Source: Verrucomicrobiota bacterium (lineage in GTDB: Bacteria > Verrucomicrobiota > Verrucomicrobiia > Verrucomicrobiales > DEV007). Taken from it: a stretch of DNA of 64,000 nucleotides. The translations under genes were made by a program, and so were the position numbers. Positions within the stretch are counted from its first letter, which is position 1. Each line of letters starts with the position of its first letter. Below, in pieces: positions 1 to 64,000 of the stretch. The stretch lies in the NCBI GenBank assembly GCA_018970725.1, contig JAGWVU010000007.1, positions 1 to 64,000 of the forward strand, in the 5' to 3' direction. The notes beneath the pieces are model-generated. The model was not told where the DNA came from, made no database searches, and was given only the letters and a program-made list of their open reading frames with translations.

Positions 1-298
1 AGGATCGCGCCGCAGCCGACCGCCAAACCCACAGGGCGGCAAAGCTGCAAGGCAGGGCGAGGCAACCAATTCGCAACGCGGCAGGGCGACAGCCAAAGGC
101 CCTTCGATCCACCCAAAACTCCGGTCCCTCCAGCCCTGGAGCGCATCGGCATGGCAGGGAAAGCCGTTTTGTCTGGCCTTTCCTGGCTACATCCCCGCAC
201 GAGGGCCCTTGCCCGCTCCGTTATTCGGGGCCAAGCCGCTGCTCTCAGCCGCTCATCGGCCATCGCACCCCCACGAGTGGCACAGTCAAGCAGCTGGA
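1..298. other. No supported gene at window start
   Basis: One plus-strand frame is open from base 1 to a stop near 328. Its translation is low-complexity and rich in Arg, Pro and Ser, and I recognise no family. It could be the end of a gene beginning outside the window, or chance openness in high-GC DNA. I see no RNA gene or clear promoter here. Confidence 0.4.
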
Positions 299-307
299 AT
301 GCTCCGC

Positions 308-433
308 AAGAACCCTATCAACCTGCTTGATGGTCGGGGCAAGAAGAACCCTATCAACCTGCTTGATGGTGTCGCGTCAGCCTGAAGCGGGCGGCGGAGG
401 GCGGAAGCTACGTCAACTTTCAACCTGCTTGAT
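308..433. repeat. Short interspersed repeat, two 27-bp copies plus a partial third
   Basis: An identical 27-bp unit occurs at 308-334 and 344-370, 36 bp apart. A third partial copy at 420-433 keeps the 14-bp core TCAACCTGCTTGAT. In the two full copies the core sits in a dyad, ATCAA-CCTGC-TTGAT, so each could form a small hairpin or a protein-binding site. A plus-strand reading frame at 299-385 would encode a 28-residue peptide containing NPINLLDG twice. I cannot tell whether it is translated. The unit is unlike a CRISPR because there are only two full copies and the spacer is 9 bp. Confidence 0.6.
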
Positions 434-558
434 TGTCGAGCGTCCTGCGGCTGCTGGTGCGCGGGAGGAGGATTTTTGCGCTTTGTTGGTGTTCCGGGTT
501 TTAGGGGCGAACCGACTGGGAGCGATGGGGCTGACGGGGGCTGACGATGAGGAGTCCG

Positions 559-593
559 TTGACAGGCTCGGGGAGTTCGCGTGAGGATATACT
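559..593 (+). promoter_or_regulatory. Candidate promoter elements upstream of the esterase
   Basis: A perfect TTGACA at 559-564 and a TATACT at 588-593 precede the gene starting at 615. They are 23 bp apart, too far for one ordinary sigma-70 promoter. TATACT alone, about 20 nt before the start codon, is the more believable element. Confidence 0.3.
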
Positions 594-614
594 CAGGCTC
601 CCGGGAATGGGCCG

Positions 615-2747
615 ATGAAGTTGATGAAGCTGATCCTGCCCTTTCTTTCGCTCCTGATCGCCCGGGCGCTTGCGTCCGGGGACCTTGGGGTGCTGACCGC
701 CGAATCCGATGGGACCACTCCGGATCGGTTTTTGGAGCGTTGGCTGGCCGCCGAGGTGGAGGCGGCTGTGGAGGCACGGAAAGACGCCTTCGGGAAGATG
801 CTCAAGAGCGGGGCGGCCTGTCGGAAATGGCAGGAAGAACGGCGCGCTTTTTTTCTGGATCGCATCGGCGGGTTCCCGGACCGCGGTCCGTTGCAGGCCG
901 CGATCACCGGGACGCTTGAGGGAGAGGGGTATCGCATCGAGAAGATCCTCTTGGAGACCCGGCCCGGCTTTCACCTGACCGCCAATCTCTACCTCCCGGC
1001 CGTGCCCGGGCCGTGGCCGGCAGTGCTGGTTCCTTGCGGGCATAGCCATAACGGGAAGGCCGCCGGTCAATACCAACTGGCGAGCCGGCTTCTGGCCCGG
1101 CATGGGTTGGCCGCCATCTGTTACGATCCGATCGGCCAAGGGGAACGCTACCAGATTCTCGATCCATCGGCCAAGCGGACCCGGTTCGAGGATGCTCCGC
1201 ACGTGGAGTCGGTGCATCCGCAGGTCAAACTCATGTGCACGACGGAGCATACCATGGTTGGCATCGGGTGCGCGCTTCTAGGTGGGAATGTGGCCCAATA
1301 CCGGATCTGGGACGGGATGCGGGTCATCGATTATCTGCAAAGCCGTCCCGACATTCTGCCCAATAAGATCGGGTGCACCGGCAATTCCGGCGGCGGCACG
1401 GAGACCGCCTACCTCATGGCGCTGGATCCGCGCCTTGTCGCCGCGGCTCCGGGCTGTTATCTCACCACCTTCCAAAGTCTGCTCTCCTTGAAAGGGCCGC
1501 AGGACGGCGAGCAGAATCTTTTCGGCCAACTGGCCTTTGGCATGGATCAGGCCGACTACTGCATCATGCGTCTGCCCAAGCCGACCCTGATCGCGGCCGG
1601 CACGAGGGATGTGACCTTTGACTTCGCCGGCACTTGGGAGCTTTTCGGTGAGGCCAAGCGATTTGCTTCCCGGATCGGGCATCCCGATTCCATCGATCTG
1701 GCCGCGCCCGATGCGCCTCATGGATTCACCCTGCAACTGCGCGAAGCGGTGACCCGTTTCCTGTTGCGCCATCTGGCTGGAAAGGAGGTGGAAGTGCGGG
1801 AGATTCCTTCCCTGCCCGATTCCTTCGACGACGAGCGACTTCGTGCGTTGACGGTGCCGGATTGGACCGACGCCGACTTGCAGGTGACGGAAGAGGGCCA
1901 GGTGTTGCTGAGGCCGGGTGAACGCAGCGTCTTCGAGATCAACGCGACCATCGCGGCGCGGTTGCGCGCGGAGCGGGCCGCCGCTTGGAAAGCGCTGGAC
2001 GCCACGGGAAAGCGGGCGCGCGTCCGGGCGACGATTGGCGTGCCGGGAGAAGCCGGAGAGGCGGCGCTTTTCGAGGTCGGGGAATTGCGCCGGGGTGATT
2101 TGACGATCCGGAAGCTGGTGCTTGAAGCCGGGCCCGGGTTGCCGCTGCCCGCCCTTGTCTTTGTTCCGGCGAAGCCGGCCGGGCGCGCAGTCCTCTACCT
2201 TCATGGGGAGAGCATGAAAGCCGATGCCGCTCCGGGTGGTCCGATCGAAGCGCTCGCCAAAGAGGGCCGTGTGGTGGTGGCGGCCGAGTTGCGGGGGATT
2301 GGCGAGACCGAGACCGGGGTCCGGCGCAAGGCTTTCGGGGCAGGGCGTTTCGGTCAGGATAATCTGGAGATCCTCACCGCCTACCTGCTGGGGAAAAGTT
2401 ATGTTGGCCTGCGGACTGCGGATGCCTTGCAGTGGGCGGGAGCGGCCGCCTCGGGAGTCGTCGGGATCCAGCCCGGGTCGATCGACCTCGTGGCGATCGG
2501 AGAAGCCGCCGTTCCGGCGCTTCATGCCGCCGCGTTGAATCCGGAGCGTTTTGCTTCGGTCACGCTGCGCCGCATGATTTCCTCGTGGGAATCGATCGTG
2601 GCGGCGCCGGAGACCCGTGACCAGACCGTGAACATGGTGCACGGGGCCTTGCGGGTCTACGACTTGGCGGACTTGATCGCGATGGCCGGTCCGGAAAAAG
2701 TCCGGGTGACCCTGTCCGTGGACGGGATGGGAAAGCCGGTTGAGTGA
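615..2747 (+). CDS. Secreted alpha/beta-hydrolase, acetylxylan-esterase-like
   Basis: This 710-residue protein probably removes ester groups from polysaccharides outside the cytoplasm. Residues 1-20 form a signal peptide. The hydrolase core shows a nucleophile elbow GNSGG with Ser258, a likely Asp332 in AGTRD and a His369 in the APHGF stretch, in the order expected for a Ser-Asp-His triad. The region after about residue 400 looks like a second, degenerate hydrolase domain (LYLHGES) with no obvious triad. Two-domain esterases of this kind are common in Planctomycetes and Verrucomicrobia. The ATG at 615 is chosen because it directly starts the signal peptide. The gene ends 3 bp from the convergent dxs. 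The exact substrate is not shown by the sequence. Confidence 0.8.
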   Translation: MKLMKLILPFLSLLIARALASGDLGVLTAESDGTTPDRFLERWLAAEVEAAVEARKDAFGKMLKSGAACRKWQEERRAFFLDRIGGFPDRGPLQAAITGTLEGEGYRIEKILLETRPGFHLTANLYLPAVPGPWPAVLVPCGHSHNGKAAGQYQLASRLLARHGLAAICYDPIGQGERYQILDPSAKRTRFEDAPHVESVHPQVKLMCTTEHTMVGIGCALLGGNVAQYRIWDGMRVIDYLQSRPDILPNKIGCTGNSGGGTETAYLMALDPRLVAAAPGCYLTTFQSLLSLKGPQDGEQNLFGQLAFGMDQADYCIMRLPKPTLIAAGTRDVTFDFAGTWELFGEAKRFASRIGHPDSIDLAAPDAPHGFTLQLREAVTRFLLRHLAGKEVEVREIPSLPDSFDDERLRALTVPDWTDADLQVTEEGQVLLRPGERSVFEINATIAARLRAERAAAWKALDATGKRARVRATIGVPGEAGEAALFEVGELRRGDLTIRKLVLEAGPGLPLPALVFVPAKPAGRAVLYLHGESMKADAAPGGPIEALAKEGRVVVAAELRGIGETETGVRRKAFGAGRFGQDNLEILTAYLLGKSYVGLRTADALQWAGAAASGVVGIQPGSIDLVAIGEAAVPALHAAALNPERFASVTLRRMISSWESIVAAPETRDQTVNMVHGALRVYDLADLIAMAGPEKVRVTLSVDGMGKPVE

Positions 2748-2750
2748 GTG

Positions 2751-4694
2751 TCAGGCCACCTCGGCCGGGGCGACACGGCGGGGCAGGTGGGGGAGCAGTT
2801 TAGTGACGGCGTGCTGCGCGGTGAGGCCGTGATCCTGGCGGAGCCGGGGAACGCCGCCGTGTTCAATGAACGCGTCCGGCCAGCCGATGCGTTCGACTTT
2901 GGTATGGATGTCCGCATCGTTGAGATGCTCGATGATGGCGGCGCCGAATCCATTGGCGAGGACGTGGTCCTCGAAGGTGCAGAGGGCGGCGCAGCGCTTG
3001 GCGTAACGTTCGATGACCTCGGTGTCGAGCGGTTTGATCCAGCGCGGGTTCACAAGGGCCACGGAATAGCCCATGGCGGTGAGCAGATCCCTAGTTTCCA
3101 AGGCCATGTCAAAGAGGCCGCCCAAGCCGAAAAGGGCGACGTCCGTGCCGTCGTGAATGACTTCCGCCTTGCCGATCTCCAGAGTAATCGGGCGCGGTTT
3201 GAGTGAAGTGCCCCGGCCAGTGCCGCGGGGGTAGCGGATGGCGCTCGGGCCGCTGTCATGATGGGCCATAGTCCAGAGCATATCGACCATTTCATCCTCA
3301 TCCTTGGGTGCCATGAAAATGAAATTGGGGACGTGGCGCAAGTAGCCGATGTCAAACAAGCCGTGGTGGGTGGGGCCGTCGTCCCCGGAGAGTCCGGCGC
3401 GATCCATCGCGAGGCGAACGGGAAGGTTCTGAATGCCGATATCATGGATCAGCATGTCGTAGGCCCGCTGCATGAAGGTCGAGTAAATGGTGAGGAAAGG
3501 TTTCAGGCCCATGGTGGCCTGACCGGCGGCAAAAAGGGCGGCGTGTTCCTCGGCGATGCCGACGTCGTAGTATCGCTCGGGGAGTTCCTCCTTGAAGGTG
3601 ATCAATCCGGTGCCGTTGGGCATGGCCCCGGTGATGGCGGTGATCATTTTGTCCTCCTTGGCAAAGTCCGTGAGGGCGCGGGCGAAGACTTGGGAGTAGG
3701 TGGGAAGGGCGGAAGGCGGGGTATCGCCCGTTTCCGTTTTGAAAGGGCCCAGCCCGTGGAATTTCATCGGGTTGCCGAGGGCGGGTTCAAATCCCCGGCC
3801 TTTCTCGGTGATGACGTGAAGGATGCAGGGTTCCTGCTCGTTCTTGAGATGCTCGAAGGTGCGGATGAGAACGGGGAGATTGTGGCCATCGATCGGACCG
3901 TAATAGCGAAGTCCGAATTCCTCGAAGATCACCGGGGCCGGGTGATGGAGGACCGTCTGGTCTCCTCCGGTGGGCAGGAAGACGTTCTTGGCGCTGGCCT
4001 CAACCTTCGAGGCCAGTTTGCGGATTCCCCTGCCGGCGATGCGCTCGATGAAGGCAGCCGCCTTTTCGTGCAGGTGCGAGTAGGCGGAGCTGGTCTGGAG
4101 CGCGTTGAAGTACTTGGCGATGGCGCCGACGTTGCGGTCGATGGACCACTCATTGTCATTCAGGACCACAATGAAGCGCTTGGTGGTGTCCTGAATGTTG
4201 TTGAGCGCCTCGTAGCTGGTGCCGCAGGTGAAGGCGGCATCGCCGGCGATGGCCACGATGTGTTCGTCGGTGCCGAGAACATCCCGGGCGGCGGCCATGC
4301 CGAGGGCGGCGCCGAGGGCGGTGCCGGCGTGACCGGCTCCGTAGCAATCATGGGCGCTCTCGGTCCGGAGGCAGAAACCGTTGAGGCCTTCGTGCTGGCG
4401 GATGGTGTGGATGCGGTCCCAGCGTCCGGTCAGCATCTTGTGGACATAGGCCTGATGGCTCACGTCAAAGACGAACTTGTCCCGCGGCGTTTCGAAGACG
4501 CGGTGCAGGGCGATGCTGAGTTCCACCACGCCGAGGTTGGGGCCGAGGTGGCCGCCGGTGCGGGAAAGACACTGGATGAGGGTGCGCCGGATTTCCGCGG
4601 CGAGCTTGGGAAGGTCGGTCTCCGGCAGCTTTTTGAGGGCGGCGGCGTTGTCTACGACCGGGTGGAACGGTGGTTCGCTGGACACTTGGTTCAC
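2751..4694 (-). CDS. dxs: 1-Deoxy-D-xylulose-5-phosphate synthase
   Basis: This cytoplasmic thiamine-diphosphate enzyme condenses pyruvate and glyceraldehyde 3-phosphate to DXP, the first step of the MEP isoprenoid pathway. It is 647 residues, normal for the family. Visible landmarks are GHLGPNLGVVELSIALH near the N-terminus, the conserved His in DVSHQAYVHKMLTGR, YYGPIDGHN in the middle and DGPTHHG in the transketolase-like half. The thiamine motif reads GDAAFTCG rather than the usual GDGA(I/M)T(A/G)G, a form I associate with PVC bacteria such as Chlamydia. The start is a GTG placed immediately after the xseB stop codon, so the two genes are almost certainly co-transcribed and translationally coupled. 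No in-frame ATG lies near enough to replace it. Confidence 0.96.
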   Translation of the reverse strand: MNQVSSEPPFHPVVDNAAALKKLPETDLPKLAAEIRRTLIQCLSRTGGHLGPNLGVVELSIALHRVFETPRDKFVFDVSHQAYVHKMLTGRWDRIHTIRQHEGLNGFCLRTESAHDCYGAGHAGTALGAALGMAAARDVLGTDEHIVAIAGDAAFTCGTSYEALNNIQDTTKRFIVVLNDNEWSIDRNVGAIAKYFNALQTSSAYSHLHEKAAAFIERIAGRGIRKLASKVEASAKNVFLPTGGDQTVLHHPAPVIFEEFGLRYYGPIDGHNLPVLIRTFEHLKNEQEPCILHVITEKGRGFEPALGNPMKFHGLGPFKTETGDTPPSALPTYSQVFARALTDFAKEDKMITAITGAMPNGTGLITFKEELPERYYDVGIAEEHAALFAAGQATMGLKPFLTIYSTFMQRAYDMLIHDIGIQNLPVRLAMDRAGLSGDDGPTHHGLFDIGYLRHVPNFIFMAPKDEDEMVDMLWTMAHHDSGPSAIRYPRGTGRGTSLKPRPITLEIGKAEVIHDGTDVALFGLGGLFDMALETRDLLTAMGYSVALVNPRWIKPLDTEVIERYAKRCAALCTFEDHVLANGFGAAIIEHLNDADIHTKVERIGWPDAFIEHGGVPRLRQDHGLTAQHAVTKLLPHLPRRVAPAEVA

Positions 4695-5030
4695 TTAAAA
4701 GAGTTGGATTTCCTCGGAAGAATCGCCGGAAGGGGGCCCGGGTTTGCGCGCCGCTCGGCGGACGGGTTGTTCACCGGAGTTGGGCGAGGCCGGGGTGGAG
4801 GCGGGGGGATCGAAGGGTTCGAGGCCGCCGGTTTTGCCGCTGGCGATTTGTTCGATGCGTTTTTCCGCTTCCTGGATGCGTTTCTGGCAGGTCTTCAGGA
4901 GCCGGTTGCCGCGCTCGTAATGCTCGACGAGCTGGTCGAGAGGAAGCCGGTCCGACTCCATGTTCTTGACCAATTGTTCAAGCTGCTGAAACGCTTGCTC
5001 GAAAGGGACGTCGTCCTTCGGTTGTTCCAT
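4695..5030 (-). CDS. xseB: Exodeoxyribonuclease VII small subunit
   Basis: XseB is the small helical subunit of exonuclease VII, which degrades single-stranded DNA. The 111-residue product carries the family pattern FEQAFQQLEQLVKNMESD followed by LPLDQLVEHYERGNRLL and a helical segment rich in Gln, Lys and Glu. The ATG at 5030 is chosen because the family domain begins about eight residues later; upstream in-frame codons give a Cys/Ser-rich stretch unlike XseB. The tail after residue 75 is an added Pro/Ser-rich extension, since typical XseB is about 80 residues. Its stop abuts the dxs GTG. No xseA is in the window. The xseB-dxs neighbourhood is widespread in bacteria, often with ispA between, which is absent here. 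Confidence 0.9.
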   Translation of the reverse strand: MEQPKDDVPFEQAFQQLEQLVKNMESDRLPLDQLVEHYERGNRLLKTCQKRIQEAEKRIEQIASGKTGGLEPFDPPASTPASPNSGEQPVRRAARKPGPPSGDSSEEIQLF

Positions 5031-5170
5031 GGCAGGGTGGGTCCGATTCTCTGGGCTGGCATGAGACGCGCTCGTCGCGCTGCATGACCGACACACACCC
5101 ATCGAATGCCCTCACGGAAATTCAAGCCTTTTGGGTTCCGGAATGATGCCGGGGCTTCCGCAGGGTGTCT

Positions 5171-6598
<1,428 letters not shown>

Positions 6599-6709
6599 GG
6601 ACAGGAAGGTGACAAATTGACACACTTGCAGGCCGCTGGCAACGCCGCTCTCCAAACCGTTCGCATTTCTGTAATGGCAAGCCGCGGATCCGCGTGTGAT
6701 GGGGACAGG

Positions 6710-7036
6710 ATGAACTACCGATTCCACGTGCAACGGGTTGGTCCGTTCAAACTTGTCTTGGGAGGCCTGATGGTGGCGGGCCTGCTCCTCGGGGCGGTTC
6801 TTTTCGCCTCGGCGGTGGCCTTTGTCGCGCTTCTGGCCGGGTTGGTCATCTCCGCGGCCGGCTTGCTGGCCTTCGGGGTGCGGCGTTTTCTCCATCCGCG
6901 GAGGGAGTCGGCCGACGAGCGGCGCGCGGAGGGCATCGTGGTCATCGAGCGCCACGACCTGGCGGGAGTCAGGACCATCGAAGTCGAGGTGATCGACGAG
7001 GGGCGGGAGGTTCCGCCCCGCCGCGAAGGGCTTTGA
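6710..7036 (+). CDS. Small inner-membrane protein of unknown function
   Basis: I do not recognise a family. The 108-residue product has two adjacent hydrophobic segments (about 14-36 and 38-57), an RRFLHPRR positive patch that should remain in the cytoplasm, and an acidic soluble tail. The ATG at 6710 is preceded by GGGGACAGG, a plausible ribosome-binding site. It diverges from the response-regulator gene, with 111 bp between the two starts. That spacing would allow shared control, but no operator is clear. Confidence 0.6.
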   Translation: MNYRFHVQRVGPFKLVLGGLMVAGLLLGAVLFASAVAFVALLAGLVISAAGLLAFGVRRFLHPRRESADERRAEGIVVIERHDLAGVRTIEVEVIDEGREVPPRREGL

Positions 7037-7093
7037 GTTTCCCCTGGGGTCGGCACGATCATCCCGCTTGACCGGGGTCCGCGCCCGTTGCCC

Positions 7094-7843
7094 TCATTCA
7101 AAGACGTAGCGACCCTTCTTCACGGTGGTGTTGGGCGGCCGGTGAAGGATTTCGAAGTAGTCGAAGCCCTCCTTGAGGTTGGCCCAGAATTCCACCCATT
7201 CCGACCTGGCGGCGAGTTCCTCGTTCATGCGGGCATCGGTCATGCGGAAGGGGAAGCAGTGGATCCGGAAGAAGGGCTGGCCGTTTGCCAGCGCGGCGCG
7301 GGCGAGGGTGACGATCTCCGCGATGGCGGCATCACCCGCCGCGTAGGAGTCCCGGGGATCACATCCGCCTTCGAGCCGTGCCTGCTGGCCGCGGAATTTG
7401 TGGTGGCGGTCGTAGGAATTGGGAAAGCCGAGATCGATCGCGAGCCGGTCGCCACGGGTGATCAGGTGGCGTGCGGAGGCAAAATAAAAGCCCTCGGGCG
7501 CGCAGTTCCCGGAATCGTGTTTGGGACCGGGCGTCTCCGGAACGGCGCAAAGCGGGTAGTTTTTGTAGAAGGTCCAGGAAGCGCCGCCGGCTGGATGGAG
7601 CCAGAGTTCCAGTTCGCGGCTTTCCTTGAAAACGCGGAGGAAAACGGGATCGCCCACCTTCAACCCGAGGGCTTGCAACTCGGCGCGGAGGAGGGGGGTG
7701 AGGCGACCGGCGGCAGCTTCGGCCTGGGGGGACGGGCTGCGCGTGAGGGGACGCAGGCTGAGCGTTGCGACGATCTCGTGACGCTTCAGATAGACGAGGG
7801 CGACCGCCGTCACCATCAGGAGGAGGGGGAACCATCCCTTCAT
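7094..7843 (-). CDS. YafK-like L,D-transpeptidase relative with altered active-site residues
   Basis: The 249-residue protein has an N-terminal membrane anchor or signal (about 5-19). The rest follows the YafK/YkuD peptidoglycan L,D-transpeptidase layout: PVFLRVFKESRELELWL, YKNYPLC, APEGFYF and LGFPNSYDRHH. The segment that in YafK relatives normally reads HGG(C)xSxGC(Y)AM here reads EGGCDPRDSYAAG (158-170). The catalytic His is therefore Glu158 and the catalytic Cys is Ser166. The surrounding fold is well kept, so this looks like a non-catalytic or changed-function member rather than a decayed gene. The ATG at 7843 directly precedes the hydrophobic segment; no strong ribosome-binding site is visible. 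It diverges from mtnP. The family assignment is from memory of motifs. Confidence 0.75.
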   Translation of the reverse strand: MKGWFPLLLMVTAVALVYLKRHEIVATLSLRPLTRSPSPQAEAAAGRLTPLLRAELQALGLKVGDPVFLRVFKESRELELWLHPAGGASWTFYKNYPLCAVPETPGPKHDSGNCAPEGFYFASARHLITRGDRLAIDLGFPNSYDRHHKFRGQQARLEGGCDPRDSYAAGDAAIAEIVTLARAALANGQPFFRIHCFPFRMTDARMNEELAARSEWVEFWANLKEGFDYFEILHRPPNTTVKKGRYVFE

Positions 7844-7939
7844 GCAAGGCAAAGACTGATCAAGAGCCGCTGATCTGCCAACAACAGTTTGCACAAAATC
7901 CTTGCCCGCTGAGGTGATGCGGGTGTTCGGTGAGCGGTC

Positions 7940-8803
7940 ATGGACGAACCGGGCATCGGCATCATCGGAGGGAGCGGGCTCTACCAGATCGAGGGGTTCG
8001 GGCATGCCCGGGAAATCCGGGTGGAGACGCCCTACGGTGCGCCGTCGGACGCCATCATGGAAGGGGAATTCCACGGGCGCCGGGTCTGTTTTCTGCCGCG
8101 GCACGGGCGGGGGCACCGTCTTTTGCCGACGGAGCTGAATCATCGGGCCAACCTTTGGGCGCTGCGTTCCCGCAACGTGCGCTGGGTGCTGGCGTTCACC
8201 GCGGTCGGGAGCTTGCGGGAGGATTTCCGGCCGCGTGACCTTGTGATACCGGACCAGTTTTACGATCGGACGAGCCGGCGGGAAGAGCACACCTTCTTCG
8301 GGGAGGGGATTGTGGCGCACGTGGCGTTCGGCGATCCGTTGAGCCGGCCGTTGCGCGCCATTCTCCGGGAGGTGCTCGCGGAGATGGGGTTACCGTTTCA
8401 TTTCGGCGGCACTTACGTGAACATGGATGGCCCCGCTTTTTCAACCCGGGCGGAATCGGAAATCAACCGGCGGCTCGGGTGTGACGTGGTGGGCATGACG
8501 AACGTTCCGGAAGCCAAGTTGGCCCGGGAGGCCGAGATGGCGTTGGCCACGGTGGCGATGGTGACGGATTACGATTGCTGGAAAGTGGAGGAAGAACCGG
8601 TCACGGCCGAGATGGTGGCCGGGCATCTGCGGCACAATGCGGAGACGGCCAAGCGGCTCATCGCGGCCGTTCTGCCGCGCCTTCCGCTCACGCCGGACTG
8701 GCCGGAACACCGGGCGTTGGACCACGCGATTTTGACGGAGCGGGCGCTTTGGCCGGAGGAGACGGTGCGGCGGCTCGGTCCGATTCTGCAGCGTTTCCGT
8801 TGA
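7940..8803 (+). CDS. mtnP: S-methyl-5'-thioadenosine phosphorylase
   Basis: The enzyme cleaves methylthioadenosine with phosphate to adenine and methylthioribose 1-phosphate, the entry to methionine salvage and polyamine by-product recycling in the cytoplasm. The 287-residue product has the family motifs in order: GIIGGSGLY at the N-terminus, the phosphate-site LPRHGRGH, ELNHRANLWAL, VGSLREDFRPRDLVIPDQ, the substrate-site GTYVNMDGPAFSTRAES and GMTNVPEAKLAREAEM. The length is normal. The start at 7940 is placed five codons before the first strand and no alternative is better. Other salvage genes are not in this window. uppP follows on the same strand after a 64-bp gap. Confidence 0.95.
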   Translation: MDEPGIGIIGGSGLYQIEGFGHAREIRVETPYGAPSDAIMEGEFHGRRVCFLPRHGRGHRLLPTELNHRANLWALRSRNVRWVLAFTAVGSLREDFRPRDLVIPDQFYDRTSRREEHTFFGEGIVAHVAFGDPLSRPLRAILREVLAEMGLPFHFGGTYVNMDGPAFSTRAESEINRRLGCDVVGMTNVPEAKLAREAEMALATVAMVTDYDCWKVEEEPVTAEMVAGHLRHNAETAKRLIAAVLPRLPLTPDWPEHRALDHAILTERALWPEETVRRLGPILQRFR

Positions 8804-8867
8804 GCGCCGGGGCCCGGTTCCCGGGGCTTGGAAAAATCCTTGCGCCTGGAAGAGGACGGGGCGAGGC

Positions 8868-9833
8868 ATGGCCATGAGAAACGCTCCCTTTCCCGGTCTG
8901 ATCCCTGCGGCGGCCTTGGCCTGCGTGTTGTTGGTGGTGACGGGGAGCCTTTCCGCGCAGATCGCGGTGCCCGCGCCGCCCGATGATCCGGCGGAGACCG
9001 CCCAGCCGAAGATGGAGTTGTGGAAGGCCCTGGTCCTTGGGGTGGTGGAAGGTGTCACCGAGTATTTGCCGGTTTCCTCGACCGGTCACCTGATTGTGAC
9101 GCAACGGCTTTTGGGGATTTCCGTGGACACCCCGCGGGCCAAGGACGCGGCGGATGCCTTTGCGATTTGTATCCAGGCCGGGGCGATCGTGGCCGTGTTG
9201 GGCCTATATTTTCCGAGCGTGCGCCGGATGCTCGCGGGACTGACGGGGCGGGATCCGGAAGGGTTGCGGTTGGCGATCGGCTTGGTGATGGCCTTTCTTC
9301 CGGCGCTCGTGCTGGGCGTTCTTTTCAACAAGATGATCAAGGCGGTTCTCTTCGGGATCTGGCCGGTGATTTTCGCGTGGATCGCGGGTGGGATCATCAT
9401 CCTCGCGGTGGCCCGGAAACCGAAGCCATCGGAGGAGGCGCCGGGGACGTTGCCGGTCCCGGATTTGCGTCAGGCTTTACTCATCGGTTGTTGCCAGTGT
9501 GTGGCCATGTGGCCGGGCACAAGCCGCTCGTTGATGGCGATCGTGGGCGGGATCCTGGTGGGCATGGGGATGCGCCGGGCGGTGGAGTTTTCCTTTCTGC
9601 TCGGGGTGATCACGCTCGGGGCGGCGACGGTGAAGGACGGTTTGGAATTCGGTCCGCTCATGCTGGAAACCTATGGTCTTCCGGCGCTGGTGACGGGAGC
9701 GGTCGCGGCCTTTGCCTCGGCGGTTCTGGCGGTGCGTTGGTTGGTCGGTTACTTGAACCGGCACGGGCTGCAGGTCTTTGGATGGTATCGGATCGCGGCG
9801 GGGGTGCTCGTCGGTGCCTGGTGGCTGAGCTAG
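8868..9833 (+). CDS. uppP: Undecaprenyl-diphosphatase
   Basis: This integral membrane enzyme dephosphorylates undecaprenyl pyrophosphate, recycling the lipid carrier for peptidoglycan and other envelope polymers. The signature EGVTEYLPVSSTGHL (about residues 57-71) and the second motif PGTSRSLMAIVGG are both intact, and the rest is a chain of hydrophobic helices. At 321 residues it is longer than the usual 265-280, because of an N-terminal hydrophobic segment plus a Pro/Ala-rich stretch before the core. Two ATG codons at 8868 and 8874 are both possible starts. The gene converges with the following minus-strand gene across a structured 127-bp gap. Confidence 0.94.
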   Translation: MAMRNAPFPGLIPAAALACVLLVVTGSLSAQIAVPAPPDDPAETAQPKMELWKALVLGVVEGVTEYLPVSSTGHLIVTQRLLGISVDTPRAKDAADAFAICIQAGAIVAVLGLYFPSVRRMLAGLTGRDPEGLRLAIGLVMAFLPALVLGVLFNKMIKAVLFGIWPVIFAWIAGGIIILAVARKPKPSEEAPGTLPVPDLRQALLIGCCQCVAMWPGTSRSLMAIVGGILVGMGMRRAVEFSFLLGVITLGAATVKDGLEFGPLMLETYGLPALVTGAVAAFASAVLAVRWLVGYLNRHGLQVFGWYRIAAGVLVGAWWLS

Positions 9834-9834
9834 G

Positions 9835-9959
9835 CCGAATTTCTCAAGCTCCCGCTGTTTCGTTCCGCTCGACCTCCAGAATTCATGGGATGCCGGAATA
9901 GCGCTCATCCTGGAATCCTTCGCGCGCCTTGCAGGGAATCCCATCCTTGAGAAATGCGG
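9835..9959. repeat. Nested inverted repeats between convergent genes
   Basis: The gap between uppP and the next minus-strand gene is bounded by a 14-bp inverted repeat with one mismatch, CCGAATTTCTCAAG at 9835-9848 and CTTGAGAAATGCGG at 9946-9959. Inside it are ATGGGAT (9885-9891) and ATCCCAT (9938-9944), and an imperfect hairpin at 9888-9918. There is no T-run, so it is not a textbook terminator. It may be a structured bidirectional 3-prime end or a small decayed element. Confidence 0.5.
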
Positions 9960-9960
9960 G

Positions 9961-10827
9961 CTATCGATCCGGCCGCGGGAGCTTGGCGAACGCCGCCCGG
10001 ATTTGTTCCGCGCTGCCCAGAGCCAGGACGACTTCGAATTCAAAGATCATGCCAGGCTGGAGCGCCCAGGTTTGGAGGGGCGCGAGGTAGGAACAGTTGC
10101 CGACCCCGGTGTCGGCGACCCGGTAGGAGGTGACCAGCTCGGCGTGGGGGAAGAAAATGCCGATGCCGCGGTCCCTCGCATCCACCCAGGCGGCCCAGGG
10201 TTCGCTCACTTCAAAGAGGTTGCCCTTGGTTCCGGGGGGACCGGGTTTTCTCCGGGTCAGGGGCGCGTTCGACCAAGGGGTTTGCGAGGCCTCGCAGTAG
10301 ACCAGGGTGTCGTATCGCGGATCCACGAACACGGCGGGTAACTCCTGATGCTTGCGGGTGAGGTGAGGTTTCGTTCCGGTGAAGGTCATGCGGTATTTCA
10401 ACCGGGCGAGGTGCCCGTCCAGACGGAACCACTGTTCCATCACCAGATCCTCCACTTCCTGACCGCCGGCCCACTGACGCGGCCGCGTCTTGACGTGGAG
10501 GGTGTGTTCCCCCGCCGCGGACTCCAGCACGGTCGCGGGTTTCCCCTGCCAGCTTCCGCCCTGCACCGGATTGTAGCACCACGGTTTTCCATTCCAGTTG
10601 GAGCCGTCAGGGTCCCCATAGAAAGATTGTTGGATGTAGCGGCCGTGATCGTAGGCGTTGAGCAGGTTTTCCGTGGAATGTGAGGGCGAGAACCAGCCGA
10701 TGCTGCCCCCCGCGTCCATGTTCGCGCCGAGCCGGATCCTGCCATTGTCCAGAAAAATCCAATGTTCGGCGGCGTGCGACGTGGCGTGGCACAGCGTCAG
10801 GAAAAGCAAGGCCGGGATCGTTCTCAC
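9961..10827 (-). CDS. Secreted protein of unknown function in the isomerase operon
   Basis: The 288-residue product begins with a signal peptide ending near HAA-EHW. The mature part is rich in Trp, Tyr and Gly (NGRIRLGANMDAGGSIGWF, WCYNPVQGGSW), which suggests a beta-rich carbohydrate-binding or mutarotase-like fold; that is only a guess. The start is a GTG sharing four bases (GTGA) with the stop of the upstream sugar-isomerase gene, so the two are translationally coupled. The context suggests a role in handling an external sugar. Confidence 0.7.
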   Translation of the reverse strand: MRTIPALLFLTLCHATSHAAEHWIFLDNGRIRLGANMDAGGSIGWFSPSHSTENLLNAYDHGRYIQQSFYGDPDGSNWNGKPWCYNPVQGGSWQGKPATVLESAAGEHTLHVKTRPRQWAGGQEVEDLVMEQWFRLDGHLARLKYRMTFTGTKPHLTRKHQELPAVFVDPRYDTLVYCEASQTPWSNAPLTRRKPGPPGTKGNLFEVSEPWAAWVDARDRGIGIFFPHAELVTSYRVADTGVGNCSYLAPLQTWALQPGMIFEFEVVLALGSAEQIRAAFAKLPRPDR

Positions 10828-11639
10828 GAGTAAACCAGATCATAGCTGCGGGCGATCCTGTCGAGGAACTCTTCCTGATCGATGCCCCACCATTTGTCCG
10901 AGAAGATTTCCACCTCGCGGTGGCCGGTGAATCCGGCGGCGTCCACCTGGTCGCTGATCTCGCGGATGGGGATGCATCCCTCGCCCATCAGGCCCCGGTC
11001 GTTGAGCAGGTCAACGGTCGGCGTTTTCCAGTCGCAGAGATGAAAGGCGTGGAGACGCCCGGTGCGTCCGGCCCTGGCGATCTGCTCCGGCAACTCCGGG
11101 TCCCACCAGACGTGGTAGACATCGACCGCGATGCCAACTTCCTCCGGGGAGCCGAGCGCGTCGCAGATTTCGTGGGCCTGCCGCATCGTGTTCACGGCGC
11201 TGCGGTCGTCCGCATACATGGGGTGGAGCGGTTCAATGGCCAGTTTCACTCCGGCCGCGCGGGCGGCGGGGAGAAGGGCGGCGATGCCATCGGTGATCTG
11301 TTTGCGGGACTCCGTCAGGGACTGTCCTGGAACGGCGCCGCAAACGAGGACCACGAGCGGGGCGCCGAGGGCATGGGCCTGGCTGATGGCGAGCAGGTTG
11401 TCATCGATGGCCTTTTGCCGGTCCGCGGGGGAATGGGCCGGGAAGAAGCCGCCCCGGCACAAGCTGACCACTTCGAGACCGGCGTCGGCGGTCCGGCGCC
11501 GCACGGTGGCGGGGTCGCGGCCTTCGAGGGCCTGACGCCAGATGGTGATGCCGGTGACCCCGCGTTTGGGGAACGCGTCGAGGCATTGTTCAAGGGTCAG
11601 GGGCTTGGTGGTGATGGTGTGGACGCAGAGGCGGCTCAT
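10824..11639 (-). CDS. Sugar phosphate isomerase/epimerase, TIM-barrel family
   Basis: The 271-residue product belongs to the xylose-isomerase-like TIM-barrel superfamily (AP endonuclease 2 fold), which isomerises or epimerises sugars or myo-inositol derivatives using a divalent metal. Recognisable strands include GVTGITIWRQ, LAIEPLHPMYADDRSA, EVGIAVDVYHVWWDP and GRLHAFHLCDW, with the metal-ligand pattern Glu, Asp-x-x-His, His and Glu (EGCIPI, then HREVEIFS). The ATG at 11639 is chosen because it starts the first barrel strand; earlier in-frame codons give an Arg-rich sequence. The stop overlaps the next gene by four bases. The substrate cannot be named from sequence. Confidence 0.85.
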   Translation of the reverse strand: MSRLCVHTITTKPLTLEQCLDAFPKRGVTGITIWRQALEGRDPATVRRRTADAGLEVVSLCRGGFFPAHSPADRQKAIDDNLLAISQAHALGAPLVVLVCGAVPGQSLTESRKQITDGIAALLPAARAAGVKLAIEPLHPMYADDRSAVNTMRQAHEICDALGSPEEVGIAVDVYHVWWDPELPEQIARAGRTGRLHAFHLCDWKTPTVDLLNDRGLMGEGCIPIREISDQVDAAGFTGHREVEIFSDKWWGIDQEEFLDRIARSYDLVYS

Positions 11640-11703
11640 CGCAGGTCCACTGAAGCCTTGACCTGAGGCGGGTAAAACAGTCTTTTCTGTCCGTCGGTGC
11701 CGG

Positions 11704-11742
11704 AAAAAGCGATGGGAGCGTTTTGGCTCCGCGGCGCCCATC
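11704..11742 (-). terminator. Probable terminator downstream of the DUF1080 gene
   Basis: Read on the minus strand, GATGGG pairs with CCCATC across the sequence, with an inner stem GGAGC/GCTCC, and is followed by GCTTTTTCC. It lies between the DUF1080 stop and the isomerase start, so it would separate two transcription units. Confidence 0.5.
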
Positions 11743-11763
11743 GTCTTGTTGCGTGGCCGGCGG

Positions 11764-12477
11764 TCAGAGCGGCTTGAAGACGAGTTTGCGGAAGGCGATG
11801 GGGCCGTGGTCGCCTTGGACCCGGATGGGGCCTTTGGCGACTTCCCCGGGCAATCCGCCGCGGGTGGGTCCGGTCACCTCGACATCGCGATGGATGACGA
11901 CGCCGTTGAGTTCCACCAAGACAAATCTGGCGTTGGCGGTCTTGGAACCATCCGCCGCGAACCGGGGCGCGCGGAAAATGACGTGAAGGGTCTGCCAGGC
12001 TCCGGGTGGTTTGGCGGCGTTGGCGGAAGGTTTGGTCCCTTCGAACCCCTTGGGCTGGCGGTTCTCGTCCCAGCGCTGGTAAATGCCGCCGAGATCCCCG
12101 GGGCCGAGCTTGTCGGCCGGTTTGCCGAAGCTGTCCAGAATCTGGATCTCGTAGCGGTTCTGAAAGTAGACGCCGGAGTTGGAACCCTTGGGGTAAAGGA
12201 ACTCGATCTCGGCCTCGACGTCGCCGTGTTCGAATTCACTCACCAGGTCATGGGCCTTGCCGGCGTTGCCGTTGAGGAGGATCCCGGTGCCGGGAGTGAC
12301 CTTGGTCCAAACCTTGTCGGTGGGGCTGGCCGCCACGGCGGAGGCGACCGTCCAGTCCGAGGGATCGCCCGTCCAACCGGTCACCTTGGTGGTGTCGAAC
12401 ACATGGGGCGGACCCGGTTCCGCCGGGAGGCTGGCGGGCAGGAGGGCAGCGGCGAGGAGAAGGAGGAGACGTTTCAC
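11764..12477 (-). CDS. DUF1080 (3-keto-disaccharide hydrolase family) secreted protein
   Basis: The 237-residue product has a Leu-rich signal peptide (1-19) and a single DUF1080 beta-sandwich. Family landmarks are EFEHGDVEAEIEFLYP, KGSNSGVYFQNRYEIQILDS and GAWQTLHVIFRAPRF near the end. Some relatives hydrolyse 3-keto-glycosides, and the family is greatly expanded in Planctomycetes and Verrucomicrobia. The start is a GTG three bases after the stop of the upstream membrane-protein gene, suggesting coupling. A probable terminator follows. Confidence 0.88.
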   Translation of the reverse strand: MKRLLLLLAAALLPASLPAEPGPPHVFDTTKVTGWTGDPSDWTVASAVAASPTDKVWTKVTPGTGILLNGNAGKAHDLVSEFEHGDVEAEIEFLYPKGSNSGVYFQNRYEIQILDSFGKPADKLGPGDLGGIYQRWDENRQPKGFEGTKPSANAAKPPGAWQTLHVIFRAPRFAADGSKTANARFVLVELNGVVIHRDVEVTGPTRGGLPGEVAKGPIRVQGDHGPIAFRKLVFKPL

Positions 12478-12480
12478 GGG

Positions 12481-13128
12481 TCAGCTTTTCACGGGGAGGC
12501 TGCCGCGGGCGGAAGCCAGCATGAAACCGGCGACGACATCGATCAACGCCAGCATGGTCACAATGAGGAACGCGGAAGTCGCAGCGCTTTTGTGGACGAG
12601 GAACTCCACGAGGAACGCGCAGAAGACGAACATGGAGAGCATGTGCTCCACGATCGATCCGGCCGGAGCCCGGGCGGACTTGATCAGCTCCACGTAAAGG
12701 ACGATGACGGCGAAGAGCAGGAGGACATCGTTCATGGTCGGATACCAGGGAAGACCGCTCGGCAGGGTCACCTTGAAGAGCGGTTTCACGCTGAGGCTGA
12801 CCCGGTCCGCCTCGCCGAGGGCATGGAGGCTCGGGATGGACGGAAGCGCCGGGCTGGTGGTGGCTTCGGGGGCCGGAGCGGGTGCGGGAGCAGTCGCAGG
12901 GGTCGGCTCGGCCGCGGGGGTCGCCGGGGCCGTTGCAGGTGCCGGGGAGGCGGGTGGGGTTTCGGCGGTCGGTGCCGGGTCCGGTGCCGGGGTGGCGGGA
13001 GCGGCGGCTTCGACCGGGGCCGGGTGATCGATGATCTGTGGCACCACCATGTCCGGGGCGACGATCATCACGAGGTTGAAGACGATGAAGACGAAGAGAA
13101 AGAGGGGAACGCGTTGGATGAAGGTCAT
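12481..13128 (-). CDS. Membrane protein with Ala/Pro-rich periplasmic linker
   Basis: I recognise no named family. The 215-residue product has one N-terminal transmembrane helix (about 8-26), then roughly 60 residues made almost entirely of Ala, Pro, Thr and Glu, then three closely spaced hydrophobic helices in the C-terminal half (NDVLLLFAVIVLYVELI, HMLSMFVFCAFLVEFLV, SAFLIVTMLALIDVVAGFML). The low-complexity linker probably spans the periplasm. It is directly upstream of the DUF1080 gene on the same strand. Confidence 0.7.
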   Translation of the reverse strand: MTFIQRVPLFLFVFIVFNLVMIVAPDMVVPQIIDHPAPVEAAAPATPAPDPAPTAETPPASPAPATAPATPAAEPTPATAPAPAPAPEATTSPALPSIPSLHALGEADRVSLSVKPLFKVTLPSGLPWYPTMNDVLLLFAVIVLYVELIKSARAPAGSIVEHMLSMFVFCAFLVEFLVHKSAATSAFLIVTMLALIDVVAGFMLASARGSLPVKS

Positions 13129-13239
13129 GATCTTCGGTGGGTTGGGGAGTTTCGGGGGCGCAAGGCGGGGCCGCGATTCCCCAGAAAGAGTTTTGCGGAT
13201 GGGGAGGCAACAATCAAGCTGAATCCGGGGGGCGGGCCC

Positions 13240-14754
13240 TCAACTTCCCCGGGAAGCCCGGTGGCGTTGCAGGAGGTGCGTCCACGCGATCACCAATTGT
13301 TCGATGTTCGCCCGGACGAGCACGTGATCAAACCAGGTCTTGAGGGAGTCCACCTTGGCGGTGCTGCCGACGTAAAGTCCGTAGGTCTCGATGCCGAGGC
13401 GGTGCCATTTTTTCCGGTCGAACGGCGTGTCCAGAATGTTGCCGTCGGTGTAGACGGAGATGACATCCGCCCGGCAGAGTTCGGCTCGGTGGGCTTCGAA
13501 GCAGGCCTCGATCCCCTCGCACGGTCCATCACAGTCGAGCGAGAACAGGATGTCGTCGTCAAAGGGCAGGGGGAGCCGGGTGGAGCCGGTTCCGTAGGTG
13601 AGATAGACGTGGCCGAAGATCTTGCGGGCGAGGTGGAGGTGATTGAAGATTTGGAGGAGGGTGAGGCCGGCGAGATGGGGGTCGTGCCACATGGACCCGG
13701 AACAATCGACGACGAGGGCCACGTGGGGAATGCCTTCCGGAACGGCGCGTTTGGCCCGGTAGAATCGTTCGGAGCCGCGGACGTGGTCCCTGAGGGAGAG
13801 GTGCTTGCCGGCGGTCAGGGTCTTGCATTTGGCGACCCCGCCGGGCAAGGCCTTGGCCACCAGGGTCTCGAGACGGCTGCCGATGGCGTTGTTGAAGTGT
13901 CCCCGGTTGCAATCCGGGCGCCACAGGGCGGCGCGGGATTTTGCGTCCCAGTCGCGCAGGGGTTCGGGCAGACCGTCCGGCGGCTCCGGAGGGGAGGACT
14001 CCCTGGAGCCGGGCGCCGCGCCGGGGGTGCTCCGGTAGTCGTCCCCGTGGATGCTGCCGGTGGCGGGTTGCCATCCGCGTTCGGCGGGGCGGGGGAACTC
14101 GTCGAGCCAGCGCCGGCAGAGGGGCACGAGATCGGTGGTGGAGCCGATGTAGGGACTGCCCTTGCGGGTGGCGAGCCGGTAAAAGTGAAGGATCCGCAGG
14201 GTGCGGGCATGGGTTTCCGGGCCGGCCGCCTCGGAAATGCGGAGGAGATGGGCGAGCGCCTGCCGTTGGTTTTCGATGGTGATGAGGCCGAGGAAAACGG
14301 CTTCCGGCGCGGTGGTGAAGAGGAATTCGTATTCCCATTGGGGGCGGTTCCAGCGCAACCATTGGAAGCGATGCCCGAACTCGCGACGCCATCGGGCCTC
14401 GATGCGCGCGTCCTCGAAGAGATTGTGGATGATGAAGGGAATCCCCTGTTCCTTGAGGAGGTCGCCGAGGCGCTGGAAATCTCCCTCGGACCACATGGAA
14501 TGGGCCACCTCATGAAGATAGGTTTCCAGCGCCAGTCCGCCGGGGCGGACCGGAAGTTCCGCCAGTTCGTCAAGACACTCGTTGAGCAGGATTTCGTTGT
14601 GGCCTTCCTCCGGGTTGAGGCGCCAGGCTCCGGTGGTGGGTTGGGATTCCCGTTCCACCCACCGGATCCGGTAGGTCCGGGCGTCGGCCAGCAGGGCGGA
14701 GCGAAGCACCGTGTGGCGACGCAGGACCATCAACTTGTCGCGTTCCGTCAGCAT
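13240..14754 (-). CDS. VWA-domain protein with HExxH motif, partner of MoxR ATPase
   Basis: The 504-residue product resembles CobT-like and other MoxR-associated proteins. An N-terminal part carries HEVAH (81-85) followed by NLFEDARIEARWRREFG (about 111-127), a pattern that could bind metal. A Pro/Ser-rich middle (about 240-265) leads to a von Willebrand A domain with the metal-binding DCSGS (350-354), a later Thr in YGTGS and YTDGN. MoxR/VWA pairs act as metal-insertion or protein-remodelling chaperones, as in cobaltochelatase CobS/CobT. The gene overlaps its ATPase partner by seven bases (ATGCTGA), so the two are co-translated. No cobalamin genes are nearby, so the client is unknown. Confidence 0.85.
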   Translation of the reverse strand: MLTERDKLMVLRRHTVLRSALLADARTYRIRWVERESQPTTGAWRLNPEEGHNEILLNECLDELAELPVRPGGLALETYLHEVAHSMWSEGDFQRLGDLLKEQGIPFIIHNLFEDARIEARWRREFGHRFQWLRWNRPQWEYEFLFTTAPEAVFLGLITIENQRQALAHLLRISEAAGPETHARTLRILHFYRLATRKGSPYIGSTTDLVPLCRRWLDEFPRPAERGWQPATGSIHGDDYRSTPGAAPGSRESSPPEPPDGLPEPLRDWDAKSRAALWRPDCNRGHFNNAIGSRLETLVAKALPGGVAKCKTLTAGKHLSLRDHVRGSERFYRAKRAVPEGIPHVALVVDCSGSMWHDPHLAGLTLLQIFNHLHLARKIFGHVYLTYGTGSTRLPLPFDDDILFSLDCDGPCEGIEACFEAHRAELCRADVISVYTDGNILDTPFDRKKWHRLGIETYGLYVGSTAKVDSLKTWFDHVLVRANIEQLVIAWTHLLQRHRASRGS

Positions 14755-15686
14755 GATTCCAAGGTGAATCCGGCCGCGCGGATGGCGGTTTCCAGGACTT
14801 CGAGTTGTTCGCCCAGCGGGGCGCCGGTCTCCGTGGCTTCGACCCAGATCTGGCCGATCTCGAAGAGCGTATGACCGAGGTCGTCCGGGTGGAAGGCGTT
14901 CTCGATCGCCCGGACCACGGTGCGCAAGGTGAGGGCCCCGTTCAGGGTATGGTCGCTCTTGGCGTTGCCCAGCGCCCGATGCAGTTTGACGAACTTCGCG
15001 CTCAGTTTGGGGTCGAACCCGCGCTCGATCAGGGAGGAGCGCACCACTTCCCGGAAAGAAGCATCGTCCGTTTGCACGTAGGCCACCACAAAGCGCTCCT
15101 TGGCCGCGGCGCAGCCTTCCTCGACATCGAACTCCATGCCGACGTTGCTGGTCGCCACGATGGAAAGGAGGTGGCAGGGGGAGTAAATGAGTTCCTCCCG
15201 GAAGGCCCCGTCTTTCCAGGGTAGGGCGCGGCCGGTGCGGAGCTTGTAACAGCGGACCCCGTGGATCACGTCCGGTTGCAGGGCGTTGAGGAAGATCTCC
15301 CGTTCCCGGACCGGGATGCGGTAGATTTCGTCGATCAGGAGGAAGGTGGCGGCACCGTTGCGGTGGGAACGGTTCACGAGACCGGGCAGCTCGGTCGGTT
15401 CAGAGCAACCGACCGAGCGGAACGCCTCGGTGATGGCACCGTCCTTCCACAGGGTTTGGCCGTTGGAGAGGATCAGGTGCCCGAGCAGGTCACAGGCCTC
15501 GACGCCGCGATGACCCGCGACCTCGATGATTTCGGATTCCGCAAAGCCCTGCTGTCGGGCAAAGGCGCGGGCCCCGGTGGTCTTGCCGGAACCCTGGCTC
15601 CCCTGCAGCACGACCGGGACCCGCGCCTGGCCCCGGCTGGCGTATTTGCAGAGGGTGTAGTTGATCTTGTCTTCCTTCAGCGGCAT
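14748..15686 (-). CDS. MoxR/CobS-like AAA ATPase
   Basis: This 312-residue cytoplasmic ATPase has Walker A GSQGSGKT (29-36), Walker B FLLIDEI (115-121), and a sensor-like segment LLSIVATSN. It probably works on a substrate together with the VWA protein encoded immediately downstream. The ATG at 15686 is preferred over a TTG at 15752 because the extra 22 residues are Arg/Pro-rich and unconserved in appearance. The upstream 400 bp to the divergent GntP gene holds the promoter, though I cannot place it. Confidence 0.85.
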   Translation of the reverse strand: MPLKEDKINYTLCKYASRGQARVPVVLQGSQGSGKTTGARAFARQQGFAESEIIEVAGHRGVEACDLLGHLILSNGQTLWKDGAITEAFRSVGCSEPTELPGLVNRSHRNGAATFLLIDEIYRIPVREREIFLNALQPDVIHGVRCYKLRTGRALPWKDGAFREELIYSPCHLLSIVATSNVGMEFDVEEGCAAAKERFVVAYVQTDDASFREVVRSSLIERGFDPKLSAKFVKLHRALGNAKSDHTLNGALTLRTVVRAIENAFHPDDLGHTLFEIGQIWVEATETGAPLGEQLEVLETAIRAAGFTLESC

Positions 15687-16087
15687 GGCGGTGCGACTTG
15701 ATTTGACGGTTGGTTTCCGGGCAGGGACCGCGCGGACTTCTCCCGGCGGCAAGGTTCAAGGGGCCACGCCCGGTCTGCGGCGGAGGACCGCCGCCCCTCT
15801 GCCGCAGGCCCGGACATTCCGCGGCCAGATAGAGGGGGAGCGGGCTCCACCGCAACCACGTGGGCGATGGATTCACAGAACGGAGAGTCGGGCGCCCGGT
15901 CGCCATCGGAGCGGAACGAGATCCCCTCCCTCCCGGCGCGGCATCCTCCACGACTCATCGTGTTAGACGGACGAGGCTGGCAAACCCATCGAATCTTTTT
16001 AAAAAATCCGCGTGGCGGTTGGGGAGGAGTCGCGGTTGCAAATTCCACTCGACTCCGGGACCCCGAGAGGGCAGCATCCGCGGCGTG
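15687..16087. other. Divergent intergenic region, no gene seen
   Basis: About 400 bp separate the MoxR gene and the GntP gene. Frames across it give Arg/Pro/Gly-rich translations without a recognisable family. An A/T tract, CTTTTTAAAAAATCC, lies near 16006. I see no convincing promoter pair, terminator or RNA. Confidence 0.5.
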
Positions 16088-17551
16088 ATGACTTCCACTT
16101 ACTGGCCCTTCGTCGTTCTCGCCCTCAGCGTGGCGTTCATCGTCTTCGGCATCGGCAAACTGCGGCTCCACGCCTTTCTGGCCCTGGTGCTGGCCGCCTT
16201 GCTCGCGGGTTTGCTCACCGGGAAGGAGAGTTGGGACATCGTGCAGAAGGACGGCACGATCAAAACGGTGTCGCATCTGGCCGGAGTGGTGGAGATGGTG
16301 GGCAAGGGGTTGGGGGACACCGCGCGGGACATTGCCATCAGCATCGCGCTGGCCGCGGTGATCGGGATGAGCCTGATGGAGAGCGGGGGAGCGGACAAGG
16401 TGGTGCGGCGGTTCCTCGCCTTGTTCGGGGAGAAGCGCGCGGGATGGGCGCTGCTGTGGAGCACCTTCGTGCTGAGCGCGCCGATCTTTTTCGACACGAT
16501 GTTCATGCTGATGGCGCCGCTGGCGATGACCCTGGCGCTGCGGACGGGAAAAGACTATGTCCTTTACCTGCTTGCGGTTTGCTGTGCCGGGACCATCACG
16601 CACAGCATGACGGTGCCACATCCCGGGCCGGTGGCGGTGGTGGAAGATTTGAAGATCAGCGTAGGGGAATCCCTCGTGTGGGGCATGGTCATCGGGGCCA
16701 TCGTGTCCGCGCTGGGTTTCCTCGTGAGCCGGATCCTGAATCGGCGCATGCCCGTTGCGGTGCGGGGTTCGGGAGCGGTTTCCCTGGAAAATCTCCAAGG
16801 CATCAGCAACCGACCGGAGAGTGAGCTTCCCTCCTTTTTCTGGAGCATCACGCCGGTGGTCCTGCCGATTCTTCTCATCAGTCTGACCACCGTGTTTGAA
16901 CTGGCGGAGAAAGGCGTTCCCGGAGCAGCGGCCCTGGTCACCCTGTGCGGTGGGCACGATGGGTTCACCTGGGTGCGGCATTGGGTCGATTTCCTCGGGC
17001 ACAAGAACATCGCGCTGCTTATCGGCGCGACTGTGGCCATGGTGGTTCTGGCGCGGCAACGCGGTTACGGTTTGAAAAAGCTGGAGGAATTGGTGGGCCC
17101 GCCCTTGGAAACGGCGGGGATGATCATTCTCATCACCAGTGCGGGCGGGGCTTTCGGGTTGGCCTTGCGCAGCGCCGGGGTGGGGGACTCCGTGAAGGCT
17201 CTGGCCCAGGGTTACGACATCAATCTCCTCTTCCTCGGGTGGCTGGTGGCCGTGATCATCCGGCTGGCGCAAGGCTCCGCCACGGTGGCGATGCTGACCG
17301 CTTCCTCGATCATGGCACCCATGTTGGCGACCACCTCTCTGGGCTGCCATCCGGTCTATCTCTTCTGCGCGATCGGCTTCGGGGCCATGTTTTGTTCCTG
17401 GATGAACGACAGCGGGTTCTGGGTGGTCTCGCGCCTGAGCGGGATGACCGAGCGCGAGACCTTGCGGACCTGGACGCTGCAAACCGGCGCGGACTCGGTG
17501 ATCGGCCTCGTGGTCACCCTGATCGGCAGCAAGTTCCTGCCCATGATTTGA
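16088..17551 (+). CDS. GntP-family gluconate/organic acid:proton symporter
   Basis: The 487-residue integral membrane protein has about 12 hydrophobic helices. It matches the GntP family, importers of gluconate and related sugar acids or hydroxy acids: LRLHAFLALVLAALLAG near the N-terminus, ADKVVRRFLALFGEKRAGWAL, the conserved PIFFDTMFMLMAPLA, TVPHPGPVAV and RLAQGSATVAMLTA. The ATG at 16088 is used because it immediately precedes the first helix; longer in-frame upstream sequence is charged and unlike the family. The SMP-30 lactonase at 19857-20837 would release sugar acids of the sort this carrier could import, although a metal ATPase gene lies between. Confidence 0.9.
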   Translation: MTSTYWPFVVLALSVAFIVFGIGKLRLHAFLALVLAALLAGLLTGKESWDIVQKDGTIKTVSHLAGVVEMVGKGLGDTARDIAISIALAAVIGMSLMESGGADKVVRRFLALFGEKRAGWALLWSTFVLSAPIFFDTMFMLMAPLAMTLALRTGKDYVLYLLAVCCAGTITHSMTVPHPGPVAVVEDLKISVGESLVWGMVIGAIVSALGFLVSRILNRRMPVAVRGSGAVSLENLQGISNRPESELPSFFWSITPVVLPILLISLTTVFELAEKGVPGAAALVTLCGGHDGFTWVRHWVDFLGHKNIALLIGATVAMVVLARQRGYGLKKLEELVGPPLETAGMIILITSAGGAFGLALRSAGVGDSVKALAQGYDINLLFLGWLVAVIIRLAQGSATVAMLTASSIMAPMLATTSLGCHPVYLFCAIGFGAMFCSWMNDSGFWVVSRLSGMTERETLRTWTLQTGADSVIGLVVTLIGSKFLPMI

Positions 17552-17581
17552 GCGGTCGCCCGTTCGGGTGTTGATTGCGCC

Positions 17582-19846
17582 GTGGAAACCAGTTCTTCCT
17601 GTTGCCCGGCGCATCGTCCGGGATCCCATCTCGACCCGGTCTGTGGGATGAAAGTGCCGGATGGATCGTTGCGGCACCGGTTCCGGGGAACGGATTACCA
17701 TTTCTGCTGCGAGGCGTGCCGGCGGAAATTCCGGGCCAACCCCGGGCGTTATCTGGAGGCCTCCGCTTCCATCGGGGTGCCGAGGGGCTCCGGACCCTTC
17801 ACCTGTCCGATGGATCCGGAGGTCGTTCAGGCCGGGCCGGGCCTCTGTCCGAAGTGCGGCATGGCCCTGGAGCCGATGGGGCCGGGCCTGGAGGAAGACA
17901 GCGGGGAACTCGACGCCATGACGCGCCGGTTTGGGTGGTGCGCCGCGGCCGCCCTGCCGATCGTCGTTCTGGCGATGACCTTGGAGCAGGTTCCCTGGGT
18001 CCGGTGGCTGGGCTTCGCCCTTTCCCTCCCGGTGGTGTGGTGGGGCGGTTGGCCGTTTTTCGTGCGCGGCCGGCTTTCGCTCGAGACCGGTCATCTCAAC
18101 ATGTTCACCCTGATTTCCCTCGGGGTCTTGATGGCGTGGGGTTCCAGCGTCGCGGCCCTTCTGGTCCCGGGACTTTTTCCCGGGGCGATGCGTCATCACG
18201 GGGTGGTCCCGGTCTATTTCGAGTCCGCGGTGATGATAGTGACCCTCGTGCTCCTCGGGCAGGTGCTCGAGTTGCGGGCCCGTTCGGCCACCCGCCGCGC
18301 GATCCGCACCCTCCTCGGCCTGGCCCCCCGGACCGCGCGGATCGTCCGTGAGGATGGGACCGAGGAGGACCTGCCCTTGGACCGCGTCCAGCCCGGAGAC
18401 ACCCTGCGGGTCCGTCCCGGGGAAAAAACGCCGGTTGACGGCATGGTGCTGGAAGGGGGGAGCCACATCGACGAGTCGATGGTGACCGGGGAACCGGTGC
18501 CCGTGGCCAAGTCCCCCGGGGACGCGGTGATCGGCGGGACGGTGAACGGGCCCGGGAGCTTTGTCATGAGGGCGGAGAAGGTCGGGGCGGAGACGCTGTT
18601 GGCGCGGATCGCCGGGATGGTGGCGGAGGCCCAGCGTTCCCGCGCTCCGGTCCAGAAACTGGCGGACGTGGTGGCCGGGGTTTTCGTTCCCTCGGTGCTC
18701 GCGGTGGCCGGGCTCTCTTTCCTCGTGTGGCTCTGCCTCGGGCCGGAACCAAGGCTCGCCCATGCCGTGGTCAACGCGGTCGCGGTGTTGATCATCGCTT
18801 GCCCCTGCGCGCTCGGTCTGGCCACCCCGGTTTCCATCATGGTCGCCACCGGCCGGGGTGCTCTCGCAGGGGTCCTGATCCGGCATGCCGCCGCCCTCGA
18901 GCGTCTGGAGAGGGTTGATACCCTGGTGCTCGACAAGACCGGGACCCTCACGGAGGGGAAACCGGAGTTGGTCGCCCTTCGCGCGGAGCCGGGTTTTTCG
19001 GAAACGGAGGTGCTCCGCCTCGCCGCCGGTCTGGAGCAGGCCAGCGAGCACCCGGTCGCCTCCGCGATCGTCCGGGGGGCCCGGGCGCGCGGCCTTCCGT
19101 TGAGCCGGCCGGCCCGCTTCGTCCCGGTGGTGGGCCAAGGCGTGGAAGGGGAGGTGGATGGACGGACGGTGACGGTCGGCCGCTCCGACGGGGCCGGGAT
19201 CACCGTCACGGTTGACGGCCGGGAGGCGGGAACCCTCGTGGTCGCCGACCCGGTCCGGGAAACATCCGCGGAAGCCCTCCGGGCCCTCCGCGCGTCCGGG
19301 CTCCGGATCGTCATGCTGACGGGGGATGAGGAATCGACCGCCCGGGCGGTGGCGGTCCAACTCGGGATCGATGAATTCCATGCCCGCGTTCTCCCCGCGG
19401 AAAAACTGGGCCACATCGCGCGGCTCCAAGCGGAGGGCCACATCGTGGCCATGGCCGGGGACGGGATCAACGACGCACCGGCCCTGGCCCGGGCGGATGT
19501 CGGCATCGCCCTCGGGACAGGCACCGACGTCGCGATCGAGAGCGCCGGGATCACCCTGGTCAAGGGCGACCTCCGCGGCATCGTCCGCGCCATCCGCTTG
19601 AGCCGGGCGACGATGCGCAACATCCGGCAGAACCTCTTCCTCGCGTTTGTTTACAACGCGGTCGGTGTTCCGGTTGCGGCGGGGGTGTTGTGGCCGTCGT
19701 TCGGGATCTTGCTGTCACCGATGATCGCCGCGGCGGCGATGAGCCTCAGCTCGGTTTCGGTGATCGGGAACGCGTTGCGACTCCGCGGGGTGCGTCTGGA
19801 CCCGCCCGCCTTTTCCCGGGACCCGGCCCCGGCAGCCGGAGATTGA
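17582..19846 (+). CDS. Copper-type P1B ATPase with YHS and heavy-metal-binding domains
   Basis: This 754-residue pump should export Cu(I) (or a similar soft metal) across the inner membrane. The N-terminus has a YHS domain (18-59, [16 protein letters not shown]) and a heavy-metal-binding domain (72-97, [14 protein letters not shown]) instead of the usual CxxC HMA domain. The core contains TGEPVPV in the actuator, the ion-binding CPC (407-409), the phosphorylated Asp451 in DKTGT and GDGINDAPA. Length is normal. Translation starts at GTG 17582; the next in-frame ATG would remove the YHS CGM motif. It ends 10 bp from the convergent lactonase gene. The periplasmic copper cluster 1.2 kb further on supports the metal assignment. 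Confidence 0.92.
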
Positions 19847-19856
19847 TGCCTGCGGG

Positions 19857-20837
19857 CTACCGGTCCGTTCCCTCGATCCGCAAGCTCCACAGCTTGTGGC
19901 CCGCGGTGACGAAGAGCGTCCGGCCATCCTTCCCGCCGAAGGTGCAGTTCGTGATCATGTCCTCCGGGACGGGCAGCGTGCGGATCAATCCGCCCGACTC
20001 CGGATCGATCACGTAAACCGCAGCCGGATATTTGTCCGCCGTCTCCACGGGCGGATTCGCGAAGAGCAGTCCCGCGGTGACGTAGAGTTTGTCGTCGGGG
20101 CCCCAGCACATGCCGTCCGGTCCGCGCTCCGTGCCCCAGTCGAAGAGCAGCTTGCGGCTGGCGGGATCGATGCCCCCATCGGGGCGGAGGTCGAAGCGCC
20201 AGAGCTTGCGGTTCCCGCCGACCCCGTTGTCCGGGCCGCTGTTGACGTTGTCCGCCACGTAAAGACGCTTTCCGTCCGGGGAGATCACGATGCCATTCGG
20301 CCGGTCCACTTCATGGGTGGTGACGCGCGTCACGTTCCCGTCCGGAGCAATCCGGTAAACGCCCTCGACCGTCCGGCCCCCGGCGTCGAAAATCTCCATC
20401 CCCTCGCGCGGACCATAACGCGGATCGGTGAAATAAACGGAACCGTCTGCGGCCAGGGCGAGATCGTTCGGGCCGTTGAAGGCCTTGCCACCGAAGTCTT
20501 TGGCCAGCACCGTGATCGTCCCGTCCAGCTCGGTCCGGGTCACCCGCTTCGCGCTCCCTTCACAGGCATACAAACGGCCCCCGGCGTCGAAGATCAGGCC
20601 GTTCGCTCCGCCCGAGGGATGACGGTAAACCTGAAAGGTCCCGTCCTTCATCCGGCGCATGATCCGGTTGTTCTCGATGTCGGTGAAAAAGACGCTTTCA
20701 CTCGCCGCATGCCAGGCCGGCCCCTCGGTGAACGCGACCCGTCCCTCCAGAACGAGTCCTTTCGGCCAAGGGCTTTCGGCAAAGGCGGGCGCCAGGGAAA
20801 GAGCGAGGGCGCAGAGCGGAATCGGACGGCATTTCAT
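19857..20837 (-). CDS. Secreted SMP-30/gluconolactonase-family protein
   Basis: The 326-residue protein has a signal peptide (1-20, ending AFA-ES) and a six-bladed propeller typical of SMP-30/gluconolactonase/LRE-like enzymes. Conserved stretches are FTEGPAWHA, RPNGIVISPDGKRLYVAD, NGPNDLALAADGSVYFTDPRYG and GPDGMCWGPDDKLYVT, which supply the metal-binding Glu, Asn and Asp. It should hydrolyse a sugar lactone in the periplasm. The ATG at 20837 begins the signal peptide. It is transcribed away from the AT-rich region shared with the diheme-peroxidase gene. Confidence 0.88.
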   Translation of the reverse strand: MKCRPIPLCALALSLAPAFAESPWPKGLVLEGRVAFTEGPAWHAASESVFFTDIENNRIMRRMKDGTFQVYRHPSGGANGLIFDAGGRLYACEGSAKRVTRTELDGTITVLAKDFGGKAFNGPNDLALAADGSVYFTDPRYGPREGMEIFDAGGRTVEGVYRIAPDGNVTRVTTHEVDRPNGIVISPDGKRLYVADNVNSGPDNGVGGNRKLWRFDLRPDGGIDPASRKLLFDWGTERGPDGMCWGPDDKLYVTAGLLFANPPVETADKYPAAVYVIDPESGGLIRTLPVPEDMITNCTFGGKDGRTLFVTAGHKLWSLRIEGTDR

Positions 20838-20935
20838 GGGTCCTGTTCTCCCAGAGATCGGGCGTTTTGGCAACCGCTTCCGCGCGATCCCTGCCGGAAC
20901 GACGCCCGAGCCTTGCAGCACTTCCATAAAAAACA

Positions 20936-20977
20936 TAATTACAATTTAAACTATTAATGTGCTGGAAAATTGTGGAG
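20936..20977. promoter_or_regulatory. AT-rich divergent control region with motifs repeated at 23515-23565
   Basis: About 130 AT-rich bases lie between the lactonase and peroxidase starts. TAATTACAATTTAAA at 20936-20950 is, in reverse complement, within two mismatches of a segment at 23515-23529. TAATGTGCTGGAAAATTGTG from 20955 resembles TAATGTTGGCAATTTTGTG from 23545. The second region precedes the multicopper oxidase gene. A common regulator is possible. Confidence 0.35.
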
Positions 20978-21067
20978 TTTTTTCCTTGCTGGTTCTCAAA
21001 TTTTAGCAAAAAAGAGAATCAAAACCGCCCTTAAAAATTTATCCGTAAATTCCGCAATCGAAAACCC

Positions 21068-23464
21068 ATGAATTTGCCCAGGCAAACATCAGCTGGCGCG
21101 ACGCCCCCGCCATGGAGGGTTTGGATGATCCTGACCTCCTTCACCCTCATCCTGTTCCCTTCCGCCCCTTTGCAGGCGCAGGATATCTTCACCCCGCCGC
21201 CGCCTCCCGCGGGAGATCCGGTGGTGATTCCGGTGGAACCGGTGGTCGGTGAAGCACCAATCGTGGAGCCGCCCAAGCCGGTGGTCGAAGTGCCCGATCC
21301 GGTGGTCGTGGAACCGGACGGTCCGATTCCCCGGGCGGACCCGGTGAATGATCCGGCCGGGTTGCGCCGGGAAGCGAAAGCGAAAAAACTGGGTTCCCTC
21401 GCAAACGTCCCGGTGCCTCTGCCAGGGAATCTGGCGGACTTTGTGAAGGATCGGGACGTGGCGATCGCCCTCGGCAAGGCCCTGTTCTGGGATATCCAGG
21501 CGGGTTCGGATGGGATGGCCTGTGCCAGTTGCCACTTCCAGGCCGGCGCGGATTCCCGGGTCAAGAATCAGATTTCGCCCGGGATCATCGGAGGCAATGC
21601 GAAGTTCGATCCCCTGCCCACCTCCAGCGGTGGGCCCAACGCCACCTTGACGCGTGGCGATTTTCCTTTCCACCGGAAAACGGATGTCACCAGCAATGCG
21701 GTGGGGGGGAATGTCAGGTTCGATACGGACGACATCGCTTCTTCCGGGGGCGTGCTCAATGTTGCCTTCATCGGGCTCAATGAGCAGCGTTATCCCCGGG
21801 TCTTGCGCAACGATGTCTCCCCGGACGTCCACCTTATTCGCCGTTTGGTGAGGGGCGGCGTGGTTCCCTCCTCGGACCCCTTGGAAAAGTTGGTGCCGGT
21901 GCCGTCCGTCCCTCCGACGCGGCCGAATCCCGTCGCGACCTTTCTCGAGGAGGCGCTGAGGACGGAGCAGATCGACCCCCTCGGTTTCAGTGTCGCGAGC
22001 GGAGGCAAGCGCATCAACACCCGCCGGGTCGAACCTCGCAACACGCCGACGGTGATCAACGCCATTTTCAACCACCGCAACTTCTGGGACGGCCGGGCCA
22101 ACTTTTATTTCAACGGACGCTCGCCTTTCGGCCCGCGCGACAAGGATGCCAAGGTCTTTGCCTTCAATGGTTCCGGGCTCGCGGAAGAGACCATCCGGCT
22201 CGATCACGCCAGTCTCGCCTCCCAGGCCGTGGGACCGACCGAGAGCGTTTTGGAGATGTCGGCCCACTACCGCAATTTCCTTCACGTGGCCCGCAAACTC
22301 CTGCGTTCCCCGCCCCTGCGCGGACAGTTCGTGGCCCACAACGACAGCGCGCTTGGCCCCCTGTCCTTCTCCACCTCCGCAACGACCCGGCAGGGACTCA
22401 AGTTCTCCTACGCGTCCCTGATCCAGATGTCCTTCCAAGACAAATGGTGGTCCGCTCCCGGTGAACCGGTCGTGGTCGCGAATGTGCCTTACAGCCAGAT
22501 GGAGGCCAATTTCACCCTCTTCTGGGGCATCGCCATCATGCTCTATGAAAGCACCCTCGTCTCGGATCAGACACCTTTCGACCGCTTCATGGAAGGCAAT
22601 GACCAGGCCCTCACCGCCACCGAACGGCAGGGTCTCTCCCTCTTCCTCCACGAAGGAAAGTGCATTGCCTGCCACAAAGGTCCCGAGTTCACCGGAGCCG
22701 CCATCAGTCAGATCCTGACCAGCTCAGGGAAATCCAAGCTCATCGAACGCATGCTCATGGGGGACGGCACCAAGGCCATCTATGACAACGGCTTCTACAA
22801 CATCAACGTCCGTCCCACCCGCGAAGACGCCGGCCTAGGGGGCACCGATCCGTTCGGCAACCCCCTTTCCTTCTCCGTCCAGGCGGTGAGCGGTCCCGTT
22901 GTCGATGACCTCTCGCTCACCGACTCGACCGACTTCGAGGTCGATCCCCGCACGCCGCCCTCTCCGGGTGAACGGGTGGCGGTGCGGGGCGCCTTCAAAA
23001 CCCCCGGCTTGCGCAACGTCGACCTTACGGGCCCCTACTTCCACAACGGCGGCCAGCTCACCCTCGAACAAGTGGTCCAGTTTTATGCCCGGGGAAGCGA
23101 CTTCAAAACCGTACAACGTTCCGACAGCGATGCCGACATCGTCGAGCTGCCGGAAATCAACGGAAAACGGCCCAATATCCACGCCCTCACCGCGTTCCTG
23201 CGCGCCCTGACGGATCCACGGGTCTCCTTTGAACGGGCGCCCTTCGATCATCCGTCCCTGCCCATTCCCCACGGACATCCGGGGAACCAGTGGTGGGTTT
23301 CTGAAAACAGCAGGCTCCCGGGCTCGGCCACATCGGATTCCCTCTTCCTCACCTCGGTCGGAGCCGAGGGCCGGAGGTGGGCGATGCGTCCCTTCCTTGG
23401 CGGGTCTCAAGTGAATAGCAGCGGCATTCCCCAGAGCGATGGCCTGCCCACAACCATGCGTTGA
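21068..23464 (+). CDS. Diheme cytochrome c peroxidase/MauG-like protein
   Basis: The 798-residue protein has a signal peptide (about 1-38) followed by a Pro/Val-rich spacer to about residue 100. It has two c-type haem sites, CASCH (152-156) and CIACH (532-536), the arrangement of bacterial diheme cytochrome c peroxidases and MauG. The segments RNTPTVINAIFNHRNFWDGR and GAFKTPGLRNVDLTGPYFHN are typical of this family. At nearly 800 residues it is about twice the size of a classical CcpA; the extra length is the N-terminal spacer and a large region between the haems. It probably reduces peroxide or oxidises a partner protein in the periplasm. It heads the copper cluster, whose next gene is a multicopper oxidase. 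Confidence 0.88.
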   Translation: MNLPRQTSAGATPPPWRVWMILTSFTLILFPSAPLQAQDIFTPPPPPAGDPVVIPVEPVVGEAPIVEPPKPVVEVPDPVVVEPDGPIPRADPVNDPAGLRREAKAKKLGSLANVPVPLPGNLADFVKDRDVAIALGKALFWDIQAGSDGMACASCHFQAGADSRVKNQISPGIIGGNAKFDPLPTSSGGPNATLTRGDFPFHRKTDVTSNAVGGNVRFDTDDIASSGGVLNVAFIGLNEQRYPRVLRNDVSPDVHLIRRLVRGGVVPSSDPLEKLVPVPSVPPTRPNPVATFLEEALRTEQIDPLGFSVASGGKRINTRRVEPRNTPTVINAIFNHRNFWDGRANFYFNGRSPFGPRDKDAKVFAFNGSGLAEETIRLDHASLASQAVGPTESVLEMSAHYRNFLHVARKLLRSPPLRGQFVAHNDSALGPLSFSTSATTRQGLKFSYASLIQMSFQDKWWSAPGEPVVVANVPYSQMEANFTLFWGIAIMLYESTLVSDQTPFDRFMEGNDQALTATERQGLSLFLHEGKCIACHKGPEFTGAAISQILTSSGKSKLIERMLMGDGTKAIYDNGFYNINVRPTREDAGLGGTDPFGNPLSFSVQAVSGPVVDDLSLTDSTDFEVDPRTPPSPGERVAVRGAFKTPGLRNVDLTGPYFHNGGQLTLEQVVQFYARGSDFKTVQRSDSDADIVELPEINGKRPNIHALTAFLRALTDPRVSFERAPFDHPSLPIPHGHPGNQWWVSENSRLPGSATSDSLFLTSVGAEGRRWAMRPFLGGSQVNSSGIPQSDGLPTTMR

Positions 23465-23504
23465 GGTCCGGTCATCTGCTTGGCAGGGCGGAGCGGATGA
23501 GGGG

Positions 23505-23723
23505 TCCTTTGTTATTTAAATTATAACTAGAATCACAATTTTCCTAATGTTGGCAATTTTGTGAGAAATTCGGAGCATTCTTTGAAAAATGCTAGACTTA
23601 TACCAAGAGAAGAATTTCAGTCAGACAAGTCAGATCAAATAAAATGTTAGAGTATTGTTATTTTCAAATTACGAAAATTGATCTTAGCCTTTTTCAAATC
23701 CTCCCCTTCTTTTGCCTGAATTG
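23505..23723 (+). promoter_or_regulatory. AT-rich leader before the multicopper oxidase
   Basis: Roughly 200 bp here are markedly AT-rich in an otherwise GC-rich window and contain no open frame of note. Elements TTTAAATTATAACTA (23515-23529), ACAATTTTCC (23535-23544) and TAATGTTGG (23545-23553) recur in variant form at 20936-20977. No clean -35/-10 pair can be fixed. Such a base change often marks promoter or nucleoid-protein binding DNA. Confidence 0.4.
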
Positions 23724-25511
23724 ATGAAAACCCGCAGAAGCCTCCTCAAGACCAGCGCCGGCGTTGCCGCCGGTTCTGTTTTCCATATTGGTTCCACCGC
23801 TCACGCGGATTCTCCGCTCAAGGTGGATAGTCAGTTCGATGGCTCCGTCCAAAACGTTCCCCGCTGGGAAAATTCGCTTCCGGTTCCAGTGCCGGTCCGG
23901 CCCCTGTCGGTCCGCCAGATCCCCGCTGCCTACGGCGGAAAGCCGGTCGGCGCCGTGTTTCACGGGGTGGCTCCCGAATACTTCACCGCTCCGGCGGGAT
24001 GGAACATGCAGAGCACCCAGTTCCATGCCATGGCGGCCAAGGCGGGCGAAAGCTTCATCCTGCCCCGCTCGATGGGTTTGAAGACCCCGATCTGGGGCTA
24101 CGCGATGGCCCGGCCCGACGGCACGTTCGGGGACGCCATCAGCCCGGGGCCCCATTACCGTTTCCGCACCGGAGTCCCGGTGCTGGTCCGGACCACGAAC
24201 CAACTTCCGGAAGAGATCAGCACCCACCTCCACGGCGGACATTGGCCGAGCCATTCCGACGGCCATGCCTCGTTTTTGGTCCTGCCGGGGGAATCCCGCG
24301 ATTATTTCTATCCTAACTGCCTGCCGCTTCGCAAGGATGGCACTCCCGACATCACGGAGTCGCCCTCCAGCATGTGGTATCATGACCACGCGGCGGACCT
24401 CACCGCCTCGCACGTGGCCCGCGGGATGGCCGGCACCACCGCCGGTTTCGATGACCTCGAGCTGGGGCTTATCAAGCGGAACGTGCTGCCCGGCATTCCC
24501 GGGCAATCCGATGAGAACACCATCTACAACAACCCTTACGATCTCTTCCTCGCCTTGGGAGACCGGGTCTTCCATCCGACGGGCACGATTTGGTATGATA
24601 CCAACAACAACAACGGATACCTCGGGAACGTCGAGACGGTCAACGGCGCCGCCTATCCCCGCTTCACCGTCGAGGCGCGCAAATACCGGTTCCGCTTCCT
24701 CGGCGCCTCCACCGCCCGGCACCGCCGGATCCGCTTGAGCGACAACTCCCGCATGCTGCGCATCGGCAACGACGCCTGGTTGTTTCCCAAGGGCCAAAGC
24801 ATGCAGGCTTTCGGCATCTCGCCCGGCAAGCGGGTGGATGTGATCATCGACTTCTCCCGTTACCAGCCGGGCACCCAGGTCTTCTTGGAAAACATCCTCG
24901 AGCAAACCAATGAGCGCGGCCCGGAAGGCAGCCTCGAGCAAATCGGAGACACCGAGGTCACCGGCAATCCCGCCTTCATCCACCGGTTGCTCCGGTTCGA
25001 TGTCGTGGCGGCGAATCCGGCGGTGCCCAACGCCAGCATCACGGCCCAGAGCGAACTCCGCCCGCATGAAACGCTTCCCGCCAGCGAAGTCGAAATCCGC
25101 CGCAGCTTCCGCTTCGAGCGCAAGAATGGACACTGGGCCATCAACGGCCAGTTCTACGACGAACGCATCGCCAACGCGGTGCCGCGGCTCGGTTCCGTGG
25201 AGGAATGGACGCTGGAAAATAGTTCCGGCGGTTGGTGGCACCCGATCCACATTCACCTCGAATCCCACCAACAGGTGCGCAACCTGACGACCGGGGCCTT
25301 GCCTCCCTACCAAAACTCCTTCAAGCAGGATGTCACGATGCTCGGCCCGAATTCCTCCATCGTCATCCGGATGCGGTTCCGGAGCTTCCTCGGCCCCTTC
25401 ATGTTCCACTGCCACAACAACGAGCACGAAGACGTCGAGATGATGTTCCAGTTCGAGGTCGCGGAATCCGGCTCCCGCGGACCGAAGCCGGTCAACCGGT
25501 TCTTCGCCTGA
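23724..25511 (+). CDS. Tat-exported multicopper oxidase
   Basis: The 595-residue product starts with a twin-arginine signal (KTRRSLLKTSAGVAAG) and should be exported folded with copper. All four copper-ligand motifs of a laccase/CotA-like oxidase are present in order: HLHGGH (168-173), WYHDH (218-222), HPIHIH (506-511) and HCHNNEHEDVEMM (562-574). The last supplies type-1 Cys563, His568 and axial Met573. The substrate may be Cu(I), Mn(II), Fe(II) or a phenolic. The ATG at 23724 is used because the Tat motif begins directly after it; an upstream in-frame TTG adds four residues only. The diheme peroxidase and SCO proteins encoded beside it suggest shared copper or electron-transfer chemistry. 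Confidence 0.93.
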   Translation: MKTRRSLLKTSAGVAAGSVFHIGSTAHADSPLKVDSQFDGSVQNVPRWENSLPVPVPVRPLSVRQIPAAYGGKPVGAVFHGVAPEYFTAPAGWNMQSTQFHAMAAKAGESFILPRSMGLKTPIWGYAMARPDGTFGDAISPGPHYRFRTGVPVLVRTTNQLPEEISTHLHGGHWPSHSDGHASFLVLPGESRDYFYPNCLPLRKDGTPDITESPSSMWYHDHAADLTASHVARGMAGTTAGFDDLELGLIKRNVLPGIPGQSDENTIYNNPYDLFLALGDRVFHPTGTIWYDTNNNNGYLGNVETVNGAAYPRFTVEARKYRFRFLGASTARHRRIRLSDNSRMLRIGNDAWLFPKGQSMQAFGISPGKRVDVIIDFSRYQPGTQVFLENILEQTNERGPEGSLEQIGDTEVTGNPAFIHRLLRFDVVAANPAVPNASITAQSELRPHETLPASEVEIRRSFRFERKNGHWAINGQFYDERIANAVPRLGSVEEWTLENSSGGWWHPIHIHLESHQQVRNLTTGALPPYQNSFKQDVTMLGPNSSIVIRMRFRSFLGPFMFHCHNNEHEDVEMMFQFEVAESGSRGPKPVNRFFA

Positions 25512-25553
25512 CGCACCCGACGTCCCCTCCACCGCAAGAAAAGGATGGTTTGT

Positions 25554-26885
25554 ATGATCCAGGCGCGATGGCTCGGCCGTGCCCTCGTCGTCCTCCACCT
25601 CTGCCTGCCCTCGCGGGCGGTGGTGGCGGCGGCCGGGGGCCCGGCGGCAACCGGGGTGCAGGACCCCGGCGCCGCCTTGATGCGTCGGCAATTCGCGGAA
25701 TCGATGCCCGACCCCGTGCTGATCAATCAGCGCGGGGAACGGCTCCGGTTCTTCACCGATCTGGTCAAAGGCCGCGCCGTGGTCATCAACTTCTTCTACG
25801 CGGATTGCGACCGTTCCTGCCCCTTGGCCAACGGGACCATCCGCAGCCTGCGGTCCGAATTCACCGAGAGCTTCGGGCGCAGCGTCCGCTTTCTCTCGAT
25901 CACTCTCAAGGCCGGGACCGATACCCCGGAGGTGATCGCGCGGTATGCCAAACAACACGCCGTGGAATCCGCTCATCCGGATGTCCCCGATTGGCATTTC
26001 CTCACGGGGAACCCCGATGAGATCCGTGCCCTGCGCTGGCATCTCGGCATGCGCGAGAAAGATCCGGCCGTCGATGGCGATCCCGCCCAGCACGCTGCCA
26101 TGCTCGTGGTCGGCAATCACGCCACCGGCCGCTGGGCCAAGCTCAATCCCCTCGTTCGGCCTTCGCTGGTGCGCGAGAAGGCGCAACGCATCATCGGCTG
26201 GACCGCCGCCCAGCGTTACGCGGACATCCGCGCGCAGGTCGCCGCCTCCGCCGGGCGTCGGGCCGAACCCGATCCCGCGCCGCCGGTTCTCCCTCCGGAG
26301 GAGCCGGAAGAGGCGCCCCTCCCCATCCTCGGCCGGCTCGAAACGCCTCTGTCCGGCGTGGAGCGCGGCGGAACTCCGGTCAGCACCTCCCCGTTGCGCG
26401 GCAAGGTCACCGTTTACGGCCGGATCTACACCCTCTGTCCCCACGGCTCCCAAGCCGTGCTCGCCGCCATGAAACGCCTCAAGGACGCCTTCGGGGAGAC
26501 GGGTGAGTTCCATCTGGTGGCTCTTTCCCCCGAATCCACACGGGATACCCCCGCCTTTTTCCAATCGTTCGCCACGCTGGCGGGGGCGGTGGCGGAGGAT
26601 CCATGGTGGTTTGTGATCTCCGGCAAGGAAGCGGTCGACCGCTTCACCCGGAGCGGCCTCGGTCTCGATCCGCCGCGCCCCATTCCCGCTGAAGAGCGGC
26701 TCCATCCGGACGAAGAGGAGGAGTATGATCTCCGGTTGGTGTTGGTGGATCAGCAAGGATGCATCCGCGGAAGGTATGAAGTCTTTCATCCGGATCCGTT
26801 TCTCAGTCAGGACGCCGCCTGGCAGATCGGCGCCGACACCGCGAAACTACTGAGCCAACCCCTTCCCGATCCTAACCGACCATGA
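25554..26885 (+). CDS. Tandem SCO/thioredoxin-like copper protein, second domain degenerate
   Basis: The 443-residue product contains two SCO1/SenC-like thioredoxin folds in one chain. Domain 1 (about 55-195) keeps the copper ligands: Cys85 and Cys89 in DCDRSC and a His in QHAAMLVV. A Pro/Glu-rich linker follows. Domain 2 (about 270-435) keeps the fold signature GKVTVYGRIYTLCP, but the second Cys of the CxxxC is Ser299 and the usual His before the FVLVD strand is absent, so it probably cannot bind copper. A signal peptide covers about 1-28. The second of two in-frame ATGs is preferred because AAGAAAAGG then lies nine bases upstream. The gene overlaps the next by four bases (ATGA). Confidence 0.85.
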   Translation: MIQARWLGRALVVLHLCLPSRAVVAAAGGPAATGVQDPGAALMRRQFAESMPDPVLINQRGERLRFFTDLVKGRAVVINFFYADCDRSCPLANGTIRSLRSEFTESFGRSVRFLSITLKAGTDTPEVIARYAKQHAVESAHPDVPDWHFLTGNPDEIRALRWHLGMREKDPAVDGDPAQHAAMLVVGNHATGRWAKLNPLVRPSLVREKAQRIIGWTAAQRYADIRAQVAASAGRRAEPDPAPPVLPPEEPEEAPLPILGRLETPLSGVERGGTPVSTSPLRGKVTVYGRIYTLCPHGSQAVLAAMKRLKDAFGETGEFHLVALSPESTRDTPAFFQSFATLAGAVAEDPWWFVISGKEAVDRFTRSGLGLDPPRPIPAEERLHPDEEEEYDLRLVLVDQQGCIRGRYEVFHPDPFLSQDAAWQIGADTAKLLSQPLPDPNRP

Positions 26886-27220
26886 CAACAAGATTTGCCT
26901 TTTGGCCAACCCTTTTGCTGAGTTTGGGAATCGGCGCCTTCGCGAGGGCCGCTGAACCTGACACCTACACCCACCGGTTCTCCGTGGCCGGCGTGGTCTG
27001 CGGAGCCTGCTCCAAAGTGGTCAAGGATTGTGTGCGCAAAGTGGACGGCGTCGTCTCCGTCAAGATCCAGAATCATCCGGAAGGCGGCTTGCCCACCTTG
27101 ACGGTGGAGAGCAGAAGCCCGGAGTTGGATGCGGCCACCTTGCAGGGCGCTCTCGGTCACACGTCGGGACACTACCGGATCCTCGCCCCTTCCGCCAACG
27201 TTCCACCGCCCGCGAAATGA
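26882..27220 (+). CDS. Periplasmic HMA-domain metallochaperone
   Basis: The 112-residue protein has a signal peptide (about 1-23) and one heavy-metal-associated domain, with GVVCGAC placing the metal-binding Cys40 and Cys43 as in CopZ/Atx1 chaperones (usual motif MxCxxC). KVDGVVSVKIQ continues the ferredoxin-like fold. Most HMA chaperones are cytoplasmic, so a signal peptide points to periplasmic delivery of copper to the neighbouring SCO protein or oxidase. It overlaps the genes before and after by four bases each, both as ATGA, indicating a single operon. Confidence 0.85.
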   Translation: MTTRFAFWPTLLLSLGIGAFARAAEPDTYTHRFSVAGVVCGACSKVVKDCVRKVDGVVSVKIQNHPEGGLPTLTVESRSPELDAATLQGALGHTSGHYRILAPSANVPPPAK

Positions 27221-27849
27221 TCCGCTCTCCCCGGTTTCTTCTTTGCCTCGCGCTGGTCGCGCTGACGTGGGCGGGTGGTCCGGCCACGGCCGCTCCACCT
27301 GTCGTTCCCGCCATTCCTGAAAAAGCGGATATCTCCCGCTACCGGGTCTTGTGGGAACAACCGCTCTTCGCCGTTGCCGCCGAACCCACGCAAGCGGAAC
27401 CGGAGGTGGCGGAGGTGCCTGCGGAATCCGACGATCTCCGGCTCGCCGGTTGGGGAGAGGTCGGCGGGGTGGAAACGGCGGTGGTCTTCAACCGGACCAC
27501 CTTGGAAACCTTTCTGCTCAATGCCTCGGACAACGCCACGGCTGCGGGCATGCAACTTTTGCAACTGGAACGACGGAGCGAAGGTCAGGGTCCGGAGGTG
27601 TTGGTGGCGTGGCAGGGCCGCACCTTCTGGATCCGGGCGCGGGATCCCGGTGAGGAGGCGGCCATTCCCGCCCCAGCCCTGGAGGTGGACTCCCGCTCCG
27701 CGCGTCTCAAAGACCCGGTGTTGCTCGGTAAAGAGGACACCATGGAGGACTGGCTCGGCACCCGGAATGAGGGCGCGGGAGGACAATCCTCCCGGATGCA
27801 GGAACTGCGGGAACGGCACCGCCGTCTCCAGGAACGATTTTCACGTTAG
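27217..27849 (+). CDS. Secreted protein of unknown function in the copper operon
   Basis: The 210-residue product begins with a signal peptide (about 1-25). A core of about residues 40-160 includes DISRYRVLWEQPLF, RLAGWGEVGGVETAVVFNR and VAWQGRTFWIRARD. The opening is faintly reminiscent of GspC-like or inner-membrane assembly proteins, but I would not assign it. The C-terminus is a charged Arg/Glu helix. Its ATG overlaps the chaperone stop, so it is part of the operon. Confidence 0.7.
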   Translation: MIRSPRFLLCLALVALTWAGGPATAAPPVVPAIPEKADISRYRVLWEQPLFAVAAEPTQAEPEVAEVPAESDDLRLAGWGEVGGVETAVVFNRTTLETFLLNASDNATAAGMQLLQLERRSEGQGPEVLVAWQGRTFWIRARDPGEEAAIPAPALEVDSRSARLKDPVLLGKEDTMEDWLGTRNEGAGGQSSRMQELRERHRRLQERFSR

Positions 27850-27940
27850 GCGCCGGGCCGGGAATTCTGGATGATCCGTGATCCGGAGGCGGTCTCGGGC
27901 TGAAAAACAAGAATTTGAGAAAACCAACGAAAAACCAAGT

Positions 27941-28849
27941 ATGAAGAAACACACCATCCTCGCGTTGGGCGCCACTTTGGCGCTGGCGCCGTTTGCGTCC
28001 GCCCAAGTCGTTGCGGAATCCGTGGTCGAGGGGACCCTGACCGCCATCACCCCAGGCACCACCTCGGTGGAACTGAAGGTCATGGATATCCTGGTCATCG
28101 TTCCTTCCACAGCCGTCATTTCCACACCGACCAGGGAGGACCTGACGCTCGCGGAACTCTCCAGCCTCACCCGGTTCCCGGGTCGGGACCGGGATGGATT
28201 CCTCGGTGGCACGGCCATTGTCACCGGACCTTCGAATGCCGCCGGTGTCATCACGGCGAACACCGTGTTCGTTGAACCCGCGGAAAACGTGGTGGTGGGC
28301 CTGGCGACGCCCAGGGCCGTGTCCGATCCGGTGGGCACGGTGCGGGTCAACGGGATGCTGGTGAAATTCCTCCAAGACCCCCGCATCAAGTTCGGGGCCC
28401 CTCTCAATGACCTCGGATTTGAAATCGACCTTGCCGCGATCGTTCCCGGGACGGCTGTGTCCATCGAAGGGTATTACAGTGAGCTCGACAACGCCTTTTA
28501 CGCTTTCTTGCTCGACGCGATCGGGGTTCCCGCCCTCAGCCCCGCCCTACAGGCCAGTGTGTTGCGGGCGCAGGGACGGGCGGATCGCGGCGAGTTGTCC
28601 GTGCTCGGAGCCGTCTCCGGAGTGACCGGAGCCGGGGCCGTGACCGTTCAGATTTTCCGCGTCCTCCCGAACAACACGGTCGGCACGCGGATCGGCACGG
28701 TCACCGCAACGGCCGACGTGCTCCCCGGAACGTTCACCTACCGTTTCTCCGCGCGCGGCGTAACCCCGTTGCCGGAGCGCGTGGTCGCCCGCGTGGTGCG
28801 CGGAGCGGTGACCGCCACCTCGGCGATTTTCTCTGTCGACATTCCCTGA
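27941..28849 (+). CDS. Secreted beta-rich protein of unknown function
   Basis: The 302-residue product has a clear signal peptide (1-21, FASA-QV). The mature part alternates Val, Thr and Gly in short strands. Two segments that begin VEGTLTAITPGTTSVELK and VGTVRVNGMLVKF look like beta-barrel (OB-like or DUF5666-like) repeats. No catalytic or metal motif is visible and it has almost no Cys or His. It is the last gene of the copper cluster and is followed within 40 bp by a strong terminator. Confidence 0.7.
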   Translation: MKKHTILALGATLALAPFASAQVVAESVVEGTLTAITPGTTSVELKVMDILVIVPSTAVISTPTREDLTLAELSSLTRFPGRDRDGFLGGTAIVTGPSNAAGVITANTVFVEPAENVVVGLATPRAVSDPVGTVRVNGMLVKFLQDPRIKFGAPLNDLGFEIDLAAIVPGTAVSIEGYYSELDNAFYAFLLDAIGVPALSPALQASVLRAQGRADRGELSVLGAVSGVTGAGAVTVQIFRVLPNNTVGTRIGTVTATADVLPGTFTYRFSARGVTPLPERVVARVVRGAVTATSAIFSVDIP

Positions 28850-28885
28850 CCCCCAGCCGACACCGACATTGGTGCGGCCGTTTCC

Positions 28886-28917
28886 AACCCTGCGGACAAG
28901 ATGTCCGCAGGGTTTTT
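28886..28917 (+). terminator. Rho-independent terminator of the copper cluster
   Basis: A perfect 13-bp stem, AACCCTGCGGACA at 28886-28898 pairing with 28902-28914, closes on the loop AGA and runs into five T residues. It ends the plus-strand operon that begins upstream of 23724. Confidence 0.93.
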
Positions 28918-29200
28918 GTGTGGCCGTGGACGGGCCGCGCCGGATCCCGGAGAGGGCTTGGGGGGTGCCGATGCAAGCGGGATGATGGTCGCCTTCCAGC
29001 AGGCTTCCAGACCGCCGGCGGGGGCCTGTAATGGGGGGCGGAGGTGCAGGAGGGTTGTTTTCCCAAAAGTGGGAAGCGATTTCCACAGGCCCGGCCCGCC
29101 GGGCCTTGAGGGGCAGGAACCGAAGAACTTGTGGGGAATGATCAGGCTGGAGGCCTTCCCTTCCGGAAGAGGATGATTGGGACTGATTGGGGCTGCGGGA
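28918..29200. other. Gap between terminator and small minus-strand gene
   Basis: No gene is supported. Two short perfect hairpins are present: TTCCCA/TGGGAA at 29060-29075, and AGGCCCGGC/GCCGGGCCT at 29087-29106 with a two-base loop. Neither has a T-run. They may assist 3-prime end formation for the opposing units. Confidence 0.45.
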
Positions 29201-29524
29201 TCAGTTGGAAAGGAAATCGATGGCCGGTTCGGCGTTCTGCTTTGAGTCCATTCCCAGTGCGGGGAAATCCAGCTGGCGGTCATCGAAGACCTCGGTGATC
29301 AGGTTGCCGTTGGGCAGATGATGGACGACTTTGAAACCGGCACCGATGGACGTGGCGACCGCCTGATAACAGCGGACGGCGGTGCGGAGTCCGTTGAAGC
29401 CGTGCCCCTCGTGGAAGCGGCGGGTCTGGGTCAATTCCGGGGGGCAGGCGGCGTCCGAAACGTGGATGCGCCACTCGTTGCGGTTTTTGTCGTGAATCAC
29501 TTGGAAGTAGTCGGTGTCTTGCAT
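29201..29524 (-). CDS. Small protein of unknown function downstream of the methyltransferase
   Basis: The 107-residue product (start ATG 29524; an ATG at 29551 would add nine Cys-rich residues) has no recognised family. It reads YFQVIHDKNRNEWRIHVSD, then RRFHEGHGFNGLRTAVRCYQ and VVHHLPNGNLITEVFDD, a mixed alpha/beta pattern without membrane or signal segments. It follows the DNA methyltransferase gene on the same strand with a gap of about 60 bp. A functional link is possible but nothing in the sequence resembles a nuclease. Confidence 0.5.
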   Translation of the reverse strand: MQDTDYFQVIHDKNRNEWRIHVSDAACPPELTQTRRFHEGHGFNGLRTAVRCYQAVATSIGAGFKVVHHLPNGNLITEVFDDRQLDFPALGMDSKQNAEPAIDFLSN

Positions 29525-29584
29525 GCAGGCACATGAACACCAATTGTTCATAGAGTCAAGAAACTTTATTTTTGAACAGTGAAT

Positions 29585-30418
29585 TTATGAGTGATCGGTT
29601 GCCGCGAGCCGGTGGTTCGCCTCGTTGAGGTAATCCTCGTCGATTTCGAAGCCGATGAACCGGGCGACGGCGGCCTCGCGGGCGGCGAGGGCGGCGTGGC
29701 CGATCCCGAGGAAAGGGTCCAGCATGGTGATTTCGGCCGGAGGAAGCCCGGTGACGGCGATGCAGCGGGCGGCGAGGGCCACCGGAAAGGTGGCGGGGTG
29801 GGGGCGTTGGGTATCGCGGCGCATGATGGTCTCGTAAGGAATGAACCAATTGTTTCCCCGGCAGCGTTTGTCCTGGCCGCCGGTGTGGCCCCAACGGGCG
29901 ATGTTGCTCTTGTGGACGTAGGCGACGCCGACGGCGCGGCGGTCGAGGGGCACCCCGCCATCCAGCGTGAGGTGATAGAGGTATTCATGGCAATCGTTCA
30001 CGTAGCGCCGGGAGTTGATCGGCTTGAAGTGACCGGCGGAAATCTCCTCGCCGTCGCGGGTGTCGACGGTGATCGACTTGATCCAATGAAAGGTATTCTG
30101 GAGCTGAAAGAGTCCGGGGACGAGAGCGAGGAGGATCTGGTGGGGGAGGAGTGGGTTGGAGGGGACGGCGCCGGCGTTGAGGAAGAAGGAACCGCCCGGT
30201 TTGAGGATGCGAGCAACCTGCCCCGCCCAGGCCCGGGTCCAGGCGAGGTATTCCTCGCGGCCGAGGGTATCGTCATAGGTGGAATAGGAGATGCCGAGAT
30301 TGTAAGGAGGGGACGTGACGACGAGGTCGATGGAGGCATCGGGCAGGTTTTGCATGCCTGCGAGGCAATCCCCGAGGTGCAATTCAAAGGAGGTGAAGGA
30401 CGCACTGGAGGTGGGCAT
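29585..30418 (-). CDS. DNA methyltransferase, N6-adenine/N4-cytosine beta-class
   Basis: The 277-residue enzyme should transfer a methyl group from S-adenosylmethionine to an amino group in DNA. Motif IV TSPPYNLG (35-42) comes early and motif I DPFLGIGH (about 234-241) comes late, the beta-class order. The middle CRGNNWFIPYETI and RPHPATFPVALAARC are typical of restriction-modification methylases. The target sequence cannot be read from the protein. No restriction gene is recognisable nearby, so it may be an orphan regulatory methylase or the remnant of a system. The ATG at 30418 is supported by a promoter whose -10 lies just upstream; longer in-frame sequence is low-complexity. Confidence 0.9.
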   Translation of the reverse strand: MPTSSASFTSFELHLGDCLAGMQNLPDASIDLVVTSPPYNLGISYSTYDDTLGREEYLAWTRAWAGQVARILKPGGSFFLNAGAVPSNPLLPHQILLALVPGLFQLQNTFHWIKSITVDTRDGEEISAGHFKPINSRRYVNDCHEYLYHLTLDGGVPLDRRAVGVAYVHKSNIARWGHTGGQDKRCRGNNWFIPYETIMRRDTQRPHPATFPVALAARCIAVTGLPPAEITMLDPFLGIGHAALAAREAAVARFIGFEIDEDYLNEANHRLAATDHS

Positions 30419-30423
30419 GTCAG

Positions 30424-30453
30424 GAAATATGCCGAGGTTGGGGCGGGTGGCAA
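30424..30453 (-). promoter_or_regulatory. Promoter of the DNA methyltransferase gene
   Basis: On the minus strand TTGCCA (30448-30453) is followed after 18 bp by TATTTC (30424-30429). Only five bases separate the -10 from the ATG at 30418, so the transcript would start at or very near the start codon. Confidence 0.6.
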
Positions 30454-30589
30454 TGGACCGTTGGATGTCCGGTGAGAATTCAGGACTTTCCGGTCGCGAA
30501 AGTGGTTTTGTCAGGTGAAGATTGGCCCCGAACAGGGGGCCCGAAGATACCGTTGGGAAGGCTCGGGACGGCATGAAAGGAGTTGCGTT

Positions 30590-32098
30590 TTGGCCTTGCA
30601 CGATTTCTTGAAAGCCCTGGCGTCCGGCACGCGGCGGTGGGGCTGGGTCAGTGTGGTGGCGGGTTGCGTGAGTGTCCCGGACGGGGAGCGGGCGGCGTTT
30701 GCGCTGCCCGTGCCGGGTGGATGGGCCGAACACGCGGCGGCCAAGCCCGTGGCGGATGCGGATTGGGTGGACTCATTCCGGGACGCGGCGTTGAACGGGT
30801 TGGTGGCGGTCGCGCTGGAGGAGAATCGCGACCTCGGGAAGTTGGCGGCGCGGATCCAGACGGCGGAGGCGGAAGCGGCGATCGCGGGGGCGGCGGGGCG
30901 TCCGCAAGTGAGCGGGTCGTTCAACCCGGGCCGGAACCAGACCAACTTCATCGGGTTGCCGGGGACGAATTTGTTCGAGCGGGTGACGGGTCAGGAGGGG
31001 GCGGTCCTGTCGTCCCTGTTCAACCAGTTCGAGCTGACCCTGAACCTCCGTTGGGAGCTCGACATCTGGGGGCGGGTGCGGGCGGGGCGATCGGCGAGTC
31101 TGGAACGGCTTGAGGCGAGCCGCGGCGATTACGAGGCGGCCCGGCTTTCCCTGGCGGGTCAGGTGGTGCGAACCTGGTTTGAGATGGCGGCGGCGGCGGA
31201 CCAGATTCGTCTGGCGGAAGAGGCCTTGCGGGTTTTTCTGGAGACCGAGCGGGTGGTGGAGAGCGACTTCCGGGAAGGCGTGGTGCGGCCGGGGCGCGAT
31301 GCGGGATCGGACCTGAGTTTGGCCCGTGTGGATGTGGCGAACGCGCGGGCGGCGTTGGCGGGGCGGGAAACGGATTTGCCCCGGTTGCGACGCCGTCTGG
31401 AGGTTTTGCTGGGGCGTTATCCGCAGGGGGCGGTGGAAGGGGCGGGACGGTTGCCGGACCTGCCGGGGCTTCCGGCGGCGGGAATCCCGGCACAACTTTT
31501 GGAGCGGCGTCCGGATCTGCTGGCGGCGGAGCGGCGCTTGGCCGCGGCGGACCACCGGGTGCTGGAGGCGGAGCGGAGTTTGTTGCCGGCGATTTCCCTG
31601 ACGAGTGCCTACGGGACCACGAGTCCCGAGCTGTCCGGAATTCTCAACGGGGACCGGGTGATTTGGAATCTGGCGGGGAATTTGACCCAGCCGCTTTTGG
31701 AAGGGGGCCGCCTGCGGGAGACGGTCAAGGCCCGGGGAGCGGACCGTGATTTCGCGATGGCGGAATACGAGCAGGCGGTCCTCAACGCGTTTCAGGAGGT
31801 CGAGGACGCGCTCTCCCGCGAGAAGTTTTTGGCGGAACAGCAGCGGGCGGCGGAGGAGGCGGTGAGGTTGGCCGGCGAGGCGATGAAGCGGACGCAATCC
31901 GCTTTCAAGGATGGGCTGGGCGATGTGTTGTCGCTGTTGAACGCGCAGCAGCGGTGGATCAACGCGAAGTCATCGCTGATCGATGTGAGGCGGCAGCGGT
32001 TGGAGAACCGGGTGGACTTGCATCTGGCCTTGGGCGGAAGTTTTGCTGGTGGCCGGGGGTCGGAGGAAAGTCGCTTGCCAAAGCCGCAAGGAATGTAA
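30590..32098 (+). CDS. RND efflux outer-membrane lipoprotein, NodT/OprM type
   Basis: This about 502-residue TolC-superfamily protein should form the outer-membrane channel of a tripartite efflux pump. The lipobox VVAGC lies about 25 residues in, so the Cys would be lipidated. Family landmarks are FELTLNLRWELDIWGRVRA, LLERRPDLLAAERRLAAADHRV, NLTQPLLEGGRLRETV and YEQAVLNAFQEVEDAL. The start is a TTG at 30590 with AAAGGAG seven bases upstream; an ATG at 30515 would bury the lipobox under 25 extra residues. No inner-membrane RND pump or adaptor gene adjoins it, so its partners must be elsewhere. Confidence 0.88.
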   Translation: MALHDFLKALASGTRRWGWVSVVAGCVSVPDGERAAFALPVPGGWAEHAAAKPVADADWVDSFRDAALNGLVAVALEENRDLGKLAARIQTAEAEAAIAGAAGRPQVSGSFNPGRNQTNFIGLPGTNLFERVTGQEGAVLSSLFNQFELTLNLRWELDIWGRVRAGRSASLERLEASRGDYEAARLSLAGQVVRTWFEMAAAADQIRLAEEALRVFLETERVVESDFREGVVRPGRDAGSDLSLARVDVANARAALAGRETDLPRLRRRLEVLLGRYPQGAVEGAGRLPDLPGLPAAGIPAQLLERRPDLLAAERRLAAADHRVLEAERSLLPAISLTSAYGTTSPELSGILNGDRVIWNLAGNLTQPLLEGGRLRETVKARGADRDFAMAEYEQAVLNAFQEVEDALSREKFLAEQQRAAEEAVRLAGEAMKRTQSAFKDGLGDVLSLLNAQQRWINAKSSLIDVRRQRLENRVDLHLALGGSFAGGRGSEESRLPKPQGM

Positions 32099-32137
32099 TC
32101 TTTTGAACATTTCAACAATGGCCACGTCTGAACGTCG

Positions 32138-34267
32138 ATGATTCGCGATCCCCTGCCAGCGCTCGAAAAGTATTTCGGGTTCCGGGAGTTCCGTGAGGGG
32201 CAGGAGCCGGTGGTTTCGGCATTGTTGTCAGGGCGAGACGCGTTGGTGGTGATGCCGACGGGAGGGGGAAAGTCGCTCTGTTACCAGTTGCCGGCGCTGG
32301 TGATGGAGGGGGTGACGCTGGTGGTAAGCCCGTTGATCGCGTTGATGAAGGATCAGGTGGACGCGCTTCAGTCCAAGGGGATCGCGGCGGCGGTGATCAA
32401 CAGCACGCAGACGTTGGAGGAACAGCGGGAGCGGCTGCGGCAGTTGCGCAACGGGGAGCTGAAACTGGTTTACGTGGCGCCGGAGCGGTTCCGGGCCGAG
32501 GGTTTCCGGGCGGCGTTGCGGGACGTGGAAATCTCGTTGTTCGCGGTGGACGAGGCGCATTGCCTGTCGCAATGGGGCCATGATTTCCGGCCGGACTACC
32601 TGCGGTTGGAGCAGACGTTGGAAGAGTTGGGGCACCCGCAAACGGCGGCGTTCACGGCCACGGCGACGCCGCATGTCCGGTCGGACATCCTGAAGACGCT
32701 GAAGCTGCGGGAGCCGTTTGTTTCGGTGACGGGGTTCGAGCGTCCGAACCTGAGTTTGCGGGTGAGGCAGGTGGAATCCCAGAAGGAGAAATACGAGCGG
32801 TTGCTGCGGGTGGTCGGGGAGTGGAAGACCGGCATTGTCTATTGCGCCACCCGGAAGCGGGTCGAGGAAGTGGCGGAGCGGCTCAACGAGAACGGGGTTT
32901 CGGTCACGGCTTACCATGGAGGGATGGACGACCGGGCGCGGGAGCAGGCGCAGAACGAGTTTTTGAGCCGCGCCTCGGACGTGGTGGTGGCGACGAATGC
33001 CTTTGGCATGGGCATCGACCGCTCCGACGTGCGTTTCGTGGTCCATTTCGAGGTGCCGGGGAGCATCGAGGCCTACTATCAGGAGGCGGGGCGCGCGGGA
33101 CGGGATCGTGAACCGGCGGTGTGTGAACTGCTCTTCAATTTCGCGGACACTTCGACCCAGGAATTTTTCATCGAGGGGAACAACCCCGGGCCGGTCCTGA
33201 TCCGGAATGTCTACAGCGCCTTGCTCAGCCATGCCGACGACAACCATGTGGTGTTGTCCTCCATCCAGGATCTGGCGGATTGGGCGGGGGCGCGCAACAG
33301 CATGGCGGTGGGCAGCGCGATCGCGACCCTGACCCGGGCGCGCTATCTGGAGCGGTTCGATGTGCCGGGGCAACGAATCCGCGGGACGAAATTGACGCGG
33401 CCCGAGGTGAGCGCGTTCGAGATTGATCTGGACGAGGCGGCGTTGCAGGCCAAGGAGAAGGCGGACCGGAACAAATTGGAATCGATCATCCGGTTCTGCT
33501 ATGACGACCGGTGCCGCCAGCAGTGGATCCTGCGCTATTTCGGGGAGGCGGCTCCGGAGGCGTGCGGCACCTGTGACATGTGCGTGGCGGAGACGGTGAC
33601 GACGCAACGGCCGCCGGGCGGAGAGGAGGCGGTGTTGGTGCGCAAGGCGCTTTCCGGGGTGGCGCGGATGTCCCGGAGAACCGGCCACGGATGGGAGGGG
33701 CGTTTCGGGAAGGGGAAGATCATCCAGATGCTGATCGGGAGCCGGTCGACGGAGATCGTGGACAAGGGATTGCATGAACTGTCCACCCACGGGATTCTCA
33801 AAGAGGCGGGGCAGGCCTACCTTTACGCCCTGTTCAAGGAGATGGAGCAGGCGGGATTGATCCGCACCGAGCCGGGGGAATACCGGCTGGTGACCCTGAC
33901 GAATCTCGGGGCGGAGGCGATGAAGGGCGCCACGGACTACCGGATGGCGTGGCCGTCGGTCCCGGCCCGGGAAAAAAGCAAGGCCGCGGCGGACAAGGGG
34001 CCGGTCGTTTCCGACCTGAAGGATTTGGGGTTCGATCCGGTCTTGTTCGAGAAGTTGAAGTCGAAACGGGCCGGGATCGCGGCGGCGGAGGGAGGCAAGC
34101 CGGCTTACACGATCTTTGGCAACCAGACCCTCGAGCTCCTGACCCGGTTGCAACCGACCACGATGGAAGCCGGCCTGACGGTGCGCGGAGTGGGAGCGGC
34201 CAAGGCGGAGCGCTACCTGCCGCATTTCCTGGAGGTGATCCTGGAGCACCGGAAAGGCGGGAAGTGA
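32138..34267 (+). CDS. recQ: ATP-dependent DNA helicase RecQ
   Basis: RecQ is a 3-prime to 5-prime DNA helicase in recombinational repair and replication-fork rescue. The 709-residue product has Walker A MPTGGGKS (39-46), the Walker B box DEAH inside FAVDEAHCLSQWGHDFRP, and the helicase arginine finger segment QEAGRAGRD. It also has a zinc-binding RQC region (CYDDRC then CGTCDMC) and a C-terminal HRDC domain (about 630-705). The length is a little above that of E. coli RecQ (about 610), the surplus lying between RQC and HRDC. It follows the efflux gene on the same strand after 39 bp. Confidence 0.97.
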   Translation: MIRDPLPALEKYFGFREFREGQEPVVSALLSGRDALVVMPTGGGKSLCYQLPALVMEGVTLVVSPLIALMKDQVDALQSKGIAAAVINSTQTLEEQRERLRQLRNGELKLVYVAPERFRAEGFRAALRDVEISLFAVDEAHCLSQWGHDFRPDYLRLEQTLEELGHPQTAAFTATATPHVRSDILKTLKLREPFVSVTGFERPNLSLRVRQVESQKEKYERLLRVVGEWKTGIVYCATRKRVEEVAERLNENGVSVTAYHGGMDDRAREQAQNEFLSRASDVVVATNAFGMGIDRSDVRFVVHFEVPGSIEAYYQEAGRAGRDREPAVCELLFNFADTSTQEFFIEGNNPGPVLIRNVYSALLSHADDNHVVLSSIQDLADWAGARNSMAVGSAIATLTRARYLERFDVPGQRIRGTKLTRPEVSAFEIDLDEAALQAKEKADRNKLESIIRFCYDDRCRQQWILRYFGEAAPEACGTCDMCVAETVTTQRPPGGEEAVLVRKALSGVARMSRRTGHGWEGRFGKGKIIQMLIGSRSTEIVDKGLHELSTHGILKEAGQAYLYALFKEMEQAGLIRTEPGEYRLVTLTNLGAEAMKGATDYRMAWPSVPAREKSKAAADKGPVVSDLKDLGFDPVLFEKLKSKRAGIAAAEGGKPAYTIFGNQTLELLTRLQPTTMEAGLTVRGVGAAKAERYLPHFLEVILEHRKGGK

Positions 34268-34284
34268 GCCTTTCCGGGAGGCGT

Positions 34285-34494
34285 TCAGCCGGGTTCGGGA
34301 CCGGAGGCGCGGAACTGGCGGGTCAGGGGATCGTAAACGTAACCGATGGAGAGCAGGGTGGCGCGGAGCGCGGCTTCGTCCAGGTCATGGGTGGCGATCA
34401 AGTCCACGAGGTCTTCGGCCTCGTTGCGCAAGGCGGTGTTGACCAGCCCGAGGACGAGGTGCGGGTCCATGGAGGCGAGGCGGGTCAAGCGCAT
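34285..34494 (-). CDS. DUF4250 small protein
   Basis: The 69-residue product matches the DUF4250 pattern: DPHLVLGLVNTALRNEAED, a central LDLDE-like acidic stretch and IGYVYDPLTRQF at the end. The function of the family is unknown; members are short, soluble and helical. It lies convergent to recQ with an 17-bp gap and divergent from the tRNA-Leu promoter. The family call is by memory of the motif and should be read as likely rather than certain. Confidence 0.7.
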   Translation of the reverse strand: MRLTRLASMDPHLVLGLVNTALRNEAEDLVDLIATHDLDEAALRATLLSIGYVYDPLTRQFRASGPEPG

Positions 34495-34517
34495 GGTGGG
34501 ATTCGGTGCATCTCCGG

Positions 34518-34546
34518 TTGAGGTTGGCGGCGCGGTGCGCTAGCGT
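34518..34546 (+). promoter_or_regulatory. Promoter of tRNA-Leu
   Basis: TTGAGG at 34518-34523 and TAGCGT at 34541-34546 are separated by exactly 17 bp. Initiation about seven bases further on would leave a leader of about 20 nt before the mature tRNA 5-prime end at 34574. Confidence 0.65.
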
Positions 34547-34573
34547 TGCGGGATCGAGGGAGAAATCCGCGAC

Positions 34574-34653
34574 GCCGGGGTGGCGAAATTGGTAGACGCG
34601 CTTGACTTAGGATCAAGTGGGAAACCGTGCAGGTTCGAGTCCTGTCCCCGGTA
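34574..34653 (+). tRNA. tRNA-Leu (anticodon UAG)
   Basis: The 80-nt sequence folds as a tRNA. The acceptor arm is GCCGGGG with CCCCGGT (one G-T pair) and discriminator A at 34653. The D-arm is GGTAGACGC-like. The anticodon stem CTTGA/TCAAG (34601-34605 with 34613-34617) holds the loop CTTAGGA. The T-arm is GCAGG/CCTGT around TTCGAGT. The anticodon is TAG at 34608-34610, reading CUN leucine codons. The CCA end is not encoded. A 5-prime promoter is visible. Confidence 0.97.
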
Positions 34654-34679
34654 GCGGACGTCGGCCATCGGGTTGGGAC

Positions 34680-35213
34680 ATGTCAGGCGGCAATCGGTTT
34701 CAGTTCAGGCTTCGTCCCGCCGGGGCGGGGGATTTGGCGTCGATCAACGCCATCTACAATCATTACGTGCTGCACTGCACGTGCACCTACCAGACCGAAC
34801 CGTCGACGGCGGCGCAACGGGAGGCGTGGTTCGCGGAACACGGGCCCGGTTACCCGGTGATGGTGGCGGAACAATCCGGCGAGGTGATCGGTTGGGCGTC
34901 GTTGAGCCGGTTCCATCCGCGGGAAGCATATCGGCGGACGGTCGAGGATTCGGTCTATGTGCGGCATGACGCGCAGCGCCGGGGGGTCGGGCATGCCTTG
35001 CTCGCGGAGATGGTCCGTCAGGCGGCGGCGTTGGGGTATCACACGGTTCTGGGCGGGATCAGCGCGGATCGGGAATCCAGCATCGCCCTCCACGCCCGGC
35101 TCGGGTTCGAGAAAGTGGCCCATCTGCGGGAGGTCGGCTTCAAGTTCGGCCGGTGGCTCGACGTGGTCTGGATGCAGCGGATCCTGCCATCCGGACCGAG
35201 CGGAACGGTGTGA
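34680..35213 (+). CDS. GNAT N-acetyltransferase, phosphinothricin/methionine-sulfone type
   Basis: The 177-residue enzyme transfers acetyl from acetyl-CoA to an amino group of a small molecule. Its layout is that of the Pat/MnaT (YncA) subfamily: DLASINAIYNHYVLH at the start, WASLSRFHPREAYRRTVEDSVYV in the middle, the acetyl-CoA pyrophosphate loop RRGVGHALL and the closing GFEKVAHLREVGFKFGRWLDVVWM. Natural substrates in the family include L-amino acids such as methionine sulfone. The ATG at 34680 lies 26 bp after the tRNA, so it may be read from the tRNA promoter. Confidence 0.88.
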   Translation: MSGGNRFQFRLRPAGAGDLASINAIYNHYVLHCTCTYQTEPSTAAQREAWFAEHGPGYPVMVAEQSGEVIGWASLSRFHPREAYRRTVEDSVYVRHDAQRRGVGHALLAEMVRQAAALGYHTVLGGISADRESSIALHARLGFEKVAHLREVGFKFGRWLDVVWMQRILPSGPSGTV

Positions 35214-35244
35214 GGGTGAGGTGGATCGTCGCCGAAATCTCCGA

Positions 35245-35273
35245 TTTCAAATCGCGGGCGGCGCTGCTAGGTT
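35245..35273 (+). promoter_or_regulatory. Candidate promoter of the PQQ-repeat gene
   Basis: TAGGTT at 35268-35273 lies seven bases before the ATG at 35281. A weak -35 candidate, TTTCAA at 35245-35250, sits 17 bp upstream. The same -10 sequence TAGGTT occurs at 63398 before rnhC. Confidence 0.4.
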
Positions 35274-35280
35274 CCCGGCC

Positions 35281-36687
35281 ATGAATCGAAAGGTCCTTCG
35301 CGTGATCATCCCTTTCCTTTTGGCCGGGAGTGCCGGTGCGTTGGCGGAACCGGGGAAACTTACGTTTCACCGGGCTCCCAAGCCGTTGGCCAAGACGGCG
35401 GTGACTTCGGATTGGCCGCGTTTTCTCGGGCCGGCGGACGATGCCACTTCTCCGGAGACGGGACTTTTGTCTTCCTTCGGGCCCGGGGGACCGGCGTTGG
35501 TTTGGGAGATGGAGAAGGGAGACAGTTACACCTGCCCGGCCATCGCGGGGGAACGCCTGATCCACTTTGACAATGTGGAGGACGTCGACCGGGTGGAGTG
35601 CCGGCATCCGGAGACGGGGGCGCTGCAATGGCAGTTCACCTACCCGTGCAAATACCGGGACCGCTACGGTTACGGGACGGGACCGCGCGCCAGTCCGGTG
35701 ATCGCCGGGGGGAAAGTTTACACGCTTTCGGCGAACAGCCTGCTTCATTGCCTGGACCTGGCCGGCGGCAAGTTGGTCTGGATGCGGGACTTGGGAAAAG
35801 ATTACGAGCCGGGACCGTTTTTTTTCGGGCACGGCCCGACGCCGCTGGTCTCCGAGGGCAAGGTGATCGTGCCGTTGGGAGGACCGGCGGGCGTGGCCGT
35901 GGCGGCGTTCGACGCGACCACGGGGGCCACGGTGTGGGAGACGAAACACCCGTGGCCGGCGAGTTATGCCTCGCCCTTCGTGAAACCCCTGAACGGGCGG
36001 CCGGCGCTGCTCGTGTTTGCCGGGGGGGACAGCGATCCGCCGTCCGGGGGTTTGTTGCGGATCGATCCGAAGACGGGAAAGCTGGAGGACGCTTTTTCCT
36101 GGCGGTCCACGAAGTATGAGTCGGTGAACGCGGCCAGTCCGGTGGTGGTTTCCGGGAACCGGGTGATGTTGTCGGAGACCTACACGGAGGGAGGGGTGCT
36201 GTTGGAGTATGGGGACGACGGGAAGGCGAAGCCGGTTTGGAAGGCGCCGGAGTTGAAGTTGCACTTCATGACGCCGCTGTTGGTGGACGGGCATTTTTAC
36301 GGGTTCACCGGGCGGAACGAGCCGGACGCGGGCTTGGACTGTTGGGATGCGGCCACCGGGGAGCGCAAGTGGCGGGAGGAATTCTTCTGGCGCAAGGAGT
36401 TGGGCGGCCGGAACTACGGTTGGGGCTTTTTCCGGGGGTCGCTCTTGCGGATGGAGGGCCGGTTTCTGGCGCTCGGGGAGATGGGGACGCTGGCCTTTCT
36501 CGATTTGAGTCCGGCGGGCGGGAAGATTGCCTGTCAGGCGGATCTGTTCTCCGCGACCCAGAGTTGGACCCTGCCGGCGCTGAGCCGGGGCTTGCTTTAC
36601 GTGGTGCAGAACCAGAAGGATCTCGTCACCGGAACGCCCCCGCGCCTGCTGTGTTACGATTTCCGGGCCGGGGAGGGCGGGCAGTGA
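35281..36687 (+). CDS. Secreted PQQ-like beta-propeller repeat protein
   Basis: The 468-residue product has a signal peptide (1-22, ALA-EP) and repeated propeller blades with the typical turns ETGALQWQF, AGGKLVWMRDLG, TTGATVWETKHPW and ATGERKWREEF. Such proteins either bind pyrroloquinoline quinone in alcohol dehydrogenases or act as non-enzymatic binding propellers. The catalytic PQQ/calcium ligands of a dehydrogenase are not apparent, so a binding role is more likely. PQQ-repeat proteins of this type are abundant in Planctomycetes and Verrucomicrobia. Confidence 0.85.
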   Translation: MNRKVLRVIIPFLLAGSAGALAEPGKLTFHRAPKPLAKTAVTSDWPRFLGPADDATSPETGLLSSFGPGGPALVWEMEKGDSYTCPAIAGERLIHFDNVEDVDRVECRHPETGALQWQFTYPCKYRDRYGYGTGPRASPVIAGGKVYTLSANSLLHCLDLAGGKLVWMRDLGKDYEPGPFFFGHGPTPLVSEGKVIVPLGGPAGVAVAAFDATTGATVWETKHPWPASYASPFVKPLNGRPALLVFAGGDSDPPSGGLLRIDPKTGKLEDAFSWRSTKYESVNAASPVVVSGNRVMLSETYTEGGVLLEYGDDGKAKPVWKAPELKLHFMTPLLVDGHFYGFTGRNEPDAGLDCWDAATGERKWREEFFWRKELGGRNYGWGFFRGSLLRMEGRFLALGEMGTLAFLDLSPAGGKIACQADLFSATQSWTLPALSRGLLYVVQNQKDLVTGTPPRLLCYDFRAGEGGQ

Positions 36688-36744
36688 ACTCCCAAAAAGG
36701 TTTTGTCTTCCCCGGTTCCCTCGGTTAAGGGAAACTCTCGCGAG

Positions 36745-37845
36745 ATGGAAAGCCAGCGTTTGGGGCAGTTGTTGATCACGGGCGTTCCCGGTCCGGAACT
36801 CGATGCGGAGACTGCGGAGCGCTTCCGCAAGCTGCAGCCCGGCGCCTTCATTCTCTTCGGGCGGAACATCCAATCCCCCGGGCAACTGCGGAAGTTGATC
36901 GACGACTTGCGCGACCTGAGCCGGATCGAGCCGATCATCACCATCGACCAGGAGGGAGGGCGGGTGTCGCGGCTCCGCCTGATTGGCGAGGAACCACCCA
37001 ACGCCCAGCAACTCCGGGAAAAGGGGGACCCGCGGCTGATCCACCAGCATGGCCAGCTCACCGGCCAGCTGTTGCGCCTGTTCGGGTTCAATCTGGATCT
37101 TTGCCCGGTGCTCGACATCTCCTGCAACGGGGACACCGACAACTCCCTGCGCGGCCGGACCTACGGGACGACGCCGGACGAGGTGATCGGCAATGCCACC
37201 ATCTTCAACACCGCGTTGCGGCGCGAAGGCATTCTCACCTGCGGCAAACATTTTCCCGGCTACGCTTCCGCGCGGGTGGATCCGCACCACGCCTTGCCGG
37301 TGATTGAGAAAACGATGGCGGAGATGGAGGCGCACGATTTGTTGCCTTACCGTTCGATGTTGCCGGATCTGGACAGCATCATGGTGGGTCATGCCTACTA
37401 TCCCTGCTTCGACCCGCATCGCTGGCCGGGGTCGCTCTCGCCGAACGTGATCCAGCGTTTTCTGCGGGACCAGCTCGCGTATGAGGGGCTGGTGATGACG
37501 GATGATCTCGACATGGGCGCGATTTTGAACGAGGTCACGTTCGCGGATACGATCCGGCACGCGATGCACGCGGGGAACGATCTGGTCATGATCTGTCACC
37601 GGCTGGACATGGTGGAAGAGGCGCACGCCCAGCTGGCCACCCTGCCACACCCGCTTTTGGACGATGCCTTGCGTCACGTGGAAGCCTTGAAAGCGAAGAT
37701 GGCTCCGCCCAAACCGTGGTCTCTGGAAGCCTTCGAATCGATCAACCGGGAGATTTGGAACTTGCGGGTGGCCACCTTGGGTGAAGAACAGGCCGCCGTC
37801 CGTAGCGTTGAGGATGGAGCCCGGTCTCCCGTTGAACTTTACTGA
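36745..37845 (+). CDS. Glycoside hydrolase family 3, NagZ-like
   Basis: The 366-residue protein lacks a signal peptide and resembles the cytoplasmic beta-N-acetylhexosaminidase NagZ, which removes GlcNAc from recycled muropeptides. Seen are GRNIQSPGQLRKLIDDLR, TIDQEGGRVSRLR, GFNLDLCPVLDI and the nucleophile region VMTDDLDMGAI. The loop usually written KHFPGHGxTxxDSHxxLP reads KHFPGYASARVDPHHALP: the His of GHG is Tyr, but the Asp-x-His catalytic dyad is kept. The ATG at 36745 starts the fold; an upstream in-frame TTG adds 14 unrelated residues. The next gene begins three bases after its stop. Confidence 0.85.
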   Translation: MESQRLGQLLITGVPGPELDAETAERFRKLQPGAFILFGRNIQSPGQLRKLIDDLRDLSRIEPIITIDQEGGRVSRLRLIGEEPPNAQQLREKGDPRLIHQHGQLTGQLLRLFGFNLDLCPVLDISCNGDTDNSLRGRTYGTTPDEVIGNATIFNTALRREGILTCGKHFPGYASARVDPHHALPVIEKTMAEMEAHDLLPYRSMLPDLDSIMVGHAYYPCFDPHRWPGSLSPNVIQRFLRDQLAYEGLVMTDDLDMGAILNEVTFADTIRHAMHAGNDLVMICHRLDMVEEAHAQLATLPHPLLDDALRHVEALKAKMAPPKPWSLEAFESINREIWNLRVATLGEEQAAVRSVEDGARSPVELY

Positions 37846-37848
37846 ATC

Positions 37849-38553
37849 ATGCAGCCTGCCCTGGAAACCCTGCTCATTGTCCAAGATCGCGACCTCCGGA
37901 TTCTCGCGTTGCGCAAGGACATCGCCAACATGCCGCGAATGATCGAGCTGGCGAAGACCCGGCTTCACGGGGATCAGACGGCGGTCGCCAAAGCCAAGGA
38001 GGCTTTGCAGGGCAACGAGGTGCTGGTCAAGCGGTTGGAGCTGGATATCCAAACGCGGCGCAACACCTTGCAACGCTTGCGCACCCAGCAGTTCGAGACC
38101 AAGAAGAACGAGGAATACAAGGCGTTGGGCAACGAGGTGGAACGTTACCTCGTGGAAATCGGCCGACTCGAGGATGAGGAACTTGGCCTGATGGAAAAGT
38201 CCGAACAATTGCGCGCTGTTCTCGCCACCGCCGAGACGGCTTTGCGCCGCACTCAGGATCTGGTCGACGCCGAGTTGCGGCAGTTGGAGGAGCGCAAGCG
38301 CAACGATGAAGGCCAGATCGCGGCCCTGACCGGTGAGCGCGATGGATTCGCCGTCAAGGTCGAGCCTCAGTTGATCGGCGTTTACGACCGTTTGTTCAAG
38401 GCCAAGCAGGGAGCGGCCCTCGTCGCCCTGGCCGCCGGCCAATGCAAGGGTTGTCACATGAAGGTCACCACCTCAACCGTGCTCAAGGCCAAAACGGAAC
38501 AGGAGATTACCCACTGCGAGAACTGCGGACGGATCCTCTATTTCGAGGAGTGA
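37849..38553 (+). CDS. Coiled-coil zinc-ribbon protein, DUF164/CdsZ-like
   Basis: The 234-residue product is a long antiparallel coiled coil (about 15-180, heptads of Leu with many Glu, Arg and Gln) ending in a four-Cys zinc ribbon, Cys199-x2-Cys202 and Cys223-x2-Cys226. This is the layout of the C4-type zinc-ribbon family to which chlamydial CT398/CdsZ belongs. In Chlamydia the protein has been reported to bind sigma-54 and a type III secretion component. In free-living bacteria the role is not established. It is tightly coupled to the NagZ-like gene. A sigma-54 activator is present at 5171-6598, so a sigma-54 link is thinkable. Confidence 0.88.
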   Translation: MQPALETLLIVQDRDLRILALRKDIANMPRMIELAKTRLHGDQTAVAKAKEALQGNEVLVKRLELDIQTRRNTLQRLRTQQFETKKNEEYKALGNEVERYLVEIGRLEDEELGLMEKSEQLRAVLATAETALRRTQDLVDAELRQLEERKRNDEGQIAALTGERDGFAVKVEPQLIGVYDRLFKAKQGAALVALAAGQCKGCHMKVTTSTVLKAKTEQEITHCENCGRILYFEE

Positions 38554-38574
38554 CCCGCGGCCGGAGGTTGAGGG

Positions 38575-38615
38575 AAAAAGAAAAAAGCCAGCCGGCTCTT
38601 GGGGAACCGGCTGGC
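38575..38615 (-). terminator. Rho-independent terminator of pnp
   Basis: On the minus strand GCCAGCCGG (38607-38615) pairs with CCGGCTGGC (38587-38595) and is followed by TTTTTTCTTTTT (38575-38586). It lies 29 bp past the pnp stop. The plus strand has no T-run after the stem, so it acts for pnp only. Confidence 0.9.
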
Positions 38616-38643
38616 CATCAACTCGCCCGGGAGCGGGGAAAAA

Positions 38644-40788
38644 TCAGCCTTGGTCTCCGCCTCCGGCGGCTTTCTCTTGTTCGGCGCGCTCCTTCATGGC
38701 GGCCTTGCGGCTCATTTTGACCCGACCTTTTTCATCGATTCCGATGCACTTGGCCCAGACCATGTCTCCCTTTTTCACGACTTCCTCTACCGTGTTGACG
38801 CGCTTGTCGCACAACTCGGAGATGTGGATCATGCCGTCCTTGCCGGGGAAGACCTCGACGAAAGCGCCGAAGTTCGTCGTGGAAACGATCTTGCCGAAGT
38901 AGATCTCTCCGACCTCGATCTCCTTGGAAACCCGTTCCACCATCTGCTTGGCGCGGGCCAGGCCCTCCGCTTTGGAAGCGTAAATCAAGACGGTGCCATC
39001 GTCCTTGATCGTGATCTCGGCTCCGGACTCCGCTTGGATCCCCTTGATGTTCTTTCCGCCGGGTCCGATCAGTTCGCCGATCTTGTCGACCGGGATCTTC
39101 AGGGTCTCGATCCGGGGGGCGTGCGGGCTCAGCCCCGCAGCCGTGGAAATCGCCTCGTTCATGACGTCGATGACCTTCATCCGAGCGGCTCGGGTCTTGT
39201 CGATCGCTTCAAAGAGAATGCTCAGGGGAATGCCGGGCAACTTCAGGTCCAGTTGGTAACCGGTGACCCCTTCGGTGGTGCCGCAGAGTTTGAAGTCCAT
39301 GTCACCGAAGAAATCCTCGTTGCCGATGATGTCGAGCAGGGTGGTGTATTGCGCGAGATTCCCGCTTCCGTCATACTCGGTCATCAACCCGCAGGAGATG
39401 CCCGCCACCGGGCGCTTGATCGGGACCCCGGCGTCCATCAACGCCATCGATCCGGAACACACGGAGGCCATCGAGGTGGAGCCGTTGGACTCCATGATTT
39501 CGCTCACCACCCGCACCGCGTAAGGGAACTCCTCCTCGCTCGGCAGCAACGGCTCAAGCGATTTCTCAGCGAGCGCGCCGTGACCGATTTCCCGGCGGTT
39601 CTGACCGCCAAACCGACCGGTTTCCCCCACGCTGAACGGCGGGAAATTGTAGTGCAGCATGAAACGCTTGGTGTCCTGGCCGCCCGTGTAGTTGTCGAAA
39701 AACTGGGCTTCGTCCGACGGCGCCAGGGTGGCGATGGCCAGGGCCTGGGTTTCTCCGCGGCTGAACAGAGCGGATCCATGCACCCGCGGCAGGACTTTGA
39801 CCTCGGCGGTGAGCTTGCGCAATTCGTTGTCGCCACGTCCGTCCATCCGGCGCCCGCTTCCCAAGACGGCCTTCCGGGCCGCCTTTTTCTGCAGATATTC
39901 GAAGGCCTCGGCGATCTCGAAGCCGCCGGCTTCGGGATATTTCGCCTTCACCGCGTTGATCACTTCATCCTTCAAGGCTCCGACCGCCTTGCCGCGATCG
40001 ATCTTCTTCGGTTGGCACAGGGCGTCCTCAATCCGGTCCCCGGCCACCTGGTAAGCGATCTCGAGGAGATCGTCCTGCACGAGCTTCAGCGGGGCCTCAC
40101 GCTTCGCCACCCCCGCCCTGGCGGCCAATTCCTCCTGCGCCGCGATCAGCTTCACCACTTGTTCCTGCGCGAAACTCAGTGCCTTCTTGAATTCCTCGTC
40201 CGGCAGTTCCTTGGCCCCGCCTTCGATCATGATGACGTCGGTCTTGTTCCCCACGTAAACCAGATCCAGATCCGATTCCTCACGTTCGCTGTGCGTCGGG
40301 TTGACGACAAATTCTCCGTTGATCCGGCCCACCCGCACCGCGCCGACCGGTCCGGCAAACGGAATGTCGGAAACGCAGAGGGCCGCGGAGGCCCCGTTCA
40401 TGGACAGGATGTCCGCATCGTTCTCCCCATCCGCGGAAAGCAGAAGGGCGACGATCTGGGTGTCGTAGAGATAGCCCTTGGGGAAGAGCGGACGCAACGG
40501 CCGGTCCGTCATCCGGCAGGTCAGGATTTCCTTCTCCGTCGGCCGTCCCTCCCGCTTGAAGTAACCGCCGGGGAAACGGCCCGCCGCAGCGGCCTTTTCC
40601 TTGTATTCCACGGAGAGAGGGAAAAAGTCCTGCCCCTCCTTGATTTTGGTTGCCGAAACGGCGGTGACGAGGACGACGGTTTCCCCCATCTGGACGGTGA
40701 CGGCCCCATCGGCCAATTTGGCGATCTTCCCTGTCTCGAAGATCATTTCGCCGGAGCCGACTTGGCTCGTGATTTTATGGATACTCAT
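38644..40788 (-). CDS. pnp: Polyribonucleotide nucleotidyltransferase
   Basis: PNPase degrades RNA from the 3-prime end with phosphate and is a core component of bacterial RNA turnover. The 714-residue product has the two RNase PH domains (DRPLRPLFPKGY in the first; RGETQALAIATL and GSTSMASVCSGSMALMDAGVP in the second), a KH domain (IGPGGKNIKGIQAESGAEI) and an S1 domain (GEIYFGKIVSTTNFGAFVE). Size and order are standard. A Gly/Gln tail ends the protein. The ATG at 40788 follows an A-rich leader. It lies downstream of rpsO, the usual rpsO-pnp order, with a hairpin between them. Confidence 0.98.
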   Translation of the reverse strand: MSIHKITSQVGSGEMIFETGKIAKLADGAVTVQMGETVVLVTAVSATKIKEGQDFFPLSVEYKEKAAAAGRFPGGYFKREGRPTEKEILTCRMTDRPLRPLFPKGYLYDTQIVALLLSADGENDADILSMNGASAALCVSDIPFAGPVGAVRVGRINGEFVVNPTHSEREESDLDLVYVGNKTDVIMIEGGAKELPDEEFKKALSFAQEQVVKLIAAQEELAARAGVAKREAPLKLVQDDLLEIAYQVAGDRIEDALCQPKKIDRGKAVGALKDEVINAVKAKYPEAGGFEIAEAFEYLQKKAARKAVLGSGRRMDGRGDNELRKLTAEVKVLPRVHGSALFSRGETQALAIATLAPSDEAQFFDNYTGGQDTKRFMLHYNFPPFSVGETGRFGGQNRREIGHGALAEKSLEPLLPSEEEFPYAVRVVSEIMESNGSTSMASVCSGSMALMDAGVPIKRPVAGISCGLMTEYDGSGNLAQYTTLLDIIGNEDFFGDMDFKLCGTTEGVTGYQLDLKLPGIPLSILFEAIDKTRAARMKVIDVMNEAISTAAGLSPHAPRIETLKIPVDKIGELIGPGGKNIKGIQAESGAEITIKDDGTVLIYASKAEGLARAKQMVERVSKEIEVGEIYFGKIVSTTNFGAFVEVFPGKDGMIHISELCDKRVNTVEEVVKKGDMVWAKCIGIDEKGRVKMSRKAAMKERAEQEKAAGGGDQG

Positions 40789-40968
40789 GTTTTTTTGTTG
40801 GAAACTTAACTAAGGGGACGCTGGCTCGTGGTCCTGGGCCGTCGGACGGCTTGCGGCCAAAGCAATGCGCGCTCTGGGCCGAGCAAGGATGCGGAGGGCA
40901 CCGTCTTGCCAAAGGCGATCCACTGGTGGACCGCGGAGCCGTGGCGGAAGAGCGCCCCGGAAACAACG

Positions 40969-40990
40969 AAACACCGGAAATCCGGTGTTT
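40969..40990 (-). terminator. Hairpin between rpsO and pnp
   Basis: A perfect 10-bp stem, AAACACCGGA pairing with TCCGGTGTTT around an AA/TT loop, lies 13 bases after the rpsO stop. On the minus strand it runs into TTTGTTTCC. It may be a partial terminator or a processing site, like the rpsO terminator and RNase III site known before pnp in enterobacteria. Confidence 0.6.
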
Positions 40991-41003
40991 GCTGCGGTGA
41001 AGA

Positions 41004-41261
41004 CTAGCGGCGGAGACCCAGACCCTTGACCATCTTCTGGTAGCGGTCCGGAGCTTTCTCAGCCAGAAAATCGAGAAGGCGGCGACGCTGGGAAACAAGG
41101 CGGAGCAGACCGCGGCGGGAGGAGAAATCCTTCTGATGCACGGACAAATGCTCCGTGAGATCACTGATCCGCGCGGAAAGGAGCGCGATTTGGACGTCGG
41201 CACTACCGGTATCTCCTTCGTGAAGTCGGTAAGCGGCGGGGTCTGTGGTGGTTTGACTCAT
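41004..41261 (-). CDS. rpsO: 30S ribosomal protein S15
   Basis: S15 binds the central domain of 16S rRNA early in small-subunit assembly. The 85-residue product has the conserved pattern [23 protein letters not shown], then [23 protein letters not shown] and ends in GLGLRR. The ATG at 41261 is chosen because it matches the usual S15 N-terminus and has GGAACGA just upstream; the open frame continues 44 codons further but without S15 character. pnp follows on the same strand. Confidence 0.97.
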
Positions 41262-41759
41262 TTCGTTCCAGTTGGGCGGCTCTCGCGGTTCCACCGCTTG
41301 CCGCCTGTGACCCCTCCTTGGGATCGGGTGGAAGTTTGTTTTGTGGAGGGCAGACAAAATCACGGTTTCGAAAGCTTGCAACGGGAAATTCAATCCGTTT
41401 CGCCCGGCTCCTGATCGGGCGGCGGAGAAACGGCAGGCAGACGAGTTTCACTTCACGAACCGGCGCGTCAACCCACCATGTCAGCGCATGGCCTGCGATC
41501 AACGACACTTCAACCGGCCTCCCGCTCTCGGGATCTTTCTCCTGGTAGTCTCCGCCGAAGTGAGCAAAACCACCCAGTGTCGCGAGGAATCGAAGCACTG
41601 GCTCACGGCGTGCTCCGGACTACGGAAGAATTCCCGGGACGTCCAGGTGAACCAAGACCTTGCAGTCCTCTGCCATGACGACTTGGTCAATTCTTCGAGG
41701 CTGACCCAGTGCCCGGGTTCCCGATCATCGATCCGCATTCCCGCATTCGGAGTAACCAT
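41262..41759. other. Region with broken, unassigned minus-strand coding potential
   Basis: The rpsO leader and promoter must lie at its left end. Further right the minus strand has short open frames interrupted by stops. One reads HLDVPGILP, then a stop, then VLRFLATLGGFAHFGGDYQEK and ALTWWVDAPVREV. These may be pieces of a decayed gene. The region abuts transposase remnants, so decay is likely. I recognise no family. Confidence 0.4.
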
Positions 41760-42232
41760 TCAGGTCCCTGCGGTGCAGGGAACCAGTTCGACGGCAGCTT
41801 GATCGGGGGAATCAAACATCTGTTTCAAGGTATCCAGAATGGAGCTGCCTGCCTTTCTGGCCGTTGAGATGACACTGCGAAGATCGGCGAAGAGTTCCGC
41901 GATTCTCTCGCACGGGATCATCTGGAAAGCTCCGAGATAGCTCACGAGCGCCTGCACGCCGTTACCATATTGCACCGGCGCCTGGACCCCGGCAGGAAAG
42001 GAACCCTTGACCGGAACGAGGCAGCGCGGACACTTTCCGCAGGCAACCCGATGCTCGGTGACCACGAGCTTGAGCGGCGGAAGATCGAAGACCTGGCGGC
42101 GTTCGATTCCGGTTGCCGCAGTGCCCTTGAGGCTGCCGCCACAGTTCCCGCAACATCCCCCGAAGCCGTGTTCGATAACGTGGTCGGGTTCAAGGCGCAT
42201 CTCCAGCGTGCTTCCCTTGTGTCCAGACTGTC
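41760..42232 (-). pseudogene. IS66-family transposase remnant, internally deleted
   Basis: The minus-strand frame starts abruptly at GQSGHKG and runs through EPDHVIEH, two Cys pairs (CCGNCG, CGKCPRC), RRQVFDLPPLKLVVTEHR, FPAGVQAPVQYGNGVQALVSYL and IPCERIAELFADL. These are the zinc-finger and N-terminal regions of an IS66 TnpC. It then jumps to VISTARKAGSSILDTLKQMF and stops. That last part resembles transposase C-terminal sequence, so the DDE catalytic core appears deleted. The start is also missing, because the sequence runs directly into an ISL3 fragment at about 42233. No tnpA/tnpB or terminal repeats are evident. Confidence 0.8.
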
Positions 42233-42592
42233 CTATCGGGTGATACGGGCGATCTCGGCCGCGCGGGACACCGCAGGACAGCAGGTGAGGACGAGGATGA
42301 GGCGGCGTTCCATGGCGGTAGTGAACCGGCCGTAGTCCTCCGCCCACGGGACGCGCGCCGTGACTACTTTTCCCGATGACAGTTTTATGCGGGGCACCTT
42401 GGCGACCACCCAGGTGGCGAACTCGCAGGTGTCGAGGTGTCTCCAGCGCCGTTCCCGCCAGCCGTGGACCGTGGCGCGCTCTCCGGTGTCCGGATCGGCC
42501 CAAAGCGTGCCTTCGTCGCACTCCAGCCGGGCCTCAACCGTCTTGGATGCCTCGAGGATGATGATCTCGAAAACCCTCCATACGGGACCATG
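42233..42592 (-). pseudogene. ISL3-family transposase N-terminal remnant
   Basis: One minus-strand frame with no start codon encodes an N-terminal ISL3 transposase segment: VWRVFEIIILEASKTVEARL, then GWRERRWRHLDTCEFATWV, VARVPRIKL-like AKVPRIKLSSGK, VPWAEDYGRFTTAMERR and SRAAEIARITR, ending at a TAG. The rest of the roughly 400-residue protein, including its DDE residues, is missing. The fragment is cut exactly where the IS66 remnant begins. It is inactive. Confidence 0.82.
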
Positions 42593-42695
42593 TCAAGATC
42601 CCGAACGCCTGACAAGGCCACCAGCCTTACGCAAGCGCTCCGGACAGTCAAGCGGGATGATGGTGGTTTCCCTCACATCACGCGGCCCCTCGTTG

Positions 42696-42726
42696 TTGAC
42701 AGACCGGGCCCGGTCCATGGTATTTT
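42696..42726 (+). promoter_or_regulatory. Promoter of the beta-lactamase-like gene
   Basis: TTGACA at 42696-42701 and TATTTT at 42721-42726 are 19 bp apart; a TG dinucleotide one base upstream makes an extended -10. The ATG at 42736 is nine bases beyond the -10, giving a leader of only a few bases. Confidence 0.55.
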
Positions 42727-42735
42727 GGCGGGCTG

Positions 42736-43959
42736 ATGAAACGCGCCCTCCTGTCCGCCCTCTTCTTCCTCGCCGCCCTCCCTTTGCGGGGCGAGGCTCC
42801 TGCCGCTTCCCTGCGCGGTCGTCTTGAGGCCTTCGTCGAGGACGGTTCCCTTTCCGGCGCGGTCGCCGTGCTCGCTCAAAACGACAAGATCCTCGGCGAG
42901 GAGGCGGTCGGCTACCGGGACCTTGAGTCGAAGTCGCCGATGCAGAGCGACAGCCTCTTCTGGATTGCCTCGATGACCAAACCGATCACGGCGCTGGCCG
43001 TGATGATGCTCCGGGACGAGGGCAAACTGCAGATTGGAGATCCGGTGGCGGACCACCTGCCGGAATTCAAAAACCAGATGCTCGTGCAGGAAAAAAGCGT
43101 CGACCGCGTCATTCTTGTGAAACCCGCGCACCTGGTCACGATCCGCGACCTCCTGACCCACACGAGCGGTCTCGTGGGCAATTCGCCCCTGGCCGGGGAG
43201 GCCCTTGACGCCCTCAGCCTGAAGGAGGCGGTCATCACCTACGGCCTTTCCCCCCTCCAGTTCGAGCCGGGGACGAAATGGTCCTATTGCAATCCCGGCA
43301 TCAACACCCTCGGTCGCCTCGTCGAGGTCGTCAGCGGCGAGGAATACGCCGCCTTCCTGCAGAAGCGGCTCTTTGATCCCCTCGGGATGAAAGACACGAC
43401 CTTTTGGCCGACCGAGGCGCAACTCGCCCGCCTCGCCACCAGCTATAAACCGACCGCCGACGGCAAGGACCTGGAACCGGCCCCCATCAAATACCTCACC
43501 GCACCGTATTCCAACCGGAACCGCGCCCCGTTCGCGGCCGGCGGACTGTTCTCGACCGCGGCCGATTTGCTGAAGCTCCACACCATGCTGCTCCACGGCG
43601 GCGAGTCCGGAGGGAAGCGCTACCTCTCGCCGGAATCGCTCGCCCTGATGACGACGGACCACACCGCCCCCCTGAAGTCCGGTTTCACGGAGGGGATGGG
43701 CATGGGGCTGGGCTTTCAAGTGGTGCGCCAGCCTGTCGGAGTGACCGCCACCCTGAGCAAGGGCACCTACGGTCACGGCGGAGCCCATGGAACCCAAGGC
43801 TGGATCGATCCGGAAAAGAAGGCTGTTTACCTCCTCCTGATCCAACGGGCCGGACTGAAAAACGGCGACGCCTCGCCGATGCGCCAAGCCTTCCAGGAAG
43901 CGGCGGCCGCACTTCTGGAACCCGCCAGACCGATCACGTCAAACGCAGGCCGCCCCTGA
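42736..43959 (+). CDS. Secreted class C beta-lactamase-like serine hydrolase
   Basis: The 407-residue product has a signal peptide (1-19) and the serine beta-lactamase/D-Ala-D-Ala-peptidase fold. The catalytic motifs are SMTK (79-82), YCN (184-186) and HGG (347-349, in place of KTG), the pattern of esterase EstB-like and other class C relatives. These family members include peptidases, esterases and lactamases, so resistance should not be assumed. It is followed after five bases by the caspase-like gene, probably in the same operon. Confidence 0.88.
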   Translation: MKRALLSALFFLAALPLRGEAPAASLRGRLEAFVEDGSLSGAVAVLAQNDKILGEEAVGYRDLESKSPMQSDSLFWIASMTKPITALAVMMLRDEGKLQIGDPVADHLPEFKNQMLVQEKSVDRVILVKPAHLVTIRDLLTHTSGLVGNSPLAGEALDALSLKEAVITYGLSPLQFEPGTKWSYCNPGINTLGRLVEVVSGEEYAAFLQKRLFDPLGMKDTTFWPTEAQLARLATSYKPTADGKDLEPAPIKYLTAPYSNRNRAPFAAGGLFSTAADLLKLHTMLLHGGESGGKRYLSPESLALMTTDHTAPLKSGFTEGMGMGLGFQVVRQPVGVTATLSKGTYGHGGAHGTQGWIDPEKKAVYLLLIQRAGLKNGDASPMRQAFQEAAAALLEPARPITSNAGRP

Positions 43960-43964
43960 AACCA

Positions 43965-45053
43965 ATGCGGACCATCCTTTGCCATTTCACGATCCTCCTT
44001 CTTGCCCAGTGGTGCGGCGCGCAAGAGGTCGGACGTCTGTTCTTTTTCGGGGTGGCCTACGATGAAGCCCCGCCAGAAGGCCAGACCGTGGATCATTACA
44101 ACTACGCCCCGGACAACTTCAGCGCCTTGTTCCGGGCCCAGTCGAAAGAACTCTTCCGGGAAATCAGGGAAACCACCCTGAAAGGAAAACAGGCCACCAA
44201 ACCCGCGGTCCTGCGCACTCTGCGATCTCTCCGGGAAGAGGCACGTCCCGGGGACCTCGTGTTCTTCTACTGGGGAACCCACGGGGCGACAAGTTCGGGG
44301 GATTGGGGGGCGAACCTGCCGGGCGACGGGGCGATTTCCGGCAAGGAACTCAAGGCGGAACTGGGACGGTTCCCCTGCCCTGCCGTGGTGGCCATCAGCA
44401 CCTGTGGATCGGGAGGGTTCATCCGGCCGGACGGCCAAACCGTCGACCTCCCGCCCAATGTCACCGCCTTTGCCGCCTGCCGGCCCCGGCAAACCACCAA
44501 CAATGAACTCGACATCACCCTGCTCGAAGCCCTGGCCGGCTTCGGCGATGCGGATGGAAGCGGTGACGTATCCCTGCGGGAGGTGCGGGAATACGTGCCA
44601 AAGCGTTACCGCATGCTCTCGCCCGACGACACCCTGGAAACGCTTCCCGTGCTGGGCCAGGGCGAGGGCGGAGTCTTCCGGGGAGCCCTGACACGCGTCA
44701 CCGGACGGCACGCGGCCGCGGTTCACGACGGTGCTTGGTATGGCGCCACGATCCTCGATCAATCGGAAAAATCCGTCAAAGTCCGATACCTCGGGTGGGA
44801 TCCGTTTTCACCCCGGGCCGCCTTTTTTCTGCCGGACGAACTCGTTCCCCTCCAACGGATCGATTTCGCCGGAGGAGAACCGCCGGTGGAGGTGCGGTGG
44901 AACGGGACGTGGTATCCGGCGGTGATCCTGAGCCGTGCTCCGAAAAACCGCTACCGCGTCCATTACATCGGCTATCCGCAAAGCGACGACGAGACGGTGC
45001 CGGAGGCGCGGATCCGTTTTCCCTTCGGCGGGCTTCCCGGCATTCCGGACTGA
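43965..45053 (+). CDS. Secreted caspase-like protein with EF-hand and two Tudor-like domains
   Basis: The 362-residue product has a signal peptide (1-19). Its caspase-like (peptidase C14) core has His106 in FYWGTHG and Cys147 in VVAISTCGSGG, the right order and context for a Cys/His dyad. An EF-hand-like loop follows at 195-206 (DADGSGDVSLRE). Two repeats of about 45 residues, near 250-297 and 308-352 (WYGATIL, VRYLGWD; WYPAVIL, VHYIGY), resemble Tudor-knot/Agenet domains, which bind methylated or other ligands in eukaryotes. No family I know joins all these parts. It is co-transcribed with a serine hydrolase gene. An inactive caspase homologue is possible, but the dyad looks intact. Confidence 0.8.
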   Translation: MRTILCHFTILLLAQWCGAQEVGRLFFFGVAYDEAPPEGQTVDHYNYAPDNFSALFRAQSKELFREIRETTLKGKQATKPAVLRTLRSLREEARPGDLVFFYWGTHGATSSGDWGANLPGDGAISGKELKAELGRFPCPAVVAISTCGSGGFIRPDGQTVDLPPNVTAFAACRPRQTTNNELDITLLEALAGFGDADGSGDVSLREVREYVPKRYRMLSPDDTLETLPVLGQGEGGVFRGALTRVTGRHAAAVHDGAWYGATILDQSEKSVKVRYLGWDPFSPRAAFFLPDELVPLQRIDFAGGEPPVEVRWNGTWYPAVILSRAPKNRYRVHYIGYPQSDDETVPEARIRFPFGGLPGIPD

Positions 45054-45094
45054 GATTCCCGCGCCCCGGAGCAAATCCTGCTCCGGAACTCGAC

Positions 45095-46003
45095 TCATGC
45101 ATAGCGTCGTGCTTCCGGCAGGGGCCTCCGTTCCTGGTCCCGCTCCCAGTGGGTTGAGGCGCGGAACTCGCGGGGGCTCACGCCCTTTTGCTCCCGAAAA
45201 CGCCGGTTGAAGTTGGAGAGATTGGAGAACCCGCTCTCCAAGGCCACTTCACTCACCGGAAGATCCGTCTCGAGGAGCAATCGGGAGGCCGTGCCGACCC
45301 GCAACTCGTGGAGATAACCCACCAAGGTCTTGCCCGTGCTGGCCTTGAAAAAACGGCAGAAAGCCGTCGGCGTGAGGTGGGCCACCGCCGCCACCTCTTC
45401 CAGCGTCACCGGTTCCGCCACCCGCTGCTGCAAATAGCGCATCACCCGGTCCATCCGCTCGATCTGCCCCGGTCGGAGCGAGGGACGATAACCGGGACTG
45501 GCCAATGGGGTGCGTTCCGCGGACCGGGCCAAATCCCGCAAGAGGAGCAAAAAGCCCGCGAACCGTTCCAACTCATCCTGCCCGGGCATCGCCAGGATCC
45601 GTTCGGCCGCTTCCCGCCGCGTCCGCCCATGGAACTCGAATCCCCGGGCGGATTCCTCGAGAAACCGGGCCACTGCGGCCATCTCCTCCCGCCCCAACAA
45701 CTCCTCCCCCAAGGTCTTGGCTGAAAATTGCAAGACCGCCACGGCGGGACGCCCCCAGTCTCCCTCGTCCGCTTCTTCCGGATGCAGGGCATGCGGCACA
45801 TTCGGGCCGTTCAGAAACAACGATCCCGGTTCCATCCGGCCGATGAAATCCCCGGAGATGTAAGTGCCCGTGTTCTTCAACACGAGGAGCAGATCGATTT
45901 CCGGATGGAAATGATAGACCGGCCAGACATCCCGATCGATCTTGAACACGAACGATCTGCGTCCACTGGTCGGGATGTATTCGAGTTGTGGCCGGACCTG
46001 CAT
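45095..46003 (-). CDS. AraC-family transcriptional regulator
   Basis: The 302-residue regulator has an N-terminal cupin sensor (VYHFHPEIDLLLVL, GSLFLNGPNVPH) and a C-terminal pair of helix-turn-helix motifs (VTLEEVAAVAHLTPTAFCRFFK; VSEVALESGFSNLSNFNRRF) with the closing VSPREFRA. The cupin probably senses a sugar. It is transcribed divergently from the PSCyt1-DUF1549-DUF1553 gene, whose 114-bp upstream region holds a direct repeat GGATC-GTATC-GGATC (46051-46065), a candidate binding site. That suggests it controls the polysaccharide-related operon. Confidence 0.9.
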   Translation of the reverse strand: MQVRPQLEYIPTSGRRSFVFKIDRDVWPVYHFHPEIDLLLVLKNTGTYISGDFIGRMEPGSLFLNGPNVPHALHPEEADEGDWGRPAVAVLQFSAKTLGEELLGREEMAAVARFLEESARGFEFHGRTRREAAERILAMPGQDELERFAGFLLLLRDLARSAERTPLASPGYRPSLRPGQIERMDRVMRYLQQRVAEPVTLEEVAAVAHLTPTAFCRFFKASTGKTLVGYLHELRVGTASRLLLETDLPVSEVALESGFSNLSNFNRRFREQKGVSPREFRASTHWERDQERRPLPEARRYA

Positions 46004-46117
46004 GAGCGTCGCTTTGCCTTCTCACTTCGGTTTCGGCCCCGAACTTGCAAGGATCGTATCGGATCCCGCGAATTCGCACGTAGCCGATTGCCCCTGAAGG
46101 CGGCATCTTGGAAGGGT

Positions 46118-49100
46118 ATGCATCCGCTTGTGCGATTCCTCCCCGGCGGCCTCCTGCTCGCCACCGCCCTCGCCGCCCCCCCGACGCCGGAGCAGACCGA
46201 GTTTTTCGAGACCAAGGTCAGACCGCTCCTTGCCGGGCAATGCCTCGACTGCCATTCCGTGGCCGCGGGAAAACAAAAAGGCGGGCTCCTGCTGGATTCC
46301 AAAGCGGGCTGGGAAACCGGCGGAGACTCCGGGCCCGCCATCGTTCCCGGCCAGGCGGCCAAAAGTCTGCTCATCTCCGCGGTCAAGCGCTCGGGGGAAC
46401 GGGTGGAAGCGATGCCGCCCAAAAAGGCCCTCTCCGCGGAGGAAATCGCCCTGCTGGAACAATGGATCGACATGGGGGCTCCCGATCCCCGGCCCAAAGT
46501 GGAAGCCACCGGCGCCCTGGTGAAGACCTTTGATATCTCCAAGCGCAAGGCCGGACACTGGTGCTGGCAGCCGGTCTCCCGCCCCGTGCCCCCGACGGTC
46601 CGGCACGCGGATTGGCCGCGCCAACCGATTGATTCCTTCATCTTGCACCGCCTTGAATCCGCCGGTCTCCGCCCCGCGCCGCCGGCGGATCCGCGGACCT
46701 TGACCCGGCGGCTCTATCTGGACGTGACCGGTCTTCCCCCCTCCCCGGCGGATTTCGCCCGTCATGGGGTGGACGGTCCGGGATTCGATGCCGCCAAGGT
46801 GGTGGATGAACTGCTCGCCTCACCGCGTTTCGGTGAAAAATGGGCCCGTCACTGGATGGATCTGGTGCGTTATGCCGAAACCTGCGGCCATGAGTTCGAC
46901 TATGAGATCCCCAATGCCTGGCGTTACCGGGATTACCTGATCCGGGCCTTGAATCTGGACCTTCCTTACGACGTCTTCGTGCGGGAACACATCGCCGGGG
47001 ATCTGCTCGCGGAGCCGCGACGGCATCTGGTCGACCAGAGCAACGAGTCCGTGCTGGCCACCGGATTCTGGTATTTTCATGAAGCGGTGCACGCCCCCAC
47101 CGATGTCCGGCTCGACGAGGCGGAGCGGATGAACAACCAGATCGACGTATTCGGCAAGACGTTCCAAGGCCTCACCATTGCCTGCGCCCGCTGCCACGAC
47201 CACAAGTTCGATGCGATTTCCACCGCGGATTACTACGCGCTGACCGGTTATCTCCGCGGCACCTGCCGGACCGATTCCGTGGTGGACCCGGGCCGGCAAC
47301 GGGAGATCGCCGCCCGGGCGCAACTCGCTCTCCGCGCCCAGGCGATCCCCGTCCTCAGCCGCAAGGCCTCCCCCGGAAACGCATTCCTCGCCGCGCACGA
47401 TCTCGTCCGGGCCCGGATCGAGACCGGGGAGGCACAGGTCCAGCCGGATGCCGACGTCATCGCCAAAACGGCCGCGGAACGTGAGATGGATGCGGACCAG
47501 CTCGCCGCCTGGTGCCGCCTCCTCGCCGCCGAACCCTCAGAGCCCCGCACCCCGGCCGGTTTCTGGAGCTCGTGGGTCCGCAAACCGGAAATCCTGCCCG
47601 GCCTGGCGTCGGAGGCCCGCAACGCCCGGCAAAGTCTGGCGCGGTTCCGTCAGGAAACCGAGCTTTTCGCGGATTTTTCCGGGTCGTCGCTGCCCACCGG
47701 ATGGACCACCACCGGCCAGGCTTGGCAGCCGTCCGGTCCCCAGCCCGGCGCCGCTTTTTCCAGCGGTCACCCGGTCAGTTCCCCCGGCATGGTTTCCAGT
47801 GCGCTGCTGGGCGAGGCCCACGTCGGCACCCTGCGCTCCCCCACCTTCCCCACGCCGACACCGCAGATCCATATCCGCATGCGCTCGGATCAGGTGCTGG
47901 CCCGGGTCGTCACCGCAAACTACCACATGGCGGCTTTCAGCCGGCTCCTCTTCGGCGGGACCATCCGTTCCAAGGACGAGACGGCGACGGGTGATACCTT
48001 CCGTTGGATCAGCCTGGAGGGCGACCTCCGGAAATACGTGGGCCAGAATTCCTACCTTGAGTTCGTCGACAGCGGGAACGGGCACGCCACCATCGACGAA
48101 ATCCGTTTTTCCAACGGCCCGCGGCCTCCGGCGGAATTTCCGGCGCTCCTTGACCGCCTGCTGGCGGATGGCGGGGCGGCCCCGGCCGGGGCGTCCGACC
48201 TGGCCGGGCGGCTCGACGCCCTTTGGCAGGAAGAGGTGGAAGGACGGGGCGACGCGGCGGTGCTCGACTGGCTCCTCGGGCAAGAGCTGGTGCCGGGGAC
48301 GGAAGCGAAGGATTTCCGTGCCGTGGTCGCGCAAGGGGCCACGCTGGCCGCCAAACTCCCCGCCCCCCAGTTTGCCCTCACCATGGCGCAGGGCACTCCG
48401 GAAAACGGGTTCATCTCCATCCGGGGCAGTCACCTGAACCGGGGAGCGGAGGTTCCCAACCGCTATCTGGAAGCGCTCGGAGGGGAGCGGGGAACCCGGC
48501 TTGACCTGGCCGGCCAGATCGTCTCCACCGGAAATCCCCTTGCCGCCCGCGTCATGGTCAACCGGCTTTGGCATCACCTCTTCGACCGCGGCCTGGTCCG
48601 AACGGTGGATGATTTCGGGGTGCTCGGCGAAACCCCGAGTCACCCGGAACTGCTCGACTGGTTGGCCCGGGATTTTATGGAGCACGGCTGGTCGGTAAAG
48701 CGCAGCCTGCGTCAGATGCTGCTCTCAGCAACCTACGCGCAGGCTTCCACGGCGCATCCGGAGCTCGATTCCAAGGTCATCGCGCGGGTGGATCCCGCCA
48801 ACGTCCTGCTCCACCGGGCCCCGGTCCGGCGCCTCACCGCCGAGGAAATCCGGGATGCGATCCTTGCGGTATCCGGGCGTCTCGATCCCACCGCCTTCGG
48901 TCCTGCGGTGCCCACCTACCGCAGCGCCTTCATGACCGGGCGCGGTGCCCGTCCGAGCGGACCGCTCGATGGCGCGGGAAGGCGCACCGTCTATCTTTCA
49001 GTCTACCGCAACTTCCTCAACCCGATGCTGCTCGCGTTCGATATGCCGAATCCGTTCGGGCCCAAGGGCAGGCGAGGGACGTCGAACGTGCCCGCCCAAG

Positions 49101-49369
49101 CCCTGACCCTGCTCAACGATCCCTTCGTCCTCGAGCAAGCCGCTTACTGGGCCTCACACGAGACCTCGGCCCCCTCGCTGGCTCCCGGCGAGCGTCTCGC
49201 GGTCATGCTGGAGCGCGCCACCGGGGACCTCCCCGAGGCCCGTGAACTGAACCGGCTCCAAGCCTTCTGGCAGGCCCAGACCGCGGCCTGCCAAGGCGAT
49301 GCCCAGCGCGCCTGGACCGACGTGGCCCATCTCTTGTTCAACACGAAGGACTTCCTCTACATCCGATGA
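46118..49369 (+). CDS. PSCyt1-DUF1549-DUF1553 multidomain protein
   Basis: The 1083-residue protein has a signal peptide (about 1-20), a planctomycete-type cytochrome c domain (CLDCH 42-46) and DUF1549 with KWARHWMDLVRYAET and a second CARCH (356-360). A middle beta-rich region (about 520-690) is followed by a C-terminal DUF1553 (VMVNRLWHHLFDRGLVRTVDDFG, then NFLNPMLLAFDMPNPFG and VPAQALTLLNDPFV). This architecture is a hallmark of Planctomycetes and Verrucomicrobia and is often associated with sulfated polysaccharide use. The ATG at 46118 has GGAAGG close upstream. It overlaps the DUF1501 gene by four bases (ATGA). Confidence 0.92.
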   Translation: MHPLVRFLPGGLLLATALAAPPTPEQTEFFETKVRPLLAGQCLDCHSVAAGKQKGGLLLDSKAGWETGGDSGPAIVPGQAAKSLLISAVKRSGERVEAMPPKKALSAEEIALLEQWIDMGAPDPRPKVEATGALVKTFDISKRKAGHWCWQPVSRPVPPTVRHADWPRQPIDSFILHRLESAGLRPAPPADPRTLTRRLYLDVTGLPPSPADFARHGVDGPGFDAAKVVDELLASPRFGEKWARHWMDLVRYAETCGHEFDYEIPNAWRYRDYLIRALNLDLPYDVFVREHIAGDLLAEPRRHLVDQSNESVLATGFWYFHEAVHAPTDVRLDEAERMNNQIDVFGKTFQGLTIACARCHDHKFDAISTADYYALTGYLRGTCRTDSVVDPGRQREIAARAQLALRAQAIPVLSRKASPGNAFLAAHDLVRARIETGEAQVQPDADVIAKTAAEREMDADQLAAWCRLLAAEPSEPRTPAGFWSSWVRKPEILPGLASEARNARQSLARFRQETELFADFSGSSLPTGWTTTGQAWQPSGPQPGAAFSSGHPVSSPGMVSSALLGEAHVGTLRSPTFPTPTPQIHIRMRSDQVLARVVTANYHMAAFSRLLFGGTIRSKDETATGDTFRWISLEGDLRKYVGQNSYLEFVDSGNGHATIDEIRFSNGPRPPAEFPALLDRLLADGGAAPAGASDLAGRLDALWQEEVEGRGDAAVLDWLLGQELVPGTEAKDFRAVVAQGATLAAKLPAPQFALTMAQGTPENGFISIRGSHLNRGAEVPNRYLEALGGERGTRLDLAGQIVSTGNPLAARVMVNRLWHHLFDRGLVRTVDDFGVLGETPSHPELLDWLARDFMEHGWSVKRSLRQMLLSATYAQASTAHPELDSKVIARVDPANVLLHRAPVRRLTAEEIRDAILAVSGRLDPTAFGPAVPTYRSAFMTGRGARPSGPLDGAGRRTVYLSVYRNFLNPMLLAFDMPNPFGPKGRRGTSNVPAQALTLLNDPFVLEQAAYWASHETSAPSLAPGERLAVMLERATGDLPEARELNRLQAFWQAQTAACQGDAQRAWTDVAHLLFNTKDFLYIR

Positions 49370-50781
49370 AACCCTCCCATCATTGCCAACGCTTCGCGCC
49401 TCCGTCTCCTTCGCGTCGCGCCATGCTCCGCCATTGCGCCCTGGGCTTCGGCGGGGTTGCTCTCCAAGCGTTGCAACAAGCAGCCGCCGGCCCCGTCGCC
49501 CCGCATTTTCCGGCCCGGGCGCGCCACGTGATTTTCCTCTATATGGACGGAGGCCCCTCGCAGGTGGATACCTTCGACTACAAACCCGCCCTCGCCAAAT
49601 ACGACGGTCAGGATCCGCGTCAGGTCATTGGAGCCCTGGCACCGACCCAATTCGACAACGTCGGAAAGCTCCTCAAGAACCAGTGGGAGTTCAAACAGCA
49701 CGGTCAGGCCGGGCATTGGATCAGCTCGTTGTTTCCTCACCTGTCCACCGTTGCCGATGAGTTGGCCGTCGTGAAATCGATGACCTCGAGATTTCCCGAA
49801 CATACTTCCGCGAATTATTTCCTGCATACCGGCAGCGGCTTGCAGGGCCGCCCCAGCATGGGCGCGTGGGCCGGCTATGGGCTGGGCTCGGAGAATGACA
49901 ATCTTCCCGGTTTCATCGTCCTCAACGGCGGACTCATCCCGCCCGGAGGTCTCGATTGCTTCGGCTCCGGTTTCCTTCCCGCCACCTATCAAGGATCCAT
50001 CTTCCTGCCGAAGCCTGAGCCCATCGCCAACATCCAACCCCTGGAACCGTCCAAGGCCTTGCAACGCAACAAACTGGATGCCTTGCGCGACCTCGATGCC
50101 GCCACGCTGGAAGAGTCCGGCCATGACCGGGAGATCGATGCCGCCATCAAGAATTATGAAACCGCTTTCCGGATGCAGTCCGCGGTCCCGGAATTGATGG
50201 ATCTGCGCGGGGAATCCGAAGCGGTAAAGACGCTCTACGGAATGAGCGCCGCGTATCCCAACACGCGCACCTTCGCGCTGCAATGCCTCATCGCCCGCCG
50301 CCTTGTGGAACGCGGAGTCCGCTTCATTGAGCTGACTTGTCCCAACGGAAACGGGGACCGCTGGGATCAACACGGAAACCTCATCGAAGGACACAACAAG
50401 AATTGTGTCACCGTGGATCAACCGATCGCCGCCCTCATCACCGATCTCAAACGGCTCGGTCTTCTCGAAACCACCTTGCTCGTCTGGGCCGGGGAATTCG
50501 GACGCACACCTTTCGCCCAAGGCACCAACGGGCGGGATCACAACCAGTTCGGATTCACCATCTGGATGGCGGGCGGCGGGGTCAAGCCCGGCGTGTCGGT
50601 CGGACGCACCGATGACTTCGGTTACAAAGCCGTGGAGGACCGCTTTGAGATCCATGATCTCCATGCCACCATGTTGCACCTGCTGGGGATCGAACACACC
50701 AAAAGCACCTTCCGGTTCGGCGGGCGGGACATGCGCCTCACCGATGTCCACGGGCACCTCATGCATCAGGTGATCGCCTGA
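49366..50781 (+). CDS. DUF1501 secreted protein, Tat signal
   Basis: The 471-residue product has a twin-arginine signal (SRRAMLRHCALGFGG) and is a DUF1501 protein of the alkaline-phosphatase/sulfatase superfamily. Landmarks are HVIFLYMDGGPSQVDTFDYKP, SSLFPHLSTVADELAVVKSM, HGTSRFPEHTSAN-like segments, VWAGEFGRTPFAQGTNGRDH and DLHATMLHLLGIEH. The metal-binding pattern fits a hydrolase, but no substrate is proven. Almost every DUF1501 gene follows a DUF1549-DUF1553 gene, as here with a four-base overlap. Confidence 0.92.
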   Translation: MKPSHHCQRFAPPSPSRRAMLRHCALGFGGVALQALQQAAAGPVAPHFPARARHVIFLYMDGGPSQVDTFDYKPALAKYDGQDPRQVIGALAPTQFDNVGKLLKNQWEFKQHGQAGHWISSLFPHLSTVADELAVVKSMTSRFPEHTSANYFLHTGSGLQGRPSMGAWAGYGLGSENDNLPGFIVLNGGLIPPGGLDCFGSGFLPATYQGSIFLPKPEPIANIQPLEPSKALQRNKLDALRDLDAATLEESGHDREIDAAIKNYETAFRMQSAVPELMDLRGESEAVKTLYGMSAAYPNTRTFALQCLIARRLVERGVRFIELTCPNGNGDRWDQHGNLIEGHNKNCVTVDQPIAALITDLKRLGLLETTLLVWAGEFGRTPFAQGTNGRDHNQFGFTIWMAGGGVKPGVSVGRTDDFGYKAVEDRFEIHDLHATMLHLLGIEHTKSTFRFGGRDMRLTDVHGHLMHQVIA

Positions 50782-50822
50782 CGATTCCTGTGATCGGTTG
50801 CCGGAGCTCCGGTCGATTCCGG

Positions 50823-51851
50823 TCAATCCATTTCCCCCAAACATCCCGGACAGTTCTGCACCCAGTGTCCCGGGGCCAGCTGGATCAGCGCGGGCGGGCG
50901 GTCCACGAGGCATTGCTCACGGGTCCTGGTCTGGCACCGCTCGCGGAAAGCACATCCGGAGATCGGCTGCGCCAGATTGGGCGGTTGGCCCGGGATGGTC
51001 GGCAACTCGCGCCCTTTCGGCTGGAGAGCCGGGATGGAGCGCTGCAAGGCCCGCGTGTAGGCATGGCGCGGATTGGCGAAAAGGACGTCGACCGGTGCGG
51101 ATTCCACCACCCGGCCGGCATACATTACGTGGACGACATCGCAAAAATCCGAGACCAGTGCGAGGTCGTGCGTGATGAAGATCATGGCCGTGCCCAGCTC
51201 CCGCTGCCGGGCGCGGATCAAGTCGAGCACCTGACGTTGCACCGTGACATCGAGGGCGGTGGTCGGTTCGTCCGCAATCAGAATCTCGGGCCGGGTGATC
51301 AGGGCCATGGCGATCATCACCCGTTGCCGCATCCCGCCGGAGAATTCGTGAGGATACGCCTCCATCCGTTTCTCCGGGTCCGGAATCCCGACGGCCGCGA
51401 GTTCGGCGATGGCGCGGGCCCGGGCGTCTGACTTGGAGAGCTTTTCATGGAGGCGCAACGGCTCCATCACTTGCGTCGAAATCCTGAGGTAGGGATTCAA
51501 CGAAGTCATCGGGTCCTGAAAAATCACGGAGACCCGCTTGCCACGAACCTGCCGGAGTTCCGGCTCGGACAGGGTGAGGAGATCCTTGCCCCCGAGCAAG
51601 GCCGTGCCGCCCTCGATCCGTCCGGGCGGCTTCGGGATCAGCCCGAGGAGGGAAAGACAGGTCACCGACTTGCCGGAACCGGATTCACCCACGATGCCGA
51701 GGGTCTGACCGCGCTTGAGCTTGAAGGAAACGCCATCGACGGCCCGCACCACGCCATCCCGGGTGTGGAACGAAGTCCTGAGGTCGCGCACGTCAAGAAG
51801 CGGGGCGGGCACGGGACCAGTCTGCGGTGCCTTTCCCCGGGACGCAAGCAA
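50823..51851 (-). CDS. ABC transporter ATP-binding protein, OppD/DppD type
   Basis: The 342-residue cytoplasmic ATPase has Walker A GESGSGKS (55-62), signature SGGMRQRV, Walker [12 protein letters not shown] and the OppD C-terminal segment with CxFxxRC ([16 protein letters not shown]) that binds an iron-sulfur cluster in relatives. It should power peptide or nickel uptake. The start is uncertain: TTG at 51851 or GTG at 51812, just before the conserved [12 protein letters not shown]. No permease or binding-protein genes are adjacent, so it is an orphan subunit here. Confidence 0.9.
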
Positions 51852-51870
51852 TCAGCGCGGCAGCATTCAC

Positions 51871-51899
51871 TTGCCGCCTTTCCCGGCCCCGGCTATCGG
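51871..51899 (+). promoter_or_regulatory. Promoter of the dehydrogenase gene, leaderless spacing
   Basis: TTGCCG (51871-51876) and TATCGG (51894-51899) are 17 bp apart. Only six bases separate the -10 from the ATG at 51906, so transcription would begin at the start codon itself. Confidence 0.6.
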
Positions 51900-51905
51900 T
51901 AGCCC

Positions 51906-52778
51906 ATGTTTTCCGGCAAGTTGGAGAAAGTCGGCGTGATCGGCCTCGGCATCGTCGGGTCACGGGTGGCCGAGAACCTGCGCCAAGCCCAGAAACACGT
52001 TTACGTCTGGAGCCGCACGCCGAAGCCCGAACCCAACTTCATGGGCTCACCGGCGGAGATCGCGGCCAACGCGGAAGCGGTGCAGCTGTTTGTCACGAAC
52101 GGGGAGGCGGTGCTTCAGGCGATCGAGGCGATGGAGCCGAACCTGCACCGCGGGCATCTCATCCTGAATCACGCCACGATCGATCCGGCCACCACGCGGA
52201 AGGCGGCCCGCATCGTGCAGGCCCACGGCGCCTCCTTCCTCGACTGCCCCTTCACCGGGAGCAAAATGGCGGCGGAGAAAGGCCAGCTCGTGTATTACGT
52301 CGGCGGGGACGCCCAGGTGGTCGACCGGGCCCGCCCCCTCCTCGCCCTGACCTCCAAGCACATCCTCCATGTGGGTGATATCGGAGACGCGACGGTCCTG
52401 AAGATCACGACGAACATGATCTCGGGGGCCACGGTCCAAATCCTGAGCGAGGCCTTGGCCGTGACCACCGCCCAGGGGGTCGACGGGCGGAAGCTGCTCG
52501 AGGCTTTGGGCCACAACGCCTGCTGCTCGGACCTGATCCGGATGAAACTGCCTGCGATGCTCGAGGAGAACTACGAACCGCATTTCTCCCTCAAGAACAT
52601 GTTCAAGGATGCCCAGCTCGCCTTGGCCCTGGCCAATGCCACCAAAACCGAGACCCCCGCGCTCTCGACCACCGCGAGCCTCATGTTCAAGGCGATCCAG
52701 CAAGGCCACGGCGACGAGGATTACTCGGTCCTCGCCTCCAACTATCGCAAAACCGAACAGGCGGAACATGCGGGCTGA
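51906..52778 (+). CDS. 3-Hydroxyisobutyrate dehydrogenase/glyoxylate reductase family
   Basis: The 290-residue enzyme belongs to the beta-hydroxyacid dehydrogenase family. It has the dinucleotide-binding GLGIVGSRVAENL (13-25), the family pattern FLDCPFTGSKMAAEKGQL, with a likely catalytic Lys in ATVLKITTNMI, and a C-terminal helical domain. It may reduce succinic semialdehyde, glyoxylate or a similar acid with NAD(P)H. It shares 11 bases with the following YgfZ-like gene, so the pair is co-translated. Confidence 0.86.
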   Translation: MFSGKLEKVGVIGLGIVGSRVAENLRQAQKHVYVWSRTPKPEPNFMGSPAEIAANAEAVQLFVTNGEAVLQAIEAMEPNLHRGHLILNHATIDPATTRKAARIVQAHGASFLDCPFTGSKMAAEKGQLVYYVGGDAQVVDRARPLLALTSKHILHVGDIGDATVLKITTNMISGATVQILSEALAVTTAQGVDGRKLLEALGHNACCSDLIRMKLPAMLEENYEPHFSLKNMFKDAQLALALANATKTETPALSTTASLMFKAIQQGHGDEDYSVLASNYRKTEQAEHAG

Positions 52779-53634
52779 AGGTTGGACCGATCTCAGCGGC
52801 CGCGCCAAATTCCAGCTCGCAGGGCCCGATGCCGAACGTTATCTCAACGGTCAGACGACCCAGGACGTGCGGCGCGCCACCTCCGGTCACGCCCTGCCCT
52901 CCCTGATCACCACGGCCAAGGGAAAGATCGAGGCGGACGTCTTCATCTCGCGCCACGGGACCGGGGCCTTCCTGATCGACGGCCCGGAGGAATTGCGGAT
53001 GGCCCTGCAACTCCGGCTCGACCGTTACCTGATCGCGGACAACGCCGCGCTGGACGATGTGAGCGAAGACTTCCATCTCTTCCACGTCCTCGGGACGGAG
53101 CCGGTCGCTCCGGAGCCCGGAACGTGTCGCCGGGCGAACCGGTTCGGTCTTCCCGGCTGGGATCTGCTGCTTCCGGCAACCCTTCTCCACCGCCCGGAAG
53201 GCCCGGAACTCGATCCGGAAACGCTGGAAGCCCTCCGGGTAGCCCACGGACTCCCCCGCTGGCCCAACGAACTGGACGGGGACGTGCTGCCCCAGGAGGC
53301 GGGCTTGGAGGACCGCTGCCTCGATTTCCACAAGGGTTGCTACATCGGTCAGGAAGTCATCTCACGGATCAAGAGCGCGGGCCGCGTCAACCGCTTGCTC
53401 CGCGCCCTCGTGGCCGACCCGGGAGCCACCCCGGCACCGGGCGCGCCCCTGTTTCTGGAGGACCGCGAGGTGGGCCGGATCACCAGTGTCGTGAAAAATG
53501 CGGACTTGGATCGAATGACGGCGCTCGCCTACGTCAAAAGGGACGCGTCCGCGCCCGGAACCCGGCTTCACGCGGGCGGCCCCGAAAAAACACTTTCCTC
53601 GTCCTTGGAAATCCGCGAAACTCCACTTTGTTGA
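52768..53634 (+). CDS. YgfZ/GcvT-like folate-binding protein
   Basis: The 288-residue product matches YgfZ, a tetrahydrofolate-dependent protein for iron-sulfur cluster repair and tRNA modification. The diagnostic KGCYIGQEVISRIKSAGRV is present with the conserved Cys, as is an N-terminal GcvT-like LNGQTTQDVR. The C-terminus has the GcvT barrel-like PGAPLFLEDREVGRITSV. It starts at ATG 52768 inside the upstream dehydrogenase gene. The iron-sulfur link fits the presence of mutY and other iron-sulfur users in the window. Confidence 0.88.
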   Translation: MRAEGWTDLSGRAKFQLAGPDAERYLNGQTTQDVRRATSGHALPSLITTAKGKIEADVFISRHGTGAFLIDGPEELRMALQLRLDRYLIADNAALDDVSEDFHLFHVLGTEPVAPEPGTCRRANRFGLPGWDLLLPATLLHRPEGPELDPETLEALRVAHGLPRWPNELDGDVLPQEAGLEDRCLDFHKGCYIGQEVISRIKSAGRVNRLLRALVADPGATPAPGAPLFLEDREVGRITSVVKNADLDRMTALAYVKRDASAPGTRLHAGGPEKTLSSSLEIRETPLC

Positions 53635-53674
53635 TCCCCTGACCTTCCGCGAAATCCCGCCCCTTGACCCACGG

Positions 53675-54982
53675 ATGAACGTTTCCTGCGCCGCAATCCC
53701 GGGCTCGTTGAGCTCGTTCGCCCTGATCTTTGCTTTGGCGCTGGCCTCCCTCACGGCGGCCGAGCCCAAACCCGAAGCGTCCGCCAAGGCCCAACCAGAC
53801 CGCGTCAGTCTGGACTTCGTCGTCGGGGACCGGGTCAGGCGCGTGGTGATTGAGCTCGACGCCGGGGCCGCTCCCAAGACGGTCGCGAATTTCAAAAAAC
53901 TGGTGCAAGAGGGCTTCTACGACGGACTCGCGGTGCATCGGGCGATCAACCATTACCTTGTGCAGATGGGCGATCCGTTGACCAAGGACGACAGCGCCAA
54001 GGGCAACTGGGGCACCGGTTCCCCGGGTTACACCCTCCCGGCTGAAATCAAGTTGGGTCATGCCCGCGGGGCCGTCGCCATGGCCCGCCTTCCGGACTCC
54101 CGGAATCCTTCCCGCGCCTCCAACGGCAGCCAGTTTTACATCGCCCTCGCGGAGATGCCCCAACTCGATGGCCAATACACCGTCTTCGGCCACGTGCTCA
54201 GCGGGATCGAACATCTCGACTTCATCACCGAGCAAACGACCGATACCAACGACATGCCGGTGCAGCGGATCAAACTGTCCGCCCAGATCGGCGAGGGCGA
54301 GGCCAAGTCCGCCCCGGTGGAAGCGCTCGCCCAAGGGGCCGGGACCCTGACCAAAGGAGCCACCTCACTCACCAAGGGGGCGGTTTCGGCCGCCTCCCAG
54401 GGCGTTCGCGCCGCCGGGGCCGTGGTCAAGGATGTCGACAAGGTCATCCCCAAAATCGATCTTCCCAAGGTCCCGTTCCTCGGAGGCAAGGCTTCCGGCG
54501 AAGCGGAGGCGGCCAAACCGGCTGCCGGGGCCGCGCCGACGGAACCCGGGATGCCTCAGCCGCCCCCGGCCGCCAAGCCCCAGGAGGTGATCCTCGAAGA
54601 AGTGCCTGCCGAAGCCGGGCCCAAGGAGAAAAGGCTCAAACTCCCTTCCCTCCCCAAGTTCCGCAAACCCGACGGTTCTGCGTTCCGCGATCCGATCCCC
54701 TCGGACGAACTGATCCCAACTTCCTCGACCGCCTCGCTGCCCGCGGCTCCGAAGCCTGCTCCGGCCCCGGCGCCAACCGTCCGCGCGGCCCCGCCGTTTC
54801 CCGCCGCGGTTCCCCCGGTTCCGGTCACGGCGTCCTCCACTTCAGCTCCGGACCCGGCTCCCGCCGTCCCGCCCCAGATCCAAAGCGCGCCCCCGACCGT
54901 TCCCGGCCAAGCCCCGGAGACAGACCCGGAACCCCCGAGGCAAAAGCGCATTTTCGGCAAGGTTATCACCCGTTTCTGGTGA
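53675..54982 (+). CDS. Secreted cyclophilin-type peptidyl-prolyl isomerase with long Pro/Ala tail
   Basis: The 435-residue protein has a signal peptide (about 1-28) and a cyclophilin domain (about 44-205): TVANFKKLVQEGFYDGLAVHR, SNGSQFYIAL and QYTVFGHVLSGIEHLDFI. It should accelerate proline isomerisation in exported proteins. After residue 210 it runs into about 225 residues of Ala, Pro, Lys and Thr with a KLPSLPKFRKP block and a closing RIFGKVITRFW. The tail may anchor the enzyme to the envelope. No catalytic residue is lost that I can see. Confidence 0.85.
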   Translation: MNVSCAAIPGSLSSFALIFALALASLTAAEPKPEASAKAQPDRVSLDFVVGDRVRRVVIELDAGAAPKTVANFKKLVQEGFYDGLAVHRAINHYLVQMGDPLTKDDSAKGNWGTGSPGYTLPAEIKLGHARGAVAMARLPDSRNPSRASNGSQFYIALAEMPQLDGQYTVFGHVLSGIEHLDFITEQTTDTNDMPVQRIKLSAQIGEGEAKSAPVEALAQGAGTLTKGATSLTKGAVSAASQGVRAAGAVVKDVDKVIPKIDLPKVPFLGGKASGEAEAAKPAAGAAPTEPGMPQPPPAAKPQEVILEEVPAEAGPKEKRLKLPSLPKFRKPDGSAFRDPIPSDELIPTSSTASLPAAPKPAPAPAPTVRAAPPFPAAVPPVPVTASSTSAPDPAPAVPPQIQSAPPTVPGQAPETDPEPPRQKRIFGKVITRFW

Positions 54983-55060
54983 TCGGCCCGCACGGCGGAA
55001 CCTCACCGCGCCGACCATTTTCCGGGTGGCCTTCTCCCCGCCTCCCGCGTAGATAACCGG

Positions 55061-58000
55061 ATGAGGTCCAGCGTCCGGAAGAATCCCTCCCGCCAGTCCC
55101 CCCGGGACAAACTCCCTGTCATCGAGATCCGGGGAGCGCGGCAGAACAATCTCAAGGGAATCGACCTCGACATTCCCCTCAACCAACTCGTCGTCGTCAC
55201 CGGCCCGAGCGGTTCCGGCAAATCCTCGCTGGCCTTCCAGACCGTCTATGCCGAGGGCCAGCGACGCTACGTGGAAACCTTTTCCCCGTATGTCCGGCAG
55301 TTCTTCGACCGCATGGACAAGCCGCAGGCCGATGAAATCCGCGGCATCCCCCCGGCCATCGCGATCGAACAGGCCAACAACGTCAAGACCACCCGCTCCA
55401 CGGTCGGCACCATCACGGAAATCAATGATTACCTGAAACTGCTTTTCCCCCGGCTCGCCACCGGACGCTGTCCCTCCTGCCAAGGGCCGGTGCAACCGGA
55501 CTCCCCGGCCAGCATCGCGGCCACCGCCCGGGAAAAGTGGGGTGACTCCCCCATCCTCGTCACCTTCAGCGTCGCGGCCCCTTCCGGCACCGCCCCGAAA
55601 GAATTCTTCGGCTTCCTCCAGAGCCAGGGGTATGTCCGGGTCTTTCTCTACGGCGAAATCTTCCGCACGGACCGGCCGGAAGATTTCACCCGGAACTTGC
55701 CGGCCCGCGTCGATATCGTGCAGGACCGCGTTCCGGCCAACCGTCGCGCGCGGCTTCTGGAATCCCTTGAGGCGGGATTGCGGCTCGGGAAAGGCAAGGT
55801 TGCGCTCGTGGAACCGACCACGGGAGAGCGTCAGGATTTTTCCTCGGTATGGCATTGCGCGGCTTGCGATGCCTCGATCCGCCCGCCCTCGCCGGGCCTG
55901 TTCAGCTTCAACCACGCGTTGGGAGCCTGCCGGGTGTGCCGGGGATTCGGCCGGGTGATCGGGATCGATTACCGCAAGGCGCTACCCGATCACTCGCTTT
56001 CGATCGGCGCGGGCGTGGTCAAGGCATTCCAAGGGGACACCTACCACGAATGCCAGATTGATCTGGAGCGCAACGCCCGCAAGCGGAAGATCGACCTCGA
56101 CACCCCGTTCGAGGATCTTGCCGAGGCGGATCAGGAATGGGTCTTGCGCGGGGAGGGCGGAGATCCCGAGGAAACTTACGAGAGCGGCCGTTGGTATGGG
56201 GTCAAGGGTTTCTTCGATTGGCTCGAGACCAAGACCTACAAGATGCATGTCCGCGTCTTCCTGAGCCGGTTCCGCAGTTACACCGAATGCCGCGCCTGCG
56301 AGGGCCGGAGGTTGCAGCCGGAATCATTGAACTACCGGATCGGGGAAAATACATTGCCTGATCTTTGGCGTCAGCCAATTAGTCGCCTGCTCCCTTGGGT
56401 GCGGGACCTGACGCTCCCCCGGGGCGATGATTCGGCCAAGCTGCTCAAAGAAGAGATCGAGGCCCGGCTCGGCTATTTGGAGGAGGTCGGGCTCGGCTAC
56501 CTCGATTTGGATCGCCCGACCCGGACCCTGTCCGGAGGCGAGGCCCAGCGGGTCAACCTGACCACCTGCCTCGGAGCCTCCTTGACGAACACCCTTTTCG
56601 TCCTCGATGAACCCTCCATCGGCCTCCACCCGAGGGACATTGGTCGCTTGATCGGCGTCATGGAGCGGCTGCGCGACAAGGGCAACACCCTCCTCGTGGT
56701 GGAGCATGAGGAGGCGGTCATCCGCGCGGCGGATTACCTCGTGGACATCGGTCCCGGCCGGGGCGACCAAGGGGGCGAGGTGGTCTTCAGCGGCCCCGCC
56801 CCGAGGCTGGAAAAAGAGGCCCGCAAGGATTCCCTGACCCGGGCCTATCTCCTTGGGGAGAAATCCATCCCGGTGCCCGCGCGGCGGCGGAGTGCCAGGC
56901 AACATCTGCGCCTTCTCGGAGCCCGCCAGCACAACCTGCAACGCCTCGACGTCGATATCCCGCTCGGGGTTCTCTGCTGCGTCACCGGGGTGTCCGGTTC
57001 CGGGAAATCCACGCTGGTCCACCACGTGCTTCACGAGAACCTGCTGCGGGCCAAGGGCGAGACCTCGGAGAACGAACCGGGAAGGCTCAAGGAACTGCGC
57101 GGCGCGGAAAAAATCGGGCGCGTCGTCATGGTCGATCAATCGCCCCTGAGCCGGACCCCGCGCTCCACCCCGGCGCTGTTCATCGGTGTCTTCGAGCAGA
57201 TCCGCAAACTGTTCGCCGCCACTTCGGACGCGATGTCCCGCGGGCTTGCGCCCGGCTTCTTTTCCTTCAACTCCGGAGCCGGCCGCTGCGAACGCTGCTG
57301 GGGACACGGCTATGAAAAGGTGGAGATGCAATTCCTCAGCGACGTCTTCGTGCGCTGCCCGGAATGCGAGGGAACGCGCTACACCCGGGAAACGCTGGAA
57401 GTGAAGCTGGACGGCCGGTCGATCCATGACGTTCTCGAGATGACGGTGGACCGGGCCGTCGATTTTTTCGCGGCGCTGGATGGTGGCAAGGCCAAGGCCT
57501 CACGCGATGCCGTGGCGTCCCTCGTCGTTCTCCAGGATGTCGGTCTTGGTTACCTCCGTCTCGGGCAACCGCTCAACACCCTATCCGGAGGGGAAAGCCA
57601 GCGGCTCAAACTGGTCGGGCATCTCCTCGAGCACCGCACCGCTCCGGCCCAGGGCCGGAAAACAACCAATCTGCTGATATTCGACGAGCCGACCACCGGC
57701 CTGCACTTCGACGATATCGCGATGCTCATGAAGGTGTTCCATCGGTTGGTCGACAACGGGGACAGCCTGCTGGTGATTGAGCACAACATCGATGTCATTC
57801 GCTCGGCGGATTGGGTGATCGATCTCGGGCCCGAAGCCGGCAGCGGCGGCGGAAACATCGTGGGCACGGGCACGCCCGAGGCGATCGCCGCCCTCCCCGG
57901 TTCCCATACCGGCGCGGCGCTGCGCGGGGCCGCGACCCCTCGCGTCAAGGACGACCGCCGACCGGTTCCCGCCCCGCGTTCCCAAGGCATCCGCATCACC

Positions 58001-60616
58001 GGGGCCCGGGAACACAACCTCAAGGATATCTCGCTGGAGATCCCCCGGGACCAATTCGTCGTTCTCTCCGGTCTCAGCGGCTCGGGCAAATCCACCCTGG
58101 CCTTCGACATCCTTTTCGCGGAAGGTCAGAGACGCTTCCTCGACAGCATGTCCACCTACGCCCGGCAATTCGTCGAGCAGATGGAAAAACCGGATGTCGA
58201 CCACGTCACCGGCCTGCCGCCCACCGTCGCGATCGAGCAACGGATCTCGCGCGGGGGCGGGAAATCGACCGTGGCCACCGTGACCGAGGTCTACCATTTC
58301 CTGCGCCTTCTCTTCGCCAAGACGGGCGTCCAGCATTCCCCGGTGACCGGGAAACCCGTGATCGCCCAGTCCGTCACGGAAATCGTCTCCCGCCTGCGCG
58401 AAGCCGCCCGGACCGGGCCGGTGACGTTGCTCGCCCCGCTCGTCAAGGCCCGCAAGGGATTCCATACCGAGGTCGCCGAATGGGCGGAAAAACACGGTTA
58501 CGAGACCCTGATGGTCGACGGCCGGTTCATGCCCTCCGCCGGATTTCAACCGCTCGAGCGCTTCAAGGAACACACCATCGATGTCGTCATCGGAAAACTC
58601 ACCGCCTCGACCCCCCTTCCCGAGGCCCGTAGCCTGGTGGAAACGGCGTTGAAATTCGGCAAACAGACCGCGCGGTATCTCGATGCCAAACGCAAGCTCC
58701 ACGTGGTCAGCACCCGGTTGAGCTGTCCGGAATCCGGCCTGTCCTTCGAGGAACTCGACCCGCGTCTCTTTTCCTACAATTCCCCCCACGGTTGGTGCCC
58801 CGGTTGCCGCGGTTACGGACTTCTCCTCCCCCGCCCCCAAGCGGTCCCGGACGGCACGGCCGAATCGGTTCTGGAGGCGGAATTGCGCGAGGAACGGCAG
58901 CACCTGCAGGATGACCCCACGGAGATCCGCCCCTGCCCGGATTGCGAAGGGGCCCGCCTCAATGTCATCGCGCGGCATGTCAAGGTCCTCGGCCAGCGCA
59001 TCGAGGACATCGCCCGCCTCAGCGTGACCGAAGCCCGCAAACTGGTCGCCACCTTCCGGTTCCCGGCGGAACAGGCGTTGATCACCCGGGATATCCTGCC
59101 CGAAATCGTGCAACGCCTCCACTTCATGGAGGAAGTCGGTCTCGGGTATCTCCAGTTGGACCGGTCCGCCCAAACCCTCAGCGGAGGCGAAAGCCAGCGC
59201 ATCCGGCTCTCCGCCCAACTCGGTTCCAACCTCCGCGGCGTCCTCTACGTCCTCGACGAACCGACCATCGGGCTGCACCCGCGCGACAATGCAAAACTGC
59301 TCGATACCCTCACCGCCCTGCGGGACAAGGGGAACTCGGTGCTGGTGGTCGAGCACGATGAGGAGACGATGCGGCGGGCGGATCACCTGATTGATCTCGG
59401 ACCCGGCGCCGGGAGGCTCGGAGGGGAAATTGCCTTCTCCGGCCCGTTCCAGAAACTCCTTGAGCCCAAGGCTTCCTTCCCGGATTCCCCCACGGCCAAG
59501 CTCCTGCGCCATCCCCTCTCCCATCCCATCCGAGGTCAGCGCCGACCTCTTCCGGAAGCGCCGGAAGGCTGGTTGCGCCTCACCGGGGCCAAGGCCAACA
59601 ACCTCAAAAACATCGATGTCCGACTCCCCATCGGCCGCCTCACGGTGATCTGCGGCATTTCCGGGTCCGGCAAGAGCAGCCTGATGCGTTCCGTGCTCCA
59701 ACCCGCCGTGAGAGCCAATCTGGAAAAACATTCCACGCCTCCGGCCACGGTCACCTGGGAATCGATCGAAGGCGTCCAGAACCTCGGCGCGGTCTATGAA
59801 GTGGACCAATCTCCCATCGGCAAGACCAGCCGTTCCACCCCGGGCACCTACATCAAGGTGTTCGACGAAATCCGGAAGCTCTACGCCCAGGTCCCCGACG
59901 CCCGGGCGCGCGGCTACAACGCCGGACGTTTCAGTTTCAACAGCGCCGGCGGCCGCTGCGAATCCTGCCAGGGCAACGGCCAGATCAAAATCGAAATGAG
60001 CTTTCTCCCCACCGCCCATGTCCCCTGTGACGATTGCCAGGGCCAGCGCTACAACGCCGCCACCCTCGAAATCCTCTACCAAGGTAAGAACATCGGCGAA
60101 GTCATGCGGATGAGCATCGATGAAGCCGCCACCTTCTTCGAGGCCAGTCCGCGCATCGCCCGCTGCCTCGGCCTGCTCCGGGATACCGGGCTCGGCTATC
60201 TGCAAATCGGCCAACCCAGCCCCACCCTGTCCGGCGGGGAGGCGCAACGCATCAAGCTGGTCAGCGAACTGACCCGCGGCGTCAACCGCTTCCAAAACGC
60301 CCGCCTCCGACGCAACGTCATCGAGAAATCCCACCTCTATCTCATCGAGGAACCGTCCATCGGCCTGCACAAGGCGGATGTCGTCCGTCTCCTCGACGTG
60401 CTCCACCGCCTGGTGGATGACGGCGCCACGGTCGTCGTCATCGAGCACAACCTGGAGATCCTCGCCGAAGCCGACTTCGTCCTCGAGATCGGTCCGGAAG
60501 CGGGATCGGCCGGTGGCCAGCTCGTCGCCGAAGGCCCCCCGGAACAGGTGGTCCGGGTCAAGCAAAGCCGGACGGCCCCGTTCCTGCGCAGCGTCCTCCA
60601 ACCCGGGGCCCGTTGA
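55061..60616 (+). CDS. uvrA: Excinuclease ABC subunit A, double-length (four ABC units)
   Basis: UvrA recognises DNA lesions in nucleotide excision repair. This 1851-residue chain is about twice the normal 940. It contains four complete nucleotide-binding sites in tandem: Walker A motifs GPSGSGKSS (48-56), GVSGSGKST (about 642), GLSGSGKST (about 1004) and GISGSGKSS (about 1532). Each is followed by its LSGGE(A/S)QR signature (about 489, 840, 1372 and 1723), and zinc-type Cys pairs are present in both halves. Chlamydiae are known to have a similar fused UvrA. A -10-like TAGATA (55050-55055) lies five bases before the ATG, so the message is probably leaderless. The frame is intact for the full 5.5 kb. 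Confidence 0.96.
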   Translation: MRSSVRKNPSRQSPRDKLPVIEIRGARQNNLKGIDLDIPLNQLVVVTGPSGSGKSSLAFQTVYAEGQRRYVETFSPYVRQFFDRMDKPQADEIRGIPPAIAIEQANNVKTTRSTVGTITEINDYLKLLFPRLATGRCPSCQGPVQPDSPASIAATAREKWGDSPILVTFSVAAPSGTAPKEFFGFLQSQGYVRVFLYGEIFRTDRPEDFTRNLPARVDIVQDRVPANRRARLLESLEAGLRLGKGKVALVEPTTGERQDFSSVWHCAACDASIRPPSPGLFSFNHALGACRVCRGFGRVIGIDYRKALPDHSLSIGAGVVKAFQGDTYHECQIDLERNARKRKIDLDTPFEDLAEADQEWVLRGEGGDPEETYESGRWYGVKGFFDWLETKTYKMHVRVFLSRFRSYTECRACEGRRLQPESLNYRIGENTLPDLWRQPISRLLPWVRDLTLPRGDDSAKLLKEEIEARLGYLEEVGLGYLDLDRPTRTLSGGEAQRVNLTTCLGASLTNTLFVLDEPSIGLHPRDIGRLIGVMERLRDKGNTLLVVEHEEAVIRAADYLVDIGPGRGDQGGEVVFSGPAPRLEKEARKDSLTRAYLLGEKSIPVPARRRSARQHLRLLGARQHNLQRLDVDIPLGVLCCVTGVSGSGKSTLVHHVLHENLLRAKGETSENEPGRLKELRGAEKIGRVVMVDQSPLSRTPRSTPALFIGVFEQIRKLFAATSDAMSRGLAPGFFSFNSGAGRCERCWGHGYEKVEMQFLSDVFVRCPECEGTRYTRETLEVKLDGRSIHDVLEMTVDRAVDFFAALDGGKAKASRDAVASLVVLQDVGLGYLRLGQPLNTLSGGESQRLKLVGHLLEHRTAPAQGRKTTNLLIFDEPTTGLHFDDIAMLMKVFHRLVDNGDSLLVIEHNIDVIRSADWVIDLGPEAGSGGGNIVGTGTPEAIAALPGSHTGAALRGAATPRVKDDRRPVPAPRSQGIRITGAREHNLKDISLEIPRDQFVVLSGLSGSGKSTLAFDILFAEGQRRFLDSMSTYARQFVEQMEKPDVDHVTGLPPTVAIEQRISRGGGKSTVATVTEVYHFLRLLFAKTGVQHSPVTGKPVIAQSVTEIVSRLREAARTGPVTLLAPLVKARKGFHTEVAEWAEKHGYETLMVDGRFMPSAGFQPLERFKEHTIDVVIGKLTASTPLPEARSLVETALKFGKQTARYLDAKRKLHVVSTRLSCPESGLSFEELDPRLFSYNSPHGWCPGCRGYGLLLPRPQAVPDGTAESVLEAELREERQHLQDDPTEIRPCPDCEGARLNVIARHVKVLGQRIEDIARLSVTEARKLVATFRFPAEQALITRDILPEIVQRLHFMEEVGLGYLQLDRSAQTLSGGESQRIRLSAQLGSNLRGVLYVLDEPTIGLHPRDNAKLLDTLTALRDKGNSVLVVEHDEETMRRADHLIDLGPGAGRLGGEIAFSGPFQKLLEPKASFPDSPTAKLLRHPLSHPIRGQRRPLPEAPEGWLRLTGAKANNLKNIDVRLPIGRLTVICGISGSGKSSLMRSVLQPAVRANLEKHSTPPATVTWESIEGVQNLGAVYEVDQSPIGKTSRSTPGTYIKVFDEIRKLYAQVPDARARGYNAGRFSFNSAGGRCESCQGNGQIKIEMSFLPTAHVPCDDCQGQRYNAATLEILYQGKNIGEVMRMSIDEAATFFEASPRIARCLGLLRDTGLGYLQIGQPSPTLSGGEAQRIKLVSELTRGVNRFQNARLRRNVIEKSHLYLIEEPSIGLHKADVVRLLDVLHRLVDDGATVVVIEHNLEILAEADFVLEIGPEAGSAGGQLVAEGPPEQVVRVKQSRTAPFLRSVLQPGAR

Positions 60617-60688
60617 CCCGTGCGACCGTGATCGTGAACTCCCGCCACTGCGGGCTTGCATCACCGGACGGTCTCTCTTTGCTGCCGG

Positions 60689-61120
60689 ATGCTCAAAGGA
60701 ATCTCGCCCCTCCTCTCCCCGGAACTTCTGGCCACCCTCTGCGCCATGGGACACGGCGACGAGATCATCCTGGCGGACGCGCATTTCCCGGGAGCGACGT
60801 TCGGGCGCCGGCTCATCCGGGCCGACGGCCTGAAGATTGCCCCTTTGCTCGAGGCCATCCTTCCCCTTTTTGAACTCGATTCCATGGTTCCCTCTCCAGT
60901 CTGCATGATGGCGGCCGTCCCCGGGGATACCTTGGACCCGGCGGTCGAGGCCGCCTACACCGCCGCCATCCGGTCCCACGCGCCCGCCACGCCTCCGGTC
61001 GCGCGGATCGAGCGCTTCGCGTTTTACGAGCGGGCCAAATCGGCTTTTGCCGTGGTCATGACCGGCGAGACGGCGAAATACGGGAATATTCTGCTGACGA
61101 AAGGGGTCACCCCGGTTTGA
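60689..61120 (+). CDS. RbsD/FucU-family sugar mutarotase
   Basis: The 143-residue protein is in the RbsD/FucU family, which interconverts sugar anomers such as fucose or ribose. Visible are [34 protein letters not shown] with the catalytic His22, [18 protein letters not shown] and the closing [29 protein letters not shown]. The ending matches FucU better than RbsD. The ATG at 60689 sits ahead of the family start; 11 more in-frame codons are unlike it. No fucose pathway genes adjoin it. Confidence 0.88.
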
Positions 61121-61148
61121 GATTTCGGAATTCGCCACATGTCTCCAG

Positions 61149-61183
61149 TTGACGATGGCCTTTCTCGTAGTGGTAATTACGAG
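61149..61183 (+). promoter_or_regulatory. Promoter with palindromic operator over the -10
   Basis: TTGACG (61149-61154) and GGTAAT (61172-61177) form a promoter with a 17-bp spacer. The inverted repeat CTCGTA-N8-TACGAG (61164-61183) brackets the -10, so a dimeric repressor bound here would block polymerase. The gene starts at 61193, eight bases after GAGG. Confidence 0.6.
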
Positions 61184-61192
61184 GTTTTCAGC

Positions 61193-62326
61193 ATGAGGTT
61201 CATGAATCCTTGGTTTTTGTTCGCATTGACTTGGCTGGTCGCTCTTCCCGAGACCCAAGCCGCCGAAACCACCCGGCCACGTCTCGGTGACCTCCTCCAC
61301 CTTCCCCCGGTGATGGCCCGGGAAATCGGGAATCCTCCCGTGGACGTGCGCCCGGCTTCGGGACGGGGCCGCGAAACCATCGTGACCTTGCGCCGCCCGC
61401 CCCTCAGGTCCGGCCAATGCGTCCGGATCGAATCGATCCGGGTGGAACCGCCCAAGGGCTCCTCTTCCTGGCGTCCGGCCCTGGCCGAAGCCCTTCTGGA
61501 ACATTTTTGGGATCGCCATGCTGAAGCGATCGAAACGGGAAAGGACACCATCGCCCTCGTGACAATGAACCGCCAGCGTTTCGTCAAAGTGGGGCTCGCC
61601 CGGTTGACCGGCAAATCCGGCCCGGATCCGGTCGGTCACGCCTGGTGGAAAGTCCGGATGGATGAACCGCTTACGCCGGATAAGGACCACCAACTCATCG
61701 TGATGACGGCCAAGAGCCCGGCCGAGTTTTACTCCCACTTCGCCCTTGGGCTGCGGGAAAATGGCAGCATCGGACGCCGCGGGGATGACTGGGTGCTGGA
61801 TCCACGGGCACCCTGGCTCAAGGATACCCACCCCACCATGCTCGACTGGTTCAACATGGACAATTCGATGCTCATGACCGTCGAGGTCTCGCATCTCCCG
61901 GACTGGCTCTACACGCAAACCGCCTACCGCGGCTACGGAGTCACCATGCAATTCACCCCGGCCACCAAGGAGTATGTCACCCTCTTGAAAGCCGCCGGAC
62001 GGGGCGAGCATCTGCGCACCCTCAATCTCGGTCCTTTCAAGCCCTTTCGCCACAACTGCGCCACCCACGGCCAACAATTGGTCGAGGCCCTCCTTCCCAT
62101 GGGCGAAAAACTGTGCGGCCCCCACCCCCTCGCCGACCTCCCGAAACGGCTGATGCGCAAGTCCGAACGCCAGTTCGGCAAGGTCACCACCGTCGCCATC
62201 CCGCCGCAACCCGCTCCTCCCGGCGTCACCCAGTCCCAGAATTCCACCCTGCGGGTTTGCCCCGATCCAACCGCCATCCCGGAAGTCCGTCAGTTGCGCG
62301 AGGTGCCGGAAATCAACGGCCGTTGA
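61193..62326 (+). CDS. Secreted protein with possible Cys/His catalytic site (unknown)
   Basis: The 377-residue protein has a signal peptide (about 1-23). I recognise no firm family. The segment HAWWKVRMDEPLTPD in the middle and PFRHNCATHGQQLVEALLP later put a conserved-looking His ahead of a Cys in an N-C-x-T context. This resembles papain-like periplasmic domains such as DUF4105/Lnb N-terminal, whose motif is DNCATR. It could therefore be a periplasmic thiol hydrolase or acyltransferase relative. The ATG at 61193 is chosen because GAGG lies eight bases upstream; ATG 61202 is the alternative. It overlaps the convergent mutY by 14 bases. Confidence 0.65.
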   Translation: MRFMNPWFLFALTWLVALPETQAAETTRPRLGDLLHLPPVMAREIGNPPVDVRPASGRGRETIVTLRRPPLRSGQCVRIESIRVEPPKGSSSWRPALAEALLEHFWDRHAEAIETGKDTIALVTMNRQRFVKVGLARLTGKSGPDPVGHAWWKVRMDEPLTPDKDHQLIVMTAKSPAEFYSHFALGLRENGSIGRRGDDWVLDPRAPWLKDTHPTMLDWFNMDNSMLMTVEVSHLPDWLYTQTAYRGYGVTMQFTPATKEYVTLLKAAGRGEHLRTLNLGPFKPFRHNCATHGQQLVEALLPMGEKLCGPHPLADLPKRLMRKSERQFGKVTTVAIPPQPAPPGVTQSQNSTLRVCPDPTAIPEVRQLREVPEINGR

Positions 62327-63416
62327 ATCCCGCGTCCGCAACGAGGGAACGCAAAGCGCGGCGATACGGGGAACCCAGCGCCACCGATTCCAGCTCCGCC
62401 CGCGAAACCCATCTGCCCTCGCCCCGGGGGAGCGCGGAGGCGGGCATCGCATGCACGTGCAGCCAAACGCGGTATCGGGTGATCGAATAGGCAAAGCGCA
62501 GGAGGGGTTCCGCGTCCCCGTGTTCCTCCGCGGAAACCGGCGGCAACCGCCACAGGCCGGAACGGCGCGGACCACTCTCCACGCAGAGAAAGACACGATC
62601 GCCCTCGCCCCGGAAATATCCGACGTGTTCCGCCACCTCCTCGATCCGGGCCCGCTCCCGCTTCACCGGGAGGTGCTCCGGGGCCCGCGCCGCGCAAAAA
62701 CCGGCCACGGGACAGTCCGGACACTGCGGCCGCCGGACCTTGCAAAGCCGTTGCCCGATTTCCATCAAGCCGGACTGGAAACGACGCGCCCGCCGGGGAT
62801 CCGTCAGACGACCGGACCATTCCGCCAGCTGCCTTCGGCCCGCGGGCCCCTCGATCGACCCGTTGAAATCGAAGAGCCGGGCCAGCACCCGCGCCACGTT
62901 CCCGTCGATCATCGGTGCCGCGCGATCGAAGGCAAACGCCAGGATGGCCCCGGCCGTGTAATCCCCGACCCCGGGCAGCGCGCGGATCTCGGCCGGGTCC
63001 CGGGGAAAAAGACCGCCGTGCCGTGACACCACCGCCCGCGCGGCCTCCCGCAGGTGCCTCGCCCGCCGGTAGTAACCCAACCCCTCCCAAAGTTTCAGAA
63101 TCTCCTCGTCCGGGGCGTCCGCCAGCTCCCCGACCCCGGGAAACCGCCGCATCCACCGCTCGAAATACCCCCGCTCCAGGACCGTCTCGACCCGGGTCTG
63201 CTGCAGCATCAATTCCGAGACGAGGATGGCGTAAGGATCCGTGGTCTCACGCCAGGGATAGGGTCGCCCCACGGCATCGAACCACCCGACCACCGCCTCC
63301 CGGAACCCGTCCGGATCTTCGGTCGGCAACTCACGGCAAGGCGGCTTGCCGAATCCCGGGAGGTCGTCCGCCTCTTGCCTTGCGGCCGGGCGTCGGTTAG
63401 GTTGGAAATGTCTCAT
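62313..63416 (-). CDS. mutY: A/G-specific adenine glycosylase MutY
   Basis: MutY removes adenine mispaired with 8-oxoguanine. The 367-residue product has the catalytic Glu68 in SELMLQQTRV, a helix-hairpin-helix LPGVGDYTAGAI (148-159), the catalytic Asp171 in DGNVARV and a 4Fe-4S site at Cys225, Cys232, Cys235 and Cys241 (C-x6-C-x2-C-x5-C). A C-terminal NUDIX-like domain follows. The start at ATG 63416 has GGGAGG eight bases upstream (plus-strand positions 63425-63430), which favours it strongly. Its start codon overlaps the divergent rnhC start by two bases, in the palindrome CATG. The upstream ribosome-binding site therefore lies inside rnhC. Confidence 0.94.
   Translation of the reverse strand: MRHFQPNRRPAARQEADDLPGFGKPPCRELPTEDPDGFREAVVGWFDAVGRPYPWRETTDPYAILVSELMLQQTRVETVLERGYFERWMRRFPGVGELADAPDEEILKLWEGLGYYRRARHLREAARAVVSRHGGLFPRDPAEIRALPGVGDYTAGAILAFAFDRAAPMIDGNVARVLARLFDFNGSIEGPAGRRQLAEWSGRLTDPRRARRFQSGLMEIGQRLCKVRRPQCPDCPVAGFCAARAPEHLPVKRERARIEEVAEHVGYFRGEGDRVFLCVESGPRRSGLWRLPPVSAEEHGDAEPLLRFAYSITRYRVWLHVHAMPASALPRGEGRWVSRAELESVALGSPYRRALRSLVADAGFNGR
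63375..63403 (+). promoter_or_regulatory. Promoter of rnhC
   Basis: TTGCCT at 63375-63380 and TAGGTT at 63398-63403 are 17 bp apart. The ATG at 63415 is only 11 bases further, so the leader would be a few bases long. The element lies inside the mutY coding region. Confidence 0.6.
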
Positions 63417-64000
63417 GGCAAAAACCTCCCATACCGCCATCCTGACGGCAGCTCAAGCGGCGCGCCTTCGTGAAGTGCTCGAGGAAGACGGCTACGAATT
63501 CCAGCCGAAACCTCACACGCTCTTCGCCGCCAGCCGCGGAAAACTCTCCGTCGCGGTTTACGAGAAAGGGCCCAAGGTCTTGATCCAAGGCAAGGAGACG
63601 GAGGATTTCATCCGCTTCACTCTCGAGCCACGGGTCCTCGGAGAAGCCAGGCTCGGTTACGAGGAACTGCACCAACCCGAAATGTTCGCCCCACACATCG
63701 GAGTGGACGAAAGCGGCAAGGGCGATTTCTTCGGCCCTCTCGTGATCGCGGGGGTGTTCACCGACGCAGTCGCGGCCCGACATCTGCTGGAGGCCGGGAT
63801 CCAGGACAGCAAAACGATCCGTTCCGACGCCCGGATCCGGGCTCTCGCCGAGGTGGTCCGGCAGGCTCCGGGAGTCGCTTGGGAAGTGGTCTGCATCGGC
63901 CCGCGCCGTTACAACGATCTCTACGATAAATTCACCAACCTGAATCGTCTCCTCGCCTGGGGTCACGCCAAGGTCATCGAGGTGCTTCTGGATCGCAGAC
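63415..64000 (+). CDS. rnhC: Ribonuclease HIII, 3-prime end cut by window edge
   Basis: RNase HIII cleaves the RNA of RNA-DNA hybrids. The 195 residues visible include an N-terminal substrate-binding domain (about 1-85) and the start of the catalytic domain with GVDESGKGDFFGPLV (Asp98 and Glu99) and DSKTI. The remaining acidic residues lie beyond the window. The ATG at 63415 begins just after a -10 element and shares bases with the mutY start codon. No ribosome-binding site is visible, consistent with a leaderless message. Confidence 0.95.
   Translation, partial: MAKTSHTAILTAAQAARLREVLEEDGYEFQPKPHTLFAASRGKLSVAVYEKGPKVLIQGKETEDFIRFTLEPRVLGEARLGYEELHQPEMFAPHIGVDESGKGDFFGPLVIAGVFTDAVAARHLLEAGIQDSKTIRSDARIRALAEVVRQAPGVAWEVVCIGPRRYNDLYDKFTNLNRLLAWGHAKVIEVLLDRR

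Follow-up and report, generated by a model that had tools for sequence, protein, structure and literature searches.

The window analysed here, the whole stretch of 64,000 nucleotides from a contig of a Verrucomicrobiota bacterium, contains an open reading frame that occupies exactly positions 43965-45053 of the forward strand, starts with ATG and encodes 362 amino acids. The encoded protein carries a signal peptide, a predicted caspase-fold domain that includes an EF-hand-type loop, and two repeats of the chromo-barrel/Agenet kind, and its gene lies immediately downstream of one for a serine hydrolase. The features of the two genes are:

42736..43959, plus strand: exported beta-lactamase-family serine hydrolase, 5 bp upstream of the next gene (PF00144, 248.6 bits; SMTK, YCN and HGG motifs)
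43965..45053, plus strand: exported caspase-like protein with two chromo-barrel/Agenet repeats (open reading frame, translation, dN/dS 0.15)
43965..44021, plus strand: Sec-type signal peptide, residues 1-19, predicted cleavage between CGA and QEV (read by eye from the sequence)
44031..44624, plus strand: predicted caspase-fold (clan CD, C14-like) domain, about residues 23-220 (profile matches, low-confidence model)
44280..44282, plus strand: predicted catalytic His106, motif GTHG, codon CAC (invariant in 12 relatives; metacaspase catalytic His column)
44397..44399, plus strand: Ser145, two positions ahead of the catalytic Cys, where metacaspases and paracaspases have their S1-pocket Asp (clade census)
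44403..44405, plus strand: predicted catalytic Cys147, motif STCGSGG, codon TGT (invariant in 12 relatives; column of AtMC4 C139)
44547..44582, plus strand: EF-hand-type 12-residue loop, D195-E206, inside the caspase domain (conservation, profile)
44700..44864, plus strand: chromo-barrel/Agenet repeat 1, residues 246-300, putative cage H254, Y259, Y275, W278 (second Agenet stretch, tandem Tudor matches over 258-357, cage census)
44871..45020, plus strand: chromo-barrel/Agenet repeat 2, residues 303-352, putative cage W312, Y317, Y334, Y337 (Agenet, Tudor-knot, model)

The gene is real and under purifying selection in every domain. Measured against a relative with 77% identity, dN/dS is 0.15 overall and 0.13, 0.22 and 0.10 for the caspase domain, repeat 1 and repeat 2, respectively, and these low values, along with the invariance of H106, G107, C147, S149, G150 and D195 in the 12 relatives, speak against a chance reading frame. 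Equivalent signal peptides, likewise read by eye, are present in the two closest relatives, with cleavage after CGA and before QEAA in L011 and after ASA and before AEP in L013. The preliminary description had proposed the order signal peptide, caspase fold with His106 and Cys147, calcium-type loop and two Tudor-type repeats, and both that order and the numbering of the dyad proved right. PHROGs and NCBIfam returned nothing for the protein, and since the PADLOC match was weak and generic (caspase, E 4e-4), no defence assignment was made. A promoter scan also found nothing, which does not argue against a promoter of another type.

The comparisons rest on 12 proteins with a caspase domain followed by barrels, whose alignment (A3) served as a search profile. 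Three of them form what we call the window clade, namely the window protein, L011 from the Verrucomicrobia MAG V1-115 (77% identical) and L013 from genome G016 of the same family (about 60% identical). More distant relatives, in which the caspase domain precedes two or three barrels, occur in Verrucomicrobiota (L023, L024), and the same order recurs in Myxococcota (L012, L049, L050, L051, L052, L054 and L055); in another protein, L053, the sequence breaks off where the contig ends. Pfam, with E values up to 0.1, recognised a caspase domain in 10 of the 12 and Agenet and Tudor-knot domains in 9 each, and the residues invariant across the set are Y102, H106, G107, C147, S149, G150, G192, D195, G247, E343 and R349. 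Among the Myxococcota proteins, three barrels are present in L049 and L052; a Tat-like signal is seen in L012 and L049, and no obvious export signal in L050 and L051. Four other Myxococcota proteins (L058, L061, L063 and L069) match the barrel part of the profile only; they seem to be short proteins or membrane proteins that have tandem Agenet repeats but no caspase. Viral contigs searched for relatives yielded none, and plasmid records searched with a Myxococcota relative gave no match.

The caspase domain of the window protein is too divergent to be matched by PF00656, and a scan of its own genome with that model listed six other loci (among them C9:83516-84154 of G000; one of the six lies some 20 kb beyond the end of the window), this gene not being among them. 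For Baltic Sea Verrucomicrobia, metacaspase genes were reported to be scarce or missing (PMC4933709). The 12-protein profile matched metacaspase-4 (AtMC4) at E 2e-14, GSU0716 at 3e-9 and TbMCA2 at 1e-8, and the profile of a second alignment (A1), dominated by the window clade, matched GSU0716 and metacaspase-4 at about 5e-5. A full-length AlphaFold model built from three sequences was poor (mean pLDDT 53), and active-site distances were not read from it; its first 220 residues, at this low confidence, aligned with AtMC4 at Z 11.0 over 173 residues. Profiles and model together indicate a caspase p20-like fold, as in C14 caspase-like peptidases. The profile alignment places the invariant H106 and C147 on the metacaspase dyad, and its register is fixed because the column of the predicted catalytic Cys is the Ala of the AtMC4 C139A mutant chain. 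The motifs around them are GTHG and STCGSGG, where AGHG and D-x-C-x-S-G are usual. Two further cysteines, C138 (44376-44378) and C172 (44478-44480), are non-catalytic, conserved in all three members of the window clade and apparently absent from the other fusions in the alignment; it is possible that they form a disulphide in the oxidising compartment that an exported protein would enter.

The window clade also departs from other caspases at Ser145. The position two before the Cys is Ser in 3/3 members of the window clade, Asp in all nine other fusions, and Asp in each of the 39 bacterial caspases of a wider fetched sample. Asp211 of TbMCA2 and Asp462 of MALT1 have been named as S1-pocket residues (PMC4357240). 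The C213A chain of TbMCA2 (4afr) fits Asp211 at this position. Both of these residues sit two before the catalytic Cys. Since the acid is replaced by Ser145, the window clade lacks the acidic S1 residue that goes with basic P1 preference in metacaspase- and orthocaspase-like (C14B) enzymes, and it is predicted to have lost the preference for Arg or Lys at P1. Residue 52 of the window protein is Phe, at a position occupied by Asp in the other fusions. We do not claim from this that the second S1 acid, the helix-1 residue corresponding to Asp95 of TbMCA2, has gone as well, because the register of that helix against TbMCA2 is ambiguous by one residue.

The repeats carry the motifs WYGA...YLG (258-277) and WYPA...YIG (316-336). 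In Pfam the protein matched Agenet in two stretches (37.6 bits, cutoff 27) and Tudor-knot just over its cutoff (22.2 bits against 20.8). Modelled alone, repeat 2 reached a pLDDT of 86.4 and is predicted to fold as an MRG-type chromo-barrel, a kind of domain that in eukaryotes reads methylated lysine. Its best structural matches are MRG2, MRG15, RBBP1 and Tbtudor; the Foldseek list is headed by MRG2, MRG701, Tbtudor and MRG15, with the weak E values of a domain of this length (best 0.009), and VIA-align superposed 51 of 57 residues on AtMRG2 at Z 9.2 and an rmsd of 1.4 A. The fact that unrelated myosins reached Z 7.9 in VIA-align leaves the structural margin alone modest, but sequence and Pfam agree with it. 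The matched MRG2 structures are those bound to H3K4me3 and H3K36me3. For repeat 1, sequence and the tandem Tudor profile support a similar barrel, as the pair aligns by profile with the tandem Tudors of FXR1, FXR2, FMRP and SGF29. The Tudor assignment made earlier is thus substantiated, in repeat 2 by the kind of structure prediction that had been suggested as a check. The aromatic cage of MRG701 consists of H37, Y42, Y62, W65 and W69 (PMC5084153), to which correspond, by motif position, the four residues listed above for each repeat, in that order; the fifth position is taken by Ser in the first repeat and by D341 in the second. Four of the five cage positions are therefore kept in each repeat, and the fifth aromatic is lost in both; the last cage Trp is kept in most repeats of the Myxococcota relatives.

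The upstream hydrolase has a signal peptide and intact SxxK, YxN and HGG motifs, and it is probably co-transcribed with the caspase gene. Farther upstream, an open reading frame on the minus strand (41760-42521) matches the zinc-finger domain of IS66 transposases (31.4 bits, cutoff 27.3) with no other transposase domain found, and is probably an IS66 remnant. Downstream lies an AraC-type regulator on the minus strand (45095-46003), convergent with the caspase gene, that could regulate the neighbourhood. Positions 45728-50781 of the plus strand encode a large cytochrome-like protein with a CxxCH motif, and the gene after it overlaps it by 4 bases; by eye, the two resemble the PSCyt/DUF1501 pairs that are frequent in Planctomycetes and Verrucomicrobia.

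Taking these observations together, we propose a Sec-exported caspase-fold cysteine endopeptidase docked by its two MRG/Agenet-type barrels and cutting proteins of the envelope or matrix, a reading that we regard as evenly balanced between right and wrong. Sec export would probably place the enzyme in the periplasm. The two C-terminal barrels would attach it to peptides or matrix whose side chains are cationic and probably methylated, and at that site H106/C147 would cleave envelope proteins or those of the extracellular matrix. We infer catalytic activity, recognition of methylated lysine- or arginine-like groups by the cages, and delivery of the protease to its substrate through docking. The tethering mechanism would be that proposed by Kaur, Iyer, Subramanian and Aravind in 2018, that chromo-like domains anchor enzymes on murein or matrix peptides carrying methylated-lysine-like groups (PMC5906684), applied here to this protein; that the role was proposed for the published architecture counts in its favour. 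The strict retention of His and Cys in relatives from two phyla, purifying selection in each domain and the signal peptides of the clade all favour a tethered protease, as do the profile matches to active metacaspases on one side and to MRG, MBT and tandem Tudor readers on the other, the likeness of repeat 2 to methyl-histone-bound MRG2 and the cage aromatics kept. The lost fifth aromatic, the atypical GTHG and STCGSGG motifs, the poor full-length model and the want of an obvious signal peptide in L050 and L051 count against it. We also know of no substrate or methylated envelope protein in the source organism, which is a further point against the proposal.

A sensor, the kind of role suggested in the preliminary description, would have the barrels keep the protease inactive until binding of a ligand or calcium frees it, with self-cleavage. 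In its favour is the EF-type loop D195-A-D197-G-S199-G-D201-V-S203-L-R-E206, which is borne out by EF-hand spacing with the ligand positions present, by D195 and an acid (E or D) at 206 in 12/12 relatives and by a match of the 12-protein profile to EF-hand proteins (E 4e-5), although it falls below the Pfam EF-hand cutoffs and its flanks lie in a stretch of pLDDT below 50. The same pattern follows the catalytic Cys in 15 of the 39 fetched bacterial caspases, including ones without barrels, and because ordinary bacterial caspases carry it the loop is a general feature and no special clue. Metacaspases are commonly calcium-activated (PMC4357240, PMC5756287), but orthocaspases without a p10 are calcium-independent (PMC5756287), and no linker or cleavage site is recognisable in the window protein, so that we consider a sensor unlikely. 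That the caspase and the upstream hydrolase make a two-enzyme exported unit, as had also been suggested, agrees with their 5-bp gap, common strand and predicted export, and fusions of chromo-like to beta-lactamase domains have been reported elsewhere (PMC5906684). However, the gene next upstream in L011 is, judged by eye, divergent and CorA-like, that in L013 is a different one, and the hydrolase homologue of G016, 73% identical, lies on another contig. In the two relatives examined, then, the pairing is local and not conserved, and we hold out very little prospect for such a unit.

Two other explanations concern the activity of either half of the protein. The altered motifs could mark a pseudo-protease, a non-catalytic binding module or scaffold, in keeping with GTHG for AGHG, the Ser that replaces Asp in the whole window clade and the failure of PF00656 to match the protein. 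Yet His and Cys are strictly kept and the dN/dS of the caspase domain is low, while known pseudo-orthocaspases lose the dyad itself (PMC6426788); a scaffold is thus quite improbable. The barrels might instead bind nucleic acid or matrix polymers and not methylated peptides, since Tudor-knot and some chromo and Tudor domains bind RNA or DNA (PMC5906684) and the fifth aromatic is gone, but the retention of four cage aromatics per repeat makes this highly improbable.

The tethered protease preferred here belongs to a known architecture. Kaur et al. counted the caspase as one of the most frequent partners of the chromo-like domains that bacteria secrete, and named planctomycetes, cyanobacteria, Bacteroidetes and Chloroflexi for the combination (PMC5906684), from such exported bacterial proteins chromo-like domains being thought to have entered eukaryotes (PMC5906684). 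Like those proteins, the window protein combines a signal peptide, a caspase domain and chromo-like repeats, and its tandem barrels keep a subset of the cage residues. The domain order, thought unusual at the outset, is therefore a published and common linkage, and it was found again here in other Verrucomicrobiota and in Myxococcota. The protein is a somewhat divergent addition to an already described architecture, in a phylum unnamed there for it, and differs in that its clade has Ser145 and is without the fifth cage aromatic. Compared with the C14B metacaspases and orthocaspases AtMC4, TbMCA2 and GSU0716 (3bij), it appears to share the p20-type fold and the His-Cys dyad, by profile and weak model, but is without the Cys-minus-2 acid and a recognisable activation linker and has GTHG and C-terminal barrels. 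The chromo-barrels of AtMRG2, MRG15 and MRG701 resemble those of the window protein in predicted fold (Z 8-9, 1.2-2.1 A) and in four of the five cage residues, whereas the window protein's barrels sit in an exported bacterial protease and its repeat 1 has an 8-residue insert. The tandem Agenet/Tudor domains of FMRP, FXR1 and FXR2, two adjacent barrels, align across residues 258-357 of the window protein, which has no KH domains.

The window clade stands out in escaping the Pfam caspase model, in being without the Cys-minus-2 Asp and in grouping outside the main caspase-Agenet clade. In a tree of caspase domains that main fusion clade is strongly supported (99/99), and the window clade forms a long branch whose weakly supported (87/72) neighbours are unfused caspases from the same family; a single origin of all fusions is not rejected (AU p 0.22). 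That the window clade joined caspase to tandem chromo-barrels independently of the main Myxococcota/Verrucomicrobiota clade, and lost the acidic S1 site, is a doubtful proposition. If true, it would mean that a reader-targeted protease of the envelope had been built by convergence and had a new specificity of cleavage. The missing S1 acid offers a specific, testable prediction on cleavage specificity in bacterial caspases. To our knowledge there is no known ligand for any bacterial chromo-like domain, and this protein, which is small and exported and combines two cage-bearing barrels with a protease as readout, would be a tractable system in which to find one.
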